A DNA stretch of 57,535 bases from the NCBI GenBank assembly GCA_040754395.1, contig JBFMCL010000022.1:1-57535 (forward strand), read 5' to 3'. Shown here in pieces: positions 1 to 57,535 of the stretch. The stretch comes from Nitrospirota bacterium (lineage in GTDB: Bacteria > Nitrospirota > Thermodesulfovibrionia > Thermodesulfovibrionales > SM23-35). How positions within the stretch are numbered: position 1 is the first letter of the stretch; every line of letters starts with the position of its first letter. The position numbers were made by a program, and so were the translations under genes. Under the pieces are notes generated by a model. That model saw nothing but the letters and a program-made list of their open reading frames with translations, searched no databases and had not been told where the DNA came from.

Positions 1-26
1 GAGAATATCGTGTATACTCTGTTCAT
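1..26 (-). CDS. Transposase N-terminus, truncated by window edge
   Basis: On the minus strand an ATG at 26-24 follows a consensus GGAGG eight bases upstream, and the frame stays open to the window edge. Only about eight codons are visible, identical to those at 57509-57535. The family cannot be settled from so little; an IS transposase is inferred from the inverted duplication at both contig ends. Confidence 0.5.
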
Positions 27-126
27 GGTCTGTTCCTCCTTGCTGGTATAGGGTTTGGTCACCACTATTTTCCAACAAGTATAAAGAACAGACCGATATT
101 TATAAATATTTACCGGACACTAATGA
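1..126 (-). mobile_element. Insertion sequence left end (partial, continues beyond window)
   Basis: These 126 bases are the exact reverse complement of 57409-57534 at the other end of the window. Read on the minus strand they contain an outer end near CACTA/TAGTG, about 90 bases of untranslated leader, a strong ribosome binding site and the first codons of an outward-reading protein. That is the layout of the left end of an insertion sequence. The identity stops at base 126, after which the two flanks differ. The short reading MNRVYTIF resembles the start of IS4-type (DUF4372) transposases, but this is a weak guess. An assembly break at a multicopy IS would look the same as a true pair of inverted copies. 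Confidence 0.8.
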
Positions 127-203
127 CTGAATACCTCTTCAGAGGCTGGCTGTATGGTATTTTCCTCAGGTATAATAGGGAACTTTGTTTTTGGAGGAAG
201 AAC

Positions 204-1463
204 ATGACGATAACGGAAAAGATTCTCGCCGCGCACTCCGGAAGGAAGAAAGTTTCACCCGGAGAACTGATCAATGCAAAGGTAGATCTTATCCTTGCCA
301 ATGATATAACTGCACCCATCTCAATCTCAGAATTCAGAAAAATAGGTGCTGAACAGGTATTCGACAAGGACAGGATTGCGCTCATTCCCGATCACTTTGC
401 TCCGCAGAAGGATATCAAGGCAGCCGAGCAGTGCAGGATGCTCAGGGAGTTTTCAAAAGAACATAATCTCAGCCTCTACTTTGAAGTGGGAAGAATGGGA
501 ATCGAGCATGCCCTTCTTCCTGAGGAGGGACTTGTTGTACCCGGGGATCTCGTCATCGGAGCTGACAGCCATACATGCACATATGGCGCACTTGGCGCAT
601 TTTCAACCGGTGTGGGTTCAACCGATGTTGCCGCTGCAATGGCGACAGGGGAATGCTGGTTCAGGGTACCGGAATCCATGAAATTCATTTACTACGGAAA
701 CCCCGCCAGATGGGTTGGCGGCAAGGACCTGATTCTGCATACCATCGGAGAGATCGGAGTTGACGGATCCCTTTACATGTCGATGGAATTTGCAGGGGAG
801 GCAATCCGAAATCTCCCGATGCACGGAAGGCTCACCATGTGCAACATGGCGATAGAAGCCGGCGGGAAAAACGGCATTATCGTACCCGACAGGATTACAA
901 AGACATACGAAAAAAACAGGGCAAAAAGGACTCCCGTTTTCTATAAATCAGACAAAAATGCCGTGTATGCCGAAGTCCGTGAATATGACTGTGCAAAAAT
1001 ACCCCTCACAGTAGCATGCCCCCATCTTCCTTCGAACACCCGGCCCGCTGCCGAACTATTCGAGGTGTATATTGATCAGGTAGTAATCGGTTCCTGTACC
1101 AACGGAAGGCTTGAGGATCTGAGAGAAGCCGCCGCGATCCTTAAGGGAAGAAAGGTCAATCCGAATGTCAGGATGATCGTGATACCTGCAACGCAGAGGA
1201 TATACAAGCAGGCGATGAAGGAGAAGCTGCTCGACGTATTTATCGATGCCGAGGCAGTCGTTTCTACCCCGACCTGCGGGCCGTGTCTTGGCGGACATAT
1301 GGGGATACTCGCAAAGGGTGAAACAGCCTTAGCGACCACGAACAGGAATTTTGTCGGCAGGATGGGTCATCCGGAGAGTGAGGTCTATCTTTCCAACCCG
1401 GCCGTTGCAGCCGCATCAGCGGTGCTGGGAAGGATAGGAACGCCGGAGGAATTGGGATTATAA
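204..1463 (+). CDS. leuC: 3-isopropylmalate dehydratase large subunit (aconitase family)
   Basis: Protein of 419 residues of the LeuC/homoaconitase subfamily, which isomerises 2- to 3-isopropylmalate in leucine synthesis using a [4Fe-4S] cluster together with a separate small subunit. Cluster ligands are visible as C298 in the IGSCTNG motif and C358 and C361 in TCGPCLGG. The substrate-loop signature GADSHTCTYG is intact. The start is the ATG preceded by TTGGAGGAAG; an upstream in-frame ATG at 123 lies against the IS end and has no ribosome binding site. No leuD, leuA or leuB is present in the window, so the small subunit must come from elsewhere. A TATAAT-like box lies at 171-176 without a convincing -35. 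A homoaconitase or related 2-methyl-malate substrate cannot be excluded. Confidence 0.9.
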   Translation: MTITEKILAAHSGRKKVSPGELINAKVDLILANDITAPISISEFRKIGAEQVFDKDRIALIPDHFAPQKDIKAAEQCRMLREFSKEHNLSLYFEVGRMGIEHALLPEEGLVVPGDLVIGADSHTCTYGALGAFSTGVGSTDVAAAMATGECWFRVPESMKFIYYGNPARWVGGKDLILHTIGEIGVDGSLYMSMEFAGEAIRNLPMHGRLTMCNMAIEAGGKNGIIVPDRITKTYEKNRAKRTPVFYKSDKNAVYAEVREYDCAKIPLTVACPHLPSNTRPAAELFEVYIDQVVIGSCTNGRLEDLREAAAILKGRKVNPNVRMIVIPATQRIYKQAMKEKLLDVFIDAEAVVSTPTCGPCLGGHMGILAKGETALATTNRNFVGRMGHPESEVYLSNPAVAAASAVLGRIGTPEELGL

Positions 1464-1521
1464 ACTTCAGATCATCTGTTTTTGCGGTACCGAATGAGAG
1501 TCACACGAAAGGCGAACACCT

Positions 1522-1992
1522 ATGTCACCTGAGGAAAAGCTGAGGGAATTGGGGATAGTGCTCCCCGAAACACCTGCACCGCTCGGTTCATATGTTCCGG
1601 TTGTACAAGCAGGGAGTCTTATATTTCTCAGCGGTATTCTTCCCTTAAGAAACGGAAGGCTCACGAGAACAGGGAGAGTGGGTGAATCTGTCTCAAAGGA
1701 CGATGCAGGCGACGACGCAAAAACAGCAGTCGTGAATGCGCTTTCGGTCCTGAAGGCAAATCTTGGAACGCTCAGCAGAGTCAAGAGATGCGTGAAGCTC
1801 ACCGGCTACGTTGCATCATCACCCGATTTCACCGAACAGCCGATGGTGCTGAATGCCGCGTCAGAACTCCTGTACGAAATCTTTGGTGAAGCCGGAAGGC
1901 ATGCACGCGCAGCTGTAGGCGTGAATGTACTTCCTCTCAATTCTCCGGTAGAGATAGAATTTATCTTCGAAGTAGGCCAGGAATCTTCATAG
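1522..1992 (+). CDS. RidA/YjgF family enamine deaminase-like protein
   Basis: 156-residue member of the RidA (YjgF/YER057c/UK114) superfamily, which in characterised members hydrolyses reactive enamine/imine intermediates from PLP enzymes. The conserved arginine lies in the HARAAVGV segment (R129), followed by the usual hydrophobic strand VEIEFIFEV. The N-terminus is about 20 residues longer than classical RidA, matching the long subgroup found widely in bacteria. It follows leuC by 58 bases and may be co-transcribed; a link to branched-chain amino acid synthesis would fit RidA biology but is inferred. Its stop codon overlaps the convergent HD-GYP gene by six bases. Confidence 0.85.
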   Translation: MSPEEKLRELGIVLPETPAPLGSYVPVVQAGSLIFLSGILPLRNGRLTRTGRVGESVSKDDAGDDAKTAVVNALSVLKANLGTLSRVKRCVKLTGYVASSPDFTEQPMVLNAASELLYEIFGEAGRHARAAVGVNVLPLNSPVEIEFIFEVGQESS

Positions 1993-3891
1993 CAGACTTA
2001 TCGGGCTGCTGCCTGAAAGGACCTCAGCGTTCTCCTTCGACAATACACTCAGAAACGCTTCGACTACATCGGCGTCAAACTGCGTATTCATGCATCTCTT
2101 TAACTCGGATATCGCATATTCAGGTGTGCCACCGGCCCTGTACGGCCGGTCGGATACCATGGAGTCAAATGCATCGGCAACGCAGAGTATCCTCGCAAGT
2201 ACAGGAATTTCATCTGCCTTCAGCCCGTCAGGATATCCCTCCCCGTCTACTCTTTCATGGTGATGCCGTATGACCGGCAGAAGATGCTGCAACTGCTTTA
2301 TCGGCGCCAGTATCTCTTCACCCTTGATCGGATGGAGATTAATCAGTCTTGATTCTTCATCAGAGAGCACATTGGGGTTATCGAGGATAATATCATAGGT
2401 GCCTATTTTCCCTATGTCATGAAAAAGCCCGGCTACCCTGAGCATCTCAATGTCCTCCTTTTCGAGAGACATTTCTTCCGCAATGGCAACTGCATACTTC
2501 GTAACACGCTCGGAATGGCCTTTTGTCCAGGGACTTTTTGCGTCGATTGCATTCACGAATGAATGGATAAGACCTTCATAGAGCCCTTTCAGTTCACGGT
2601 AGGAAAAATCAACCTCCTTGAGCATATTGAAAAACGCATCACGGCTTTCGGTGAGTTTTTTCTGTTTATCTCTAATCTCCGAGATGTCCACAATTGCAAG
2701 TACAAATGACCTTGTCAGGCCTTCGTCGTCAGGAAGAGGAGTGAGGTAAAGAAGGAAATGCTTATTCAACCTCTCTTCGCAATATTCAAAGGCATCCAGT
2801 GTGAAGCTTTTCTCCTGCCGGATATTATCGAAGATGTCCTTTAACTGTTCGCTTTTTATTATTTCATAAGATTTGCCGCTTTTTATTTCTTCGGGCAGAA
2901 TATTGAAGTGAAGGAAAAAGTATTTATTCGCCCTTCTGATACCGAACGCATCATCAAGCAACAGCACACCATAAGGCATGGAATCAAACGTTACCCTCCA
3001 TTCATTCAGTGCCTGTTCGAGCATCTTTCTGTATTTTACACGGGCACTGATGTCCCGTATGATGCTTCTGCTTTGCATGAAATTCCCTTTCTTGTCACAG
3101 ACAGCGGTCGCGCTTTGAAGCACAGGAATATACGACCCGTCTTTCTTCCTTAGATCCAGTTCCAGGTTTTCGATAGTGCCCTTCTCCAGAAATTCCGAAT
3201 ACCTGTCACTGAATCTTCTCCATCCCTCCTCACTGAGAATGTCGCGCAAATTCATCTTTTTTTCCACTTCAGACCTGCTGTAACCGAGCATGTTCAGCCA
3301 GGTGTCATTCACCTCAATAATCAGTCCGCCTGAATCGGTAAAATAATAGCCAGCAGGCGCTTTCTGATAGAAGTCGAGATATTTTCTCTCGCTGTCCTCA
3401 AGCTTCTGTTCAGCATCCTTTCTTTGGGTGACGTCTTGCAGATTGCAATGGATATAGACCGGTTTGCCATTGATGAATTTGCAGCGGGAACTGACCTCAA
3501 CAACGATTTTCTTCGCACTTCTGGTTACAAGCTCGGTCTCGAACTTGGGAAGTTTTTTGCCGGACAGAAGCTGTCCGAAAATATCCCTGCAATGCACGAG
3601 ACTGTCAGGATGAATGATATCACGCATCGAAAGGTGATTGATTTCTCTCCGCTGATACCCAAGCGCGTAAAGCCATGCTTTGTTCACATAGAGAAACCTG
3701 CCGTCAGGCGTCAGCACATGTATGAGGTCATTTGCATTTTCCACAAGGTCCCTGAACATTTCCCTGGTGCTTTTTTTGACGTTCTCCTTCTGGTTTCGCA
3801 ATGATTCCCTCGTAGCAAATTCGGTGTTGCTGAGGCGCAGTTCCAGTATTTCCTGTATGAGCTGTTGTTTTGTCTTGCGTTCGTCCTTCAC
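1987..3891 (-). CDS. PAS-PAS-PAS-HD-GYP cyclic-di-GMP phosphodiesterase
   Basis: Cytoplasmic 634-residue signalling protein. A short coiled coil leads into three PAS domains (about residues 45-160, 165-285 and 290-410), each pair linked by the typical DVTQRK/DISAR type connector, and then an HD-GYP domain (about 435-620). The HD-GYP signature is intact: HDIGKIG near 491, the HHHER block and the EGYPDGL motif near 550. This family hydrolyses c-di-GMP. No transmembrane segment or receiver is visible, so the PAS domains should sense an internal cue such as redox, oxygen or a small ligand. The start is a GTG with a poor ribosome binding site. A REC-PAS protein lies immediately upstream on the same strand. 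Confidence 0.9.
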   Translation of the reverse strand: MKDERKTKQQLIQEILELRLSNTEFATRESLRNQKENVKKSTREMFRDLVENANDLIHVLTPDGRFLYVNKAWLYALGYQRREINHLSMRDIIHPDSLVHCRDIFGQLLSGKKLPKFETELVTRSAKKIVVEVSSRCKFINGKPVYIHCNLQDVTQRKDAEQKLEDSERKYLDFYQKAPAGYYFTDSGGLIIEVNDTWLNMLGYSRSEVEKKMNLRDILSEEGWRRFSDRYSEFLEKGTIENLELDLRKKDGSYIPVLQSATAVCDKKGNFMQSRSIIRDISARVKYRKMLEQALNEWRVTFDSMPYGVLLLDDAFGIRRANKYFFLHFNILPEEIKSGKSYEIIKSEQLKDIFDNIRQEKSFTLDAFEYCEERLNKHFLLYLTPLPDDEGLTRSFVLAIVDISEIRDKQKKLTESRDAFFNMLKEVDFSYRELKGLYEGLIHSFVNAIDAKSPWTKGHSERVTKYAVAIAEEMSLEKEDIEMLRVAGLFHDIGKIGTYDIILDNPNVLSDEESRLINLHPIKGEEILAPIKQLQHLLPVIRHHHERVDGEGYPDGLKADEIPVLARILCVADAFDSMVSDRPYRAGGTPEYAISELKRCMNTQFDADVVEAFLSVLSKENAEVLSGSSPISLL

Positions 3892-4008
3892 GAGTATCTC
3901 TGCATCGCATTCAGTATCAATCTGTAACTGATGCGAACGATTATAAGGTTTTTTATCATTTTATCAAATTAACTGTAAAAAATAACAGAAACGTTTTCTT
4001 CAATTACA

Positions 4009-5046
4009 TTATTGCCTGTATTTTTCAAGCTCCTGCATCAGTTTTTCCATCTCCTTCTTCAGCTGTATCATCCGGGATTCCCTTCCGACCGCAATATTAT
4101 AGAACTCCTCGAGCTCTTTCAGCCGCTTCTTCAGTTCCTGGTCGCTTTTTTTCAAAAGCTCCTCATAGTGTTTCCGATCTGTAATATCAAGCGCGGTAAA
4201 GGTAACACCGCGCGACAGATCTGCAGGATCAATCGGAGATGAACTGAGGAGTACATCAATAACTGTTCCGTCTTTCCGCTTCCACCGCGTTTCGACCGTT
4301 CCCGTACCTCGCTCCCTGATCTGTGCATATTTTGTCTTTCCCACATATTCGTAATCTTCTTCGGTCGGATAAAGAATTCGGGCATTCTGCCCTATAAGCT
4401 CGTCGCTCGAAAATCCCGTTATTTCACAGAGGCGGTCATTTACCTGCAGTAACCTGCGGTCAGCAGATACCAGGCCAATACCGATGGGTGCTGCCCTGAA
4501 AATGCTCCTCAGTCTTGCTTCGCTTTCCTGAAGGGACTCCTCTTTCTGCCTGCTTTCTGCACAGGCCTTTTCAAGTTCCCGCACTTTCTCTTCAAGCTTT
4601 GTCGCAACTATCCGCGCGTACTGCCTGAGAAATTCCTCATCCTTTTCTATCAGCTTCGCGGTAATGATCTTTGTCTGCCCGATCTCATCGATAATAATCC
4701 TCAGCTCTTCAATGAATTCCTTCGGCTCCTTCGGCTTGATAATAAATGCTTCTGCGCCGAGAGATGTGGCAAGCTCTGCCTCCCGGTAGCCGGTATACAG
4801 TGCTGAATAGAAGACAAATGGGATCCCTCGTAATTTCTCATCATGCTTTATACTTCTCAGGAACTGAAATCCGTCCATCCTGGGCATGTTTGCATCAGAA
4901 ATAATCAGGTCCGGCTTCTGATGTGATGCCATTTTGAGCCCCTCGATTCCGTCAGATGCCTCTGCTGTCTCAAACCCGCTCTGCTCGAGAAGATATTTCA
5001 ACAACAGTCTGTCAGTCGCATTATCATCAACAATCAATATTTTCAT
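4009..5046 (-). CDS. Response regulator with receiver and PAS domains, no output domain
   Basis: 345 residues. Residues 1-122 form a CheY-like receiver with acidic pocket VDD, phospho-acceptor D51 (in SDANMPRMDG) and the conserved lysine in IIKPKE. A coiled coil (about 145-180) joins a PAS domain (about 180-300) and a second charged coiled coil runs to the end. There is no histidine kinase, GGDEF, HD-GYP or DNA-binding domain, so it probably signals by protein contact or dimerisation. A clear GAGGGA precedes the ATG. It lies 117 bases upstream of the HD-GYP gene on the same strand, and a shared transcript is likely, which would tie it to c-di-GMP turnover. Confidence 0.88.
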   Translation of the reverse strand: MKILIVDDNATDRLLLKYLLEQSGFETAEASDGIEGLKMASHQKPDLIISDANMPRMDGFQFLRSIKHDEKLRGIPFVFYSALYTGYREAELATSLGAEAFIIKPKEPKEFIEELRIIIDEIGQTKIITAKLIEKDEEFLRQYARIVATKLEEKVRELEKACAESRQKEESLQESEARLRSIFRAAPIGIGLVSADRRLLQVNDRLCEITGFSSDELIGQNARILYPTEEDYEYVGKTKYAQIRERGTGTVETRWKRKDGTVIDVLLSSSPIDPADLSRGVTFTALDITDRKHYEELLKKSDQELKKRLKELEEFYNIAVGRESRMIQLKKEMEKLMQELEKYRQ

Positions 5047-5171
5047 ATATATCCCTCTTTTACATCCGTCTTTATCCTAGATTTTATCGGTATCCTTATG
5101 TTTTTTCCACAAATAATTGTCCTGCATCAGATATACTATCTGCTAAATCACTGAGAAGATATTTTATCATC

Positions 5172-5699
5172 ATGAATCATGATTCTGTCATTCCAAGAGT
5201 CACCCACAGGGACCCGGACGGTTATGACTTCACAAGAAATGCTCTGAAAAATATTTTCCGGAATCAAATGCATCAATTTCAAAAGGTCATCGGTCTTGCA
5301 CACCAAATCAGGAACGGCCTCGACGGCATAAGCCCTTTCATACAGCAGGCTACACAGGCCGTATGTCCCCGCTGCAGTGATGTCTGCTGTATCGCAAAAC
5401 ACGGTTATCACAACCACGAGGATCACGTATATCTCTATGCACTCGGCCTGAGTCCTCCACTTCATGAGTTTTGGAGGGATGACCTCGAACCGTGCCAATA
5501 TCTTTCGGAAAACGGCTGTTCGATGGATCGTTCTGTCCGGCCTTCAGGGTGCAACTGGTATTTCTGTGAACCCCTCTTTGACTATATGGAACTTCAGCCT
5601 GATTACCGGAAATTCGATGATTCATTCCATGAAATAGCAGGTCTCTGGCTGGCGATGACAGAGGAATTTTCTCTTGTTGCTTCCCGAATGCCAGAATAA
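5172..5699 (+). CDS. Cys-rich YkgJ-like metal-binding protein
   Basis: 175-residue soluble protein with a cysteine pattern close to the YkgJ (PF03692, putative Zn/Fe-chelating) family: CPRCSDVCC, then PCQYLSENGC, then RPSGCNWYFC. The function of this family is not established; members have been proposed to bind zinc or an iron-sulfur cluster. The start was chosen where resemblance to the family begins; a weak GAGAAG lies about 15 bases upstream and the frame is open further upstream over the divergent gene, so the start is uncertain. It stands alone between the divergent REC-PAS gene and der. A second, shorter YkgJ-like protein occurs at 25352. Confidence 0.7.
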   Translation: MNHDSVIPRVTHRDPDGYDFTRNALKNIFRNQMHQFQKVIGLAHQIRNGLDGISPFIQQATQAVCPRCSDVCCIAKHGYHNHEDHVYLYALGLSPPLHEFWRDDLEPCQYLSENGCSMDRSVRPSGCNWYFCEPLFDYMELQPDYRKFDDSFHEIAGLWLAMTEEFSLVASRMPE

Positions 5700-5794
5700 T
5701 TTTCATTCCCGCCATATGCACTGCATTCGCCAGATTCGGCATCATCACGTTACTGACTCCTGTCCGGAAATTAGATTTGGGAGATTCAATAGTG

Positions 5795-5800
5795 TAAAAT
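5795..5800 (+). promoter_or_regulatory. -10 box of der, leaderless-type spacing
   Basis: TAAAAT lies only seven bases upstream of the der ATG, so transcription should start at or next to the start codon. There is no Shine-Dalgarno sequence in the gap. No good -35 is seen; a TG directly precedes the box. Confidence 0.5.
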
Positions 5801-5807
5801 TACAATT

Positions 5808-7130
5808 ATGGCAAAACCTGTAGTAGTGATAGTCGGCAGACCGAATGTCGGCAAATCGACCCTGTTCAACAGGATGACAGGGTCGCATTCCGCGATTGTC
5901 GAGGATATTTCCGGAGTCACCAGGGACAGGAACTGTCTGGATGCGGAATGGGAAGGGAAACGATTTGCAGTTGTGGATACCGGCGGATTTTACCCGGATA
6001 CCGATGATGATATCTTCCTCCAGATCAGGGAACAGGCACTGTTCGCCATCGATGAAGGAGATGTGATTGTCCATCTCCTTGACGGCAAAGACGGGCTTAC
6101 CCCGTCTGATATGGAACTTGCCCGCGTTCTCAGGTCATCGGGCAAGCAGGTTATCTGGGCAGTAAACAAGATTGACGGTCCTACCCGTGAAGACAGACTG
6201 TACGATTTTTACAGAATAGGCGCAGAAGATATATCCCCGGTTTCTGCCGAAACAGGGTTTGCTTTTGATGATTTCATGGACAAACTGGCAGGGTTTTTGC
6301 CTGTGCATACTGAGGAAAGGATTGATTATCCGAGAATTGCGGTAGTCGGCAGACCGAATGTCGGCAAGTCGACCTTCATAAATACCCTTCTGGGCAAGAG
6401 AAGGATGATTGTAAGCCCTGTTCCGGGTACTACCAGGGATTCGGTCGACAGCGTATGTACATATTACGGCAGGAAATATCTCCTGATAGATACCGCCGGG
6501 ATGAAAAAAAGTGACAGGTCAGGATACTCGCTGGACAGGTTTGCCATGGTGAGGGCGATCAGAAGCATCGAGAGATGCGATGTGTCCCTAATCGTCATTG
6601 ATGCAAGCAAAGGTATTGTGGAGCAGGACCAGAGAATAGCGGGGATCGTGGAAGAATACGGGAAAGGAGCGGTGTTTCTCCTGAATAAATGGGACATCAT
6701 CGCTGACACTGATGCCACCTTCAAGAAACTGGGAAAGGAATTACACAGGCGGATGTGGTTCATGCAGTATGCACCTCTCCTGACGGTATCAGCCCTCGAG
6801 AAAAAGCGTGTGACAAAGGTCTTCCCGATCATTGACCGCATACTACGGGAAAGGAAAAAAAGGATACCAACTTCGGATATCAACAGGTCATTCAGGGATA
6901 TCGCGTCAGGCATTCCTTTACCCACCTATAAGGGAAAGCAGGTTAAATTATTTTACATAACACAGGTGAAGACAGAGCCACCTTCTTTCACACTTTTTAC
7001 CAATTATCCTTCTGCCATTAAAGAAACCTATGTGCGCCATATAGAAAAAATCCTGCGGAGAAGTTACTCCTTTGAGGGAACCCCAATCAGAATATATGTC
7101 AGGGGGCGCGAAAAAACCAGGGAAAGATGA
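5808..7130 (+). CDS. der: Ribosome biogenesis GTPase Der (EngA)
   Basis: 440-residue double GTPase needed for 50S subunit assembly. Two G domains are present: the first begins at residue 8 with GRPNVGKS and has DTGGF and NKID motifs; the second begins near residue 179 with a second GRPNVGKS, then DTAGM and NKWD. The C-terminal KH-like domain (about 345-440) ends in the usual basic tail. Length is normal for the family. It appears to be translated from a leaderless or nearly leaderless message. The stop overlaps the yihY start (ATGA), so the two genes are co-translated. Confidence 0.97.
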   Translation: MAKPVVVIVGRPNVGKSTLFNRMTGSHSAIVEDISGVTRDRNCLDAEWEGKRFAVVDTGGFYPDTDDDIFLQIREQALFAIDEGDVIVHLLDGKDGLTPSDMELARVLRSSGKQVIWAVNKIDGPTREDRLYDFYRIGAEDISPVSAETGFAFDDFMDKLAGFLPVHTEERIDYPRIAVVGRPNVGKSTFINTLLGKRRMIVSPVPGTTRDSVDSVCTYYGRKYLLIDTAGMKKSDRSGYSLDRFAMVRAIRSIERCDVSLIVIDASKGIVEQDQRIAGIVEEYGKGAVFLLNKWDIIADTDATFKKLGKELHRRMWFMQYAPLLTVSALEKKRVTKVFPIIDRILRERKKRIPTSDINRSFRDIASGIPLPTYKGKQVKLFYITQVKTEPPSFTLFTNYPSAIKETYVRHIEKILRRSYSFEGTPIRIYVRGREKTRER

Positions 7131-7945
7131 ACTATCTGAAAATCATCACAAGGAGTTTTTCGGATTTCTTCAGGGACGACGGAATAACTCTTGCTGCAGC
7201 GCTGTCGTATTTTTCGATCATGGCCTCAGTGCCGCTCTGCCTCTTTCTTATCGCAGTATTCGGCCACATCCTCGGTCAGTACCCGGAATTCTATCAATTT
7301 TTTTCCGCGCGGCTGATCAATTTTTTCCCTGCCATCACAGAGGGTATTACCAACGAACTGGGAAAGCTGATAACCTTCAGGGGAATCGGCACGCTCAGTA
7401 TTTTACTCTACGGTTTCTTTTCCCTTCAGGTCTTCACTTCTATCGATAACGCCCTGAATATCATATTCAAGGTCAAGAAGAAGAGGGCCTTTTTTCTGTC
7501 AGTCCTGATGTCAGCGAGCATTGTTACATTTCTGATAATAATGCTCCTCGTTTCCTTTGCGGCGACTTCACTCATCCCGCTTCTGCAAACAATGAAGCAT
7601 TTTTTCCCTGAATTGCGCATCGGACTGCTGACAGCCGTGCTGATACGGTACGTCATTCCTTTTTTTATGGTTTTTTTCTCGATCGCGGTCATGTATGTCC
7701 TTTTTCCGAAAACAAAGGTCAGGATGTCGCATGCATTCACCGGCGCTCTTTTTGCAACGGTGTTCCTTGAAATTGCAAAACATGTCTTCACCTGGTATGT
7801 CGGCACTGTTGCCGAGTTCGGAACCATTTACGGACCTCTGACCGCTTTCGTGGTCTTCCTGCTCTGGGCCTTTTATTCCGCATGCATTTTCCTGATCGGA
7901 GCCGAGATGGTGCACATACTGGGGCTGGAAAAGGAAAAGATATAG
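7127..7945 (+). CDS. YihY/BrkB family inner-membrane protein
   Basis: 272 residues with about six hydrophobic membrane segments and the family hallmarks: the amphipathic DDGITLAAALSYFSIMA segment near the N-terminus, and the late TFTWYVG-like and TAFVVFLLWAF segments. Members are polytopic inner-membrane proteins once mis-called ribonuclease BN; their physiological role is unclear. The ATG overlaps the der stop by four bases, so expression is coupled to der. No unusual feature. Confidence 0.9.
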   Translation: MNYLKIITRSFSDFFRDDGITLAAALSYFSIMASVPLCLFLIAVFGHILGQYPEFYQFFSARLINFFPAITEGITNELGKLITFRGIGTLSILLYGFFSLQVFTSIDNALNIIFKVKKKRAFFLSVLMSASIVTFLIIMLLVSFAATSLIPLLQTMKHFFPELRIGLLTAVLIRYVIPFFMVFFSIAVMYVLFPKTKVRMSHAFTGALFATVFLEIAKHVFTWYVGTVAEFGTIYGPLTAFVVFLLWAFYSACIFLIGAEMVHILGLEKEKI

Positions 7946-8029
7946 GCATTCCCTCTCCTCCCTCTCATATGACCCGCTTTTGCGCTGCTGCCTCTGTTTC
8001 CCATTGTTTCGGATAATACCCAAAACGTG

Positions 8030-8035
8030 TATAAT
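8030..8035 (+). promoter_or_regulatory. -10 box of the MshEN-domain gene, leaderless-type spacing
   Basis: A perfect TATAAT ends seven bases before the ATG at 8043 and is preceded by CGTG. No -35 and no ribosome binding site are visible. Box and spacing closely resemble those upstream of der. Confidence 0.55.
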
Positions 8036-8042
8036 ATGACCT

Positions 8043-9008
8043 ATGAAGCTCGGGGAAGCCTTAGTCAAGGAAGCGCTGATTACGAGACAGCAGCTTGATC
8101 AGGCACTGAAACGTCAGGTTCAATTCGGGGGGAGAATCGGTTCAAACCTTGTTGAACTGCGGTTCATCGAAGAAGACGAGCTTTCCGGATTCCTGAGCAG
8201 ATTTTTCAAAATCCCCGCGGTCTCCCCTGAAATGCTTGCCTCAATTCCCGAAGAAGTCCAGAACTCGCTCGACAGGGAAACCATCGATAAGTACAAGATA
8301 CTGCCGTTCAGGAAGGAACGGAACAGACTGCACACCGCCATGCTGAACCCGAAGGATATAAAAGAGATTGATGAACTCCGCTTTGTCACCGGCTTTGATA
8401 TCATCCCGTATGTCATCACCGAACTCAGGCTCGTCTATGCACTCGAAAAATTCTACGGAATCAAGCGTGACGTCAGGTACATCAGCCTGAAGGACCGTTT
8501 CGACCCCGAAGCAAAAGTTGAGGACAGTTCCGTCAATAAGATAAAGGCGGCCTTTCTGGAGGTAAAGGAAACTGAAGACATTGCCGGGGTGCTCATCAAC
8601 GAGACTTACAAGATAGCAACGAGAGTGGCACTTTTTACGGTGAAGGGAGGGAATATCTCTGGCTGGAAAGCACGCGGACTTTCAGTAGAGGGGTTTGAAA
8701 TATCCGTGAAAGACTCGCCCCTCTTTTCAGAAGTGCTCAGAAGCAAAAGCAACTACCGCGGGCCTGTGCTGAATATAAAGGGAAATGAATCATTCACAAA
8801 AATGCTTTTGGGAACTCCCCAGGATGTACTGATCTTGCCTATCACTATCAGAGAAAGGACTGTTGCCCTCCTGTATGCCGACAACGGCAATGCATCCGTA
8901 TTGAATGCAAATGTCGGGTTCCTCTCGATGCTCGCCTCAATGGCCGCGATCGCATTTGAGATCCTTATCCTGAAAAAGAGGATTCTGGACCTGAATTTCC
9001 CGATATGA
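8043..9008 (+). CDS. MshEN-domain (GspE N-terminal-like) protein with GAF-like C-terminus
   Basis: 321 residues, no membrane segment. Residues 1-140 match the N-terminal domain of type II secretion/type IV pilus ATPases (MshEN, PF05157): two tandem motifs of the form (K/R)(L/I)G..L....LI....L...L starting at residues 2 and 30. In MshE-type proteins these bind c-di-GMP. Here the conserved glycine after each LV pair is replaced (A and R), so binding is uncertain. The C-terminal 170 residues look like a GAF/roadblock-type sensory fold ending in a hydrophobic helix. There is no Walker ATPase, so this is a stand-alone receptor or adaptor. It is convergent with glnB. Confidence 0.7.
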   Translation: MKLGEALVKEALITRQQLDQALKRQVQFGGRIGSNLVELRFIEEDELSGFLSRFFKIPAVSPEMLASIPEEVQNSLDRETIDKYKILPFRKERNRLHTAMLNPKDIKEIDELRFVTGFDIIPYVITELRLVYALEKFYGIKRDVRYISLKDRFDPEAKVEDSSVNKIKAAFLEVKETEDIAGVLINETYKIATRVALFTVKGGNISGWKARGLSVEGFEISVKDSPLFSEVLRSKSNYRGPVLNIKGNESFTKMLLGTPQDVLILPITIRERTVALLYADNGNASVLNANVGFLSMLASMAAIAFEILILKKRILDLNFPI

Positions 9009-9032
9009 ACGTGTATCATGCGGAAACGCAGA

Positions 9033-9419
<387 letters not shown>

Positions 9420-9533
9420 TCATGCTGTTAAGGCATGCAATGCACGCTGCCTGTAGACTGCGGCTGAAGCGGATGTCCCGAATGCAGCACTCTTTCTTCT
9501 GCTGATTGTTACGTTATAATATCAGATTATCCG

Positions 9534-12344
9534 ATGAATATATACAGCCTGATTAAAGATGCATCCCTTGCGACTCCTGATCCGGAGAGATCGGAAAAGA
9601 ATCTTTTCAGGATCCTTCGGGAATTTCCGGAACTGATCGCAGCGCATGAAGCAGAAATCGGCCGCATTGCGGTATTGTGTGCCTACAGCCAGTTTCTTGC
9701 CGATTACTGCGTAAAAAACCCGGCATCGCTCTCACATGCGCTGACATATTCCGGAGGGCCGAGAAAAAAGGAGGAAATCCTGGAGGAAGCCCGCAGTCAA
9801 TATGCGTCGTTTGCACATGAAGAAAACCCTGCGCTCTATAAACAGCGCGCAATCGCGCTCCTCCGTAATGTGAAAAAGGAAAACCTCCTCCTTATCACAT
9901 TGCGGGATGTATCGGGCATTACACACCTGAATGAATATATGGCAGGACTTACCAGCCTTGCTGATGCGATTATTGAGCTTGCGCTTGATATTGCATTCAC
10001 AATGATGAGGAGAAGATCCGGCCTGCTTCGGGACAATGCCTTTTCCCTTATCGGTATGGGGAAACTCGGCGCCGGTGAACTGAATTACAGTTCTGATATC
10101 GATATCATTACCGTTTTCCGTTCAGACAGCGGCAGTTCCACCGGGACGCTGAATCCTTTCGGAATACGGCAAAACACTATCTCTTCTCATGAATACTATT
10201 GTACGCTCATCGAAATACTCACAACCCTTCTTCAGCTGCCGACCGAAGACGGTATAGCCTACCGGGTGGACCTCAGGCTGAGGCCGAACGGCCAGAAAGG
10301 TTCTTTATCCCTTTCGCTGAATACATACCGTGCCTATTATGAAGCATGGGGCAAGACATGGGAGAGAATGGCCCTTATCCGCGCCAGACACGTAGCAGGA
10401 GATCATTCATTGAGCGGGGAATTCCTGTCTGCAATCGAGCCGTTTGTCTGGAAAAAATCGACTGATTACAGTGATATCGAAGAGGTGAAGGAACTCAAGA
10501 AAAGGATTGATGCCGCATATGGCATGAGCGATATAAAACGGGGCTACGGTGGCATAAGGGAAATAGAATTCTTTGTCCAGACATTCCAGCTCCTGTACGG
10601 AGGAGAAAAGCGCAGTTTACGGGCAAGGCTGCTGACAGATGCGCTTGAGGTACTGAAGACCGAGGAGTTTCTGACCGCAGGCGAGACAGCATTTCTTTCT
10701 GATAGCTATTATTTCCTGCGGAGGATAGAACATATCCTCCAGATGAGAGATGATATGCAGACATATTCGCTTCCCTCGGATTCCGGAGAACTCGCAATAC
10801 TTGCAAGAAAGATGCATTTTGAGGGGGAATCCGAATTTTCAGCAGCTCTTCGCCTGAAAAGACTGAAGATAAGGGATATGTACAACTCTCTCCTTGGCGG
10901 TCCGGGAACCGCGCAGGATGACATGGTAACACTCACCGAACAGCTGCCCGAGGATTCAATGCTCGACTATATTGCCTTCAAAGGTTTCAGGAAACCTGAT
11001 GCTGCCCTGAAGAATCTCAGAAATCTTCTCGAACAGATATCCATCGGCAAGACCCTCAGAGAAAGAAACCTCCTGAGAAAAACACTGCCTCCTTTTCTCG
11101 AACTGACAGTAAAATCCGTACACAAAGACAGGGCTCTGGGTATGCTCGTCTCCTTCATTCAGAAGATCGGCAACCATGAATCCTATATCGACCTCCTGCT
11201 GCAGCGAGCCGATACAAGAGAGATACTGATCACCACATTCTCGGCCAGCACATTGCTGACACGAATGCTGTTAAGCCTTGATAACCTTGAAGGTATCTTT
11301 GAATATCCGGATTTCCGCGCTGACCATTCTGCACTTCTTGACCGTCTCACAGGCGCTCTCGAACGGAGCGATAACCCCTTGGGTGTGATAAGACAATTCA
11401 AATACATGGAAGAATTGAAAACGTGCATGCTGTTCCTTAAGGGCTCTCTTGACGCACACGGACTTTCACATTTGCTGACCGCTCTCGCGGATACGATAAT
11501 AAAATCGTTGACCCGCCATCTGGACATCCATGAAGGTTTCGCGGTCATAGGCCTTGGAGCGTTGGGCGCTCATGAACTGAACGTCGGCTCTGATCTCGAT
11601 CTCATGTTCATTCATGCCAGGGAAGGAACAGTATCCTCTGAAAAGAACCCAGCGGCAGACATAATAAGGTTTCTTTCTGAATACACATCCGGAGGCTTTG
11701 CCTACAAAGTCGACATGCGCCTGAGACCTGATGGCGCAAAGGGAATACTCGTCAATGATCTTGAAGGTTATGAAAGCTATTATGCCAGAAATGCGCAGCC
11801 ATGGGAGATCCAGTCACTGTTAAGGGCACGTCCTCTGGCAGGCGATACGAGACTGTCAGAAGCGTTCGACCATATGAAAAAACGGATAATATCCAGCAGG
11901 GGACCAGCGATCAAGGGCTCCGATATGCGTAGCATGAGGACGAGAATCATAAATCAGATATCAAAGGAGTCTGCCGGCGCAGATCTGAAAAACGGTCCCG
12001 GCGGCATCAAGGAAATTGAATTCCTCATCCAGTATCTCCAGATCAAGCATGCTGCGGAGTGCCCCTCCCTCATCACGCAGAACACCTCCGCTGCGGCCGA
12101 GCAGCTGAAAATCAACGGATTTCTTGACGAGAAGACAGCAGGCATGCTGTTATCAGCCCATGGCCTTCTGAAAACCCTGGACACGATACTTCGCCTCAAT
12201 GAAGAGAACGTCCTCAAGAATAATTCTGAGATTGTTGATATAATACTCTCGTTCCTCGGTCTCCCTTCAGGAGATGTGCTTTTTCAACAGGTCAAAGATA
12301 CCCGTGAGAAGGTGCTCAGGATATCAAAAAAAATTTATGCATGA
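9534..12344 (+). CDS. glnE: Bifunctional glutamine synthetase adenylyltransferase/deadenylylase
   Basis: 936 residues with the two-headed architecture of GlnE. The N-terminal deadenylylase half has the nucleotidyltransferase motif MGKLGAGELNYSSDIDI (about 177-193). The C-terminal adenylylase half has GLGALGAHELNVGSDLDL (about 672-690). Each is followed by the KRGYGGIREIEF / KNGPGGIKEIEF helix typical of the family. Both acidic DxD pairs are present, so both activities should be intact. A TATAAT at 9515-9520 lies 13 bases from the ATG, giving a leader of only about seven bases and no ribosome binding site. The target GlnA is two genes downstream. Confidence 0.95.
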   Translation: MNIYSLIKDASLATPDPERSEKNLFRILREFPELIAAHEAEIGRIAVLCAYSQFLADYCVKNPASLSHALTYSGGPRKKEEILEEARSQYASFAHEENPALYKQRAIALLRNVKKENLLLITLRDVSGITHLNEYMAGLTSLADAIIELALDIAFTMMRRRSGLLRDNAFSLIGMGKLGAGELNYSSDIDIITVFRSDSGSSTGTLNPFGIRQNTISSHEYYCTLIEILTTLLQLPTEDGIAYRVDLRLRPNGQKGSLSLSLNTYRAYYEAWGKTWERMALIRARHVAGDHSLSGEFLSAIEPFVWKKSTDYSDIEEVKELKKRIDAAYGMSDIKRGYGGIREIEFFVQTFQLLYGGEKRSLRARLLTDALEVLKTEEFLTAGETAFLSDSYYFLRRIEHILQMRDDMQTYSLPSDSGELAILARKMHFEGESEFSAALRLKRLKIRDMYNSLLGGPGTAQDDMVTLTEQLPEDSMLDYIAFKGFRKPDAALKNLRNLLEQISIGKTLRERNLLRKTLPPFLELTVKSVHKDRALGMLVSFIQKIGNHESYIDLLLQRADTREILITTFSASTLLTRMLLSLDNLEGIFEYPDFRADHSALLDRLTGALERSDNPLGVIRQFKYMEELKTCMLFLKGSLDAHGLSHLLTALADTIIKSLTRHLDIHEGFAVIGLGALGAHELNVGSDLDLMFIHAREGTVSSEKNPAADIIRFLSEYTSGGFAYKVDMRLRPDGAKGILVNDLEGYESYYARNAQPWEIQSLLRARPLAGDTRLSEAFDHMKKRIISSRGPAIKGSDMRSMRTRIINQISKESAGADLKNGPGGIKEIEFLIQYLQIKHAAECPSLITQNTSAAAEQLKINGFLDEKTAGMLLSAHGLLKTLDTILRLNEENVLKNNSEIVDIILSFLGLPSGDVLFQQVKDTREKVLRISKKIYA

Positions 12345-12359
12345 CGGAAATAAACTAAA

Positions 12360-13055
12360 ATGGCGGTACTGATACTCAAAAACATCCCCACGGAAGGCCC
12401 GGGGTCAATAGAGGATTATCTCCTGCAGGCACATACCGCTTACAGTATCGTCGAACTCGGCGCTGGAGAAACTCCTCCGTCGCTCGAAAAATTCACTTCA
12501 CTGGTAATCCTCGGCGGTCCCATGAGTGTGTATGAGATGGAGAACTATCCCCATCTTCTTACCGGATCGCGTATTATCAGGGAAGCGCTGAACAGGGAAA
12601 TGAGTATCCTTGGCATATGCCTCGGAGCGCAGATGATCGCTCATTGCCTTGGAGCAGACGTGTATGCCGGGTCAGAAAAAGAAATCGGCTGGCATCATAT
12701 CGAACTGACAGGGGAAGGCCTGAAAGATCCCCTTATGAGAAAGCTTGCCATCCACCCGCAGGTCGGAGATTTCTGGAGAAAATTCAAGGTATTCCACTGG
12801 CATGGTGACACATTCGACCTTCCTCCCGGGGCAATGCTCCTTGCAAGCTCAAAACTGTTCAGGCATCAGGCATTCAGGTTCGGTTCCAGGGCTTATGCGT
12901 TCCAGTTCCATATTGAAGTGACCGCTGAGATGATACATGAGTGGTTTCAGGAATCGCCGGAACTGGGCCGAATGACACAGGAAACTGAAAGGATATACAG
13001 TGAATATGCCGGAAGGGCAAGAAATTTCTATAAAAATTTTTTCCGTAAAGGGTAA
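12360..13055 (+). CDS. Class I glutamine amidotransferase (GMP-synthase-like)
   Basis: 231-residue stand-alone GATase-1 domain. The catalytic triad is visible: nucleophile C87 in GICLGAQ, H184 and E186 in QFHIEV. Such proteins are often annotated as GMP synthase-like, but the true ammonia acceptor is unknown. It sits 15 bases after glnE and 23 bases before glnA, inside a nitrogen-assimilation run, so it may recycle glutamine nitrogen or hydrolyse gamma-glutamyl compounds; that is inference. No ATP-pyrophosphatase domain follows, so it is not a complete GuaA. Confidence 0.85.
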   Translation: MAVLILKNIPTEGPGSIEDYLLQAHTAYSIVELGAGETPPSLEKFTSLVILGGPMSVYEMENYPHLLTGSRIIREALNREMSILGICLGAQMIAHCLGADVYAGSEKEIGWHHIELTGEGLKDPLMRKLAIHPQVGDFWRKFKVFHWHGDTFDLPPGAMLLASSKLFRHQAFRFGSRAYAFQFHIEVTAEMIHEWFQESPELGRMTQETERIYSEYAGRARNFYKNFFRKG

Positions 13056-13078
13056 AAACCGCAACAGGAGGGAATAAC

Positions 13079-14434
13079 ATGCCGACAGCAAAGATCAAGA
13101 AGATTGGTCCGAAACCGAGAGATAAAAAGGATGTCATGGAGCTGGCAAAAAAACATAATGTGAAATTTATCAGGCTCTGGTTTACAGATATCCACGGTCA
13201 GCTGAAGAGTTTCGCCGTACCTATAGATGAGCTCGAATTCGCCTTCAATGAAGGAATGGGATTTGACGGTTCGTCTATAAAGGGATTTGCCAGGATCGAT
13301 GAGAGCGACATGATTGCGAGGCCTGATCCGTCGACATTCGTTATCCTTCCATGGAGGCCGAAGGAAAAAGCTGTCGCAAGGGTTTTCTGTGATATTTATG
13401 AACCCGACGGTTCACCATATAAGGGGGATCCAAGATATATCCTGAAGATAAATCTCGAAAAGGCAAAAAAGAAAGGGTTTACCATGTATGTGGGACCGGA
13501 ACTCGAGTATTTTTATTTCAAAAACGATAAAGGGACAGAGACACTCGATGAAGGCGGGTATTTCGACTATCCCCTTGATGCGGCCGAAGATCTCAGGCGC
13601 GACACCATACTCGCCCTCGAGACAATGGGGATTAAAGTCGAGTATTCCCATCACGAGGTTGCGCATTCTCAGCATGAGATTGATCTCAGATATGAAGATG
13701 CCCTCACCATGGCCGATATCGTGATCACTCACAGGATCATCGTAAAGGAGATCGCCAAGCAATACAATGTCTATGCCACATTCATGCCAAAACCGATCTA
13801 CGGACAGAATGGCAGCGGCATGCACACACATCAGTCCCTTTTCAGGGGAAACCAGAATGCGTTTTTTGATCCTAAGGATCAATACTTCCTGTCGGATATC
13901 GCAAAGAAATATATTGCCGGACTCCTGATGCATGTAAAAGAAATTACTCTCGTGCTGAACCAGTGGGTGAATTCCTATAAAAGACTCGTTCCCGGCTTTG
14001 AGGCGCCTGTCTATATCTGCTGGGCCAGAAGGAACAGATCAACGCTTGTGAGGGTTCCGCTCTATAAACCGGGCAAAGAGAAGGCTACCCGTATCGAACT
14101 CCGTTCGCCCGATCCTGCCTGCAATCCCTATCTTGCCTTTTCCTGTATGCTGAACGCGGGTCTTAAAGGTATCGAGAAAGGCTACAAGCTTCCCGAGCCA
14201 ATGGAAATGGATGTGTACCACCTGACAGAAGAAGAGCGGCGGAAATACAATATCGATACCCTTCCCGGCAGCCTTAACAGGGCTCTTGAGGTCGCGGCAG
14301 AGAGCGATCTCCTGAGAGAAGCGCTCGGAGACCATATTTTCGAACAGCTGATCATGAGCAAATCAGTCGAATGGGATGAGTACAGGATCAGGATTCACCC
14401 ATATGAACTGCAGCGATATCTCCCGATTCTGTAG
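13079..14434 (+). CDS. glnA: Glutamine synthetase type I, short form
   Basis: 451 residues. Condenses glutamate and ammonia with ATP. Core motifs are present: the N-terminal FDGSSIKGF, the GPELEYF metal-site strand, the HEVAHSQHEIDLRY block, the GQNGSGMHTHQSLF segment and NRSTLVRVP. The length lacks the roughly 25-residue insertion typical of the GSI-beta forms. Even so a tyrosine (Y380) occupies the position of the adenylylated loop tyrosine, as DVYHLTEEER, and GlnE is encoded two genes upstream. A GGAGG ribosome binding site precedes the ATG. Likely controlled by PII/GlnE; no sigma-54 promoter was found immediately upstream. Confidence 0.96.
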   Translation: MPTAKIKKIGPKPRDKKDVMELAKKHNVKFIRLWFTDIHGQLKSFAVPIDELEFAFNEGMGFDGSSIKGFARIDESDMIARPDPSTFVILPWRPKEKAVARVFCDIYEPDGSPYKGDPRYILKINLEKAKKKGFTMYVGPELEYFYFKNDKGTETLDEGGYFDYPLDAAEDLRRDTILALETMGIKVEYSHHEVAHSQHEIDLRYEDALTMADIVITHRIIVKEIAKQYNVYATFMPKPIYGQNGSGMHTHQSLFRGNQNAFFDPKDQYFLSDIAKKYIAGLLMHVKEITLVLNQWVNSYKRLVPGFEAPVYICWARRNRSTLVRVPLYKPGKEKATRIELRSPDPACNPYLAFSCMLNAGLKGIEKGYKLPEPMEMDVYHLTEEERRKYNIDTLPGSLNRALEVAAESDLLREALGDHIFEQLIMSKSVEWDEYRIRIHPYELQRYLPIL

Positions 14435-14620
14435 CGCGTTCCCTGTGCTTTACTGAGAGGAACTCAGACGGGGCAACTCTCGTGAGTCGTGATGGTGCTC
14501 TATGTCCGGGTGCGGGAATTTATTCAACACAGAATCCAATTCCTTTTTGTAGCGTTTAAATAAAAATTTCTCTCAGATTCCGTTCTTCAATACATGCAAA
14601 TGCAGTAATAAAACAACATA

Positions 14621-15304
14621 CTATATCCTGTTTACAAATGCCTGAATGTTTTCTTTCTCGCTGATTTCAACAGATAACTTTTCAGCCGGTTCTCTTTCCA
14701 TGAATTCACCTATGAGCACAATATGCAGCATTTTATCCTTACCTGTTTCCGAGAGTTTTATATATGCGTTGTATCCTCTGTCTTCAAGCTGCTTTCTGAG
14801 CGCCTGTGCCTCGGCCATGTGTCTGAAGCAGCCTGCCTGCACCACGAACTTCTCCTTCGGAGGATTTAATGCGACGAATACCTCAAGACCGGTTTTCTGT
14901 TGAATCTCTCCGGACATGTTCTCCGCATGCTTTCTGTCGGTAAATCTCCCGACAAGTACCCGGTGAACGGGTATATTGCCACGGTTTTCTGAAATGCGTA
15001 TATACGCCGGGTATCCCTTTTCTTCGATCTTTTGTCTGAGTGCCTGTGCATATGCAAATTGCTGGAAGGCTCCTGCCTGTACGACAAAAACGCCTTCAGA
15101 TAATTTCCGGCATTCCGGAACGTCACCCTTTGCCTGTTCACTTCCTTTCGGTCCACTCAAGACCGTCTCTGTATGTTTATCTTTCTGCGCAATCTGATAG
15201 GATGCGCAGGACACGGTGAACAGCAGAAGCAGCACTGAACAGCAATTCAGCAATAAAAGGATTCTGCTTTTTCCTTCATTATGGAAAAAACCGTCATCAG
15301 GCAT
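14621..15304 (-). CDS. Double SPOR-domain envelope protein
   Basis: 227 residues. One hydrophobic N-terminal segment (about residues 14-32) ends in a cysteine (TVSCAS) that resembles but does not perfectly fit a lipobox, so it is either a lipoprotein or membrane-anchored. Two SPOR repeats follow (about 70-145 and 150-225), each with the (F/V)VVQAG.F motif and a central RVLVG.F strand. SPOR domains bind glycan strands lacking stem peptides at division sites. A strong AAGGAGGATG-type ribosome binding site precedes the ATG. It lies 14 bases downstream of the CDF gene in the tgt-CDF-SPOR operon. Confidence 0.85.
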   Translation of the reverse strand: MPDDGFFHNEGKSRILLLLNCCSVLLLLFTVSCASYQIAQKDKHTETVLSGPKGSEQAKGDVPECRKLSEGVFVVQAGAFQQFAYAQALRQKIEEKGYPAYIRISENRGNIPVHRVLVGRFTDRKHAENMSGEIQQKTGLEVFVALNPPKEKFVVQAGCFRHMAEAQALRKQLEDRGYNAYIKLSETGKDKMLHIVLIGEFMEREPAEKLSVEISEKENIQAFVNRI

Positions 15305-15318
15305 AATTTCATCCTCCT

Positions 15319-17336
<2,018 letters not shown>

Positions 17337-17395
17337 TCAGGGAAATCACGGAACAGGCGGTTTGATAGAGTTTTATTCCATCTGCGACATAAAAC

Positions 17396-17467
17396 ATTTT
17401 CCATGGTTTTGCGGGAGGTAAGGGGAAAAAGGCATTCCGTTACCTCCCGCTCCCGTACATGGAAAAT
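17396..17467. repeat. Nested inverted repeat, probable terminator or regulatory hairpin
   Basis: An outer perfect 10-bp arm pair (17396-17405 and 17458-17467, ATTTTCCATG/CATGGAAAAT) encloses an inner perfect 11-bp pair (17411-17421 and 17440-17450, GCGGGAGGTAA/TTACCTCCCGC). It begins directly after the stop codon of the DUF4139 gene on the minus strand and could end that transcript, although no U-run follows. Confidence 0.6.
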
Positions 17468-18925
17468 TCAGAATCTCATCCTCACCCTGTAGGAAACCTT
17501 CACCTCTTTGTCTTTTGGCACCGGCACGTTGAACTCGGCAGTAAACGCCTCCGTCTTTTCATGCTTGTGTGATGCGCTGAGCATCGTCCAGTCACCGGGG
17601 ATCGGCTCGACCACCCTTACCGTCACATCTTCCTTCTTGTGGTTTCTGAGTGAAATCTCAAAGCCCGCTTCGTACGTATCTGAGGCAATCTTTTTCCAGT
17701 CTGTCTGTTTGCGGCTCCCAACGACATCGAACGCATCCCCGAGTTTCACCCTGACCTTCTCGTCTTTCGGCGTATGGTCTATCGAATCCTCGCCGACAAA
17801 CTGCAGGCTTTTTTCACTGTCATACTTGTATACACGCACCGTGCCCTTTGGCAGCGGAATACCAAGATTATGCGTTTTCTTGTTTTCAATTTCGATAAAT
17901 ACGCCGACCTTCTGGTGCGATATGACCTCTCCGTACTGGCTGTAATAATAATATGTGGCTCCGCGGTAGAGCAGTTCCTTCCTGACCGGAATGTCGCTGC
18001 TGTGAACAAGGCTTATCTGCTTTATCTGATTTTCCTTGACTGTAGCGGGTCTCTCAAGGGTATAGATATGGTATTCGAAAAATTCCTCCTCCTTGAACTG
18101 CGGCGCTGCAGGTTTTGCCGCAACTTCAGCCATCCGCAGCATCTTGTCCCGGTATTCATTTTCATCCCTGACCCTGTTCACGTCTCCCGCCACAAGTTTC
18201 AGCTTTGCGTTCCTGTATGCGGTTCCGCTTTTGTTGTCGATCGTGACCCAGCCGGAAAGGTCTGCCTTGTCATCTCTTTCATTCAGGGTGACGACGTAAT
18301 CCGATCGCCAGTTGATGCCGTTTGTGAGATATGATGCCTCAATCCTCTGTGCCGAGGACAGCTGGTTCTCGACAAGCCATACTAGGGTGGGTTTTGAGAT
18401 AAGGTTCTCGGGAACACCGGGGAAAATGATCCTGCCGGGATGTCCGAATGTAATCTCGTCGCCGATTTTGAAGATCGGTCCCCCGTTATTCGACAGCAGG
18501 GTCGCCGTTACAATCTCCTCTCTTTCAGAATAGGGATTTTTGTAATAGAGCTTCACTTCTCTCCCCACATACTTGTCGAGGAGTTTCTGCGGATTGAGAA
18601 GGTCATACTCATAGTTCTGTTCGAGAATCTGCAGGCTGCCCGGATCAGCCAGTGATTTGATATGCACGCTCGTCGGGATGATCTGTGAAGCGACATCCAT
18701 AAACCTCAATTCCCCAGTTCCCCGAAAAAGCGGTATCTCCCGCTGGTCTTTCACCAGACCGAGGTTGACATTATATATGGTTACCGCCACTCCCGTCTGT
18801 TCATCCAGTCCTGTCGAATGGGCATCCGAAGTTTCTCCTGACTTCCCGGCACCCGCAACCGCCCCATAGCCAAAGCTGAGCGCGATCAGCAGAACCATCA
18901 CAAAAAGCGCCTTCTTTCTCGTCAT
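17468..18925 (-). CDS. Secreted DUF4139 domain protein
   Basis: 485 residues with an N-terminal signal peptide (basic MTRKK, hydrophobic stretch to about residue 25, Ala-rich cleavage zone). The rest is the DUF4139 beta-rich fold (PF13598), recognisable from the segment LTNGINWRSDYVVTL through YRNAKLKLVAGDVNRV and the closing VSYRVRMRF. Function is unknown; related proteins are exported or surface-associated. The ATG at 18925 is spaced six bases from AGGAGG; a GTG one codon earlier is too close. Monocistronic by appearance and divergent from ettA. Confidence 0.8.
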   Translation of the reverse strand: MTRKKALFVMVLLIALSFGYGAVAGAGKSGETSDAHSTGLDEQTGVAVTIYNVNLGLVKDQREIPLFRGTGELRFMDVASQIIPTSVHIKSLADPGSLQILEQNYEYDLLNPQKLLDKYVGREVKLYYKNPYSEREEIVTATLLSNNGGPIFKIGDEITFGHPGRIIFPGVPENLISKPTLVWLVENQLSSAQRIEASYLTNGINWRSDYVVTLNERDDKADLSGWVTIDNKSGTAYRNAKLKLVAGDVNRVRDENEYRDKMLRMAEVAAKPAAPQFKEEEFFEYHIYTLERPATVKENQIKQISLVHSSDIPVRKELLYRGATYYYYSQYGEVISHQKVGVFIEIENKKTHNLGIPLPKGTVRVYKYDSEKSLQFVGEDSIDHTPKDEKVRVKLGDAFDVVGSRKQTDWKKIASDTYEAGFEISLRNHKKEDVTVRVVEPIPGDWTMLSASHKHEKTEAFTAEFNVPVPKDKEVKVSYRVRMRF

Positions 18926-19082
18926 CACAATCCTCCTGTAAAAATGTAGTTACTGTGATATTAGACAGCCCATTTCCTGAAAAAGTTCCCTTTCATGAAA
19001 ATCAGCATTTCAGTCCGTATGGTATACTTATCTTTCAGTTTAGAATGTATTACAGTACCCTGAATGAAAGGATATTCACAAG

Positions 19083-20768
<1,686 letters not shown>

Positions 20769-21182
20769 GACTCCGCAGCAGCTTTCGCATACTTCTGAAC
20801 TTATCCCTGCTGCGTGCTGCTTTCGTATATTGCCGGTCAGACGATCCTGATTATGAATACTGCTGCCCCTGTATCTCCTGCCTGTATTCAGCATTCTGAA
20901 TCCTCATGCGTATTACGGAGAAAAAATGTTCTCATCCATATTATTCATAAAATTGGTTATAGAAAATTGGTTATAGCGGCTGAGGATAGCGTATTTGCGC
21001 GGATTCTTTTGCTGATAGTCAAATGCAATATATAAAAACAAAGAGGCAAAAGTCTCGCAGGGAGGAACGACTGAGAATAAGCAAAAATACTCTGTCCTCA
21101 GGATAAGCAGAAAAATGTATGAATAATATGTTCTAAAATAGTATGAATGAGCATCATATTCTGCATTCATTAAGGAGAACCC
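20769..21182. other. Intergenic stretch with a 14-bp tandem duplication
   Basis: No convincing gene in 414 bases. AAAATTGGTTATAG occurs twice in tandem at 20949-20976. A possible 16-codon hydrophobic reading (20926-20976) has an ACGGAG nine bases upstream but is too short to call. A longer open frame on the minus strand crosses the start of two real genes and lacks protein character. Confidence 0.5.
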
Positions 21183-21386
21183 ATGGCAAAGTATACCGCA
21201 CCTCTTGACGAAGCTACACGCCAGAGGATTCTTGCATTGCCGAAGGGAGTGAAGTTTTCCGCTTTCATGAAAAAGGCAATCTGCATATTTGTGGAAGAGC
21301 TCGAGAAAAACCCTGATCTTACTCCGGAAAATTTCGTCATTACGGTTTCTGCAAGAAAAGATCACACAGACAGGAAAAAACCATAG
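21183..21386 (+). CDS. Small hypothetical protein
   Basis: 67 residues, charged and probably alpha-helical, no cysteine pair or membrane segment. It is preceded by a good TAAGGAG spaced seven bases from the ATG and ends five bases before the RNA methyltransferase start, so it is most likely a real first gene of that operon. I do not recognise the family. The residues KFSAFMKKAICIFVEELEK suggest an amphipathic helix that could mediate protein contacts. Confidence 0.6.
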   Translation: MAKYTAPLDEATRQRILALPKGVKFSAFMKKAICIFVEELEKNPDLTPENFVITVSARKDHTDRKKP

Positions 21387-21390
21387 GTCA

Positions 21391-22554
21391 ATGGAGAAAA
21401 ACAGGATTCTGATCACCTGTGCGAAGGGAATAACACCATACTTAAAGAGTGAGGTCATTCAGCTTGGCTTTCCGGTGCTCTCTGAAACCGTCGCAGGGAT
21501 AGCGACCGAGGGAACCATGGAAGATACCTATCATCTGAATCTGCGTCTCCGTACCGGACACCGGGTCCTTTTCCTTGTCAGGGAGTTTCCTGCACGCGAT
21601 GCCGATGCGCTCTATGACTCCCTATCCAAAATTCCATGGGAGGAATACATCGCCGCAGACGGATACCTCTGTGTTACATCCAGCGTAGATAATCCGTTCA
21701 TCCGGGATACCCGATACGCGAATGTCAAATGCAAAGATGCCATTGTCGACAGGATAAGAAACAAGCGCGGCCAGCGGCCTGATTCGGGTTCTGATCAAAA
21801 CAGGACTGTGGTAAACCTCTACTGGAAGGACGATGCCTGTTCGGTATATTTTGATACATCCGGTGAACCCCTCTGCAGACGCGGCTACAGAAAAATCCCG
21901 ATGTCGGCACCCATGCAGGAGACCCTCGCGGCTGCCGTAATTCAGGCGACAGGATGGTCCGGAAAAGGTCAATTCATCAATCCCATGTGCGGCAGCGGAA
22001 CCCTTGCAATTGAGGCTGCCTTAATCGCCCTCAACAGGGCGCCGGGACTCCTGAGGGATAATTTCGGGTTCATGCACCTCAGGGGGTTCAACAACGCCCT
22101 CTGGAATGACATTCGCGCACAGGCAAAAAAAGAGGTTAGAAAAACCACCTCCTTCAGGATTATTGCCACTGACATTAACCGCAGGGCGACTGACTCGGCA
22201 AAAAAAAACGCAGAAGTTGCCGGGGTAGGACACGTCATCGAATTCGGCACATGTGCGTATTCCTCGACAGCCGTTCCCGGGGACGGCGGCATAATAATCC
22301 TGAATCCCGAATATGGAGAGAGAATGGGGAAACTCAGAGAGCTTGAGTCAGTCTACCGGGGGATTGGGGATTTCTTCAAGCAGAAATGCAGCGGGTACAA
22401 AGGATATCTCTTTACGGGAAACCCTGACCTCGCAAAAAAGGTGGGGCTGAGGACTAAGCGCAGACTTTTGTTTTATAACAGCGGGATAGAATGCAGGCTC
22501 CTTGAGTATGAACTCTACGAAGGGAGCAGGAAGGGGAAACACAGGAATGTGTGA
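21391..22554 (+). CDS. THUMP-domain class I RNA methyltransferase (RlmL N-half/YpsC-like)
   Basis: 387 residues. An N-terminal ferredoxin-like/THUMP RNA-binding region (about 1-165) precedes a Rossmann SAM-methyltransferase domain. The SAM loop reads NPMCGSGTLAIEAA, and the catalytic N(P)xY motif appears as NPEYGERMG, where RlmL-type enzymes have NPPYGER; the second proline is replaced by glutamate. This family makes m2G in 23S rRNA or tRNA. Its last eight bases overlap the next gene, implying translational coupling to a ferredoxin-type protein. Confidence 0.88.
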   Translation: MEKNRILITCAKGITPYLKSEVIQLGFPVLSETVAGIATEGTMEDTYHLNLRLRTGHRVLFLVREFPARDADALYDSLSKIPWEEYIAADGYLCVTSSVDNPFIRDTRYANVKCKDAIVDRIRNKRGQRPDSGSDQNRTVVNLYWKDDACSVYFDTSGEPLCRRGYRKIPMSAPMQETLAAAVIQATGWSGKGQFINPMCGSGTLAIEAALIALNRAPGLLRDNFGFMHLRGFNNALWNDIRAQAKKEVRKTTSFRIIATDINRRATDSAKKNAEVAGVGHVIEFGTCAYSSTAVPGDGGIIILNPEYGERMGKLRELESVYRGIGDFFKQKCSGYKGYLFTGNPDLAKKVGLRTKRRLLFYNSGIECRLLEYELYEGSRKGKHRNV

Positions 22555-23356
22555 ATTCTGCACAAAACACGGGGACGGAAAGATATGGTACAAGAATGCG
22601 GCAAATTATGCTCATGATCTGTTATCGGACCTCAATCGGCGCACATATATCCGGGATTTTCTGTCTTCTGCCTTCAGCGAAGGGTTTAACACTCTCGGAA
22701 GGCTTGAAGTCATCTTCAGGAAAAAAGGCCGTCTCCCGCGCGCGGTGAAAGCCGCCATGGTGCAGAAGGCAAAGGAAGAGCATTTCGGACAGGTGCTGCC
22801 GATTGAAGAGATCACTGAGCTGGTGAGACATGCAAACACAGTGGTGCGAATGCCCTGTGCATGTCGCTGGAAAACAGACAAACAGGAAGTGCGGTGCTGT
22901 TATGCCATCAGTTATGGACCGGAGGCATGGTACAAAGACATCGATATGAGTTACTTCGGCACCGCGGCGGATGAAGGTCTCGAATCAGTCTCCCCTCACA
23001 TCGCCATCAGGCAGATCGAAAAGCTTGATGAAAAGGGCATGGTGCATACCATATGGACCATGATGACACCGTTCATCGGGGCTATCTGCAACTGCTCCCT
23101 GAACGAGTGCCTTGCGATGAGAACTCTTTCCCGGATCGAAGTCGAAACCATGGCAAGGGCTGAACATGTGGCAAAAGTCGATGAGACATTATGCATTGGG
23201 TGCGGACTCTGTGACGTGCAGTGCCTCTTCAGGGCTGTCAGCAGCATCACCGCACACGGTACTTCGATCGCCCGCATCGACCCCCAGAAATGCTTCGGCT
23301 GCGGACTCTGCAGAAGGGTATGCAGCACGGAGGCCATTTCATTGGTTTTGCGATAG
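22547..23356 (+). CDS. Multi-cluster 4Fe-4S ferredoxin-type protein
   Basis: 269 residues, soluble. The C-terminal part carries two [4Fe-4S] motifs, CIGCGLCDVQC (about 214-224) and CFGCGLCRRVC (about 248-258). Further cysteines occur as MCEFC at the very N-terminus, MPCACRWK, RCC and CNCSLNEC, enough for one or two more metal sites. The middle region resembles uncharacterised ferredoxin-like proteins of anaerobes. Start chosen at the internal ATG preceded by GGAAGGGG. The partner enzyme is unknown; overlap with the methyltransferase gene is the only context. Confidence 0.8.
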   Translation: MCEFCTKHGDGKIWYKNAANYAHDLLSDLNRRTYIRDFLSSAFSEGFNTLGRLEVIFRKKGRLPRAVKAAMVQKAKEEHFGQVLPIEEITELVRHANTVVRMPCACRWKTDKQEVRCCYAISYGPEAWYKDIDMSYFGTAADEGLESVSPHIAIRQIEKLDEKGMVHTIWTMMTPFIGAICNCSLNECLAMRTLSRIEVETMARAEHVAKVDETLCIGCGLCDVQCLFRAVSSITAHGTSIARIDPQKCFGCGLCRRVCSTEAISLVLR

Positions 23357-23452
23357 AAAAACTGTCTCTGCCTGTGCACAGCCACGGCAGTTGTCGTATA
23401 ATATCTGCGTGTGGCGTGTTATTGTTTTGCAAACTGCCGGCTGAACTCAGTC

Positions 23453-23746
23453 ATGGGAAAAAAAGAGCGCAAAAAGATCACAAATGAATTCAGGGAATGT
23501 CAAAACCGTCAGTTCCTTGCCATAGGAGTGACATTGCTGCTTCTTGTCTTTCTTGTCCTGGTTTACAAACGCCCGGCATTTTTCGGCGAGTTCTCAAAAA
23601 ATACCATTTTCCTTCTTCAGAGCCTGCTTATCGCAGGATTTATCAGCTTCAGCGCATACAACTGGAGATGTCCCTCCTGCAAAAAGTATCTTGGCCACAA
23701 TATCTATAAAACCTTCTGCAGCAAATGCGGAACCAGGTTCCGGTAG
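23453..23746 (+). CDS. Small membrane protein with C-terminal zinc ribbon
   Basis: 97 residues: a basic N-terminus, two membrane helices (about 22-38 and 51-68) and a cytoplasmic zinc ribbon of the form CPSCKKYLG...CSKCGTRF. The arrangement is that of small envelope proteins of unknown role. Start placed at the ATG in front of GKKERKK; ribosome binding site is weak. It is followed 12 bases later by the HNH gene. Confidence 0.65.
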   Translation: MGKKERKKITNEFRECQNRQFLAIGVTLLLLVFLVLVYKRPAFFGEFSKNTIFLLQSLLIAGFISFSAYNWRCPSCKKYLGHNIYKTFCSKCGTRFR

Positions 23747-23758
23747 GGAGAACGACAC

Positions 23759-24094
23759 GTGGGCAAAAGACCGCGAAAGATCAGAAAACCTCCTCCAAGA
23801 ATGTCCTCAGAAAACAAAAGCGCTGAGGAAATAGTCAGGGAATTGAAAGAGAGGGGTTCCGACGCCCCCTCATACAGGGAAAACTCCCTGAGAATCCACG
23901 GGCTGTTCTGTGTGAAATGCGGGAGGGAATTCGATTTCAAAACCCAACATCTCCTGACTGTGCATCACAAAGACGGCAATCCCCGCAATAATCCTGCGGA
24001 CGGCTCCAACTGGGAGAATCTCTGCATCTATTGTCATGACGATGAACACAGCAGGGGGATTCTTGGAGATTATCTTAAGGGCAAAGACAGGTAG
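23759..24094 (+). CDS. HNH endonuclease-domain protein (YajD-like)
   Basis: 111 residues starting at GTG behind AGGGAG. The C-terminal half is a compact HNH/ββα-metal fold: CVKCG, then HHKDGNPRNN, then the LCIYCHDDEH segment, giving the two CxxC knuckles and the catalytic histidines. Close in layout to E. coli YajD, whose role is unknown. There is no restriction-modification or mobile context, so a housekeeping nucleic-acid function is as likely as defence. Confidence 0.8.
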   Translation: MGKRPRKIRKPPPRMSSENKSAEEIVRELKERGSDAPSYRENSLRIHGLFCVKCGREFDFKTQHLLTVHHKDGNPRNNPADGSNWENLCIYCHDDEHSRGILGDYLKGKDR

Positions 24095-24148
24095 GATGGT
24101 TCACTTCATACCCGTAATTCCACTCAGAATCTTTCATCTATTCGGCAA

Positions 24149-24177
24149 TTGACACACTTTTGCGCGGTTGATATAGT
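24149..24177 (+). promoter_or_regulatory. Sigma-70 promoter of the AI-2E-type transporter
   Basis: Perfect -35 TTGACA (24149-24154), 17-base spacer and -10 TATAGT (24172-24177). Predicted start near 24184, giving a leader of about 50 bases to the GTG at 24234. Confidence 0.8.
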
Positions 24178-24233
24178 AAACCATAATCCTGTGCAGTGCC
24201 TGTACGCTCGCGCATGCAGGGAAGGAGAAATCC

Positions 24234-25304
24234 GTGAGAGAAGAGAAGGACAAACACATTGAACACCTTGTCAGCGCCCTCGTTCTTTTCATTATCATAA
24301 TAGGGTGTTTCTTTGTCCTCCGGCCCTTCATATCAGCTCTTCTGTGGGCTATTATCCTCTCCTTCTCGACATGGCCTGTATACAAATGGTGGGAACAGCT
24401 GTTCAAAGGAAGAAAGACGCTTGCAGCGTCGTTCATGACAATACTGCTTATCGGTGCATTTGTTCTTCCTATTGTCGTGATCAGTGTGAGCTTTGCTGAT
24501 GAAGCTGCAGCACTTGTCGAAAAAATACGCGAGATTTCCGCAAAAGGACCCCCTAAGCTTCCGGCATGGATCAGTAACATTCCCCTCATAGGGGCTGAGA
24601 TCCAGAGATACTGGCTGGAATGGACTCTTGACCATGATAAGCTGGCTGACTTTCTGACGCCTTATATAAAACCGCTCAGGGGACAGATTCTCGCAAAGGG
24701 TGCGTTGATGGGACAGGCAATTTTCCAGGTATTACTGAGCATTACCGTATGCTTCTTCTTTTATCGTGACGGAGAGGAGACAGCACAAAGCCTGGCTAAT
24801 TTTCTGAGAAAAATCGCGGGTTCGCGTGCAGACAGGCTTATAAAGGTAGCCGCTGATACCACAAAGGGGGTCGTATACGGCATACTGGGAACCGCCGCTG
24901 TTCAGGGTACAGCCGCAGGAATCGGTTTTGTTATCGCAGGGGTTCCCGGAGCGCTCCTTCTGGGATTCATTACGTTCTTTCTTGCACTCATTCCCATGGG
25001 GCCGCCATTCCTTTGGGTACCTGTGACCATATGGCTCTTTTATTATAAAAGCGCGGTATCTGGGATATTCATGGCACTATGGGGCACGTTTGTGATCAGC
25101 GGCATCGACAATGTGGTCAAACCCCTGCTAATCAGCCGTGGAGTAAATCTGCCGTTTATCCTTATCCTTCTTGGGGTGCTTGGGGGCGTTATCGCCTTTG
25201 GGTTTATCGGGATCTTTCTTGGCCCTGCGCTTCTCGCACTCGGTTATTCACTTATCTCGGAATGGACATCAGGGAAAGATTCCGCTGAACCTGATACGGA
25301 CTGA
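24234..25304 (+). CDS. AI-2E family transporter (PerM/YdiK-like)
   Basis: 356 residues, about seven to eight membrane helices: two at the N-terminus, a soluble middle segment (about 85-145) and a dense C-terminal bundle including the family signature region LGVLGGVIAFGFIGIFLGP. The AI-2E exporter family (PF01594) includes TqsA and putative permeases; the substrate is generally unknown and AI-2 transport should not be assumed. Start is GTG after AAGGAGAAA. A near-consensus promoter precedes it. Confidence 0.88.
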   Translation: MREEKDKHIEHLVSALVLFIIIIGCFFVLRPFISALLWAIILSFSTWPVYKWWEQLFKGRKTLAASFMTILLIGAFVLPIVVISVSFADEAAALVEKIREISAKGPPKLPAWISNIPLIGAEIQRYWLEWTLDHDKLADFLTPYIKPLRGQILAKGALMGQAIFQVLLSITVCFFFYRDGEETAQSLANFLRKIAGSRADRLIKVAADTTKGVVYGILGTAAVQGTAAGIGFVIAGVPGALLLGFITFFLALIPMGPPFLWVPVTIWLFYYKSAVSGIFMALWGTFVISGIDNVVKPLLISRGVNLPFILILLGVLGGVIAFGFIGIFLGPALLALGYSLISEWTSGKDSAEPDTD

Positions 25305-25351
25305 AAAGTGCCGGTACACCGCAGATGCCTCATAAAGGCAGCTTCTGAATA

Positions 25352-25750
25352 ATGATGGCTTTCAGCGACAGAAATACAATTATCCCTCACAACAAACCGG
25401 GAGTTCCTCCGCTCTCATCCGAAGAACGGGAGAAAATTCTTGCACACGCGCTCAGGAGAATGATTATGATCGGGGGAAAGGTATTCGGGATCGAAGACGA
25501 TGCCGAGCCGGAGGTGCGTGTGGATTGTGCCGCCAGAACTCCGTCATGCAAGGCAAACTGCTGCACCTATGTGTTTGCCCTTACCCTGGAAGAGGTAAAA
25601 AAAGGCATTTACCGGTACAATACGGAAAATCCCTTCTATATGGCGAGGGATGCAGATGGATACTGCCCTTACCTTGACCGCGCTGCGTTCACATGCAGTA
25701 TTTACGAGGGAAGACCGATAAGATGCAGAAAATTTGCCTGTCCTTTCTGA
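25352..25750 (+). CDS. YkgJ family Cys-rich protein
   Basis: 132 residues with the YkgJ cysteine pattern: CAARTPSCKANCC, then CPYLDRAAFTCSIYEGRP and IRCRKFACPF. The metal (zinc or iron-sulfur) and role are not known. Two ATG codons stand side by side at 25352 and 25355; neither has a strong ribosome binding site. It follows the transporter gene by 47 bases. Compare the longer relative at 5172. Confidence 0.8.
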   Translation: MMAFSDRNTIIPHNKPGVPPLSSEEREKILAHALRRMIMIGGKVFGIEDDAEPEVRVDCAARTPSCKANCCTYVFALTLEEVKKGIYRYNTENPFYMARDADGYCPYLDRAAFTCSIYEGRPIRCRKFACPF

Positions 25751-25781
25751 TTCCCCGTCTCTTTCTCCTCACCGATCTTGA

Positions 25782-26588
25782 TCATTCTCCTGCGTGCAGG
25801 GGTTCCATCACGGTTTTTTCGACGAGTGCACATATCTCGGAAGAAGTCTTCTCCCGGTAATCGTTAAAAGTGACGGGATTATGGACGATCACCTTCACAG
25901 ATATCCCCTTCCTGGAACATACCCTGACCGCATGCTCCCTGAGAGTCTGCGGTGTATGCCAGGCAATTTCTGCGTCATCCTGATAATGGAGCGTTACCGG
26001 GACTAACGTGAGTTCGGGATTGAGCTGGATCACCTTGAAGATACCCCTGCTGAAAGGCAAACGTTCGGTGATACGACCGGTGGTCCCCTGCGGAAATACG
26101 GCAAGAATGCGTGAGGAGCATGTGTGTGCAATCATCTTGAGTACCCTTATCCTTTCTCTGGAAGATTCCCTGTCCAGAAAAATCACACCCATCAGCCATG
26201 CGATCTGGCCGATGATCGGATACAGTTTCAGTTCGGCCTTACTCACGAATACCGTTCCGAATAAGGCGGAGAGCACAAAAATATCCAGGAAGCTGGTATG
26301 GTTGGAGATTATGAGAATGCCCTTCCCCACTTTGTGTATGCGACTGTGTTTTTCCACGTGGTCAATCTTCACACGAAAAATGACAAGGCACATTTTTGAA
26401 TAGAACTGGACAAGTCTTGGTCCGACAGTCGTTCGCCAGCGGTAAAAGAGCAGCAGCAGGAAAAAATAGAATGGTGACAGCAGTAAGGTAACCGCACAAA
26501 AAGCACCTGTTTTCAGACAACACCTTATGCAACTTATTGGGGTCAGCCCTTGAAGATTGACATTATCGCGATTGATTCTTTTTCCCAT
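25782..26588 (-). CDS. 1-acyl-glycerol-3-phosphate acyltransferase (PlsC-like), 5' end altered by insertion
   Basis: Membrane-associated acyltransferase of phospholipid synthesis. One N-terminal membrane segment, then motif I NHTSFLD and motif III FPQGTT; canonical PlsC has FPEGTR, so two residues differ. The frame is open up to an ATG at 26588 inside the last codons of the upstream transposase, and the first about 15 residues are encoded by the transposon end. No ATG, GTG or TTG with a ribosome binding site occurs in frame between the transposon edge (26538) and the membrane segment. The original start was therefore probably displaced, and the protein now starts within the element or at a rare codon. 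The end and catalytic part are secure; the start is not. Confidence 0.75.
   Translation of the reverse strand: MGKRINRDNVNLQGLTPISCIRCCLKTGAFCAVTLLLSPFYFFLLLLFYRWRTTVGPRLVQFYSKMCLVIFRVKIDHVEKHSRIHKVGKGILIISNHTSFLDIFVLSALFGTVFVSKAELKLYPIIGQIAWLMGVIFLDRESSRERIRVLKMIAHTCSSRILAVFPQGTTGRITERLPFSRGIFKVIQLNPELTLVPVTLHYQDDAEIAWHTPQTLREHAVRVCSRKGISVKVIVHNPVTFNDYREKTSSEICALVEKTVMEPLHAGE
26539..26562. repeat. RAYT inverted repeat, left copy
   Basis: Reads GGGGTCAGCCCTTGAAGATT then GACA on the plus strand and is the exact reverse complement of 27555-27578. No third copy was seen in the window. Confidence 0.9.
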
Positions 26589-27523
26589 TCCTTCTGTAAT
26601 CTTCTGTCTTCCTCAAGCCGTTTCACTGTTCTCTTATACTGATGGGTCACGCCCGATGGGCTCATTCCCCCTAGCATCTCCGCGATCTCTCTGTTGAACG
26701 CAGAAGCCTCTTTCTTTGACAGGTATATGAACATCAGCTTGGCGTGGCGTTCTTCCGGTATGCTTATATTGGCAAGTTCCCTTACCTTGTAATATCCGCA
26801 TATGGCATCCCGTATCTCTTCAAGGTCTGTCCCGGTCTTATATCTCCTCTTTGCCGTTATCTCTTCTGACCGCTTATTGTTGTTCTGTATCCCCTTTATG
26901 ACCTTCTTGATGAACCCCTTACTCCCCAAGATTGCCTGCCCGGTGATATCTTCTTTCGGATATCCTGAGGGCTGCTCTCCCCCGGCCTCGACAAATCCCC
27001 TATATTGCTTCCAGGCTGCTTTTCTGTCCTTGCCATATTCTACAAAAAACCAGTCCGTATTCAACCACTCAGGGGGCTTTTGCTTCCCTATATAGTATCC
27101 ATAGCTGCTCCACGTGTATCCCTCAGGCTTTTCTTCAAGCCCTGCCCTTACAGGATTCAGATGGATGTATCTGCTCAGTTCAAGCAGATATCCCTCTTTC
27201 TCCACACACAATGATTTATATCTGCCTGCAAAAATATGCCCTATCCATCCCTTTTGCCGTCTGAGAAAACTCCCGTAGGCTGACCCTATGTAGTGCATTG
27301 CCTTTGTGAGTGCTCCATATGGCGTTGTCAGAAGCAGATGGTAATGGTTTCCCATGATGCAGTAGGCATAGAGGTCTATCCTGTATTTCTTGACTGCGTT
27401 TTGCAGTGTTTCGAGGAAGTATTCCTTGTCCTGATCCTCTGCAAAGATATGTTCACCCCTGTTGCCCCGCGATATGATGTGATATGCCGCGCCTTCATAC
27501 TCTATCCTCAGGGGTCTTGCCAT
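26543..27523 (-). CDS. REP-associated tyrosine transposase (IS200/Y1-like)
   Basis: 326 residues. Single-strand nuclease of the HUH superfamily: metal-binding NHYHLLL (H60, H62) and catalytic tyrosine Y119 in LSRYIHLNPVRAG, both typical of RAYT proteins that mobilise or maintain REP palindromes. The C-terminal third is a DnaA-like helix-turn-helix region (about 225-320). All catalytic residues are present, so it may be active. The final codons MSIFKG and the stop lie inside the left inverted repeat, so the element end is also coding. Confidence 0.92.
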   Translation of the reverse strand: MARPLRIEYEGAAYHIISRGNRGEHIFAEDQDKEYFLETLQNAVKKYRIDLYAYCIMGNHYHLLLTTPYGALTKAMHYIGSAYGSFLRRQKGWIGHIFAGRYKSLCVEKEGYLLELSRYIHLNPVRAGLEEKPEGYTWSSYGYYIGKQKPPEWLNTDWFFVEYGKDRKAAWKQYRGFVEAGGEQPSGYPKEDITGQAILGSKGFIKKVIKGIQNNNKRSEEITAKRRYKTGTDLEEIRDAICGYYKVRELANISIPEERHAKLMFIYLSKKEASAFNREIAEMLGGMSPSGVTHQYKRTVKRLEEDRRLQKEWEKESIAIMSIFKG

Positions 27524-27554
27524 GAGGTCAATTATATGAACCCATGGCTATATT

Positions 27555-27578
27555 TGTCAATCTTCAAGGGCTGACCCC
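27555..27578. repeat. RAYT inverted repeat, right copy
   Basis: TGTCAATCTTCAAGGGCTGA then CCCC; perfect partner of 26539-26562. It lies 31 bases upstream of the transposase start and 12 bases after the neighbouring gene stop. Confidence 0.9.
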
Positions 27579-27590
27579 AGAGGTTTTATT

Positions 27591-28391
27591 TTAGCGCCGA
27601 GCTCGGTATCCGGGAGAAAAAGGTGCATATCCATGTTCATCCCAGAGCCTGTTGCGGTCTTCCTGACCACAGTTGAGAATCCCTTTCCTGCAGAGAACAT
27701 GCCGCCATTCATATTTGACGAATATTTTTTCTGCAGGCGTCAGTTCAGGTTCAAACGCAACCCTCACAGTCGGTGAATATCTGCGGTCGCCGAATCCTGT
27801 TCCCGCAGAATCTTCCTGATATTTTCCTGCGCGTGCTGATGATTCCCCTGATGACGGTGCAGGTGCCTTTTCCCTTAATGTGCGATCATGAAAGATCATC
27901 GGCCTCTCCTTTTCCCGGAATACCGCAACGGTAATGACCCCCATGGCAGATGTATCGCCAAATGTCCTGACGGAATAGGAATCCTGAATATCCGTGAAAT
28001 AGAACTTATGAACGGTATCCTGATCTGTCCTCCATCCTTCGAGCTTTACCTCTTCATAAGGGCCCACAATATACATTGCTTCGTTATTCCCGAGGTATGA
28101 CTTTTTTCCCGATATGATGTTCCGTCCGTCCACGGCAACAACAATCCCGATCCTTTCCGCAATTGTGTTCCTGATGAGAATACTGTAGTGCTCTCCTTTC
28201 CTTGCCTCAAGATACTTCTTGATAATGTGTGTTGTTCCTGAATAATACTTCTTGAATGGAACTGTCGTAAACAACTCCCCCTTATCGGGGACAATCTCAA
28301 CCTCCACCTGCGCACCTCTGTGATGTGCGCACGCCGGTACTGCAAAAAGTACAACCACAGCCATAACAAGAAAAACCTTCACGCCGCGCAT
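27591..28391 (-). CDS. Secreted protein of unknown function
   Basis: 266 residues with a clear signal peptide (basic MRGVK, hydrophobic core, PACAHH near residue 20). The mature part is beta-rich up to about 165, containing IGIVVAVDGRNIISG and a FTDIQDSYS segment; then a low-complexity Ala/Ser/Pro linker; then a C-terminal arginine-rich tail with two cysteines (VLCRKGILNCG). The pattern looks like a carbohydrate- or surface-binding beta-sandwich but I do not recognise the family. Good ribosome binding site GGAGAAAAGGG. Its downstream neighbour on the same strand is the RAYT element. Confidence 0.65.
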   Translation of the reverse strand: MRGVKVFLVMAVVVLFAVPACAHHRGAQVEVEIVPDKGELFTTVPFKKYYSGTTHIIKKYLEARKGEHYSILIRNTIAERIGIVVAVDGRNIISGKKSYLGNNEAMYIVGPYEEVKLEGWRTDQDTVHKFYFTDIQDSYSVRTFGDTSAMGVITVAVFREKERPMIFHDRTLREKAPAPSSGESSARAGKYQEDSAGTGFGDRRYSPTVRVAFEPELTPAEKIFVKYEWRHVLCRKGILNCGQEDRNRLWDEHGYAPFSPGYRARR

Positions 28392-28716
28392 CCCTTTTCT
28401 CCTTTCCTTATCTTTTTAAGTAATTAGACAAGGGGATTGCGTGATTTGTTCCGGGAAACGCCCTTTTTCTTTTCCCGGCACTCTTTGCATATCTTTTCCA
28501 CTGCCCTTGCTTAGCGTGTATCCGGTGTTCCTGCCTGTTTGCTGCCATACTTGGCAGCGACTATACCTTCAGCCTGCTGTTTTTGTATAAAATAGTAAGT
28601 GAAAAACCCCCTGCGAAGGTATAATGTATAATGCCGTCAGGCATGCAGGGAAAGCTATGGTACACCAGACAAGATATCCAACGCCGGGTATGACAGCCGG
28701 ATTTGGAGATTAACGC
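28392..28716. other. Intergenic region upstream of glycogen phosphorylase
   Basis: No gene seen in 325 bases. Two adjacent TATAAT boxes occur at 28620-28625 and 28627-28632 with no clear -35; these are candidate -10 elements for the phosphorylase, leaving a leader of about 80 bases. CTGCCATACTTGGCAG (28551-28566 region) is a small dyad. Confidence 0.4.
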
Positions 28717-31221
28717 ATGGAAAAAAGAAAAAAAATAGCCCCTCAGTCTTCAGGGAAGAAATCTGAGACCGTCCGGACTGCGCTGAACGTGAAAGCGATC
28801 AGGCAATCGATGATTGATAATCTCTACTTTCATCTTGCAAAAGTCCCGAATAACGCAACCAGAAATGACTGGTACATATCACTCGCGTATACAGTCCGGG
28901 ACAGGATGATCCAGCAATGGACAAGTACTCTTCAGAATTTCACTGATGATATTACGGTCGTTGCATATCTGTCTTCTGAATTTCTGACGGGACCGCAGCT
29001 CGGGAATCACCTGGTGAATCTCGGGATTCGCGATGCAGTGTCGCAGGCAGTCAAGGGTCTGGGTCTCGATCTCGACGACCTTATTGAACAGGAGGCGGAA
29101 CCCGGTCTCGGCAGCAGTGGACTTGGCAGGCTCGCGGCCTGCTACCTGGATTCCCTTGCAACCTCCGGAATTCCTGCGATAGGATACGGGATTCGCTATG
29201 AATTCGGCCCCTTTGCACAGGATATCCGGGATGGATGGCAGACCGAAAGCACCGACAAGTGGCTTCATTATGGCAATCCATGGCAGATCCCGCGTCCCGA
29301 GATCACCTATTCCGTAAATCTGGGCGGCCGCACCGAGTCATATTATGATGAGCAGGACTGTTTCCGTGTGCGCTGGATTCCCAATTTCTCGATCAAAGGT
29401 ACTGCGTATGATACTCCGGTATCCGGATACAAAGCCGCTCCGGTAAACCTGTTGCGTCTCTGGAAAGCAGAGGCAGCAGAATCTTTTGATCTTGAAACCT
29501 TTAATACCGGGGATTATTTCGGCGCACTCAATGAAAAGATCGCCACGGAATCAATCAGTAAGATCCTTTACCCGGATGACGAACCGTACGCCGGGAAACA
29601 GCTGCGTCTGGCCCAGGACTATTTCTTTGTGTCGTGCGCACTGAAAGACATGATACGCCTGCATCTCCTCAGATGGAAAAATATCAGCAGCTTCTCGAAC
29701 TCCTTCTCGGTGCACCTTAATGATACCCACCCTGCAATTGCCGTGGTGGAACTGATGAGACTGCTTGTCGACGAACATCTGGTGAACTGGGACAAGGCCT
29801 GGTACATTACACAAAACACCTTCTCCTATTCAAATCACACTATGCTCCCCGAAGCACTCCAGAAATGGGCTCTCCCCCTGTTCGGAGGCATTCTCCCGAG
29901 ACACCTTGAAATCATCTATGAGATCAACCGGCGTTTTCTTGACGAAATATGGCTGCAGTATCCCTCTCAGGACGATAAGGTCAACCGCCTCTCTGTGGTA
30001 GATGAGAGCGATCAGAGGTATGTACGGATGGCACAGCTTGCATGCCTTGGAAGCCATGCAGTCAGTGCAGTTTCAGAAAACCATTCAGATCAGCTCAGAA
30101 AAACCGTATTCCCTGACTTGTATGAACTGTATCCCGAAAGGTTTCACAAGATAACAAACGGGGTATCACCAAGGAGATGGATGGTACTCAGCAATCCGAA
30201 ACTTGCCGATCTTCTCTCGGATACCATAGGCGACAAATGGATCACTCAGTTTGAAGACATAACACAGCTCGAATCCTTTGCCGATGATCCGGAGTTCATG
30301 AAAAAATGGCAGAAGGTGAAGCGCACAAACAAACAGAATCTCGCAGGGATCATCAGCAAACGGACCGGGATATCGGTCGATCCCGACTCGCTTTTTGACA
30401 TCCAGTTGAAGCGCATTCACGAATACAACCGGCCACACCTCAATGTGCTGCATATTATTACCCTCTACAACAGAATCAGAAAGAATCCTCAGGCGGATAT
30501 CATGCCACGAACTTTCATCTTTGGAGGCAAGACGTCTCCGGGCTATTTCATCGCGAAGCTCATCATAAAGCTGATCAATGCAGTTGCGGAAACAGTAAAC
30601 AGCGATCCTGATGTATCCGGCCGTCTTAAGGTGGTATTTTTCCCTGACTTTAATGTGAAAAACGGCCAGAAGATCTATCCGGCGGCTGACCTTTCTGAAC
30701 AGATCACCATCGCCGGGAAGGAGGCAACCGGAACGGGAAACATGAAGTTTTCCATGAATGGTGCACTGACTATCGGGACTTCAGGAGGAACAAATACCGA
30801 AATCCTTGAAGATGTGGGTGCTGATAACTTTTTCCTTTTCGGGCTGACTGCCGACGAAATCTGCCGCCTGAAGTCAGAGGGGTATAATCCAACAGGACAC
30901 TATGAGGGCAATCAGGAGCTAAAAGACGCGATACATCTGATCAGTTCCGGGTTCTTTTCAAAAAAGGACGCAAACCTCTTTAAACCCCTGGTTGATTCCC
31001 TGCTGTGCCGGGATGAACATATGGTTTTTGCCGATTATCAGTCTTACATAGAATGTCAGGGACGGGTCGGTGCAATGTTCAGAGACAGGGAACAGTGGAC
31101 AAAGAGGTCAATTCTGACTGTTGCGAGGATGGGGAATTTCTCATCCGATCGTTCCATACGCGAATACAATGAAACAATATGGCATGCTTCTCCGCTGAAA
31201 ACCGATCGCGAGAGTGCATAA
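28717..31221 (+). CDS. glgP: Glycogen/alpha-glucan phosphorylase
   Basis: 834 residues, normal for GT35. Releases glucose-1-phosphate from alpha-1,4-glucans. The PLP-binding lysine is K677 in GTGNMKFSMNGAL, followed by ALTIGTSGGTNTEI where most members have DGANVEI. The N-terminal domain begins with a basic tail and YFHLAKVPNNAT. GGAG precedes the ATG. It is followed 12 bases later by a LOG-family gene, probably in one operon. A GH57 branching enzyme elsewhere in the window (52374) supports a glycogen cycle. Confidence 0.95.
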   Translation: MEKRKKIAPQSSGKKSETVRTALNVKAIRQSMIDNLYFHLAKVPNNATRNDWYISLAYTVRDRMIQQWTSTLQNFTDDITVVAYLSSEFLTGPQLGNHLVNLGIRDAVSQAVKGLGLDLDDLIEQEAEPGLGSSGLGRLAACYLDSLATSGIPAIGYGIRYEFGPFAQDIRDGWQTESTDKWLHYGNPWQIPRPEITYSVNLGGRTESYYDEQDCFRVRWIPNFSIKGTAYDTPVSGYKAAPVNLLRLWKAEAAESFDLETFNTGDYFGALNEKIATESISKILYPDDEPYAGKQLRLAQDYFFVSCALKDMIRLHLLRWKNISSFSNSFSVHLNDTHPAIAVVELMRLLVDEHLVNWDKAWYITQNTFSYSNHTMLPEALQKWALPLFGGILPRHLEIIYEINRRFLDEIWLQYPSQDDKVNRLSVVDESDQRYVRMAQLACLGSHAVSAVSENHSDQLRKTVFPDLYELYPERFHKITNGVSPRRWMVLSNPKLADLLSDTIGDKWITQFEDITQLESFADDPEFMKKWQKVKRTNKQNLAGIISKRTGISVDPDSLFDIQLKRIHEYNRPHLNVLHIITLYNRIRKNPQADIMPRTFIFGGKTSPGYFIAKLIIKLINAVAETVNSDPDVSGRLKVVFFPDFNVKNGQKIYPAADLSEQITIAGKEATGTGNMKFSMNGALTIGTSGGTNTEILEDVGADNFFLFGLTADEICRLKSEGYNPTGHYEGNQELKDAIHLISSGFFSKKDANLFKPLVDSLLCRDEHMVFADYQSYIECQGRVGAMFRDREQWTKRSILTVARMGNFSSDRSIREYNETIWHASPLKTDRESA

Positions 31222-31233
31222 AAGGAGTGCGCT

Positions 31234-31956
31234 ATGAATACCAAAGGATTGTCGGAAGCAATCAAGTCTTCTTCCCTTCTCAGCCAGGTTGTTGGCGCTG
31301 AAAAGCTCTTCCTCTCCGGCCGCCGGAAACGGGGAGAAGACCTTGAGAGTGCGGTAAGGTTTTTTCTTGAGTTCCTGCATGGCTTCGAGAGTTTTGATTT
31401 TGACAGCCCATGCGTTACCGTGTTCGGGTCAGCACGGTTTCCTGAAAGGCACCGGTATTATGAGCTGGCGCGGGAACTCGGCCGCGCGCTTGCCAACGCA
31501 GGGTATGCGGTCATGACCGGCGGCGGCCCCGGCATCATGGAGGCTGCAAACCGTGGCGCAAAGGAAGGAGGAGGGTTAAGCCTCGGCTGCAATATCACGC
31601 TCCCCTTTGAACAGAAACCCAATCCGTATCTTGATAAATTCATAGAATTTGAGCACTTTTTTGTCAGAAAGGTCATGCTTGTGAAATACTCCACAGCCTT
31701 TGTCGTAATGCCGGGGGGGTTCGGCACTCTCGATGAGGCGTTTGAAGTGATTACCCTCGCACAGACAGGCAAACTCGAGCGTTTCCCGGTTATCGGGATG
31801 GTAAAGGACTTCTGGGACCACCTCCGCCGCTTCATGCATGACACAATGCTGGCCGAGGGCACCATAAGCACTGATGATATGGATCTGATACACGGGGCAA
31901 ATACGGTTGAAGATGCAATCCGTATCATTAAGGGCCTTTCCCGCGGGAACTTCTGA
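31234..31956 (+). CDS. LOG family (TIGR00730) nucleotide-hydrolase-like protein
   Basis: 240 residues with a Rossmann fold and the two LOG signatures, GGGPGIMEAANRGA (about 91-104) and PGGFGTLDEAFE (about 158-169). Plant LOG enzymes and some bacterial relatives (PpnN-like) release bases from nucleoside monophosphates. Substrate here is unknown. AAAGGAG precedes the ATG and it is closely linked to glgP, where it may respond to nucleotide state; that is inference. Confidence 0.88.
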   Translation: MNTKGLSEAIKSSSLLSQVVGAEKLFLSGRRKRGEDLESAVRFFLEFLHGFESFDFDSPCVTVFGSARFPERHRYYELARELGRALANAGYAVMTGGGPGIMEAANRGAKEGGGLSLGCNITLPFEQKPNPYLDKFIEFEHFFVRKVMLVKYSTAFVVMPGGFGTLDEAFEVITLAQTGKLERFPVIGMVKDFWDHLRRFMHDTMLAEGTISTDDMDLIHGANTVEDAIRIIKGLSRGNF

Positions 31957-32159
31957 TATTTCAACAGACCTCAGGATACGACAGAAGAAGACAGTGTAAC
32001 CAGCACCTCACGAATCGTTTCCTGTATGCCTGACGTTCACGACAATCTTGCATTAATCCGCCTCTGCTGATATCCTACAGATACGTATTTTTTCAATCAT
32101 CTCATATGCCTTACATACGGATTTTGTCCGGGGAAAACCAATATCTGGAGGAAATCATC

Positions 32160-32645
32160 ATGAACGCTGTTGAAATGGCAATAAAAATGGAACAGGAAGC
32201 AGTTGATTTTTATAAAAAATGCGCGGAAAAAACGCACAACTCCGTGGGCAAAAAGATGTTTCTGAGCATTGCTGAAGACGAGAGTTACCACATTGCCTGC
32301 GCAAATAAGGTAATCGAGGGCAAGGAATTTCATCCTGCCGAAGTTACCCCTCTGAAGGACATGAAGGCAATCTTCGAACAGAACAAGGATTCCATGCTGC
32401 AACGGGTAGCTTCAACTGCCGATGAACTGGAGGCCCTGAATATCGCGATGAAAATGGAGAAAGAGACGATAGACTTCTACAAAAACGCAGCTGCCCGGGC
32501 CACGAATCCTGCTGAGAAGGCTTTTTTTGAATGCCTCATTAAGGATGAAGAAGAGCATTTTGCGATCTTCCAGAACACACATTCTTTTTTGTCTGATACC
32601 GGTAACTGGTTCATGTGGGAAGAACACAGTATCGTGGAAGGATAA
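32160..32645 (+). CDS. Ferritin-like/rubrerythrin-like diiron protein
   Basis: 161 residues forming a four-helix bundle with duplicated E...ExxH motifs: MEQEAVDFY with EDESYH, and MEKETIDFY with KDEEEH. These are the carboxylate/histidine ligands of a rubrerythrin diiron site; no rubredoxin domain is attached. Probably an NADH-independent peroxide-handling or iron-binding protein of an anaerobe. The ATG follows GGAGGAAATCATC; an earlier in-frame ATG has no support. Confidence 0.87.
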   Translation: MNAVEMAIKMEQEAVDFYKKCAEKTHNSVGKKMFLSIAEDESYHIACANKVIEGKEFHPAEVTPLKDMKAIFEQNKDSMLQRVASTADELEALNIAMKMEKETIDFYKNAAARATNPAEKAFFECLIKDEEEHFAIFQNTHSFLSDTGNWFMWEEHSIVEG

Positions 32646-32740
32646 CCCATGATGTATCCCGAAAATTTCCGGCTTCGTTATCCGGAAGGTCGTCTTCTGC
32701 TGAACTGATTATGTTTTTTTGAAGGAATACGGGCATACCA

Positions 32741-33115
32741 TTGCAGGATACTACTGAACTTCATGGAACAATAGAGAAACCTTTTCGTATTTGGGGGATG
32801 CTGTGCCATCTGACTGCACTGCTGGGTGTGATCGGGATACCACTGGGTAATATCGCCGGACCTCTGATCGTTTGGCTCCTGAAAAAGGATTCCCATCCAT
32901 TTGTGCACGAGCAGGGGAGAGAATCCCTGAATTTTCAGCTGTCGATGACACTGTATGCGCTGGTAGCTGCACTCTTAATCTATCTCAGAATAGGATTCTT
33001 TCTCCTTCTGCTTATCGCCGGGATAAATTTTATTCTCGTGGTCATCGCATCGGTAAGAGCATTCAGCGGAGAAACTTTCATTTATCCCCTGAAGATGAAA
33101 ATAATCAGGAAATAG
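32741..33115 (+). CDS. DUF4870 (Tic20-like) small membrane protein
   Basis: 124 residues with three or four membrane helices and the DUF4870 landmarks: MLCHLTALLG near residue 20, IVWLLKKD and HPFVHEQGRESLNFQ, which form the HExxxxxNFQ-type signature. Role unknown. The best start is TTG, since an in-frame ATG ten codons earlier runs into a stop and the next ATG (Met20) would cut the family N-terminus; the AAGGA is rather far away. Confidence 0.75.
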   Translation: MQDTTELHGTIEKPFRIWGMLCHLTALLGVIGIPLGNIAGPLIVWLLKKDSHPFVHEQGRESLNFQLSMTLYALVAALLIYLRIGFFLLLLIAGINFILVVIASVRAFSGETFIYPLKMKIIRK

Positions 33116-33313
33116 TATGTACCATGTTTTTGTATACCACAGCCAGAGTCATTGCCTTACGAATACCGTTGACTCATCACCCTTAATGAAGGATGGAAGG
33201 CAAAGTGCACAACATGCATACTGTTTCGCGCATGTGAACATGTCGTATTGATTTTTGCACGGAAATGGTGATATTCTTTTCACGCATTTTCGCGCAGGAT
33301 GAGAGGGTATCGT

Positions 33314-34057
33314 ATGCGGAAAAAGAAAGACATAACTCCTGAATTCATACTTCAGAAGTTTCATAAACGTCTCAAAAAGAAGACCGACGAAGTGGAGTAT
33401 CTTGTCTGCATGAACAGGCAGTTCGAAAAATGGCTTGAAAACGAACTCGTCTTGTCAATGAGCGATGTTGCACTTCCTGTTGCTTATAACAGTCAGTATA
33501 ATGAATTCCGGTATCAGCATGAAGACGGCACATGGGAACAGATCAGCGATATTACCGCTAGGCGTTCCGTACAGGAACCGCCCGGTGTGATGAGGCCGGA
33601 TATCTGTATTGCGGAAAGGCCTTTCATATCGCACTATGCAGATAAGAAAACGTGGATTATCCGAAGCGAAGAAGACCGGGTCCAATGTGAGAGGGAATAC
33701 AGCAGGACAGGATTTCACTACGTTGAACTGAACCAGTTGAAATGGACAGGAGTGAATGACACTGAGATTGTATCAATTGTTATGTCTGGTGACATGAAAA
33801 AATATTCTGCTCATGACCTGAGAAGTCGCAAATCAGTCTGCAGACCCGCAAGCATCATTTCCTTATGTTTTGTCCCGTTCTGGAATACCGCGAAACCTCT
33901 CAAAAAATGCTCTATCCTGGCATCAAAAAAGGCGGTAAAAAGAATCCGGACACAGATAACCGCAGAATGCGATCAGCACTTCGGGATGGAGGGCCGATTC
34001 GTCAGCAAATCGATCACGAGAGAACTCTGTCTTTTGATGCTGTATTACAGCCTTTAA
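33314..34057 (+). CDS. Hypothetical protein
   Basis: 247 residues, no signal, unrecognised. The N-terminal about 170 residues are charged and look like a real soluble protein (FHKRLKKKTDEVEYLV at the start). The last 75 residues are cysteine- and serine-rich with a different composition, so a frameshift or remnant near 33800 is possible. Start at the ATG preceded by GAGAGG. Nothing in the neighbourhood suggests a role. Confidence 0.5.
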   Translation: MRKKKDITPEFILQKFHKRLKKKTDEVEYLVCMNRQFEKWLENELVLSMSDVALPVAYNSQYNEFRYQHEDGTWEQISDITARRSVQEPPGVMRPDICIAERPFISHYADKKTWIIRSEEDRVQCEREYSRTGFHYVELNQLKWTGVNDTEIVSIVMSGDMKKYSAHDLRSRKSVCRPASIISLCFVPFWNTAKPLKKCSILASKKAVKRIRTQITAECDQHFGMEGRFVSKSITRELCLLMLYYSL

Positions 34058-34219
34058 CTGATCCTGTGCACACACACCTCATGCACATAACCGGGCGCAG
34101 TGCCTTTACAGTTATACGTATTGCCCGGCAATAATATCCCGTCCGTCCCGCAAGTCTTCCCGGTTTTTGGTAAATATGCAGATGGCATATGACGGATAAT
34201 CCCTCTGTCAGCCGCGGAG

Positions 34220-34624
34220 TTATTCTATCTTTATCCTGTAGTCTGAAAAATCAGGTATGGAAAGAATTTTTTCCATGAGTCCTGTCCTCACAAACTTTCC
34301 ATATGCCAGAGAATCGTCATACAGCCGAAGGCGATTCCGGACCCTGTCCATCTCGAATTTACCTCCTCCCGAGATTGCCCAGTGGTGGTCAATGATATCG
34401 AATATTTTATCCCTGCTGTTATAGACACCGGGTATCTTTCGGTCAATGCAGAACCTCTCGACAATATCGGCATGGTAACGGGTAAATTCCCTGGGGGAGA
34501 AAATAAGATACTCGACCGGACCGTTCTGCATTTGCACAAACTTTCCTGCATAGTGTTCAGGAACTTCTGTTTTTGCGATGTCCGGATAATATGTTGCGGC
34601 AAAGTTGATATAAATTATCTGCAT
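34220..34624 (-). CDS. Hypothetical protein
   Basis: 134 residues, soluble, mixed alpha/beta, with a conserved-looking core (YLIFSPREFTRYHADIVERF and FDIIDHHWAISGGGKFEMD). No motif I can assign. The even distribution of hydrophobic strands and the charged C-terminus argue for a true gene. No clear ribosome binding site before the ATG, so the start is uncertain. Confidence 0.55.
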   Translation of the reverse strand: MQIIYINFAATYYPDIAKTEVPEHYAGKFVQMQNGPVEYLIFSPREFTRYHADIVERFCIDRKIPGVYNSRDKIFDIIDHHWAISGGGKFEMDRVRNRLRLYDDSLAYGKFVRTGLMEKILSIPDFSDYRIKIE

Positions 34625-34688
34625 GGCATGAAAATATTCGCGATTCTGAAAATCCTATTAGCCTGCCCCTTTCCGGCAGGAACCCTGA

Positions 34689-34871
34689 TTACGATTCCCG
34701 CTCTCCGGAATTCTTCTCTGCATGCGTTTCCCCGTCATCTTCAGCATGATATGTCTTAAAAGAGAATTCCCTCATTATCTGGGTTCGCCTTTTTTTGTCA
34801 TGTGAAAGTTCTCTGTTGGCAAGAAGACCAATACAGATAATGAGAACAAGAATAATAAGCAGGTATTCCAT
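34689..34871 (-). CDS. Small single-pass membrane protein
   Basis: 60 residues: one membrane helix (about 3-19, MEYLLIILVLIICIGLL) followed by a charged cytoplasmic tail. A strong GGGAGG lies seven bases before the ATG. Function unknown. It is downstream of the alpha/beta hydrolase on the same strand by 45 bases. Confidence 0.65.
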   Translation of the reverse strand: MEYLLIILVLIICIGLLANRELSHDKKRRTQIMREFSFKTYHAEDDGETHAEKNSGERES

Positions 34872-34916
34872 AATATTTGCCTCCCGTCCTGTACCGTGCC
34901 CCTGTACAGAGACAAA

Positions 34917-35510
34917 TCAGGCAGAGACTCGCTGAAGAAAACCTTTCACAATTTTCATGAAAATCCCGGGCTCATCCAGATAACAGGCATGACCTGCACC
35001 TTCTATGATGCGCACCTCGGCATTCTTCACATGTTCCCGGATGAGTTCTGCGTGCGACGGCGGAGATATGGTGTCCTGATCTCCCCAGATGCCAAGCAAA
35101 GGTGTCGTGATCCTTCCGAGCTGCCCGGCGAGAGCATTCATGCCTGCCGGTCCGATCACTATAGCTGCCTGCGCGCTGTGACCGCCGATCAGATACCGCA
35201 ATGTAACCTCCCCGCTTATGGATGCGCCGATGAGAGATGGTGTATGGATAACAAGTGTCTTCAGCAGATCATGCACAAATTCTGCATAGTGTTCCCTGTT
35301 TTCTGTGTCCAGCTTGTCTGAACGGCTCTTTATTCCGTATGGCATGTCAAAAGAATACACACAATAGTCTCGTGCCAATGCATTGAACAGCCCTGTTTCA
35401 ACCCATGTATCAGCAGAAAAGCTGTACCCGTGGAAAAGCACAACGGGTGCTCCCGTCCCTTTTTGCAGATAACGGATCTTCAAATCTTTTACAGATACTG
35501 AATGTTCCAT
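34917..35510 (-). CDS. Alpha/beta hydrolase (ABHD14/CIB-like)
   Basis: 197 residues, a compact alpha/beta hydrolase with no lid. Oxyanion motif HGYSF; nucleophile S97 in GASISG, the GxSxSG variant of the ABHD14/CCG1-interacting group instead of GxSxG; D146 in GDQD and H174 in GAGHACY complete the triad. Substrate unknown, probably a small ester or acyl group. CAGGA precedes the ATG. Confidence 0.85.
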   Translation of the reverse strand: MEHSVSVKDLKIRYLQKGTGAPVVLFHGYSFSADTWVETGLFNALARDYCVYSFDMPYGIKSRSDKLDTENREHYAEFVHDLLKTLVIHTPSLIGASISGEVTLRYLIGGHSAQAAIVIGPAGMNALAGQLGRITTPLLGIWGDQDTISPPSHAELIREHVKNAEVRIIEGAGHACYLDEPGIFMKIVKGFLQRVSA

Positions 35511-35528
35511 GGCAATCCTGTTTTTATT

Positions 35529-35556
35529 TTACATTATAAAAAAAGAAATAATGTAA
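35529..35556. repeat. 9-bp inverted repeat between divergent genes
   Basis: TTACATTAT (35529-35537) and ATAATGTAA (35548-35556) flank an A-rich 10-base loop, just upstream of the hydrolase start. It could be an operator; it also contains a TATAAT reading on the minus strand. Confidence 0.45.
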
Positions 35557-35580
35557 CCGCAGGGAAAATATCTCCCATAA

Positions 35581-35598
35581 GGTACAGCACATTGTACC
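35581..35598. promoter_or_regulatory. GGTACA-N6-TGTACC dyad, possible operator
   Basis: Perfect 6+6 dyad, 21 bases upstream of the small Cys-rich gene and about where its -35 would fall. Its regulator is unknown. Confidence 0.4.
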
Positions 35599-35619
35599 GA
35601 AAGGTTGTAAAATATATCC

Positions 35620-35778
35620 ATGGATAAGAAAATACTGAAAAAGAACCCCTGCCCTGACTGCACCTTCTGCCAGCACTGCTCCATTCCCCGCTGCAACCTC
35701 TGCCAATCTCCGACTTCCAGTAAATGCCGGAGAGAAAAAAAGCCGAAAATCCATGTGCCGCTTTTTCTTAAATATTGA
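35620..35778 (+). CDS. Small Cys-rich protein (52 residues)
   Basis: MDKKILKKNP followed by CPDCTFCQHC, then RCNLC and a lone CR, and a basic tail ending in FLKY. Seven cysteines, six of them in CxxC spacing (C11, C14, C17, C20, C25, C28), the pattern of a metal or iron-sulfur ligand peptide. A TAAAAT box (35608-35613) ends six bases before the ATG, so the message would be leaderless, like der. Similar tiny Cys-rich proteins exist in anaerobic deltaproteobacteria and Nitrospirota as far as I recall, without known function. It lies upstream of the oxidoreductase-selenorhodanese pair. Confidence 0.65.
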   Translation: MDKKILKKNPCPDCTFCQHCSIPRCNLCQSPTSSKCRREKKPKIHVPLFLKY

Positions 35779-35896
35779 CCTTGGACGTGTACGGCCGCAT
35801 AGCGTGTGTACAGGAACTTCATATATTGTCTTTTGCGCGCATCGCTGGAAGAACCCGGAAGGCTCCGCACAATACTGAGCTGAAGATGCAGGAACA

Positions 35897-37045
35897 ATGA
35901 AAAAACGTCTCGTACTTGCCGGCGGAGGACACGCACATCTGACAACTCTTCTGAAGCTCAAGGATTACGTGCGGAAAGGTCATCGGGTAACCCTTATAAG
36001 TCCCTCGGAATATCATTATTACTCAGGCATGGGTCCGGGGATGCTGTCCGGCATCTACAAACCTCATGAACTCCGTTTTCATATCAGAAAAACCGCTGAA
36101 GACCGTGGTGCAGATTTCCTCTGTGATCTGGTAGTCAGCATTGATCCTTACAGGCGCATTCTCCATCTGAAGTCAGGGATGAACATTCCATACGATATTG
36201 TATCCTTTAACACGGGCAGTTCGATCAATCAGGATTTCATTGATATCGGAGGGGACAGCATTTTCCCCGTAAAGCCTATAGAGAATCTTCTGGCAGCAAG
36301 AGAACGTATTCTGGGTGAATTCCCCGATATGCCCGGCAACATTCTTGTTGCAGGCGGAGGTCCTGCCGGTGTCGAGATTTCGGCCAATGTCTGGAGACTG
36401 CTCCGTGACAATAATCTGCAGGCTGAGATATATCTGATCAGCGCCGGAACCCTTATGGAAAATTTTCCCAGAAGAGTCCGGAACCTTGTCGTCAACTCTT
36501 TTCGGAAACGAAGAATCATAATCCTTGAGCAGAATGCGGTACAATCTCTGAAAAACGGCAATGCCATGCTCAGCGATGGCAGCACCATGCCATTTGCAGT
36601 CGCCTTTCTTGCTTCCGGTGTAAGACCATCGAATATCTTCAGGAAATCCGGACTGGAAACAGGTGAAGACGGCGGTCTGCTTGTCAATTCCAGTCTTCAG
36701 AGCATCACATATCCTGAAATATTCGGCGGCGGAGACTGTATCAGCTTCCGGGAACAGCCGCTGCCAAAGATAGGAGTGCATGCAGTAAGGCAAAATACAA
36801 TTCTCTACCATAATCTCCTCGCTGCCCTTGAAGGTAGACGCCTCTTGTCTTACAGCCCGCAGACCCAATATCTGCTTATTTTCAACATGGGGGACGGAAA
36901 GGCTATTTTCTGGAGAAACCGGCTGGTGTTTCATGGGAGACTGCCGTTTCTGCTGAAAAATCATATTGACAGAAAATTCATGCGGCAGTTTCAGGTATCC
37001 GGGGAACTTAACGAACCCTATCACTGTGAAAGGAAGGATAAATGA
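35897..37045 (+). CDS. FAD-dependent pyridine nucleotide oxidoreductase (SelD-associated TIGR03169 type)
   Basis: 382 residues, two dinucleotide folds: FAD site at residues 5-12 with the hallmark GGGHAHL, NAD(P) site near 155 with VAGGGPAGVE, and a late FAD motif FGGGDC. The GGGHAHL signature marks the TIGR03169 group, which in many bacteria is fused to the N-terminus of selenophosphate synthetase SelD; here it stands alone. The C-terminus resembles type II NADH dehydrogenases without a membrane anchor being obvious. The last four bases overlap the start of the next gene (ATGA), so both are made together. Confidence 0.85.
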   Translation: MKKRLVLAGGGHAHLTTLLKLKDYVRKGHRVTLISPSEYHYYSGMGPGMLSGIYKPHELRFHIRKTAEDRGADFLCDLVVSIDPYRRILHLKSGMNIPYDIVSFNTGSSINQDFIDIGGDSIFPVKPIENLLAARERILGEFPDMPGNILVAGGGPAGVEISANVWRLLRDNNLQAEIYLISAGTLMENFPRRVRNLVVNSFRKRRIIILEQNAVQSLKNGNAMLSDGSTMPFAVAFLASGVRPSNIFRKSGLETGEDGGLLVNSSLQSITYPEIFGGGDCISFREQPLPKIGVHAVRQNTILYHNLLAALEGRRLLSYSPQTQYLLIFNMGDGKAIFWRNRLVFHGRLPFLLKNHIDRKFMRQFQVSGELNEPYHCERKDK

Positions 37046-37881
37046 GCATAGTTGACTATTTCAAGCCTGTCGATTCAATGACTGCCGATGAGGTACGGGA
37101 CTTTCTCCGTGAGAAGAATCCCGGGGAGTATAATCTCGTTGACGTACGTCAGCCCTCGGAATATGAAAAAGGACACCTCCCCGGCGCCGTTCTGATCCCT
37201 CTGGGGGAGTTGAGGGAGCGCGCCGGTGAACTTAACAGCAGGAAACCCACAATACTCTATTGAACTGCAGGAGTACGCAGCCGTGCTGCAGCTGCGTCAC
37301 TGAAAGATCTTGCGTTCGAAAAGGTATTCAACATGGCTGGCGGTATACGTGCATGGAATGGACTTGTTGCAGAGGGTGAACCTGAAGCAGGGATTGTATA
37401 CTTTCCTGAATCATCAGAACCCCGTGAACTCATTGCATTCGCATGGCTTCTTGAGGAGGGTTCGAGGAAATTTTATTCTGCTCTGCCTTCAATCTTCCCT
37501 GATGAAAAGGACATCAGGATATTCCATGATCTTTCTACAGCCGAAGAGCACCACAAAGAATCTCTTCTTTCACTTTACAAGACCGTATCTGGCCAGGAGC
37601 CGGATGTACACTTTCCGCATTCTGTTCTCGGAGAAAAAATACATGACGATATTATGGAAGGGGGAGTGCACGTTCAGGAGGCACTCCGCTGGGTGACCGG
37701 AAAAAACCTCCACCGGGTCCTTGAAATCTCCATGTCCCTCGAAACAAACGCGTACGACCTCTATCTGAAAATGCATCAGCGCATGGGTGAAGACAGGGCC
37801 AGAAAAGTATTTCTGATGCTCGCAAAAGAAGAAAAACAGCATCTTGCGAGGCTTGCAGCACTGCTGGAGAAAATGACATAA
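37042..37881 (+). CDS. Selenoprotein: Sec-rhodanese fused to ferritin-like domain
   Basis: 279 residues if TGA at 37261-37263 is read as selenocysteine (position 74). Residues 15-105 are a rhodanese domain: VDVRQPSEYEKGHLPGA, then ILY-U-TAGVRSRAAA, where U holds the place of the catalytic cysteine in the C-x-x-G-x-R-S loop, then VFNMAGGIRAWNG. Residues 115-278 form a rubrerythrin-like helical bundle with ligands in LLEEGSRKFY, AEEHH, LETNAYDLY and KEEKQHL. The frame is intact on both sides of the TGA with no other stop, and a SECIS-like hairpin follows. If TGA were a true stop the product would end before its active site. It overlaps the oxidoreductase stop by four bases. Alternative: a single-base nonsense mutation of a TGT/TGC cysteine codon. 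Confidence 0.82.
37272..37301 (+). promoter_or_regulatory. Candidate bacterial SECIS hairpin
   Basis: AGTACGCAGC (37272-37281) pairs with GCTGCGTCACT (37291-37301) over ten base pairs with one bulged C at 37298. The nine-base loop begins CG. It lies within the coding frame; the loop starts 18 bases after the TGA, in the range known for bacterial SECIS, and a G is among the first two loop bases. Confidence 0.7.
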
Positions 37882-37954
37882 TATGTTTTTGGAGCAATAT
37901 GGTACGCTATGAAGGGTTCCGGGAATATCCCGCCGAGTTCTGCTGAAGCACCCT

Positions 37955-39259
37955 TTATCGCTTCCCGGCTTCTATCAGTGCCTGTACAGGTTTCAATCCA
38001 TAAGGGCTTCCCTGTTCGATGGCGGTCAGCACAGTCCCCCCGCCGGTAAAGAAGTAATAATTTGCATTGTCCATAACCGACAGGTAGAGCCCCGGACAAA
38101 GGTCCTTGAACTCCTGAAGCGTATCGCCACCGCCGTACATCTTCATGGCGGTATTATTTTTATCAATTGTGTGATCAAGCGCCTGAGATCCTGCAGTAAA
38201 ATGCGGTGTGAACCCCATAACCGCATTTACGAAAATTGTTTTGGCGCCGGCAATGGCGTCGGATACCGCGTGGTCCTCAAAGGAAGAAGGATCGATATCG
38301 AGGACATACCCGTAGGATTTTCCCGGCACAAAATCCTTCACAGATATCGTCCGGTACTGTCCTTCCTTTCTCCCCTCGAGGATATCTGACTCTACGATAT
38401 GGGGGAGTTCAATGATCTTTTTCTGCTCCATGTCCCTCTCTACCAGTTCTTTTGCCAGCCTGATATCCTCATCATGCACCCCCTGCAGCCGGATATCATA
38501 TTTTGCACAGAGATAGGTGTTGTAAATAACACCGCCGAGAATCAGACGGTCAACTTTTTCATAAATTGCGTAGAGCGGTCTTATCTTTGTATCATATTTC
38601 GCACCCGCAACAACAGCGAGAAACGGCCTCTCCGGGTTCAGAACCCTGTCCAGATTCATTATTTCCTGCTGCATCAGAAACCCGGCACAGGAAGGAAGAT
38701 AACGGGTGATATTATAGGTCGAAGCGTGGGGTTGCCATGACCCGAAGGCGTCGTTGACATAGATGTCTGCAAGCCCTGCAAGCTGCAGTGCAAAGCTGTC
38801 GCCCGGCTCCGTCTTCGACTCTTCGCCGTAAAACCACCTGCTGTTCGGAAGATAGATAGCGCCGATCTTTCTATCCCTCAGTTCCCTGATGGCAAGATTC
38901 ACAGAGGTATCAATGCCGGTGATACCTTTTTCAGTGTCAGCAGGAAAACGGGGAATATGAATCTTTGTATGAAGCTTCTGCTCAAGGTATTGCACTATGG
39001 GTTCCACTGATTCCTCATGTCTGCAGAGTATGTGTCCGGTTTTCTTGTCCCGCGGTCTGCCAACATGGGTCATCATGATCGGCCTCCCTCCCCTCTCAAC
39101 AATATGAAACAGGGTCCCTATTGTCCTGTCGATCCGGAAAGGGTCGCGTATTTCCCCTTTCTTGACCACATTATGGTCGAATCGGACAAGGACGACCTTG
39201 CCGTTCAGGTCTGCATTCTGTATCAACGGAAGCCCGTGTTCTTTGAGGGTATTTTTCAA
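37955..39259 (-). CDS. pgk: Phosphoglycerate kinase, divergent
   Basis: 434 residues; transfers phosphate between 1,3-bisphosphoglycerate and ADP. Family landmarks are recognisable but altered: VRFDHNVVKKG for the usual RVDFNVP, VVAGAKYDTKI for LGGAKVSDK, MYGGGDT and the C-terminal TGGGTVLTAIEQG. Length is slightly above normal (about 395), from insertions in the middle. The start is TTG with an ideal AGGAGG; an in-frame ATG is lacking nearby. No gap or tpi neighbour is present. Catalytic competence looks likely but substrate specificity may differ. Confidence 0.82.
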   Translation of the reverse strand: MKNTLKEHGLPLIQNADLNGKVVLVRFDHNVVKKGEIRDPFRIDRTIGTLFHIVERGGRPIMMTHVGRPRDKKTGHILCRHEESVEPIVQYLEQKLHTKIHIPRFPADTEKGITGIDTSVNLAIRELRDRKIGAIYLPNSRWFYGEESKTEPGDSFALQLAGLADIYVNDAFGSWQPHASTYNITRYLPSCAGFLMQQEIMNLDRVLNPERPFLAVVAGAKYDTKIRPLYAIYEKVDRLILGGVIYNTYLCAKYDIRLQGVHDEDIRLAKELVERDMEQKKIIELPHIVESDILEGRKEGQYRTISVKDFVPGKSYGYVLDIDPSSFEDHAVSDAIAGAKTIFVNAVMGFTPHFTAGSQALDHTIDKNNTAMKMYGGGDTLQEFKDLCPGLYLSVMDNANYYFFTGGGTVLTAIEQGSPYGLKPVQALIEAGKR

Positions 39260-39391
39260 TCTTCACCTCCTGTGTTATCTGCTGAAAAACCTTGTCCGGA
39301 TCCCCTGACAATATTGTATCAGAATCCGGATAACAATCCATAAGAAATGAAAGGTCTGGAAGGGATGCAGTGTCAGATGCTGCGAGAATCT

Positions 39392-40375
39392 CTATGAGTG
39401 GCACCTGGCCTGCAATTCCGCGGTTAAATGGAGCATATCGTTTCTCGTCACTGCCCGAAAAGCACTTTCTCTGAGCCTTTTTGCAACCATCCCCCGGGTG
39501 TACCACGCAAACAGTTTTCTGAACTGCACAACACCCAGCGATTCCCCATAGAACCCAATAAGATGGGAGAGATGGTCATTCATGGTCCCAACTATCTCAT
39601 CCATTCCGGGCCTTCCGGGCACCTTCCCGAAAGTGAGATAGTGTGCTGTCTCACGGAATATCCAGGGATTGCCAAGCGCGCCCCGTGCAATTGCGACACC
39701 ATCACACCCTGTCTCATCGAACAGGTTTTTTATGAGAACCGGGGTCAGTGCATCACCGCTTGCGATTACGGGCACATGCAGCGATTTCTTCACTTTTCTG
39801 ATGATGTGGTAATCGACAGTTCCGCTGTATCCCTGCATTCTGGTTCTTCCGTGAATACATACTCCCTTTACCCCTGCATCCTGTGCCCGGATCGCCAGTT
39901 CCACTGCATTGACTGATGAATCGTCCCATCCTGACCGCAGCTTGACAGTAACAGGCACACAGGCGTTCCTGACAATTACCCCGATCAGCCTTTGCAGTCG
40001 CTCCGGTTCTTTGAGGAGACCCGCCCCTTCCCTTCTTGATACCACTTTGGTAACCGGGCATGCCGCATTGAAATCTATGGTATCAAAGGCATATCCTGAC
40101 AGGATATCGAGAGATCGTCTGATGATCTCGGGATCGCCCCCGAGAATCTGAACCCCCAATGGCCTGTCATCTCGTGTCACAGAAAGCTTTTTCAGTGTAA
40201 CACGGTTGTGTCTGGCAAGCGAGTGGGCGCTGATCATTTCCGTATATGCGAGTCCGCATCCGAAAGGTCTTGTGACCTTGCGAAATGGCAGATCGCTTAT
40301 CCCTGCCATCGGAGCAAGGACAAGCCGGGAATGTATCTGTAACTGTCCGATCGAGAGCATACTTGATTTTATCAT
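39392..40375 (-). CDS. dus: tRNA-dihydrouridine synthase (Dus family)
   Basis: 327 residues, TIM-barrel flavoenzyme that reduces uridines in tRNA. The N-terminal LVLAPMAGISDLPFR and YTEMISA, the DFNAACPVTKVV active-site strand (usual N.GCP), VKLRSGWD, the HGRTRMQGYSG motif and IARGALGNPWIF are all present. Closest in layout to DusB. There are two possible ATG starts six codons apart. It lies 132 bases upstream of pgk on the same strand. Confidence 0.93.
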   Translation of the reverse strand: MIKSSMLSIGQLQIHSRLVLAPMAGISDLPFRKVTRPFGCGLAYTEMISAHSLARHNRVTLKKLSVTRDDRPLGVQILGGDPEIIRRSLDILSGYAFDTIDFNAACPVTKVVSRREGAGLLKEPERLQRLIGVIVRNACVPVTVKLRSGWDDSSVNAVELAIRAQDAGVKGVCIHGRTRMQGYSGTVDYHIIRKVKKSLHVPVIASGDALTPVLIKNLFDETGCDGVAIARGALGNPWIFRETAHYLTFGKVPGRPGMDEIVGTMNDHLSHLIGFYGESLGVVQFRKLFAWYTRGMVAKRLRESAFRAVTRNDMLHLTAELQARCHS

Positions 40376-40610
40376 TCCAACAATCTGCAGCAGTTTCCGT
40401 CATAATGCCGGCAATGTATCATGACCGACAGAGTAAGCAGAAAGTGTCACCTGAATACAGAACGAGATGTGTATCATATTCATTCGGATGAATATTGCTG
40501 CGGATATGCCGAAATCTTTCGTATACCTGCAGCCCGCCCCGGTCAGGAATAGTCTCAACGATTCCGTTAGTACCATCAGGCTCATGCCGTACATATAAAT
40601 GACCCGGATC

Positions 40611-40640
40611 AAAAAAAAAGCCCCTCATCGTTTTGGGGCT
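40611..40640 (-). terminator. Rho-independent terminator
   Basis: Read on the minus strand: AGCCCC, 10-base loop, GGGGCT, then a run of eight T. Textbook structure, 130 bases after the stop of the micropeptide. Confidence 0.9.
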
Positions 40641-40742
40641 GTTCTGCCAATACCCGAAAGGTTTTCTCTCTTCAACCAGGACGGCTTAACGTATATACCC
40701 GGCAAATGTCTTCTATTCCCGATTCATCCTTCCGGAACATAC

Positions 40743-40762
40743 GAGTTCCCAGAAGGGAACTC
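40743..40762. repeat. Perfect 8-bp hairpin after micropeptide
   Basis: GAGTTCCC-AGAA-GGGAACTC, ten bases beyond the stop of the minus-strand micropeptide. No U-run on that strand, so more likely an RNA-stabilising or regulatory hairpin than a terminator. Confidence 0.6.
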
Positions 40763-40772
40763 ATTGTATCAT

Positions 40773-40823
40773 TTATTTCTTCTTGCCGCCTTTGCCGCAA
40801 TTACATTTCTTGCACATGTTCAT
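40773..40823 (-). CDS. 16-residue Cys/Lys/Gly micropeptide
   Basis: Reads MNMCKKCNCGKGGKKK and stop. The ribosome binding site is ideal (AGAGGAGG directly before TTATG, minus strand), much better than expected by chance. Three cysteines in CxxCxC spacing could hold a metal; the tail is lysine-rich and would suit nucleic-acid or membrane binding. A perfect TATAAT lies about 70 bases upstream and a strong terminator 130 bases downstream, so it has its own short transcript. Unrecognised family. Confidence 0.6.
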   Translation of the reverse strand: MNMCKKCNCGKGGKKK

Positions 40824-40889
40824 AACCTCCTCTTGTTTTCCTTCTATTTTACAGACACACTGGAATGATTTCAATAGCAATTTCCTGAA

Positions 40890-40895
40890 ATTATA
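40890..40895 (-). promoter_or_regulatory. -10 box of micropeptide transcript
   Basis: Perfect TATAAT on the minus strand. A TTGGTC lies 15 bases upstream as a poor -35. Predicted start near 40883 gives a leader of about 60 bases. Confidence 0.45.
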
Positions 40896-41015
40896 CCTGC
40901 CTGTTCATGCGACCAATAAAAGTTTTCCTCAGGGAGCCTTGCGCCGGAAAGGACATATGGTGCAATCAACCGCTGTGAAAGTTCCTTGAATGGTTTCAGG
41001 AAAGGGGGTAATCCG

Positions 41016-41936
41016 TCATGCGCTCTCTATCCTGTTCCCGCCTTTTGCCTTTGCTTCATACATAGCAAGGTCAGCAGCATGGATGAATTTGACTGCAGTG
41101 TCTATGGCAGGGTCAGGGATAGAGGAAATACCGATACTGACAGTTATTTGCCCTGGGAACACCGAAAACCTACTGCCTGCAATTGCGGACAGTATTCTTG
41201 ATGCAGGGGGGAAGGCGTTCTCTTTGTTTGTATTGGGAAGCAGTACGATAAACTCTTCACCTCCCCATCGTGCGGGGGTATCTATCTTGCGAACGTTGTT
41301 TCTGATGATGTCCGCAACCTCCTTCAGACACACATCACCGGTATGATGACCATATTCATCATTGATACTCTTGAAATCATCAATATCCACCATGAGGCAG
41401 GATGCGGGGTAGCCATATCGTAATACCCTGCTGAATTCCTTCTCGATTATATTATCGAAATGTCTTCTGTTATAGAGTTCCGTAAGTGGATCGATTGTCG
41501 CGAGCACCTCCACCCTCGACAGAACTTCCACCAGCTGCTGGTTCATTTTTTTCAATTCCTCATGCAGCGCCTTGGTTCTCAAATTTGCATATATCCTTGC
41601 AATGAGTTCATTTTCACTGAATGGCTTCGAAAGATAGTCGTCTGCGCCTGAATCGAGCCCTGTCACCTTTTCTTCTGTAGATCCTTTTATGGTAAGCGCG
41701 ATAATGGGGATAGCTCTTGTATTCTCCACATGCTTGAGGAAACGGCAGACCTCATTTCCGTCAAGGTCAGGCAGGATAAAATCCAGGAGAATTACGTCAA
41801 CAGGTTCAGTCTTTGCTATTTTGATAGCGGCTTTGCCGCCGGACGCCAATATGACATCGAATCCCTTGGATTCCAGCGTATTCCTGGTAATTTCCGCCTG
41901 AAGCGGATCGTCTTCTACAAGAAGGATTTTTGCCAT
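41016..41936 (-). CDS. Response regulator diguanylate cyclase (REC-GGDEF)
   Basis: 306 residues. Receiver at 1-120 with phospho-acceptor D52, conserved T and SKPF lysine; short coiled coil; GGDEF domain 145-305 with intact GGEEF at 225-229 and an inhibitory I-site RKID at 216-219, five residues ahead. Should make c-di-GMP when phosphorylated, with product feedback. Start chosen at MAKILLVEDD, where the receiver begins. It opposes the HD-GYP phosphodiesterase at the left of the window in c-di-GMP metabolism. Confidence 0.92.
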   Translation of the reverse strand: MAKILLVEDDPLQAEITRNTLESKGFDVILASGGKAAIKIAKTEPVDVILLDFILPDLDGNEVCRFLKHVENTRAIPIIALTIKGSTEEKVTGLDSGADDYLSKPFSENELIARIYANLRTKALHEELKKMNQQLVEVLSRVEVLATIDPLTELYNRRHFDNIIEKEFSRVLRYGYPASCLMVDIDDFKSINDEYGHHTGDVCLKEVADIIRNNVRKIDTPARWGGEEFIVLLPNTNKENAFPPASRILSAIAGSRFSVFPGQITVSIGISSIPDPAIDTAVKFIHAADLAMYEAKAKGGNRIESA

Positions 41937-42077
41937 TTTCGTTCTCAGCAGGTCCTGAGCTGCTTCATATATGTGCTGAATACCTGATATTGCTATGGCA
42001 ATTATACCACAGCCCAAGAAAAAGACAATATCTAACCTGCTTTTTCACAGCCATGACGGAAACGCGTTCATTTCATC

Positions 42078-43085
42078 TCATGACTTCCCGGAAATTTCTA
42101 TTCGCATTTCAATGGAGCCTTCGCATTTCTCCGGAACAGGCCGTTGTTCGTTAATCTGCCCGTACAGTTTAGTCTTTTCAATGAATTCATGCAAATTTAC
42201 ACAGTCTATCTCTGCATAGATCATATCACGACCGGCGGCAGTCTGTCTTCCCAGTATCTTTCCGCGGAATTGTCTGACAGCATTCATGATCTCTTCTCCT
42301 GCTCTGCCGGTGTCTTCCGCATAAACAGTCAAAAGGACAGAAGCATTCTCCTGTTCCGGGAGGGCTTTCATTTGCAGAGATGACGACTCCCCTCGTTTCG
42401 GCAGGCCCTCTCCTGCACTCCCCCCAGAGGGTTCCTGACCTTCGCGGTATTCTGCGACCCCGGATGCGCTGTCTGCTTCTGCACTATGCTCTGTATACAA
42501 ATCTCCTGCCCGGGGTTCCGGCTTCCCGGTATCTGCTTCATCCCGTACCGTTTCTACCGGGGCACCTGCTCTGTATTGATGCGGTAAAGGCGGTGAAAAT
42601 CGCCCCTGTTCCTTCGCGACAGTATCAACCGTAATATGCTTTTGAATGCTCTCCTTGTCTTTTTGTGTCGCTCGTTCATGAGGCTGAATTTTCAGCGTAT
42701 CTGCTACCTCTGCCGGAGGTACCGGTGCAAACTGCGTTTCCGGCTGCATTGTTTTGAAAATATATACAGAAGTTATTGCGATGATGACAACTGCCGCTGC
42801 CTCAATCGGCACTTTGATATGCAGCGGATAAAATATCGTTTTCCAGAATCCTTTTTTTGGCTTTGCCTCGGCTTTTACCCTGCCCATAATCTGTTGTGTC
42901 AGCCAGTCAGGCGGTTCGATATCTTCAAGGTTATTGACAAGCTGAATCGTCTTTCTCATGCTGGCAAGCGATTCATTGCAAATCCTGCATGATTTGAGGT
43001 GATTGTCAATACGCAGTTTTTCCTCGTACGGAATATCTCCCTCGATATACAGGGATAACTGTTCCTGAACAGAATGGCAATCCAT
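42078..43085 (-). CDS. Membrane anti-sigma factor with zinc-finger domain
   Basis: 335 residues. N-terminal ZAS-type zinc finger (MDCHSVQEQLSLY, then HLKSCRIC, residues 1-40), one membrane helix near 100-115, an acidic/proline-rich periplasmic linker (about 130-240) and a C-terminal domain (about 245-335) resembling DUF-type sensor folds with VLLTVYAED and EIDCVNLHEF. It starts one base after the ECF sigma gene stop, so it is the cognate inhibitor. The periplasmic signal is unknown. Confidence 0.88.
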   Translation of the reverse strand: MDCHSVQEQLSLYIEGDIPYEEKLRIDNHLKSCRICNESLASMRKTIQLVNNLEDIEPPDWLTQQIMGRVKAEAKPKKGFWKTIFYPLHIKVPIEAAAVVIIAITSVYIFKTMQPETQFAPVPPAEVADTLKIQPHERATQKDKESIQKHITVDTVAKEQGRFSPPLPHQYRAGAPVETVRDEADTGKPEPRAGDLYTEHSAEADSASGVAEYREGQEPSGGSAGEGLPKRGESSSLQMKALPEQENASVLLTVYAEDTGRAGEEIMNAVRQFRGKILGRQTAAGRDMIYAEIDCVNLHEFIEKTKLYGQINEQRPVPEKCEGSIEMRIEISGKS

Positions 43086-43086
43086 T

Positions 43087-43692
43087 CTATACGTCTCCCA
43101 AAACCTTTTTCAGGCAGTCCCTGAGAGCAGCCCGTGCCCGGGAAAGTCCTGATTTCACCGTGCCTTCCGGTATTGTAAGCATATCACTTATCTCACGATA
43201 GGAAAAGCCCTGAACGTCCCTCAGGATTATCAGTTCCCTGTAATCGCCATCCATGGATTGAATGCATCCCTGCACCTTCTGCTGGACTTCCCTTTTTTCG
43301 AGTGTATCAAGCACTGAAGGATTATCAGAGGCAATATCTCTATTGCAAGTGCCCTGAACTGAAGGCAAAGGGTCGTTCAGAGAATAGGCTTCTCTGGTCC
43401 TTCCGGAGGCAATCTGTTTCAGACGGTTTCTGGACAGATTGAGGACAATCGTACAGAGCCATGTGGAAAAACCCGCTCTTTCCTGAAAACCTTTTATATT
43501 CCTGTAGACAGCGACAAATGCGTCCTGCACGATCTCACTTGCATCCTCGTTGTTACCGGTCATCCTGAATGCAATATTGAACATTCTCTTCTGATATTTT
43601 GCCACCAGTGCCTCAAATGCATCCACATCACCTTTTCTGCATAAAGCTACCAGTTCAAGATCTTCGTCTGAGGGGTCAGGTTTTTCTTTCAT
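43087..43692 (-). CDS. ECF sigma factor (RpoE-like)
   Basis: 201 residues. Sigma region 2 (about 25-95) with the FNIAFRMTGNNEDASEIVQDAF segment and region 4 (about 140-195) ending in the helix-turn-helix YREISDMLTIPEGTVKSGLSRAR. No region 1 or 3. Co-transcribed with the anti-sigma factor directly downstream. Resembles the RpoE group controlled by envelope stress. Confidence 0.92.
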   Translation of the reverse strand: MKEKPDPSDEDLELVALCRKGDVDAFEALVAKYQKRMFNIAFRMTGNNEDASEIVQDAFVAVYRNIKGFQERAGFSTWLCTIVLNLSRNRLKQIASGRTREAYSLNDPLPSVQGTCNRDIASDNPSVLDTLEKREVQQKVQGCIQSMDGDYRELIILRDVQGFSYREISDMLTIPEGTVKSGLSRARAALRDCLKKVLGDV

Positions 43693-43799
43693 AGCATTAG
43701 ACAGTTTTCTGAAACAAATTGTTCCCTGTGAACAACATTATCAGACCTGCGTGCTGGCCAGTACTTGTATATACAGCAGCCCGAAGCATGTGGCAGGAG

Positions 43800-44816
43800 T
43801 TATATGCGGATTTTGTATTCTTTGATCTTTGCCCGTAAGGTGTTCCTGTTAATGCCGAGCGTCTTTGCGGTCCTGAGCTGGTTGCCCCCTGTCTCCCTGA
43901 GGACAATCGCAATCAGTGACTGTTCAACTTCGGAAAGCACGGTATCGAAGAGGTTACAGTTGTCGAGCTTCGTCATTTCTTTCAGATAACGCCTCAGCTT
44001 CTCCTCAAGAAACTCCTTTATCGAACATGAACCTATATCCTCAATCATAAGGTCTTTCCTTCTGATAACCGCGCCGGTTGATAGGATTGCTGCCCTTTTC
44101 ATGGTATTCTCGAGCTCTCGCATATTGCACGGCCAGTCGTATTTCAAAAGATAGTCTCTTGCATCTTTCGAAAGGTCTTTCGGTCCTGTCTCGAATTTCT
44201 CAACCGCCTGCTTCAGGAAATAGTGTGCAAGAGGGAGAATGTCCTCCCTTAGTTCTCTCAGAGGAGGTATCTTGACCTGCGCGGTATTGAAACATTCATA
44301 AAAATCCTTGTGCATCTGTCCTTTTTTTACGACATCCCTTATATCCCTGCTTGTTGCACCGATTATTCTCACATCAGACCCCGTCGTACTTCCGCTGCCC
44401 GGGTCTTTGTCCTTCATGAATCTGAGAAATTTCTCCTGCAGATTCATACCCATTTCTGCTATCTCCTCGATGAAAAGCGTGCCTCCGTCTGCCTCTTTGA
44501 CCTTCCCGTGTTTTTTCACCCTGGCATTTGGAAAAGAATCTTTTTCATATCCGAACATCTCTGCTTCGATGAGTTCGGAAGGGGTAGAAGACAGATTTAT
44601 CGCAACAAAAGGACCTGCCTTGCGCGGGCTGCTGTAATGAATAGCTTTTGCGGCAAGCTCCTTGTATGTACCGCTCTCGCCGGATATCAGTACAGCGATA
44701 TCTTTTGATGCTATTTTTTTAATTTCCTTGAAGATTTTCAGGATCTTGGTGCTTTTTCCCAATATCTGGGGAGGCCGGACTAAGATATCTCTGTCAACAG
44801 GGAACTCCATCTTCAT
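43800..44816 (-). CDS. Degenerate sigma-54-activator-like AAA+ protein with Fis helix-turn-helix
   Basis: 338 residues, AAA+ domain (about 15-255) plus Fis-type DNA-binding C-terminus (about 290-338, ending LGINRNTLRAKIKEY). Motifs needed for activation are damaged: Walker A reads GESGTYKE (glycine to tyrosine at 51); the GAFTGA loop that contacts sigma-54 reads DSFPNA (93-98); Walker B FIEEI replaces FLDEI; and the arginine-finger region FYECFNTAQV lacks the usual arginine. There is no receiver domain. It should still bind DNA and may oligomerise, so a repressor or sigma-70 regulator is more likely than an activator. Confidence 0.85.
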   Translation of the reverse strand: MKMEFPVDRDILVRPPQILGKSTKILKIFKEIKKIASKDIAVLISGESGTYKELAAKAIHYSSPRKAGPFVAINLSSTPSELIEAEMFGYEKDSFPNARVKKHGKVKEADGGTLFIEEIAEMGMNLQEKFLRFMKDKDPGSGSTTGSDVRIIGATSRDIRDVVKKGQMHKDFYECFNTAQVKIPPLRELREDILPLAHYFLKQAVEKFETGPKDLSKDARDYLLKYDWPCNMRELENTMKRAAILSTGAVIRRKDLMIEDIGSCSIKEFLEEKLRRYLKEMTKLDNCNLFDTVLSEVEQSLIAIVLRETGGNQLRTAKTLGINRNTLRAKIKEYKIRI

Positions 44817-44944
44817 CTTTCCGCTTAACTATTTGATTAACAAGGGGAATTTAATATTTAAACCGCACAAAACAACAGCACAACCTCTTATTAGGAACTG
44901 TGTGTAAATTTACCATAATAAATCAAATTTTGCAAGAAGTTACA

Positions 44945-44974
44945 TTGACATGAGTTTTGTGAAATTGTTAAAAT
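44945..44974 (+). promoter_or_regulatory. Promoter of the rpsU-dnaG-rpoD operon
   Basis: Perfect TTGACA (44945-44950), 18-base spacer, TAAAAT (44969-44974). Predicted start near 44981, about 33 bases before the rpsU ATG. Confidence 0.75.
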
Positions 44975-45013
44975 TTATTCTCGATTTTGTACCAGGGAGG
45001 GGGGGGTATATGG

Positions 45014-45211
45014 ATGCCCTACGTGAGGGTTCGGGAGAGCGATTCCTTTGAAAATGCGCTGAAAAGATTCAAAAAACAGTGTGAAAAAGAAGGAATACTC
45101 TCCGAAATAAAAAAGAGAGAGCATTACGAAAAGCCAAGCGTCAAAAGGAAAAAAAAGGCCCTTGCTGCGCGTAAAAAAGCCCTCAAGAAATTCAGACTGG
45201 CGGTCAGGTAA
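45014..45211 (+). CDS. rpsU: 30S ribosomal protein S21
   Basis: 65 residues, the standard length. Begins [16 protein letters not shown] and has the basic tail [12 protein letters not shown]. The start is the second of two ATG-like sites behind a run of G; the GGGAGGGGGG tract serves as ribosome binding site. First gene of the macromolecular-synthesis operon; its stop overlaps the next ATG by one base. Confidence 0.95.
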
Positions 45212-45660
45212 TGCCCCTCCAGAAAAAAATTGACGATGATTTGAAGGCTGCAATGAAATCATCGGACAGTCTGAAAGTCTCTGTATTGAGAATGGCGAAA
45301 GCCGCGCTCAAAAACAGGCAGATCGACAAAGGCGGACCATTATCGGAAGAGGACTTTTTTTCTGTTATCTCCACCCTCTCTAAGCAGAGGAAAGAGTCGA
45401 TTGAACAGTTTTCGAAAGGGGGGAGAGAAGACCTTGCAGAAAAAGAAAGGCAGGAACTGAGTATTCTGCAGTCATATCTTCCGAGGCAACTGTCGGCAGA
45501 AGAGATTGACAGGATTATTCTTGATGCAATACAGGAGTCTTCGGCGAAGGGCCTGAAAGACATCGGAAAGGTTATGCGAATCGTCATGCCCAGGGTACAG
45601 GGCACTGCCGATGGCAAGGTCGTCCATCAGCGTGTGAAAGATCTTCTGGAAACAGCATGA
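45211..45660 (+). CDS. GatB/YqeY family protein
   Basis: 149 residues. YqeY fold: two helical domains related to the tRNA-binding end of GatB, with the markers DDLKAAMKSSDSLKVSVLRM and LPRQLSAEEID. In other bacteria yqeY commonly sits between rpsU and dnaG, as here. Thought to bind tRNA; biochemical role not settled. Overlaps both neighbours by 1 and 4 bases. Confidence 0.92.
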   Translation: MPLQKKIDDDLKAAMKSSDSLKVSVLRMAKAALKNRQIDKGGPLSEEDFFSVISTLSKQRKESIEQFSKGGREDLAEKERQELSILQSYLPRQLSAEEIDRIILDAIQESSAKGLKDIGKVMRIVMPRVQGTADGKVVHQRVKDLLETA

Positions 45661-46637
45661 AACTGGGAGACTTTTTCTGGAAAGCGATACAGGCAGGCAT
45701 AAACAATGATCCCCGCGGCAAACAAACAGTCCTCAATGAATTGAAGCAAAGAAAGAAAGAATTCGGGAAACTGAAGCAGGCAGAAAAAGAAGCTTTCGAT
45801 ATAGACTCGCTGAGAAATCCCTATTCAGATTCGAAGATTCTTCACGGTGCAGACGACAGAAAAATCAGGAGCATTCTCGTCGGGGTAGACATTGATGTCG
45901 GTGAAATTCTTCTTGCAGACAATTTGAAGTCGAAGGGCCGTGAGATAGACATCCTGCTCTCACATCATCCATCCGGAAAAGCTCTGGCCGACCTTTATGC
46001 CGTTATGCAAATGCAGTCAGACATATTAAATGTCTTCGGTGTCCCGATAAATGTTGCCGAGAGCCTGATGGAGGGAAGAATCAAAGAAATAGAAAGAAAA
46101 CTCATGCCGGCAAATCACACCAGGGCTGTTGATGCTGCGAGGCTTCTGGATATACCCTTTGTCTGCCTTCACACCCCGGCAGACAACATGGTTGCCGTTT
46201 ATCTGCAAAGGCTTTTCGGCAGGAAAAAACCCCGCCTTCTCTCAGATGTGCTTGACATCCTGAAAAGCATTCCCGAATATCAAAAAGCAGGTAACGATGG
46301 AGTTGCACCGAAAATCGTGCTCGGTTCAGAAAAAAGAAAGGCTGGAAAAATCTTTGTCGATATGACCGGAGGAACAGAGGGAGCAAAGGACATCTTTCAA
46401 AGCCTCACAAACAGCGGGATAAATACCGTTGTCGGAATGCATATCAGCGAAGAGCACCGCAAGGAAGCAGAAAAGAGTCATCTTAACGTCATTGTTGCAG
46501 GTCACATATCGAGCGACAACCTCGGTCTGAACCTCCTGCTCGATGAAGTCTCTCGTGATAATTCATTAGATATCCTCGAGTGTTCCGGGTTCAGGAGAAT
46601 CAGGAGGCCGGGACCATCTCTTTCACAGGCTTCATGA
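45657..46637 (+). CDS. NIF3-like (NGG1p-interacting factor) family protein
   Basis: 326 residues, soluble. Contains the family metal site pattern: LSHHPSGKAL (two adjacent histidines), HTPADN in the middle and GHISSDNLGLN with the closing aspartate/glutamate. NIF3 proteins are hexameric dinuclear-metal hydrolase-like proteins; activity is unknown here. N-terminus about 80 residues longer than classical NIF3. Lies between yqeY and dnaG with 4-base overlaps, so it belongs to the operon; that placement is not general in bacteria. Confidence 0.82.
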   Translation: MKLGDFFWKAIQAGINNDPRGKQTVLNELKQRKKEFGKLKQAEKEAFDIDSLRNPYSDSKILHGADDRKIRSILVGVDIDVGEILLADNLKSKGREIDILLSHHPSGKALADLYAVMQMQSDILNVFGVPINVAESLMEGRIKEIERKLMPANHTRAVDAARLLDIPFVCLHTPADNMVAVYLQRLFGRKKPRLLSDVLDILKSIPEYQKAGNDGVAPKIVLGSEKRKAGKIFVDMTGGTEGAKDIFQSLTNSGINTVVGMHISEEHRKEAEKSHLNVIVAGHISSDNLGLNLLLDEVSRDNSLDILECSGFRRIRRPGPSLSQAS

Positions 46638-48316
46638 AACCCGAAAATCTTCTCGAAGAGATAAAATCCCGAACAGATATTGTCGATTTTATCTCTGATT
46701 ATGTTCCCTTGAAAAAGGCCGGCCAGAACTACAAGGGTCTCTGTCCGTTTCATTCAGAAAAAACTCCCTCCTTCATGGTCAGCCAGTCAAAACAGATATT
46801 CCACTGCTTCGGGTGCGGGATCGGCGGTGACGTCGTCACTTTCCTGATGAAACAGGAGAATCTCTCTTTCAGTGAAGCCATACGGTATCTCGCAAAAAAA
46901 ACCGGTATCAGAATAGCTGTCTCTAAACGCGAAAGCGAGCGGTCCGTAAAACGTGAACAGATACTCAGGGTCAATGAAGAGGCGATGAATTTTTATAAAA
47001 AGACCCTGCATGATTCAAAGACAGCCATGGACTACCTGAAAAACAGGGGGATCAGTAATGAATCGATAAAATCGTTTGCCCTGGGATATGCAGGCGGAAA
47101 CCGTGACGACCTTTACGCCCACCTGAAAAAAAACGGATATTCGGATCTTCAGCTCACAGGAGCCGGAATCGCAGTTGCTGAGGGGAAAGGGTACAGGGAC
47201 TGGTTCAGAAACAGGATCATTTTCCCGATCATGAACATGAAAAACGATGTCATCGCTTTTGGCGGGAGGGTCATGGACAGTTCCCTGCCGAAATATATCA
47301 ATACGCCCGAGACGGATGTATTCAAAAAAAGCGATGCCCTCTTCGCAATCAACCTCTCGAGGGATGAGATAAGGAAAAAAGATTATGCAATAATCGTAGA
47401 GGGATATCTTGATACGATTGTATGCCACCAGCACGGTTTCAGAAATACCGTTGCACCGCTGGGCACGGCGCTGACCTCCCGGCATCTGCAGAAACTCAAG
47501 GTTCTGTCCCGGAGGGCCGTGCTCGTCTTTGACAGTGATCAGGCCGGCATAGCCGCAGCCCGCAGGTCCCTTCTCGTCCTCTGTGAGAACGATTTCAGGG
47601 CAAAGGTGCTGCTACTTCCCGAGAATGAAGACCCTGACAGCTTTCTGCGGGAAAACGGGAGCCAACCTTTCAAAAAGATGCTTTCTGAGGCAGCCTCCAT
47701 GGTCGTTTTCCTGATGAATACATCGAAAGATAAAAGGAGCGATACGGTCCGGGAAGCGCTCAGAATAATTTCTGCGGTAAAGGACCTTATTCTGGCAGAT
47801 GAGATGCTGTCGGAACTTTCGGACTGTGCAGGTATTCATGAAACCGTCCTCAGAGAAGAACTTGAAAAGATCAGAAAACGCCCCGGTATCAAGGCTGCAG
47901 AAAAGGAAAGCCCGGGTCACACGGTTTCCCACAGGGAAGAATACATTCTCCTGAGTACCGTTATCGCCTTCCCTGAAAAAGCTGAATATATTCTTTCGAA
48001 ACTCGATACAGAGACGCTCAAGGAAGAATCAGTGCGGGCTGTTTTCGGCAAGATAAGATCTCTTGCAGAGAATCTCACTGTTGATCGTCTTCTCGCAACA
48101 GCCGATGAAACTGAAAGATCACTGATTACCGAACTGTCACTGAATCCGGGGTTTGATCAGGAGCATGTTGACAGAAATATTGACGACTGTCTCCAAACAA
48201 TTCAGCAACGGAGACTGGAGGCAAAGAGAAGATCTGCGGAGAAATCAGGTGACGTCGCACTCCTTGATTCATTATTAAAGGAAAAACAAAAATTTCTTAA
48301 GAGGGCACATCCATGA
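46634..48316 (+). CDS. dnaG: DNA primase
   Basis: 560 residues. N-terminal zinc ribbon ligands C37, H40, C58 and C61 ([13 protein letters not shown]...FHCFGCG). The TOPRIM domain follows (about 255-340) with [12 protein letters not shown] and [10 protein letters not shown], giving the EGYxD and DxD metal sites; the RNA-polymerase core motif FRNRIIFPI is also present. A shortened C-terminal helicase-binding domain completes it. Starts at ATGA overlapping the NIF3 stop and overlaps rpoD by four bases. Confidence 0.96.
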
Positions 48317-49881
48317 AACACGATTTTGATTATTTCGAGTACCTCGGCAATTACGATGAAGAGCGGGAAGACATGTATTTAGACACTGATTCTGCGGAGA
48401 AGACCATTGATGAGGAAGAGGAAGGCAAGCAGCCTGATTTTATTGAGGGCGAAAAGGACCCCGTACGCATATACCTGAAGGAAATGAGCAGCGTGCCTCT
48501 GCTTACGAGGGAGGGAGAAGTTGAGATTGCAAAAAAGATCGAGGAGGGAAGAGAGATTATCTACAGGGTCATTTTTTCCCTTCCCTTCTCACTGAAAAAG
48601 ATCATAGAACTCGGAGAAATCATAAAGAAGGAAGAGGTCCCGCTGGGAGACATCGTGCAGATCGGCGAAGAAGATACGGATCAGGACCTCCAGATGGAGC
48701 GAAAAAGATTCTTTGATATCACAACAGAAATAGACGACCTGAACAAAAAACGGAAAGGATATCTCAGGAAACTGAAGGATACCTCAGACCGGACACCTTT
48801 ACGAAAATCTTCAAAGAAAGCATCTCTTCACACATCGTCAAGGAATGCGAAATCCGTCATCAGAATGCTGGAAGAAAACAGGCACAGGATTCTGGAAAAA
48901 GTCCGCGATCTGAAATTGAAAGACGACGTCATTCTGGCTTTTTCAGCTGAACTGAAAAAATCTGTCAACGAAATAGAGACGCTGCAGAAGAAGATCTCGT
49001 TCCTGAACAAGAAGGCAAAATACTCGCAGCACTCGCTCGAAAAAGACCGACAGTTGCTCAAAAATAAGATCCAGAAAAAAGAAATCCTCTTCGGCATGAA
49101 ATCTGTTGAGATGAAAAAAGCCCTTAAGGTTCTTATGCAGGGTGAGTTGGAAGTATCAGAAGCCAGACGGGCTTTGATAGAAGCAAATCTGAGGCTGGTC
49201 ATCAGTATCGCAAAACGCTACCTTGGGAGAGGGCTGAGCTTCTCCGATCTCATTCAGGAAGGGAACAGCGGTCTCATGCGGGCAGTCGACAAGTTCGAAT
49301 ACAAACGCGGATATAAATTCAGCACATATGCAACATGGTGGATAAGGCAGGCGATCACAAGGGCACTTGCGGATCAGTCGAGAACAATCAGGATCCCTGT
49401 ACATATGGTCGAAACCATCAATAAGATCACGAAAGTATCAAGAGAGCTTGTACAGGATCTCGGCCGGGAGCCGACATCCCGTGAAATAGCAGATAAACTG
49501 AAACTTCCTGTCGAAAAGGTTGACGGTATACTGAGGATATCAAAAGAGCCGATTTCTCTCGAAACACCCGTCGGAGAGGAAGACAGCCATCTGATGGACT
49601 TCATAGAGGATAAGGCAATGCTCTCGCCTCTTGATTTTGCCATCAAGGACGATATGAAAAACAAGATAAACAAGATATTATGCTCCCTGCCACCCAAAGA
49701 GGAGAAGATCATCAGGAAGAGATTCGGCATCGGTGTGGATGTGCCTCTCACGCTTGAGGAAGTGGGCAATGAGTTTGAAGTGACACGCGAAAGAATACGA
49801 CAGATAGAAGTAAAAGCAATAAGAAAGCTGAAACACCCTTCAAGAAGCAAATGGCTGAGAGAATTTATCGAAAAACCTTGA
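48313..49881 (+). CDS. rpoD: Primary RNA polymerase sigma factor
   Basis: 522 residues. Region 1.2 near residue 55 ([16 protein letters not shown]); a charged non-conserved region of about 180 residues; region 2 with [16 protein letters not shown] and [16 protein letters not shown] (about 295-360); region 3; region 4 ending in [17 protein letters not shown]. Region 1.1 is very short compared with E. coli, a common condition outside gammaproteobacteria. Last gene of the operon; the tRNA promoter overlaps its stop codon. Confidence 0.96.
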
Positions 49882-49907
49882 CCTACAATTTACTCAAGGT
49901 ATATAAT
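49878..49907 (+). promoter_or_regulatory. Promoter upstream of tRNA-Met
   Basis: TTGACC (49878-49883), 18-base spacer, TATAAT (49902-49907). It begins within the rpoD stop codon. Predicted start near 49914, about 58 bases before the tRNA. Confidence 0.7.
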
Positions 49908-49971
49908 ATAAAGTTATAAGTTGTCAGGGGGAAAAAGCCGGCGCCTGTATATAATGTGCGGTTTTCTCTGA

Positions 49972-50047
49972 GGGCCCATAGCTCAGTTGGTAGAGCTACC
50001 GGCTCATAACCGGTTGGTCCCAGGTTCGAGTCCTGGTGGGCCCACCA
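49972..50047 (+). tRNA. tRNA-Met (CAU)
   Basis: 76 bases with encoded CCA. Acceptor GGGCCCA pairs with TGGGCCC; anticodon stem CCGGC/ACCGG brackets CTCATAA, anticodon CAT; T-arm GGTTCGAGTCC. The CAT could also belong to a lysidine-modified tRNA-Ile2, but the acceptor and the surrounding arms fit elongator Met better. It does not have the initiator features (three G-C pairs GGG/CCC at the anticodon stem end). Confidence 0.9.
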
Positions 50048-50087
50048 TACTATCTCGGACAGAAGACCGGGAGTTTAACGATCCACA

Positions 50088-50798
50088 ATGAATGAACAAC
50101 TGGAACGACTGATCATACTTCAGGATATTGATTCGAAAATCATCGCAATAACCCGCCTCTTAGAGGAGTTTCCCTCAAAACTGGCGGAAACTGAATTACC
50201 TCTTAGTGCTTCCAAGACCTCTCTCGGCGCGGTCATGAACAAACTCGTTTCCCTTGAAAAGAAGAAACGTGACAGAGAGCAGTCGCTTGACGACGTAGGC
50301 GAAAAGATCAAAAAAATGAAGACCCGAACGACAGAGATAAAGACAAATAAGGAATACCAGGCGCTTCTCAAGGAAATCGAGGCAGTTGAACATGAGCGGT
50401 CCTCTGCAGAGGATGACCTTCTTGTTATCATGGAGGAAATAGAGAACATCTCAAAACTATCAAAGACAGAAGAAGTGAAATACAATGCAGACAAACAAAG
50501 GATCGAAGCACTCAAGAAGAAGTTGGAAGAAGAGAAATCTGTAATCGAAGATGAACTGTCATCAGTGAAGCACTCAAGAAAATCCGTCGCGGGCAGCATT
50601 GAAAGCGAATTATACGATCTTTATATCAACCTTCTCAATGCATGCGGCGGAACTGCGGTCACAGCGGCGAAAGGAGAAATCTGTTTGGGATGCAATATGA
50701 ATATCCCCCCCCAGCTTTTTGTCGAAATAAAGAAGAATGAGGAAATCATTCACTGTCCCCAGTGCCGCAGAATACTTTTCTTCAGGAACAATGAATAG
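50088..50798 (+). CDS. Coiled-coil hairpin protein with C4 zinc ribbon (CT398-like)
   Basis: 236 residues. Long antiparallel coiled coil (about 10-180) followed by a zinc ribbon with CLGCNMNIPPQ and CPQCRR, the layout of the CT398/Hp0958 (FlgZ-like) family. In Helicobacter such a protein influences sigma-54 and flagellin mRNA; in other bacteria the role is unknown. Starts 40 bases after the tRNA and may share its transcript. Confidence 0.85.
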   Translation: MNEQLERLIILQDIDSKIIAITRLLEEFPSKLAETELPLSASKTSLGAVMNKLVSLEKKKRDREQSLDDVGEKIKKMKTRTTEIKTNKEYQALLKEIEAVEHERSSAEDDLLVIMEEIENISKLSKTEEVKYNADKQRIEALKKKLEEEKSVIEDELSSVKHSRKSVAGSIESELYDLYINLLNACGGTAVTAAKGEICLGCNMNIPPQLFVEIKKNEEIIHCPQCRRILFFRNNE

Positions 50799-50879
50799 CC
50801 TCCTCTTTTTTCTCTGCCACGGCAATCTTTCCATCACTACTCCGATATTTTATCCAGAAATACCTCTTAAAAATATCAT

Positions 50880-50907
50880 TTGAAATTTTTAGTCTTTATT
50901 ATATAAT
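50880..50907 (+). promoter_or_regulatory. rnpB promoter
   Basis: TTGAAA (50880-50885), 16-base spacer, TATAAT (50902-50907) in a strongly A+T-rich stretch; start predicted near 50914, close to the RNA 5' end. Confidence 0.7.
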
Positions 50908-50921
50908 AATAAAATAAAATT

Positions 50922-51391
50922 ATAAGTCAGAGCAGGTTATGCAGTCGCCCTGCCCGTCTGCATCGGAGAATCTGCATTACCGCAAAAGACAGGAAGCATA
51001 TCACGCTTTCATCTTTTGCATATGCATCTTTCCGTAATGCTTGAAACGGTCAGGGAGGAAAGTCCGAGCTCAGCAGGGCAAGGCGGTCGCTAGCAGCGAC
51101 TGGGGGAAACCCTAAGGAAAGTGCCACAGAAAGGGAAACCGCCCCGACGTGAGTCCGGGCAAGGGTGAAAAGGTGAGGCAAGAGCTCACCAGTTGGGATG
51201 GCGACATCCCAAGCTTGGAAAACCCCGCCTTGAGCAAGGTTGAATAGGTTCCGCCTTGAGAGGTGCCCCTTCGAATCCCCGAAACCCGGGGAGGCGGAAC
51301 GGGTAGAAACCGCATGAGTCCGGTAGCAATACCGGGCCTCAGATGAATGACTGCAGCAACAGAACTCGGCTTACGGCCTGCTCTGACTTAT
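50922..51391 (+). ncRNA. rnpB: RNase P RNA, type A
   Basis: Catalytic RNA of tRNA 5' maturation. The P1 helix is a perfect 15-bp pairing of the first and last bases (50922-50936 with 51377-51391). Conserved core pieces include GGAGGAAAGTCCGAGCT, AAACCCTAAGGAAAGTGCCACAGAAA, GACGTGAGTCCGGGCAAGGGTG and CAGATGAATGACTGC. About 470 bases is long for bacteria; extra length lies mainly in P3 (50974-51040), which has a 7-bp outer stem GCATTAC/GTAATGC and an inner 8-bp stem GCAAAAGA/TCTTTTGC. Confidence 0.95.
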
Positions 51392-51449
51392 TTGATTCTC
51401 AGTACAGGACTCTGACGTCATATGCAAAGTTTGTCTTTGGAGGGTACAT

Positions 51450-52358
51450 ATGGAAGATCACAAAATGAGAGTCTTCTGCACGGTGGCCGAAACAAAAAGT
51501 TTTTCAAAAACATCTGAAATTATTCATCTCACTCAACCCGCTGTCAGCCTTCAGATTCAGGCCCTGGAGGAAAAATACGAAACCAAGCTGTTCGACAGAT
51601 CGTCAAGCACCGTTACGCTTACCCCTGCAGGTGAAATCCTTTATAAGTATGCAAAAGATATTCTTGGACTTTATGCATCAGCGGAAAAAGCTATCGGAAA
51701 ACAGACCGGCCTCGTGAAGGGGAGCCTGACAGTCGGTGCAGGTTCAAATATCGGGAATTACATCATGCCAAGTGTTATTACGGACTTCAGGAACACTCAT
51801 CCCAAGATCAAGATATATCTCCTGGTCGGAAATACAAAAAGGGTCATTGAACTGCTGAATTCAGGAAATATCGATATCGGGCTCGTGGAGGGAGATGTCT
51901 CCCGTCAAAGAATGACTGTCAAGAAGCTTCTCTCGGATGAGCTTCTCGTTATCGTTTCTCCCGAACATCACTGGGCAAAGAAAAAGGAAGTCTCCATATC
52001 AGATATTGCGAAGGAGCCCTTCATATTCAGAGAACCCGGCTCAGGAACCAGACAGATGATAGAAAAGTTTCTTGCAAGACATGGAATTACGATTCACGAC
52101 ATGAAAGTCTCCATTATCCTCGGCAGCACAGAAGCCATAAAAGACGCTGTTGAAAACGGTCTTGGGATCTCGATCATTTCGCGGTGGGCAGCCCGCAAAG
52201 AATACAAATATGGTACTCTTCGCCTTCTCAGCATTAAGGAAGAAAAAATGGTGCGAGATTTCTCCCTGATCATCAACAAAAACTCGGTGTCATCCAACTC
52301 CCTTGAAGAATTTCTCTCATTCCTTAAATCCTATCCTTATGACAAGCTGCTGCTATAG
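51450..52358 (+). CDS. LysR family transcriptional regulator
   Basis: 302 residues. N-terminal winged helix (1-65) with SFSKTSEIIHLTQPAVSLQIQALE; C-terminal periplasmic-binding-protein-like effector domain with VGAGSNIGNYIMPSVI, typical of the CysL/CbbR-like branch. Effector and targets unknown; it is not divergent to any gene, so the target is not obvious. GGAGGG precedes the ATG. It follows rnpB by about 60 bases. Confidence 0.9.
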   Translation: MEDHKMRVFCTVAETKSFSKTSEIIHLTQPAVSLQIQALEEKYETKLFDRSSSTVTLTPAGEILYKYAKDILGLYASAEKAIGKQTGLVKGSLTVGAGSNIGNYIMPSVITDFRNTHPKIKIYLLVGNTKRVIELLNSGNIDIGLVEGDVSRQRMTVKKLLSDELLVIVSPEHHWAKKKEVSISDIAKEPFIFREPGSGTRQMIEKFLARHGITIHDMKVSIILGSTEAIKDAVENGLGISIISRWAARKEYKYGTLRLLSIKEEKMVRDFSLIINKNSVSSNSLEEFLSFLKSYPYDKLLL

Positions 52359-52373
52359 CTTCAAAACCGCAGA

Positions 52374-53975
52374 TTAGTCTCTTCTGAATACCCTGTAGTC
52401 AATATCCCTGAATATGCAGTTTCTGGCTTCCACCTCTTTCAGCCATTGATACGGGATATTCTCGGAAACAAGCGCCTGATACAGACGGCTGAATCCTGCG
52501 ATATGTTCTGCAAACCTTTTGCCGGCATACGCCGAGGCAGTATTGTTTTGCATGATAAAGGTCCAGTCACTGTGCTGTGCCAGCAGCACCTCTCTTGCTG
52601 CCTGATTAAGTGCTCTGAGCGGAATCCCTTCAGATTCTGTAAACTTTTCTGCAAGACGGGTCATTCTTTCCGCTGCCTTGTGGAGGTGGCGGTATATGTA
52701 ATCATTTGCACTGTTCAGCCAGACTTCATTAAACCCCCGGTTTCCCCAGCTTGACATGGAAGGCTCGCATTCCTGCATTCCGTTCCGGATGCCGCGGAGG
52801 TCAAGGAAATCCGAAGGACTGACCGTACCAAAATTCCTTCGTCTTTTGCCTATCCCCCCGAGCAGAAAGTACAGCCATTCAGGCCCCTCATTCCACCAGT
52901 GACCAAAGAGCTCCGCATCATACATTGCAGTGACCACCGGCCTGATCTTCATGGTATCTGAAAGACACCCTATCTGGTACTCCCGTTTCATTATGAAGTT
53001 ATCCGCATGCTCACGGGCTTTAACCATGGCGTGATCCAGAATATAGGGTTCTTTGAGATCTGTTTTTCCGGTTATGCGGTAATATTTGATTCCCGTAAAT
53101 GTTCTTGTGCCAAAAGGGCGGAGAAAAGACTCGATATGTTCCAGATCGAGATCAAAGCCCGCATCCCGGTAAAAGTCCCTGTAATGCGCATCGCCCGGAT
53201 ATCCCTGTACAGATGACCAGACCTGTTGTGATGTTTCCGGATCTCTGCCGAATATTGCCAGGCCCGAAGCACACGCAACAGGAGCATACACGCCATGACT
53301 CGGTACGGGTTGCCCGTGCATCACGCCGTGCGTATCGAGAAAAAAATACCTTATCCCCTCATCCCTGAGAAATGTATCAATTCCGGGGAAATAGCCGCAT
53401 TCGGGCAGCCAGAAACCCAAGGGTTGCCTCCCGAAAATTTTCCTGTAGTACCGCGTGCCTATCTTTATCTGCGCTTTCACTGCGCCGGGATACTGTGCCA
53501 GATTGGGAAGGAACGCATGTGTCGCCGCAGATGGTATGATCTCAATAACTCCTTCATTCTGCAACGCGCCAAAAGCCGATACAATATCCCGGTTATACAC
53601 ATCTTCAAACAAATTGCTGATGCGCCGAAACCGTTCGTGATACATTCTGGCGACCGGACCGAAATGTACGTCATTCCTGGTTCTCCGGACTTCTTGCTCA
53701 GACAATACAACGAGATTCTCGATGTGTCTTTTGTATCTTTCGTTCAGTAGGCTATCCCTCAGCATTTCTGCCAAAGTCGGACTGAGGGAAAGGGTTACTT
53801 TGAAGCCAATCCCATCATTTACAAGCCTTGAAAAAGTATCAAGAAGCGGGATATATGTTTCTGTTATTGCCTCATAGAGCCAGTTTTCCTCGAGAAAATA
53901 TTCGTGCTCAGGATGCCTGACATAGGGCAAATGCGCATGAAGAACCAAACAGAGATAACCCTTATATGCCTTCAT
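52374..53975 (-). CDS. GH57 1,4-alpha-glucan branching enzyme
   Basis: 533 residues, full GH57 (DUF1957) layout. N-terminal motif HAHLPYVRHPE; nucleophile E192 in GFWLPECGYFPG; acid/base D353 in MYDAELFGHWW; motif SWGNRG near 440. GH57 branching enzymes introduce alpha-1,6 branches in glycogen. With glgP at 28717 this supports storage-glucan turnover. No GlgA neighbour here; lptG lies immediately upstream on the same strand. Confidence 0.9.
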   Translation of the reverse strand: MKAYKGYLCLVLHAHLPYVRHPEHEYFLEENWLYEAITETYIPLLDTFSRLVNDGIGFKVTLSLSPTLAEMLRDSLLNERYKRHIENLVVLSEQEVRRTRNDVHFGPVARMYHERFRRISNLFEDVYNRDIVSAFGALQNEGVIEIIPSAATHAFLPNLAQYPGAVKAQIKIGTRYYRKIFGRQPLGFWLPECGYFPGIDTFLRDEGIRYFFLDTHGVMHGQPVPSHGVYAPVACASGLAIFGRDPETSQQVWSSVQGYPGDAHYRDFYRDAGFDLDLEHIESFLRPFGTRTFTGIKYYRITGKTDLKEPYILDHAMVKAREHADNFIMKREYQIGCLSDTMKIRPVVTAMYDAELFGHWWNEGPEWLYFLLGGIGKRRRNFGTVSPSDFLDLRGIRNGMQECEPSMSSWGNRGFNEVWLNSANDYIYRHLHKAAERMTRLAEKFTESEGIPLRALNQAAREVLLAQHSDWTFIMQNNTASAYAGKRFAEHIAGFSRLYQALVSENIPYQWLKEVEARNCIFRDIDYRVFRRD

Positions 53976-53999
53976 TTGACGGTATTCAACGCAACCTTT

Positions 54000-55070
54000 T
54001 CATTCAGGGATTTTTCTGAAAAGATACACTGCAAGTATTCCGGACAACACGGGGATGCTCCAGGTGGCAAGTACCGGTGGAATTACCCGTGCATATCCCA
54101 TCGAGAGCGTCAATGTATAAAGAAGCCAGTAGACAAAGCTTATGGCTATGCCAAAACCTGCTGCCATAAGACCTCCTCCCACACCGCTCAGCACTGAAAG
54201 TGACATCCCGAGGAGCATCATGAAAAAAATTGCTAGGGGATAGGATATCTTGGAGTTCATATCCACAGAAAGCTTCACATCCCTGATACCGGCGGCTTCC
54301 AGTTTTTTTGTATACCGGTAGAGCTCTTCCAGCCCCATCTCCTCAGGGCTTTTAATCCATTTGCCAAAAAATTCCGGGGACTCGAGGTGCGGATATATCA
54401 TCTGAGGGGTCTTTGTTATCCTTCCTTCTGCAAAATCATAGGTAACAACATCATTCAGCGTCCAGACCCCCTTTTCCGGGACCCATACCGCTTCTCCTGC
54501 CTCTGTCCGGCCCCTGAGGGATCCGTTTCCGGTCGTAAAGATACTTACTCCTTTGGCAATTCCTTTTTCCGGCTCATACAGTCCAATCCTCACAAGTCTC
54601 CCCCCGGTATCCCTGAGCCACAGCGTGCCTTCCTTAAAAGATACCTTATCGTCTTTTTTCATATATGTCATTCTGAACTCAAGCGACCGTTCCGAAAAAT
54701 ACGGGATAATGACCTCTCCTATCAGAAAACCGCACAGGCTCATCAGTAACCCGATGACAATGAACGGGGTAAAAAGTATCTTCAGCCTCCCTCCGGTTGC
54801 TTTCACTGCCACCAGCTCTTTATTGCGGGAAGCCTGGCTGAATATGAACAGACTGCAAATAAGCATTGACATGGGAAGAAGATAGTACAGAAATTTAGGC
54901 AGGTTCAGAATGGCATATTCAGCAATTCTGATAACGGAAAGGTTGCCTTCTGCAAAATTATCAATCTTGTTGACAAGATCAAGAAGGCTGAAAACCATAG
55001 CAATGCCAAAGGCAACTACTCCCAGCATTCCAAGAAATTCCCTGATATAGTAACGAGTGATAATATTCAT
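54000..55070 (-). CDS. lptG: LPS export ABC transporter permease LptG
   Basis: 356 residues with three membrane helices near the N-terminus and three near the C-terminus, enclosing a periplasmic jelly-roll domain (about 130-265). Starts MNIITRYYIREFLGML, overlapping the lptF stop by four bases. Together with LptF and the LptB ATPase (not in the window) it extracts lipopolysaccharide from the inner membrane. An upstream open stretch lies over lptF and is not part of the gene. Confidence 0.9.
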   Translation of the reverse strand: MNIITRYYIREFLGMLGVVAFGIAMVFSLLDLVNKIDNFAEGNLSVIRIAEYAILNLPKFLYYLLPMSMLICSLFIFSQASRNKELVAVKATGGRLKILFTPFIVIGLLMSLCGFLIGEVIIPYFSERSLEFRMTYMKKDDKVSFKEGTLWLRDTGGRLVRIGLYEPEKGIAKGVSIFTTGNGSLRGRTEAGEAVWVPEKGVWTLNDVVTYDFAEGRITKTPQMIYPHLESPEFFGKWIKSPEEMGLEELYRYTKKLEAAGIRDVKLSVDMNSKISYPLAIFFMMLLGMSLSVLSGVGGGLMAAGFGIAISFVYWLLYTLTLSMGYARVIPPVLATWSIPVLSGILAVYLFRKIPE

Positions 55071-56134
55071 CTCTGACTTGCTCTTCTGAATATCAGGAAA
55101 GCAATCACCCCGAGCACCACGGTCGAAAGCCATGAACCCAAATAATGGTGCAACTTCCCCGCTCTCACAAGATTTTCTCCGTATACAAGCAGCATATAGT
55201 ATGAGGTAAATACCCCGAGCCCCAGCGCAAGACCGCCGAGTCTTCCTGATTTCCCGGCCATCATCGCCAGCGGCGGTCCGAAAAAAACAAGGATGATGCA
55301 TAAAAGAGGAAGGGAGAACCTGCGGTGAAATTCGAGATAGATAAATGAAGCGTAATGACTGTCAGTCTGCCTTATCCTCTCCAGCAGTCCCAAGGGAGTG
55401 AGTTCTGCCTGTTTTCTTCCCGGAGCATCCGATTTGAGACTCAACATCATGTTATATCTCTTGAAAAACATTTCCGTTGTCGTATCTCCCCGTACTGCGT
55501 TCATATACCCATTACTGAGAAGAAAGTTGATAGTGAAATCCTCCTGCACATTTATTGTAGCCTCTTCTGCCATCACCACCACCGGTTCATTCTGATTCCT
55601 GCTGTCGTAAATGAAGATTTCGCGCACCGTGTTGTCAGAAGGCTTCTCCTTCACATAAATCAGAACGTCTTTAAATGCGGTATTGAACCTGCCTTCTTCG
55701 ATCGCAAGCGGAGTGCGCACCTTAATGATATTGGTGATCTTATTCCTTAGTTGCATGCTGCTCAGAGGTCCAAGATAGAAACTGACAGCAACATTCAGCG
55801 CAAAACATGCCAACCCGAGCAAAAAAACCGGGATACACAATGACCAGAATCTCATACCGCTTATTCTCATGATGACAAGTTCATTGTCCATATTGAGCCT
55901 TCCGTAGACAAATAACGTAGAGAGCAGGAGAGACATCGGTATGGTGAGCAGGAAAAGCTGAGGCTGGAGATACAGGATAATTGCGAGCATGTCCATGACC
56001 GAAGTGCCGACACCGGAGAGAAACCTGCTCAGCCTGAGCACCTTCTCCATCATAAGAATGAAATTCAGAGAAGCAAGGCTGAGTATGAAGGCAAGGACTA
56101 ATTCCTTTCCTATTGAACGGTGTATGATCTTCAT
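55067..56134 (-). CDS. lptF: LPS export ABC transporter permease LptF
   Basis: 355 residues, same fold as LptG: N-terminal IGKELVLAFILSLASLNFIL helix, periplasmic domain with IEEGRFNTAF, and C-terminal helices including FFGPPLAMMAGKSGRLGG. First gene of the lptF-lptG-branching-enzyme run. An extended -10 element TGCTAAAAT (minus strand, box 56149-56154) lies 14 bases from the ATG, so the leader is about seven bases and lacks a ribosome binding site. Confidence 0.9.
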   Translation of the reverse strand: MKIIHRSIGKELVLAFILSLASLNFILMMEKVLRLSRFLSGVGTSVMDMLAIILYLQPQLFLLTIPMSLLLSTLFVYGRLNMDNELVIMRISGMRFWSLCIPVFLLGLACFALNVAVSFYLGPLSSMQLRNKITNIIKVRTPLAIEEGRFNTAFKDVLIYVKEKPSDNTVREIFIYDSRNQNEPVVVMAEEATINVQEDFTINFLLSNGYMNAVRGDTTTEMFFKRYNMMLSLKSDAPGRKQAELTPLGLLERIRQTDSHYASFIYLEFHRRFSLPLLCIILVFFGPPLAMMAGKSGRLGGLALGLGVFTSYYMLLVYGENLVRAGKLHHYLGSWLSTVVLGVIAFLIFRRASQR

Positions 56135-56240
56135 GTATCGAATTCAGTATTTTAGCATAAGAATGTTCCCGCAATTCACCAATATCCTGGTTATTTCATG
56201 GTATCATTACAGAATACCAGGGATATCAGGAAAGATTTCC

Positions 56241-57308
56241 ATGCGCAGAAGACTGAAAAAAATGTCGGCAAAGGTTGGCCTTCCGCCCGGAACCCTTGTA
56301 CATGTCGGGGAAGAAAAAACCGGAAAAGTCGGGGTTTCAATCATTGAATACAGTGATGAAAGAACCGGTATTCGCGAACGGGATAGTCTTGACGATTTTC
56401 ATCCGTCAGAGAACAAGTCGCTCATTACCTGGATAAACGTTGATGGAGTGCACAGTACAGATATAATCGAAAAGATCGGAAACCTTTTCAACCTGCATCC
56501 CCTGACTCTTGAAGATATCGCGCATACCGGCCAGACACCCAAAATAGAAGATTATGACGATTATCTTTTCATTGTCCTGAAGATGCTGCATTACAATGAG
56601 ATGTTGGAGCAAATAGACACCGAGCAGGTGAGCCTGTGTCTTGGCTCTAATTTCCTCATCTCATTTCAGGAGGAAAAAACCGGGAATATCTTCGCCCCTG
56701 TCATCGACAGAATAAAAAACGGGAAAGGCCGCATACGGAAGATGGGAGCCGATTACCTCGCATACACCCTGATTGACACTATTGTCGACAGATATTTTCT
56801 TATCCTCGAAAAAATCGGCGAAAAAATAGAAGTGCTCGAAGAAAATATCGTTAATCATCCTACACAGGAAGTGCTTCATGCACTGAATACCCTGAAGAGG
56901 GAGATGATATTCCTCCGAAGATCCGTCTGGCCACTCAGGGAGGTGCTGAGCATCATGGGACGTGGCGAGTCATCATTCATCAGCGAGTCACTGCTCGTTT
57001 ACCTCAGGGATGTATATGACCATACCATAAGGATTATCGAGACTATCGAGGCGTACCGTGACATTCTCTCAGGAATACTGGATATCTACCTGTCAAGCAT
57101 CAGTAACAGGATCAATGAGGTAATGAAGGTTCTGACCATTATCGCAACGATCTTTATGCCGCTTACCTTTATCGCAGGGATTTACGGAATGAACTTCAAA
57201 TATATGCCTGAACTGGAATGGGCATGGGGATATCCCGCGATTCTTGCTTTTATGGCAGCCATGGGCATCTGCATGCTTATTTACTTCCGCATAAGGAAAT
57301 GGATTTAA
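56241..57308 (+). CDS. corA: CorA-type magnesium/cobalt transporter
   Basis: 355 residues. Cytoplasmic alpha/beta domain (1-240), long pore helix, and two C-terminal membrane segments with the pore signature YGMNF at about residue 315. Length and LxxxxLHxLTLEDI segment fit the T. maritima-like CorA group. The ATG follows CAGGAAAG; the open frame upstream covers the divergent lptF start. Ends 100 bases before the IS copy. Confidence 0.93.
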   Translation: MRRRLKKMSAKVGLPPGTLVHVGEEKTGKVGVSIIEYSDERTGIRERDSLDDFHPSENKSLITWINVDGVHSTDIIEKIGNLFNLHPLTLEDIAHTGQTPKIEDYDDYLFIVLKMLHYNEMLEQIDTEQVSLCLGSNFLISFQEEKTGNIFAPVIDRIKNGKGRIRKMGADYLAYTLIDTIVDRYFLILEKIGEKIEVLEENIVNHPTQEVLHALNTLKREMIFLRRSVWPLREVLSIMGRGESSFISESLLVYLRDVYDHTIRIIETIEAYRDILSGILDIYLSSISNRINEVMKVLTIIATIFMPLTFIAGIYGMNFKYMPELEWAWGYPAILAFMAAMGICMLIYFRIRKWI

Positions 57309-57408
57309 ACGCCTTTACGGTATCCTGTTGTACAACATTTGTATGCAGAAGTCCTGTTGCCTCGAAGAGAAATCAGCATGAAACAATATTATTTTTTGAT
57401 TCTTCGTA

Positions 57409-57535
57409 TCATTAGTGTCCGGTAAATATTTATAAATATCGGTCTGTTCTTTATACTTGTTGGAAAATAGTGGTGACCAAACCCTATACCAGCAAGGAGG
57501 AACAGACCATGAACAGAGTATACACGATATTCTCG
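57409..57535 (+). mobile_element. Insertion sequence left end (partial, second inverted copy)
   Basis: Exact reverse complement of bases 1-126, with one further base of the element. The element reads outward, from the TAGTGTCC-like end into a transposase gene. An AGCAAGGAGG ribosome binding site lies at 57491-57500. Confidence 0.8.
57509..57535 (+). CDS. Transposase N-terminus, truncated by window edge
   Basis: Nine codons (MNRVYTIFS) behind a consensus ribosome binding site, cut by the window end. Identical to the minus-strand start at base 26. Family not decidable from nine residues. Confidence 0.5.

Follow-up and report, generated by a model that had tools for sequence, protein, structure and literature searches.

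Rhodaneses that carry selenocysteine (Sec) are already known, in forms 1 to 5 (PMC13188914), as the sequence-only reading of this DNA had noted. Forms 1, 2 and 4 have Sec in a rhodanese domain (PF00581) within UxxS or UxxG motifs, as does the protein described here, and the UxxG of forms 2 and 4 matches its U74-T-A-G77; the descriptions of these three forms speak of neither a ferritin-like nor a rubrerythrin domain (PMC13188914). A Sec-containing rhodanese is likewise found in form 3 (NF041203, rhodanese_LYCAU) and, joined to a further domain as here, in TsoB (NF045694, Rhodanese/DsbD fusion-like). However, the UxxxxU and CxU motifs of TsoB and form 3 are absent from our protein, which reaches neither curated cut-off (22 of 805 bits for NF045694 and 29 of 115 bits for NF041203).

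Rhodaneses joined to redox modules that handle persulfides are also known, the module being an iron enzyme in the persulfide dioxygenase-rhodanese fusion (BpPRF, 5ve3) and a flavin enzyme in the CoADR-rhodanese persulfide reductases (3nta, 3icr). The iron partner in BpPRF is mononuclear and has a metallo-beta-lactamase fold, and the flavin partner in the reductases has an active Cys; our protein has a four-helix, diiron-type bundle and Sec instead. This bundle shares the E, ExxH, E, E, ExxH pattern of rubrerythrin and ferritin-like proteins (PF02915; 2fzf, 1vjx), although the protein lacks a rubredoxin domain and has a rhodanese at its N-terminus. Thus, the exchange of Sec for Cys in a rhodanese is already known, whereas for its fusion to a diiron domain we found no description: the open literature, to which most subscription papers do not belong, yielded no paper naming a rhodanese-ferritin or rhodanese-rubrerythrin selenoprotein. 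The novelty claimed for the fusion by the sequence-only reading holds to that extent, with the reservation that form 2 (UxxG, MBM9537886.1) may be the same family, entered in the catalogue under its first domain alone.

Gene, domains and homologues

The fusion gene occupies positions 37042..37881 on the plus strand of the window, by which we mean the whole 57,535-nucleotide stretch that was analyzed. Its frame runs from ATG 37042 to TAA 37879-37881, and the sole other stop is the TGA at 37261-37263 (codon 74), which falls on the rhodanese catalytic position within YUTAGVRSRAAA (motif YUTAGVRS); read as Sec, it gives a protein of 279 amino acids. The codons 3' of the TGA, 205 in total, begin with TAGVRSRAAA. 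Re-reading of the frame confirmed the coordinates, codon count and single in-frame stop reported earlier, as well as the resumption of the same frame into a rubrerythrin-like domain, which is matched by the Pfam Rubrerythrin family. A genome-wide code in which TGA means Trp was rejected, given that homologues carry Cys rather than Trp at this position and that neighboring genes end in TGA (e.g. 35897-37045). Other frames in the window with one TGA, at least 50 codons before it and at least 100 after it occur at 3331, 22348, 22985 and 41649; a further single-TGA frame at 54000, on the minus strand, proved to be two ordinary genes that share one frame by coincidence.

Both halves of the protein are recognized as known domains. 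When the TGA is read through, Pfam Rhodanese (PF00581) matches residues 15-106 (37084..37359, plus strand) with an E-value of 1.2e-20 and 74.2 bits against a cut-off of 22.2, spanning position 74, and Pfam Rubrerythrin (PF02915) matches residues 129-275 with an E-value of 9.9e-13 and 49.1 bits against a cut-off of 22.8; the rubrerythrin/ferritin-like four-helix domain extends over 37426..37866 on the same strand. AlphaFold2, supplied with 56 aligned sequences, returned a confident two-domain model (pLDDT 93.6, pTM 0.89). In fold comparisons, residues 10-109 of the model align with rhodaneses (97 residues aligned to 3tp9_A, VIA-align Z 18.2, rmsd 1.7) and residues ~116-279 with ferritin-like bundles (149 residues aligned to 2fzf_A, Z 16.4, rmsd 2.8). 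No chain with both domains was among the PDB matches listed.

We searched 61 genomes, namely the window's own and those of 60 relatives, and recovered ten more copies, complete or almost so, from nine genomes other than the window's; six of these copies have an internal TGA. A scan of named genomes added 80 loci of the fusion, giving a set of 91 homologous loci (90 distinct proteins once identical ones are merged; L086 is identical to the G042 copy). Their catalytic codon takes three forms only, TGA (35 loci), TGC (44) and TGT (12), and none of the 91 contains an in-frame stop besides the catalytic TGA. Homologues therefore carry Cys or TGA where the sequence-only reading had placed the catalytic Cys of the rhodanese and had advised looking for exactly these two states. 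In the nearest relative (G007) the codon is also TGA, and the differences between its gene and ours downstream of the TGA number 28, 21 and 71 at codon positions 1, 2 and 3, respectively (110 codons, p 1e-8). Because the TGA is kept in this relative and the downstream differences fall mostly at third codon positions, the TGA is not a product of chance.

Carriers of the fusion belong chiefly to the Nitrospirota, the Thermodesulfobacteriota and other records labelled deltaproteobacteria; one is a Candidatus Scalindua (Planctomycetota). Among 396 genomes spread over the window's phylum, 51 have the fusion, with 52 matches in all, of which 22 contain TGA. One match in this spread (G293) has a TAG besides the TGA and is perhaps a damaged copy. 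Plasmid and viral collections contained no full-length relatives; their best matches span the rhodanese part, and query coverage stays below 80 percent in every plasmid record. On a maximum-likelihood protein tree, for which the Sec column was masked, parsimony places 10 changes between Sec and Cys, of which well-supported branches force at least four. This repeated natural exchange provides natural pairs for testing what a sulfurtransferase gains by having Sec rather than Cys.

Seven residues of the bundle are candidate diiron ligands (E138, E168, H171, E206, E234, E264 and H267). None of the seven varies among the TGA proteins, and their conservation among the Cys proteins is 91 to 100 percent. 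In a Cys clade around L016, L017 and L021, candidate ligands have been lost (E234, H267 and others), which suggests that these proteins are rhodaneses whose bundle probably binds iron no longer; the iron site is thus apparently not needed everywhere. One genome (G024) encodes both this ligand-losing form and a TGA form.

The SECIS hairpin

Downstream of the TGA, at 37275..37297 on the plus strand, the sequence can fold into a bacterial SECIS (bSECIS) hairpin, ACGCAGC-CGUGCUGCA-GCUGCGU, with 7 pairs, a 9-nt loop and an energy of -9.7 kcal/mol. Published bSECIS elements have an apical loop of 3-9 nt with G in the first two positions, a stem of 4-16 bp, a spacing of 16-37 nt and an energy of at most -7.5 kcal/mol (PMC13188914). 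The hairpin in the window, whose loop CGUGCUGCA has G in position 2 and whose spacing is 18 nt after the TGA, fits all of these values.

The TGA genes have in common, just after the TGA, the sequence CGC AGC CGK NNN GCT GC, which forms a GCAGC / GCUGC hairpin with a loop that begins (C)G and continues with U or G. The Cys genes encode nearly the same peptide, but without this sequence. Thus, codon +5 is CGC in 33 of 35 TGA loci and in 27 of 56 Cys loci (p 3e-6), GCT accounts for 32/35 of the Ala codons at position +9 in TGA loci and for 9/51 in Cys loci (p 4e-12), and 31 of 34 distinct TGA loci, versus 2 of 55 Cys loci, can form all five pairs of the core. We also compared each gene with 200 synonymous recodings of itself, scoring each by its best allowed hairpin, the allowed ones being those within the published bSECIS limits (PMC13188914). 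TGA loci had a mean z of -2.29 and Cys loci one of -0.14 (Mann-Whitney p 6e-12); the hairpin is stronger than synonymous recoding predicts in the TGA set only.

Individual loci depart from the common form in several ways. That of the window itself is one of them: its codon +9 is GCA, its loop has 9 nt and it pairs in a shifted register, and the recoding test for this locus alone gave p 0.025. A compensatory change is seen in the stem of L095 (GUAGCC/GGCUAC), the deviant L149 has an alternative hairpin on GAGCC/GGCUC, and L014 has no allowed hairpin under the simple hairpin model.

Decoding of UGA 74

The window's genome encodes an intact tRNA-Sec with anticodon UCA (C1:231988) and, on contig C11, a SelD (338.6 bits) that has an in-frame TGA of its own, in SSCSGUASK. 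No true match to selA or selB was found anywhere in the organism's assembly. Among the 61 genomes, selA scores above the family cut-off in 56 and selB in 58, and all relatives with a TGA homologue in that search (G007, G014, G024, G031, G042 and G057) have both. Relatives of the same family keep selB and selA in a single block, which also contains genes for a PIN protein and an aminopeptidase together with ispD, ispF and purF and is bordered by serA and an aminotransferase gene; in G004, one of these relatives, there are endonuclease V and dtd-like genes on the far side of selA. Homologues of the latter two genes are found in the window's genome near the end of C1, beside the tRNA-Sec and a transposase. 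Orthologues of the purF, PIN and serA genes of the block were not found in the assembly, the purF and serA queries retrieving only distant paralogues (25 and 36 percent identity) and the PIN query no match. Because the block is missing as a whole, purF included, where a contig ends next to a repeat, and because most of the 61 genomes carry selA and selB, the evidence points to an assembly or binning gap as the best reading of their absence. The sequence-only reading had tied its claim to selA, selB, selC and selD in the same genome: the tRNA-Sec(UCA) and SelD are there, whereas neither selA nor selB is in the assembly, and their syntenic neighbors are missing along with them. A near-complete relative of the same family (G012) has only fragments of selB and selA (on C97 and C105; ~108 and 51 residues), and its 51-residue selA fragment contains a TAA; this organism may be losing Sec decoding, or its genome may be badly assembled.

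Another tRNA of the window's genome lies outside the window (G000:C16:80860-80963; L002 1501-1604) and scores 58.5 bits, over the tRNA-Sec cut-off. With its anticodon GCA, U73 and long variable arm, it is a selC*-type tRNA-Cys of the kind reviewed in PMC7609411, and it was accordingly rejected as a second UGA decoder. Matches to this tRNA type occur in 57 of the 149 genomes searched, the window's own included, and the anticodon is GCA there and in 11 of 11 relatives read. At three loci (L161, L168 and L169, in G003, G011 and G018) a selC*-type tRNA directly adjoins a copy of selB; these copies are 61-71 percent identical to the selB of G007, and the one at L161 scores over the selB cut-off. 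Such selC*/selB pairing is known from the Syntrophobacterales and Desulfobacterales (PMC7609411).

We conclude that the gene almost certainly encodes a selenoprotein in which UGA 74 is read as Sec. A column that holds only Cys or TGA codons, a SECIS specific to the TGA loci, the tRNA-Sec and the Sec-containing SelD all support the Sec first claimed at this codon. The ribosome would read UGA 74 as Sec under the direction of the hairpin immediately downstream, yielding the full 279-residue protein. The selC*-type tRNA offers another way to read through the codon, namely its decoding as Cys by that tRNA together with SelB*, a minor Sec-like tRNA system, and some selC* tRNAs do have a UCA anticodon (PMC7609411). 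Here, however, the anticodon is GCA, in the window's genome as in the relatives read, so that this tRNA would not read UGA, and a canonical tRNA-Sec(UCA) is present; we consider Cys decoding very improbable. Still more remote is the idea that translation really stops at the TGA, or that the TGA is a sequencing error, with the ferritin-like part a separate gene or a pseudogene. The missing selA and selB would fit this explanation, and ATG 37333 could begin a downstream open reading frame of 182 amino acids, but that ATG is preceded by RSRAAA, the conserved remainder of the rhodanese loop, and the TGA is kept in 35 homologous loci, to which the SECIS is specific. Little support is left for either alternative.

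With UGA 74 read as Sec, the known bacterial selenoproteins gain a two-domain architecture. Since annotation that treats the TGA as a stop cuts the gene in two, leaving a 73-residue fragment and a separate ferritin-like open reading frame, the gene is likely mis-annotated in many genomes.

Gene neighborhood and possible function

Immediately upstream of the fusion, and overlapping it by 4 nt (ATGA), lies a gene for an FAD/NAD(P)H oxidoreductase (35897..37045, plus strand) that resembles TIGR03169 (Nterm_to_SelD), with a score of 265.5 bits, under the cut-off of 310. Its relatives in the PDB are the NADH dehydrogenase-like protein YjlD and AIFM2. A homologue of this flavoprotein gene is adjacent to the fusion and on the same strand in 23 of the 91 loci (19 upstream, 4 downstream); the 91 include loci that end too close to the fusion gene for a neighbor to be called. 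In 18 other loci a fatty acid hydroxylase gene takes its place. A real link to the flavoprotein thus exists in some of the family but not in all of it.

The protein thus appears to combine an N-terminal single-domain rhodanese, with Sec in place of the catalytic Cys, and a C-terminal diiron rubrerythrin/ferritin-like bundle. Tentatively, and along the lines of the sequence-only reading, we suggest that it handles persulfide and peroxide. With a persulfide, polysulfide or thiosulfate as donor, Sec74 would take up sulfane sulfur to form a selenosulfide, and the bound sulfur would then be passed on or released as sulfide. The bundle may bind two irons, in which case the diiron site could reduce peroxide or O2, or oxidize the bound sulfur. 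In the lineages that have it, the flavoprotein of the upstream gene might donate electrons; since it is not adjacent in most loci, this electron supply would not be general. Such an enzyme would serve anaerobes in handling reactive sulfur and oxidants. Somewhat unlikely, to our minds, is the stronger proposal that Nitrospirota and Deltaproteobacteria share a widespread new family of selenoenzymes whose Sec-rhodanese and diiron center act jointly on one substrate, for example as a persulfide peroxidase or a sulfur-oxidizing diiron enzyme; if true, it would mean new selenium chemistry beside a non-heme diiron site.

Rhodanese-bound selenium can supply SelD, and the fusion could accordingly be a carrier of selenium, rather than sulfur, that delivers selenide to SelD. 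The neighboring gene lends this some color: its product matches Nterm_to_SelD and is related to the domain that elsewhere is fused to SelD, and the commonest SelD fusions are NADH-dehydrogenase-like (PMC4561486). Yet the flavoprotein falls short of the TIGR03169 cut-off, most fusion homologues have no flavoprotein beside them, and selD lies elsewhere in the genome, on C11; a role in selenium delivery seems to us quite unlikely. Apart from the fusion, the window encodes a second, stand-alone rubrerythrin-like protein at 32106-32645, ~4.4 kb upstream.
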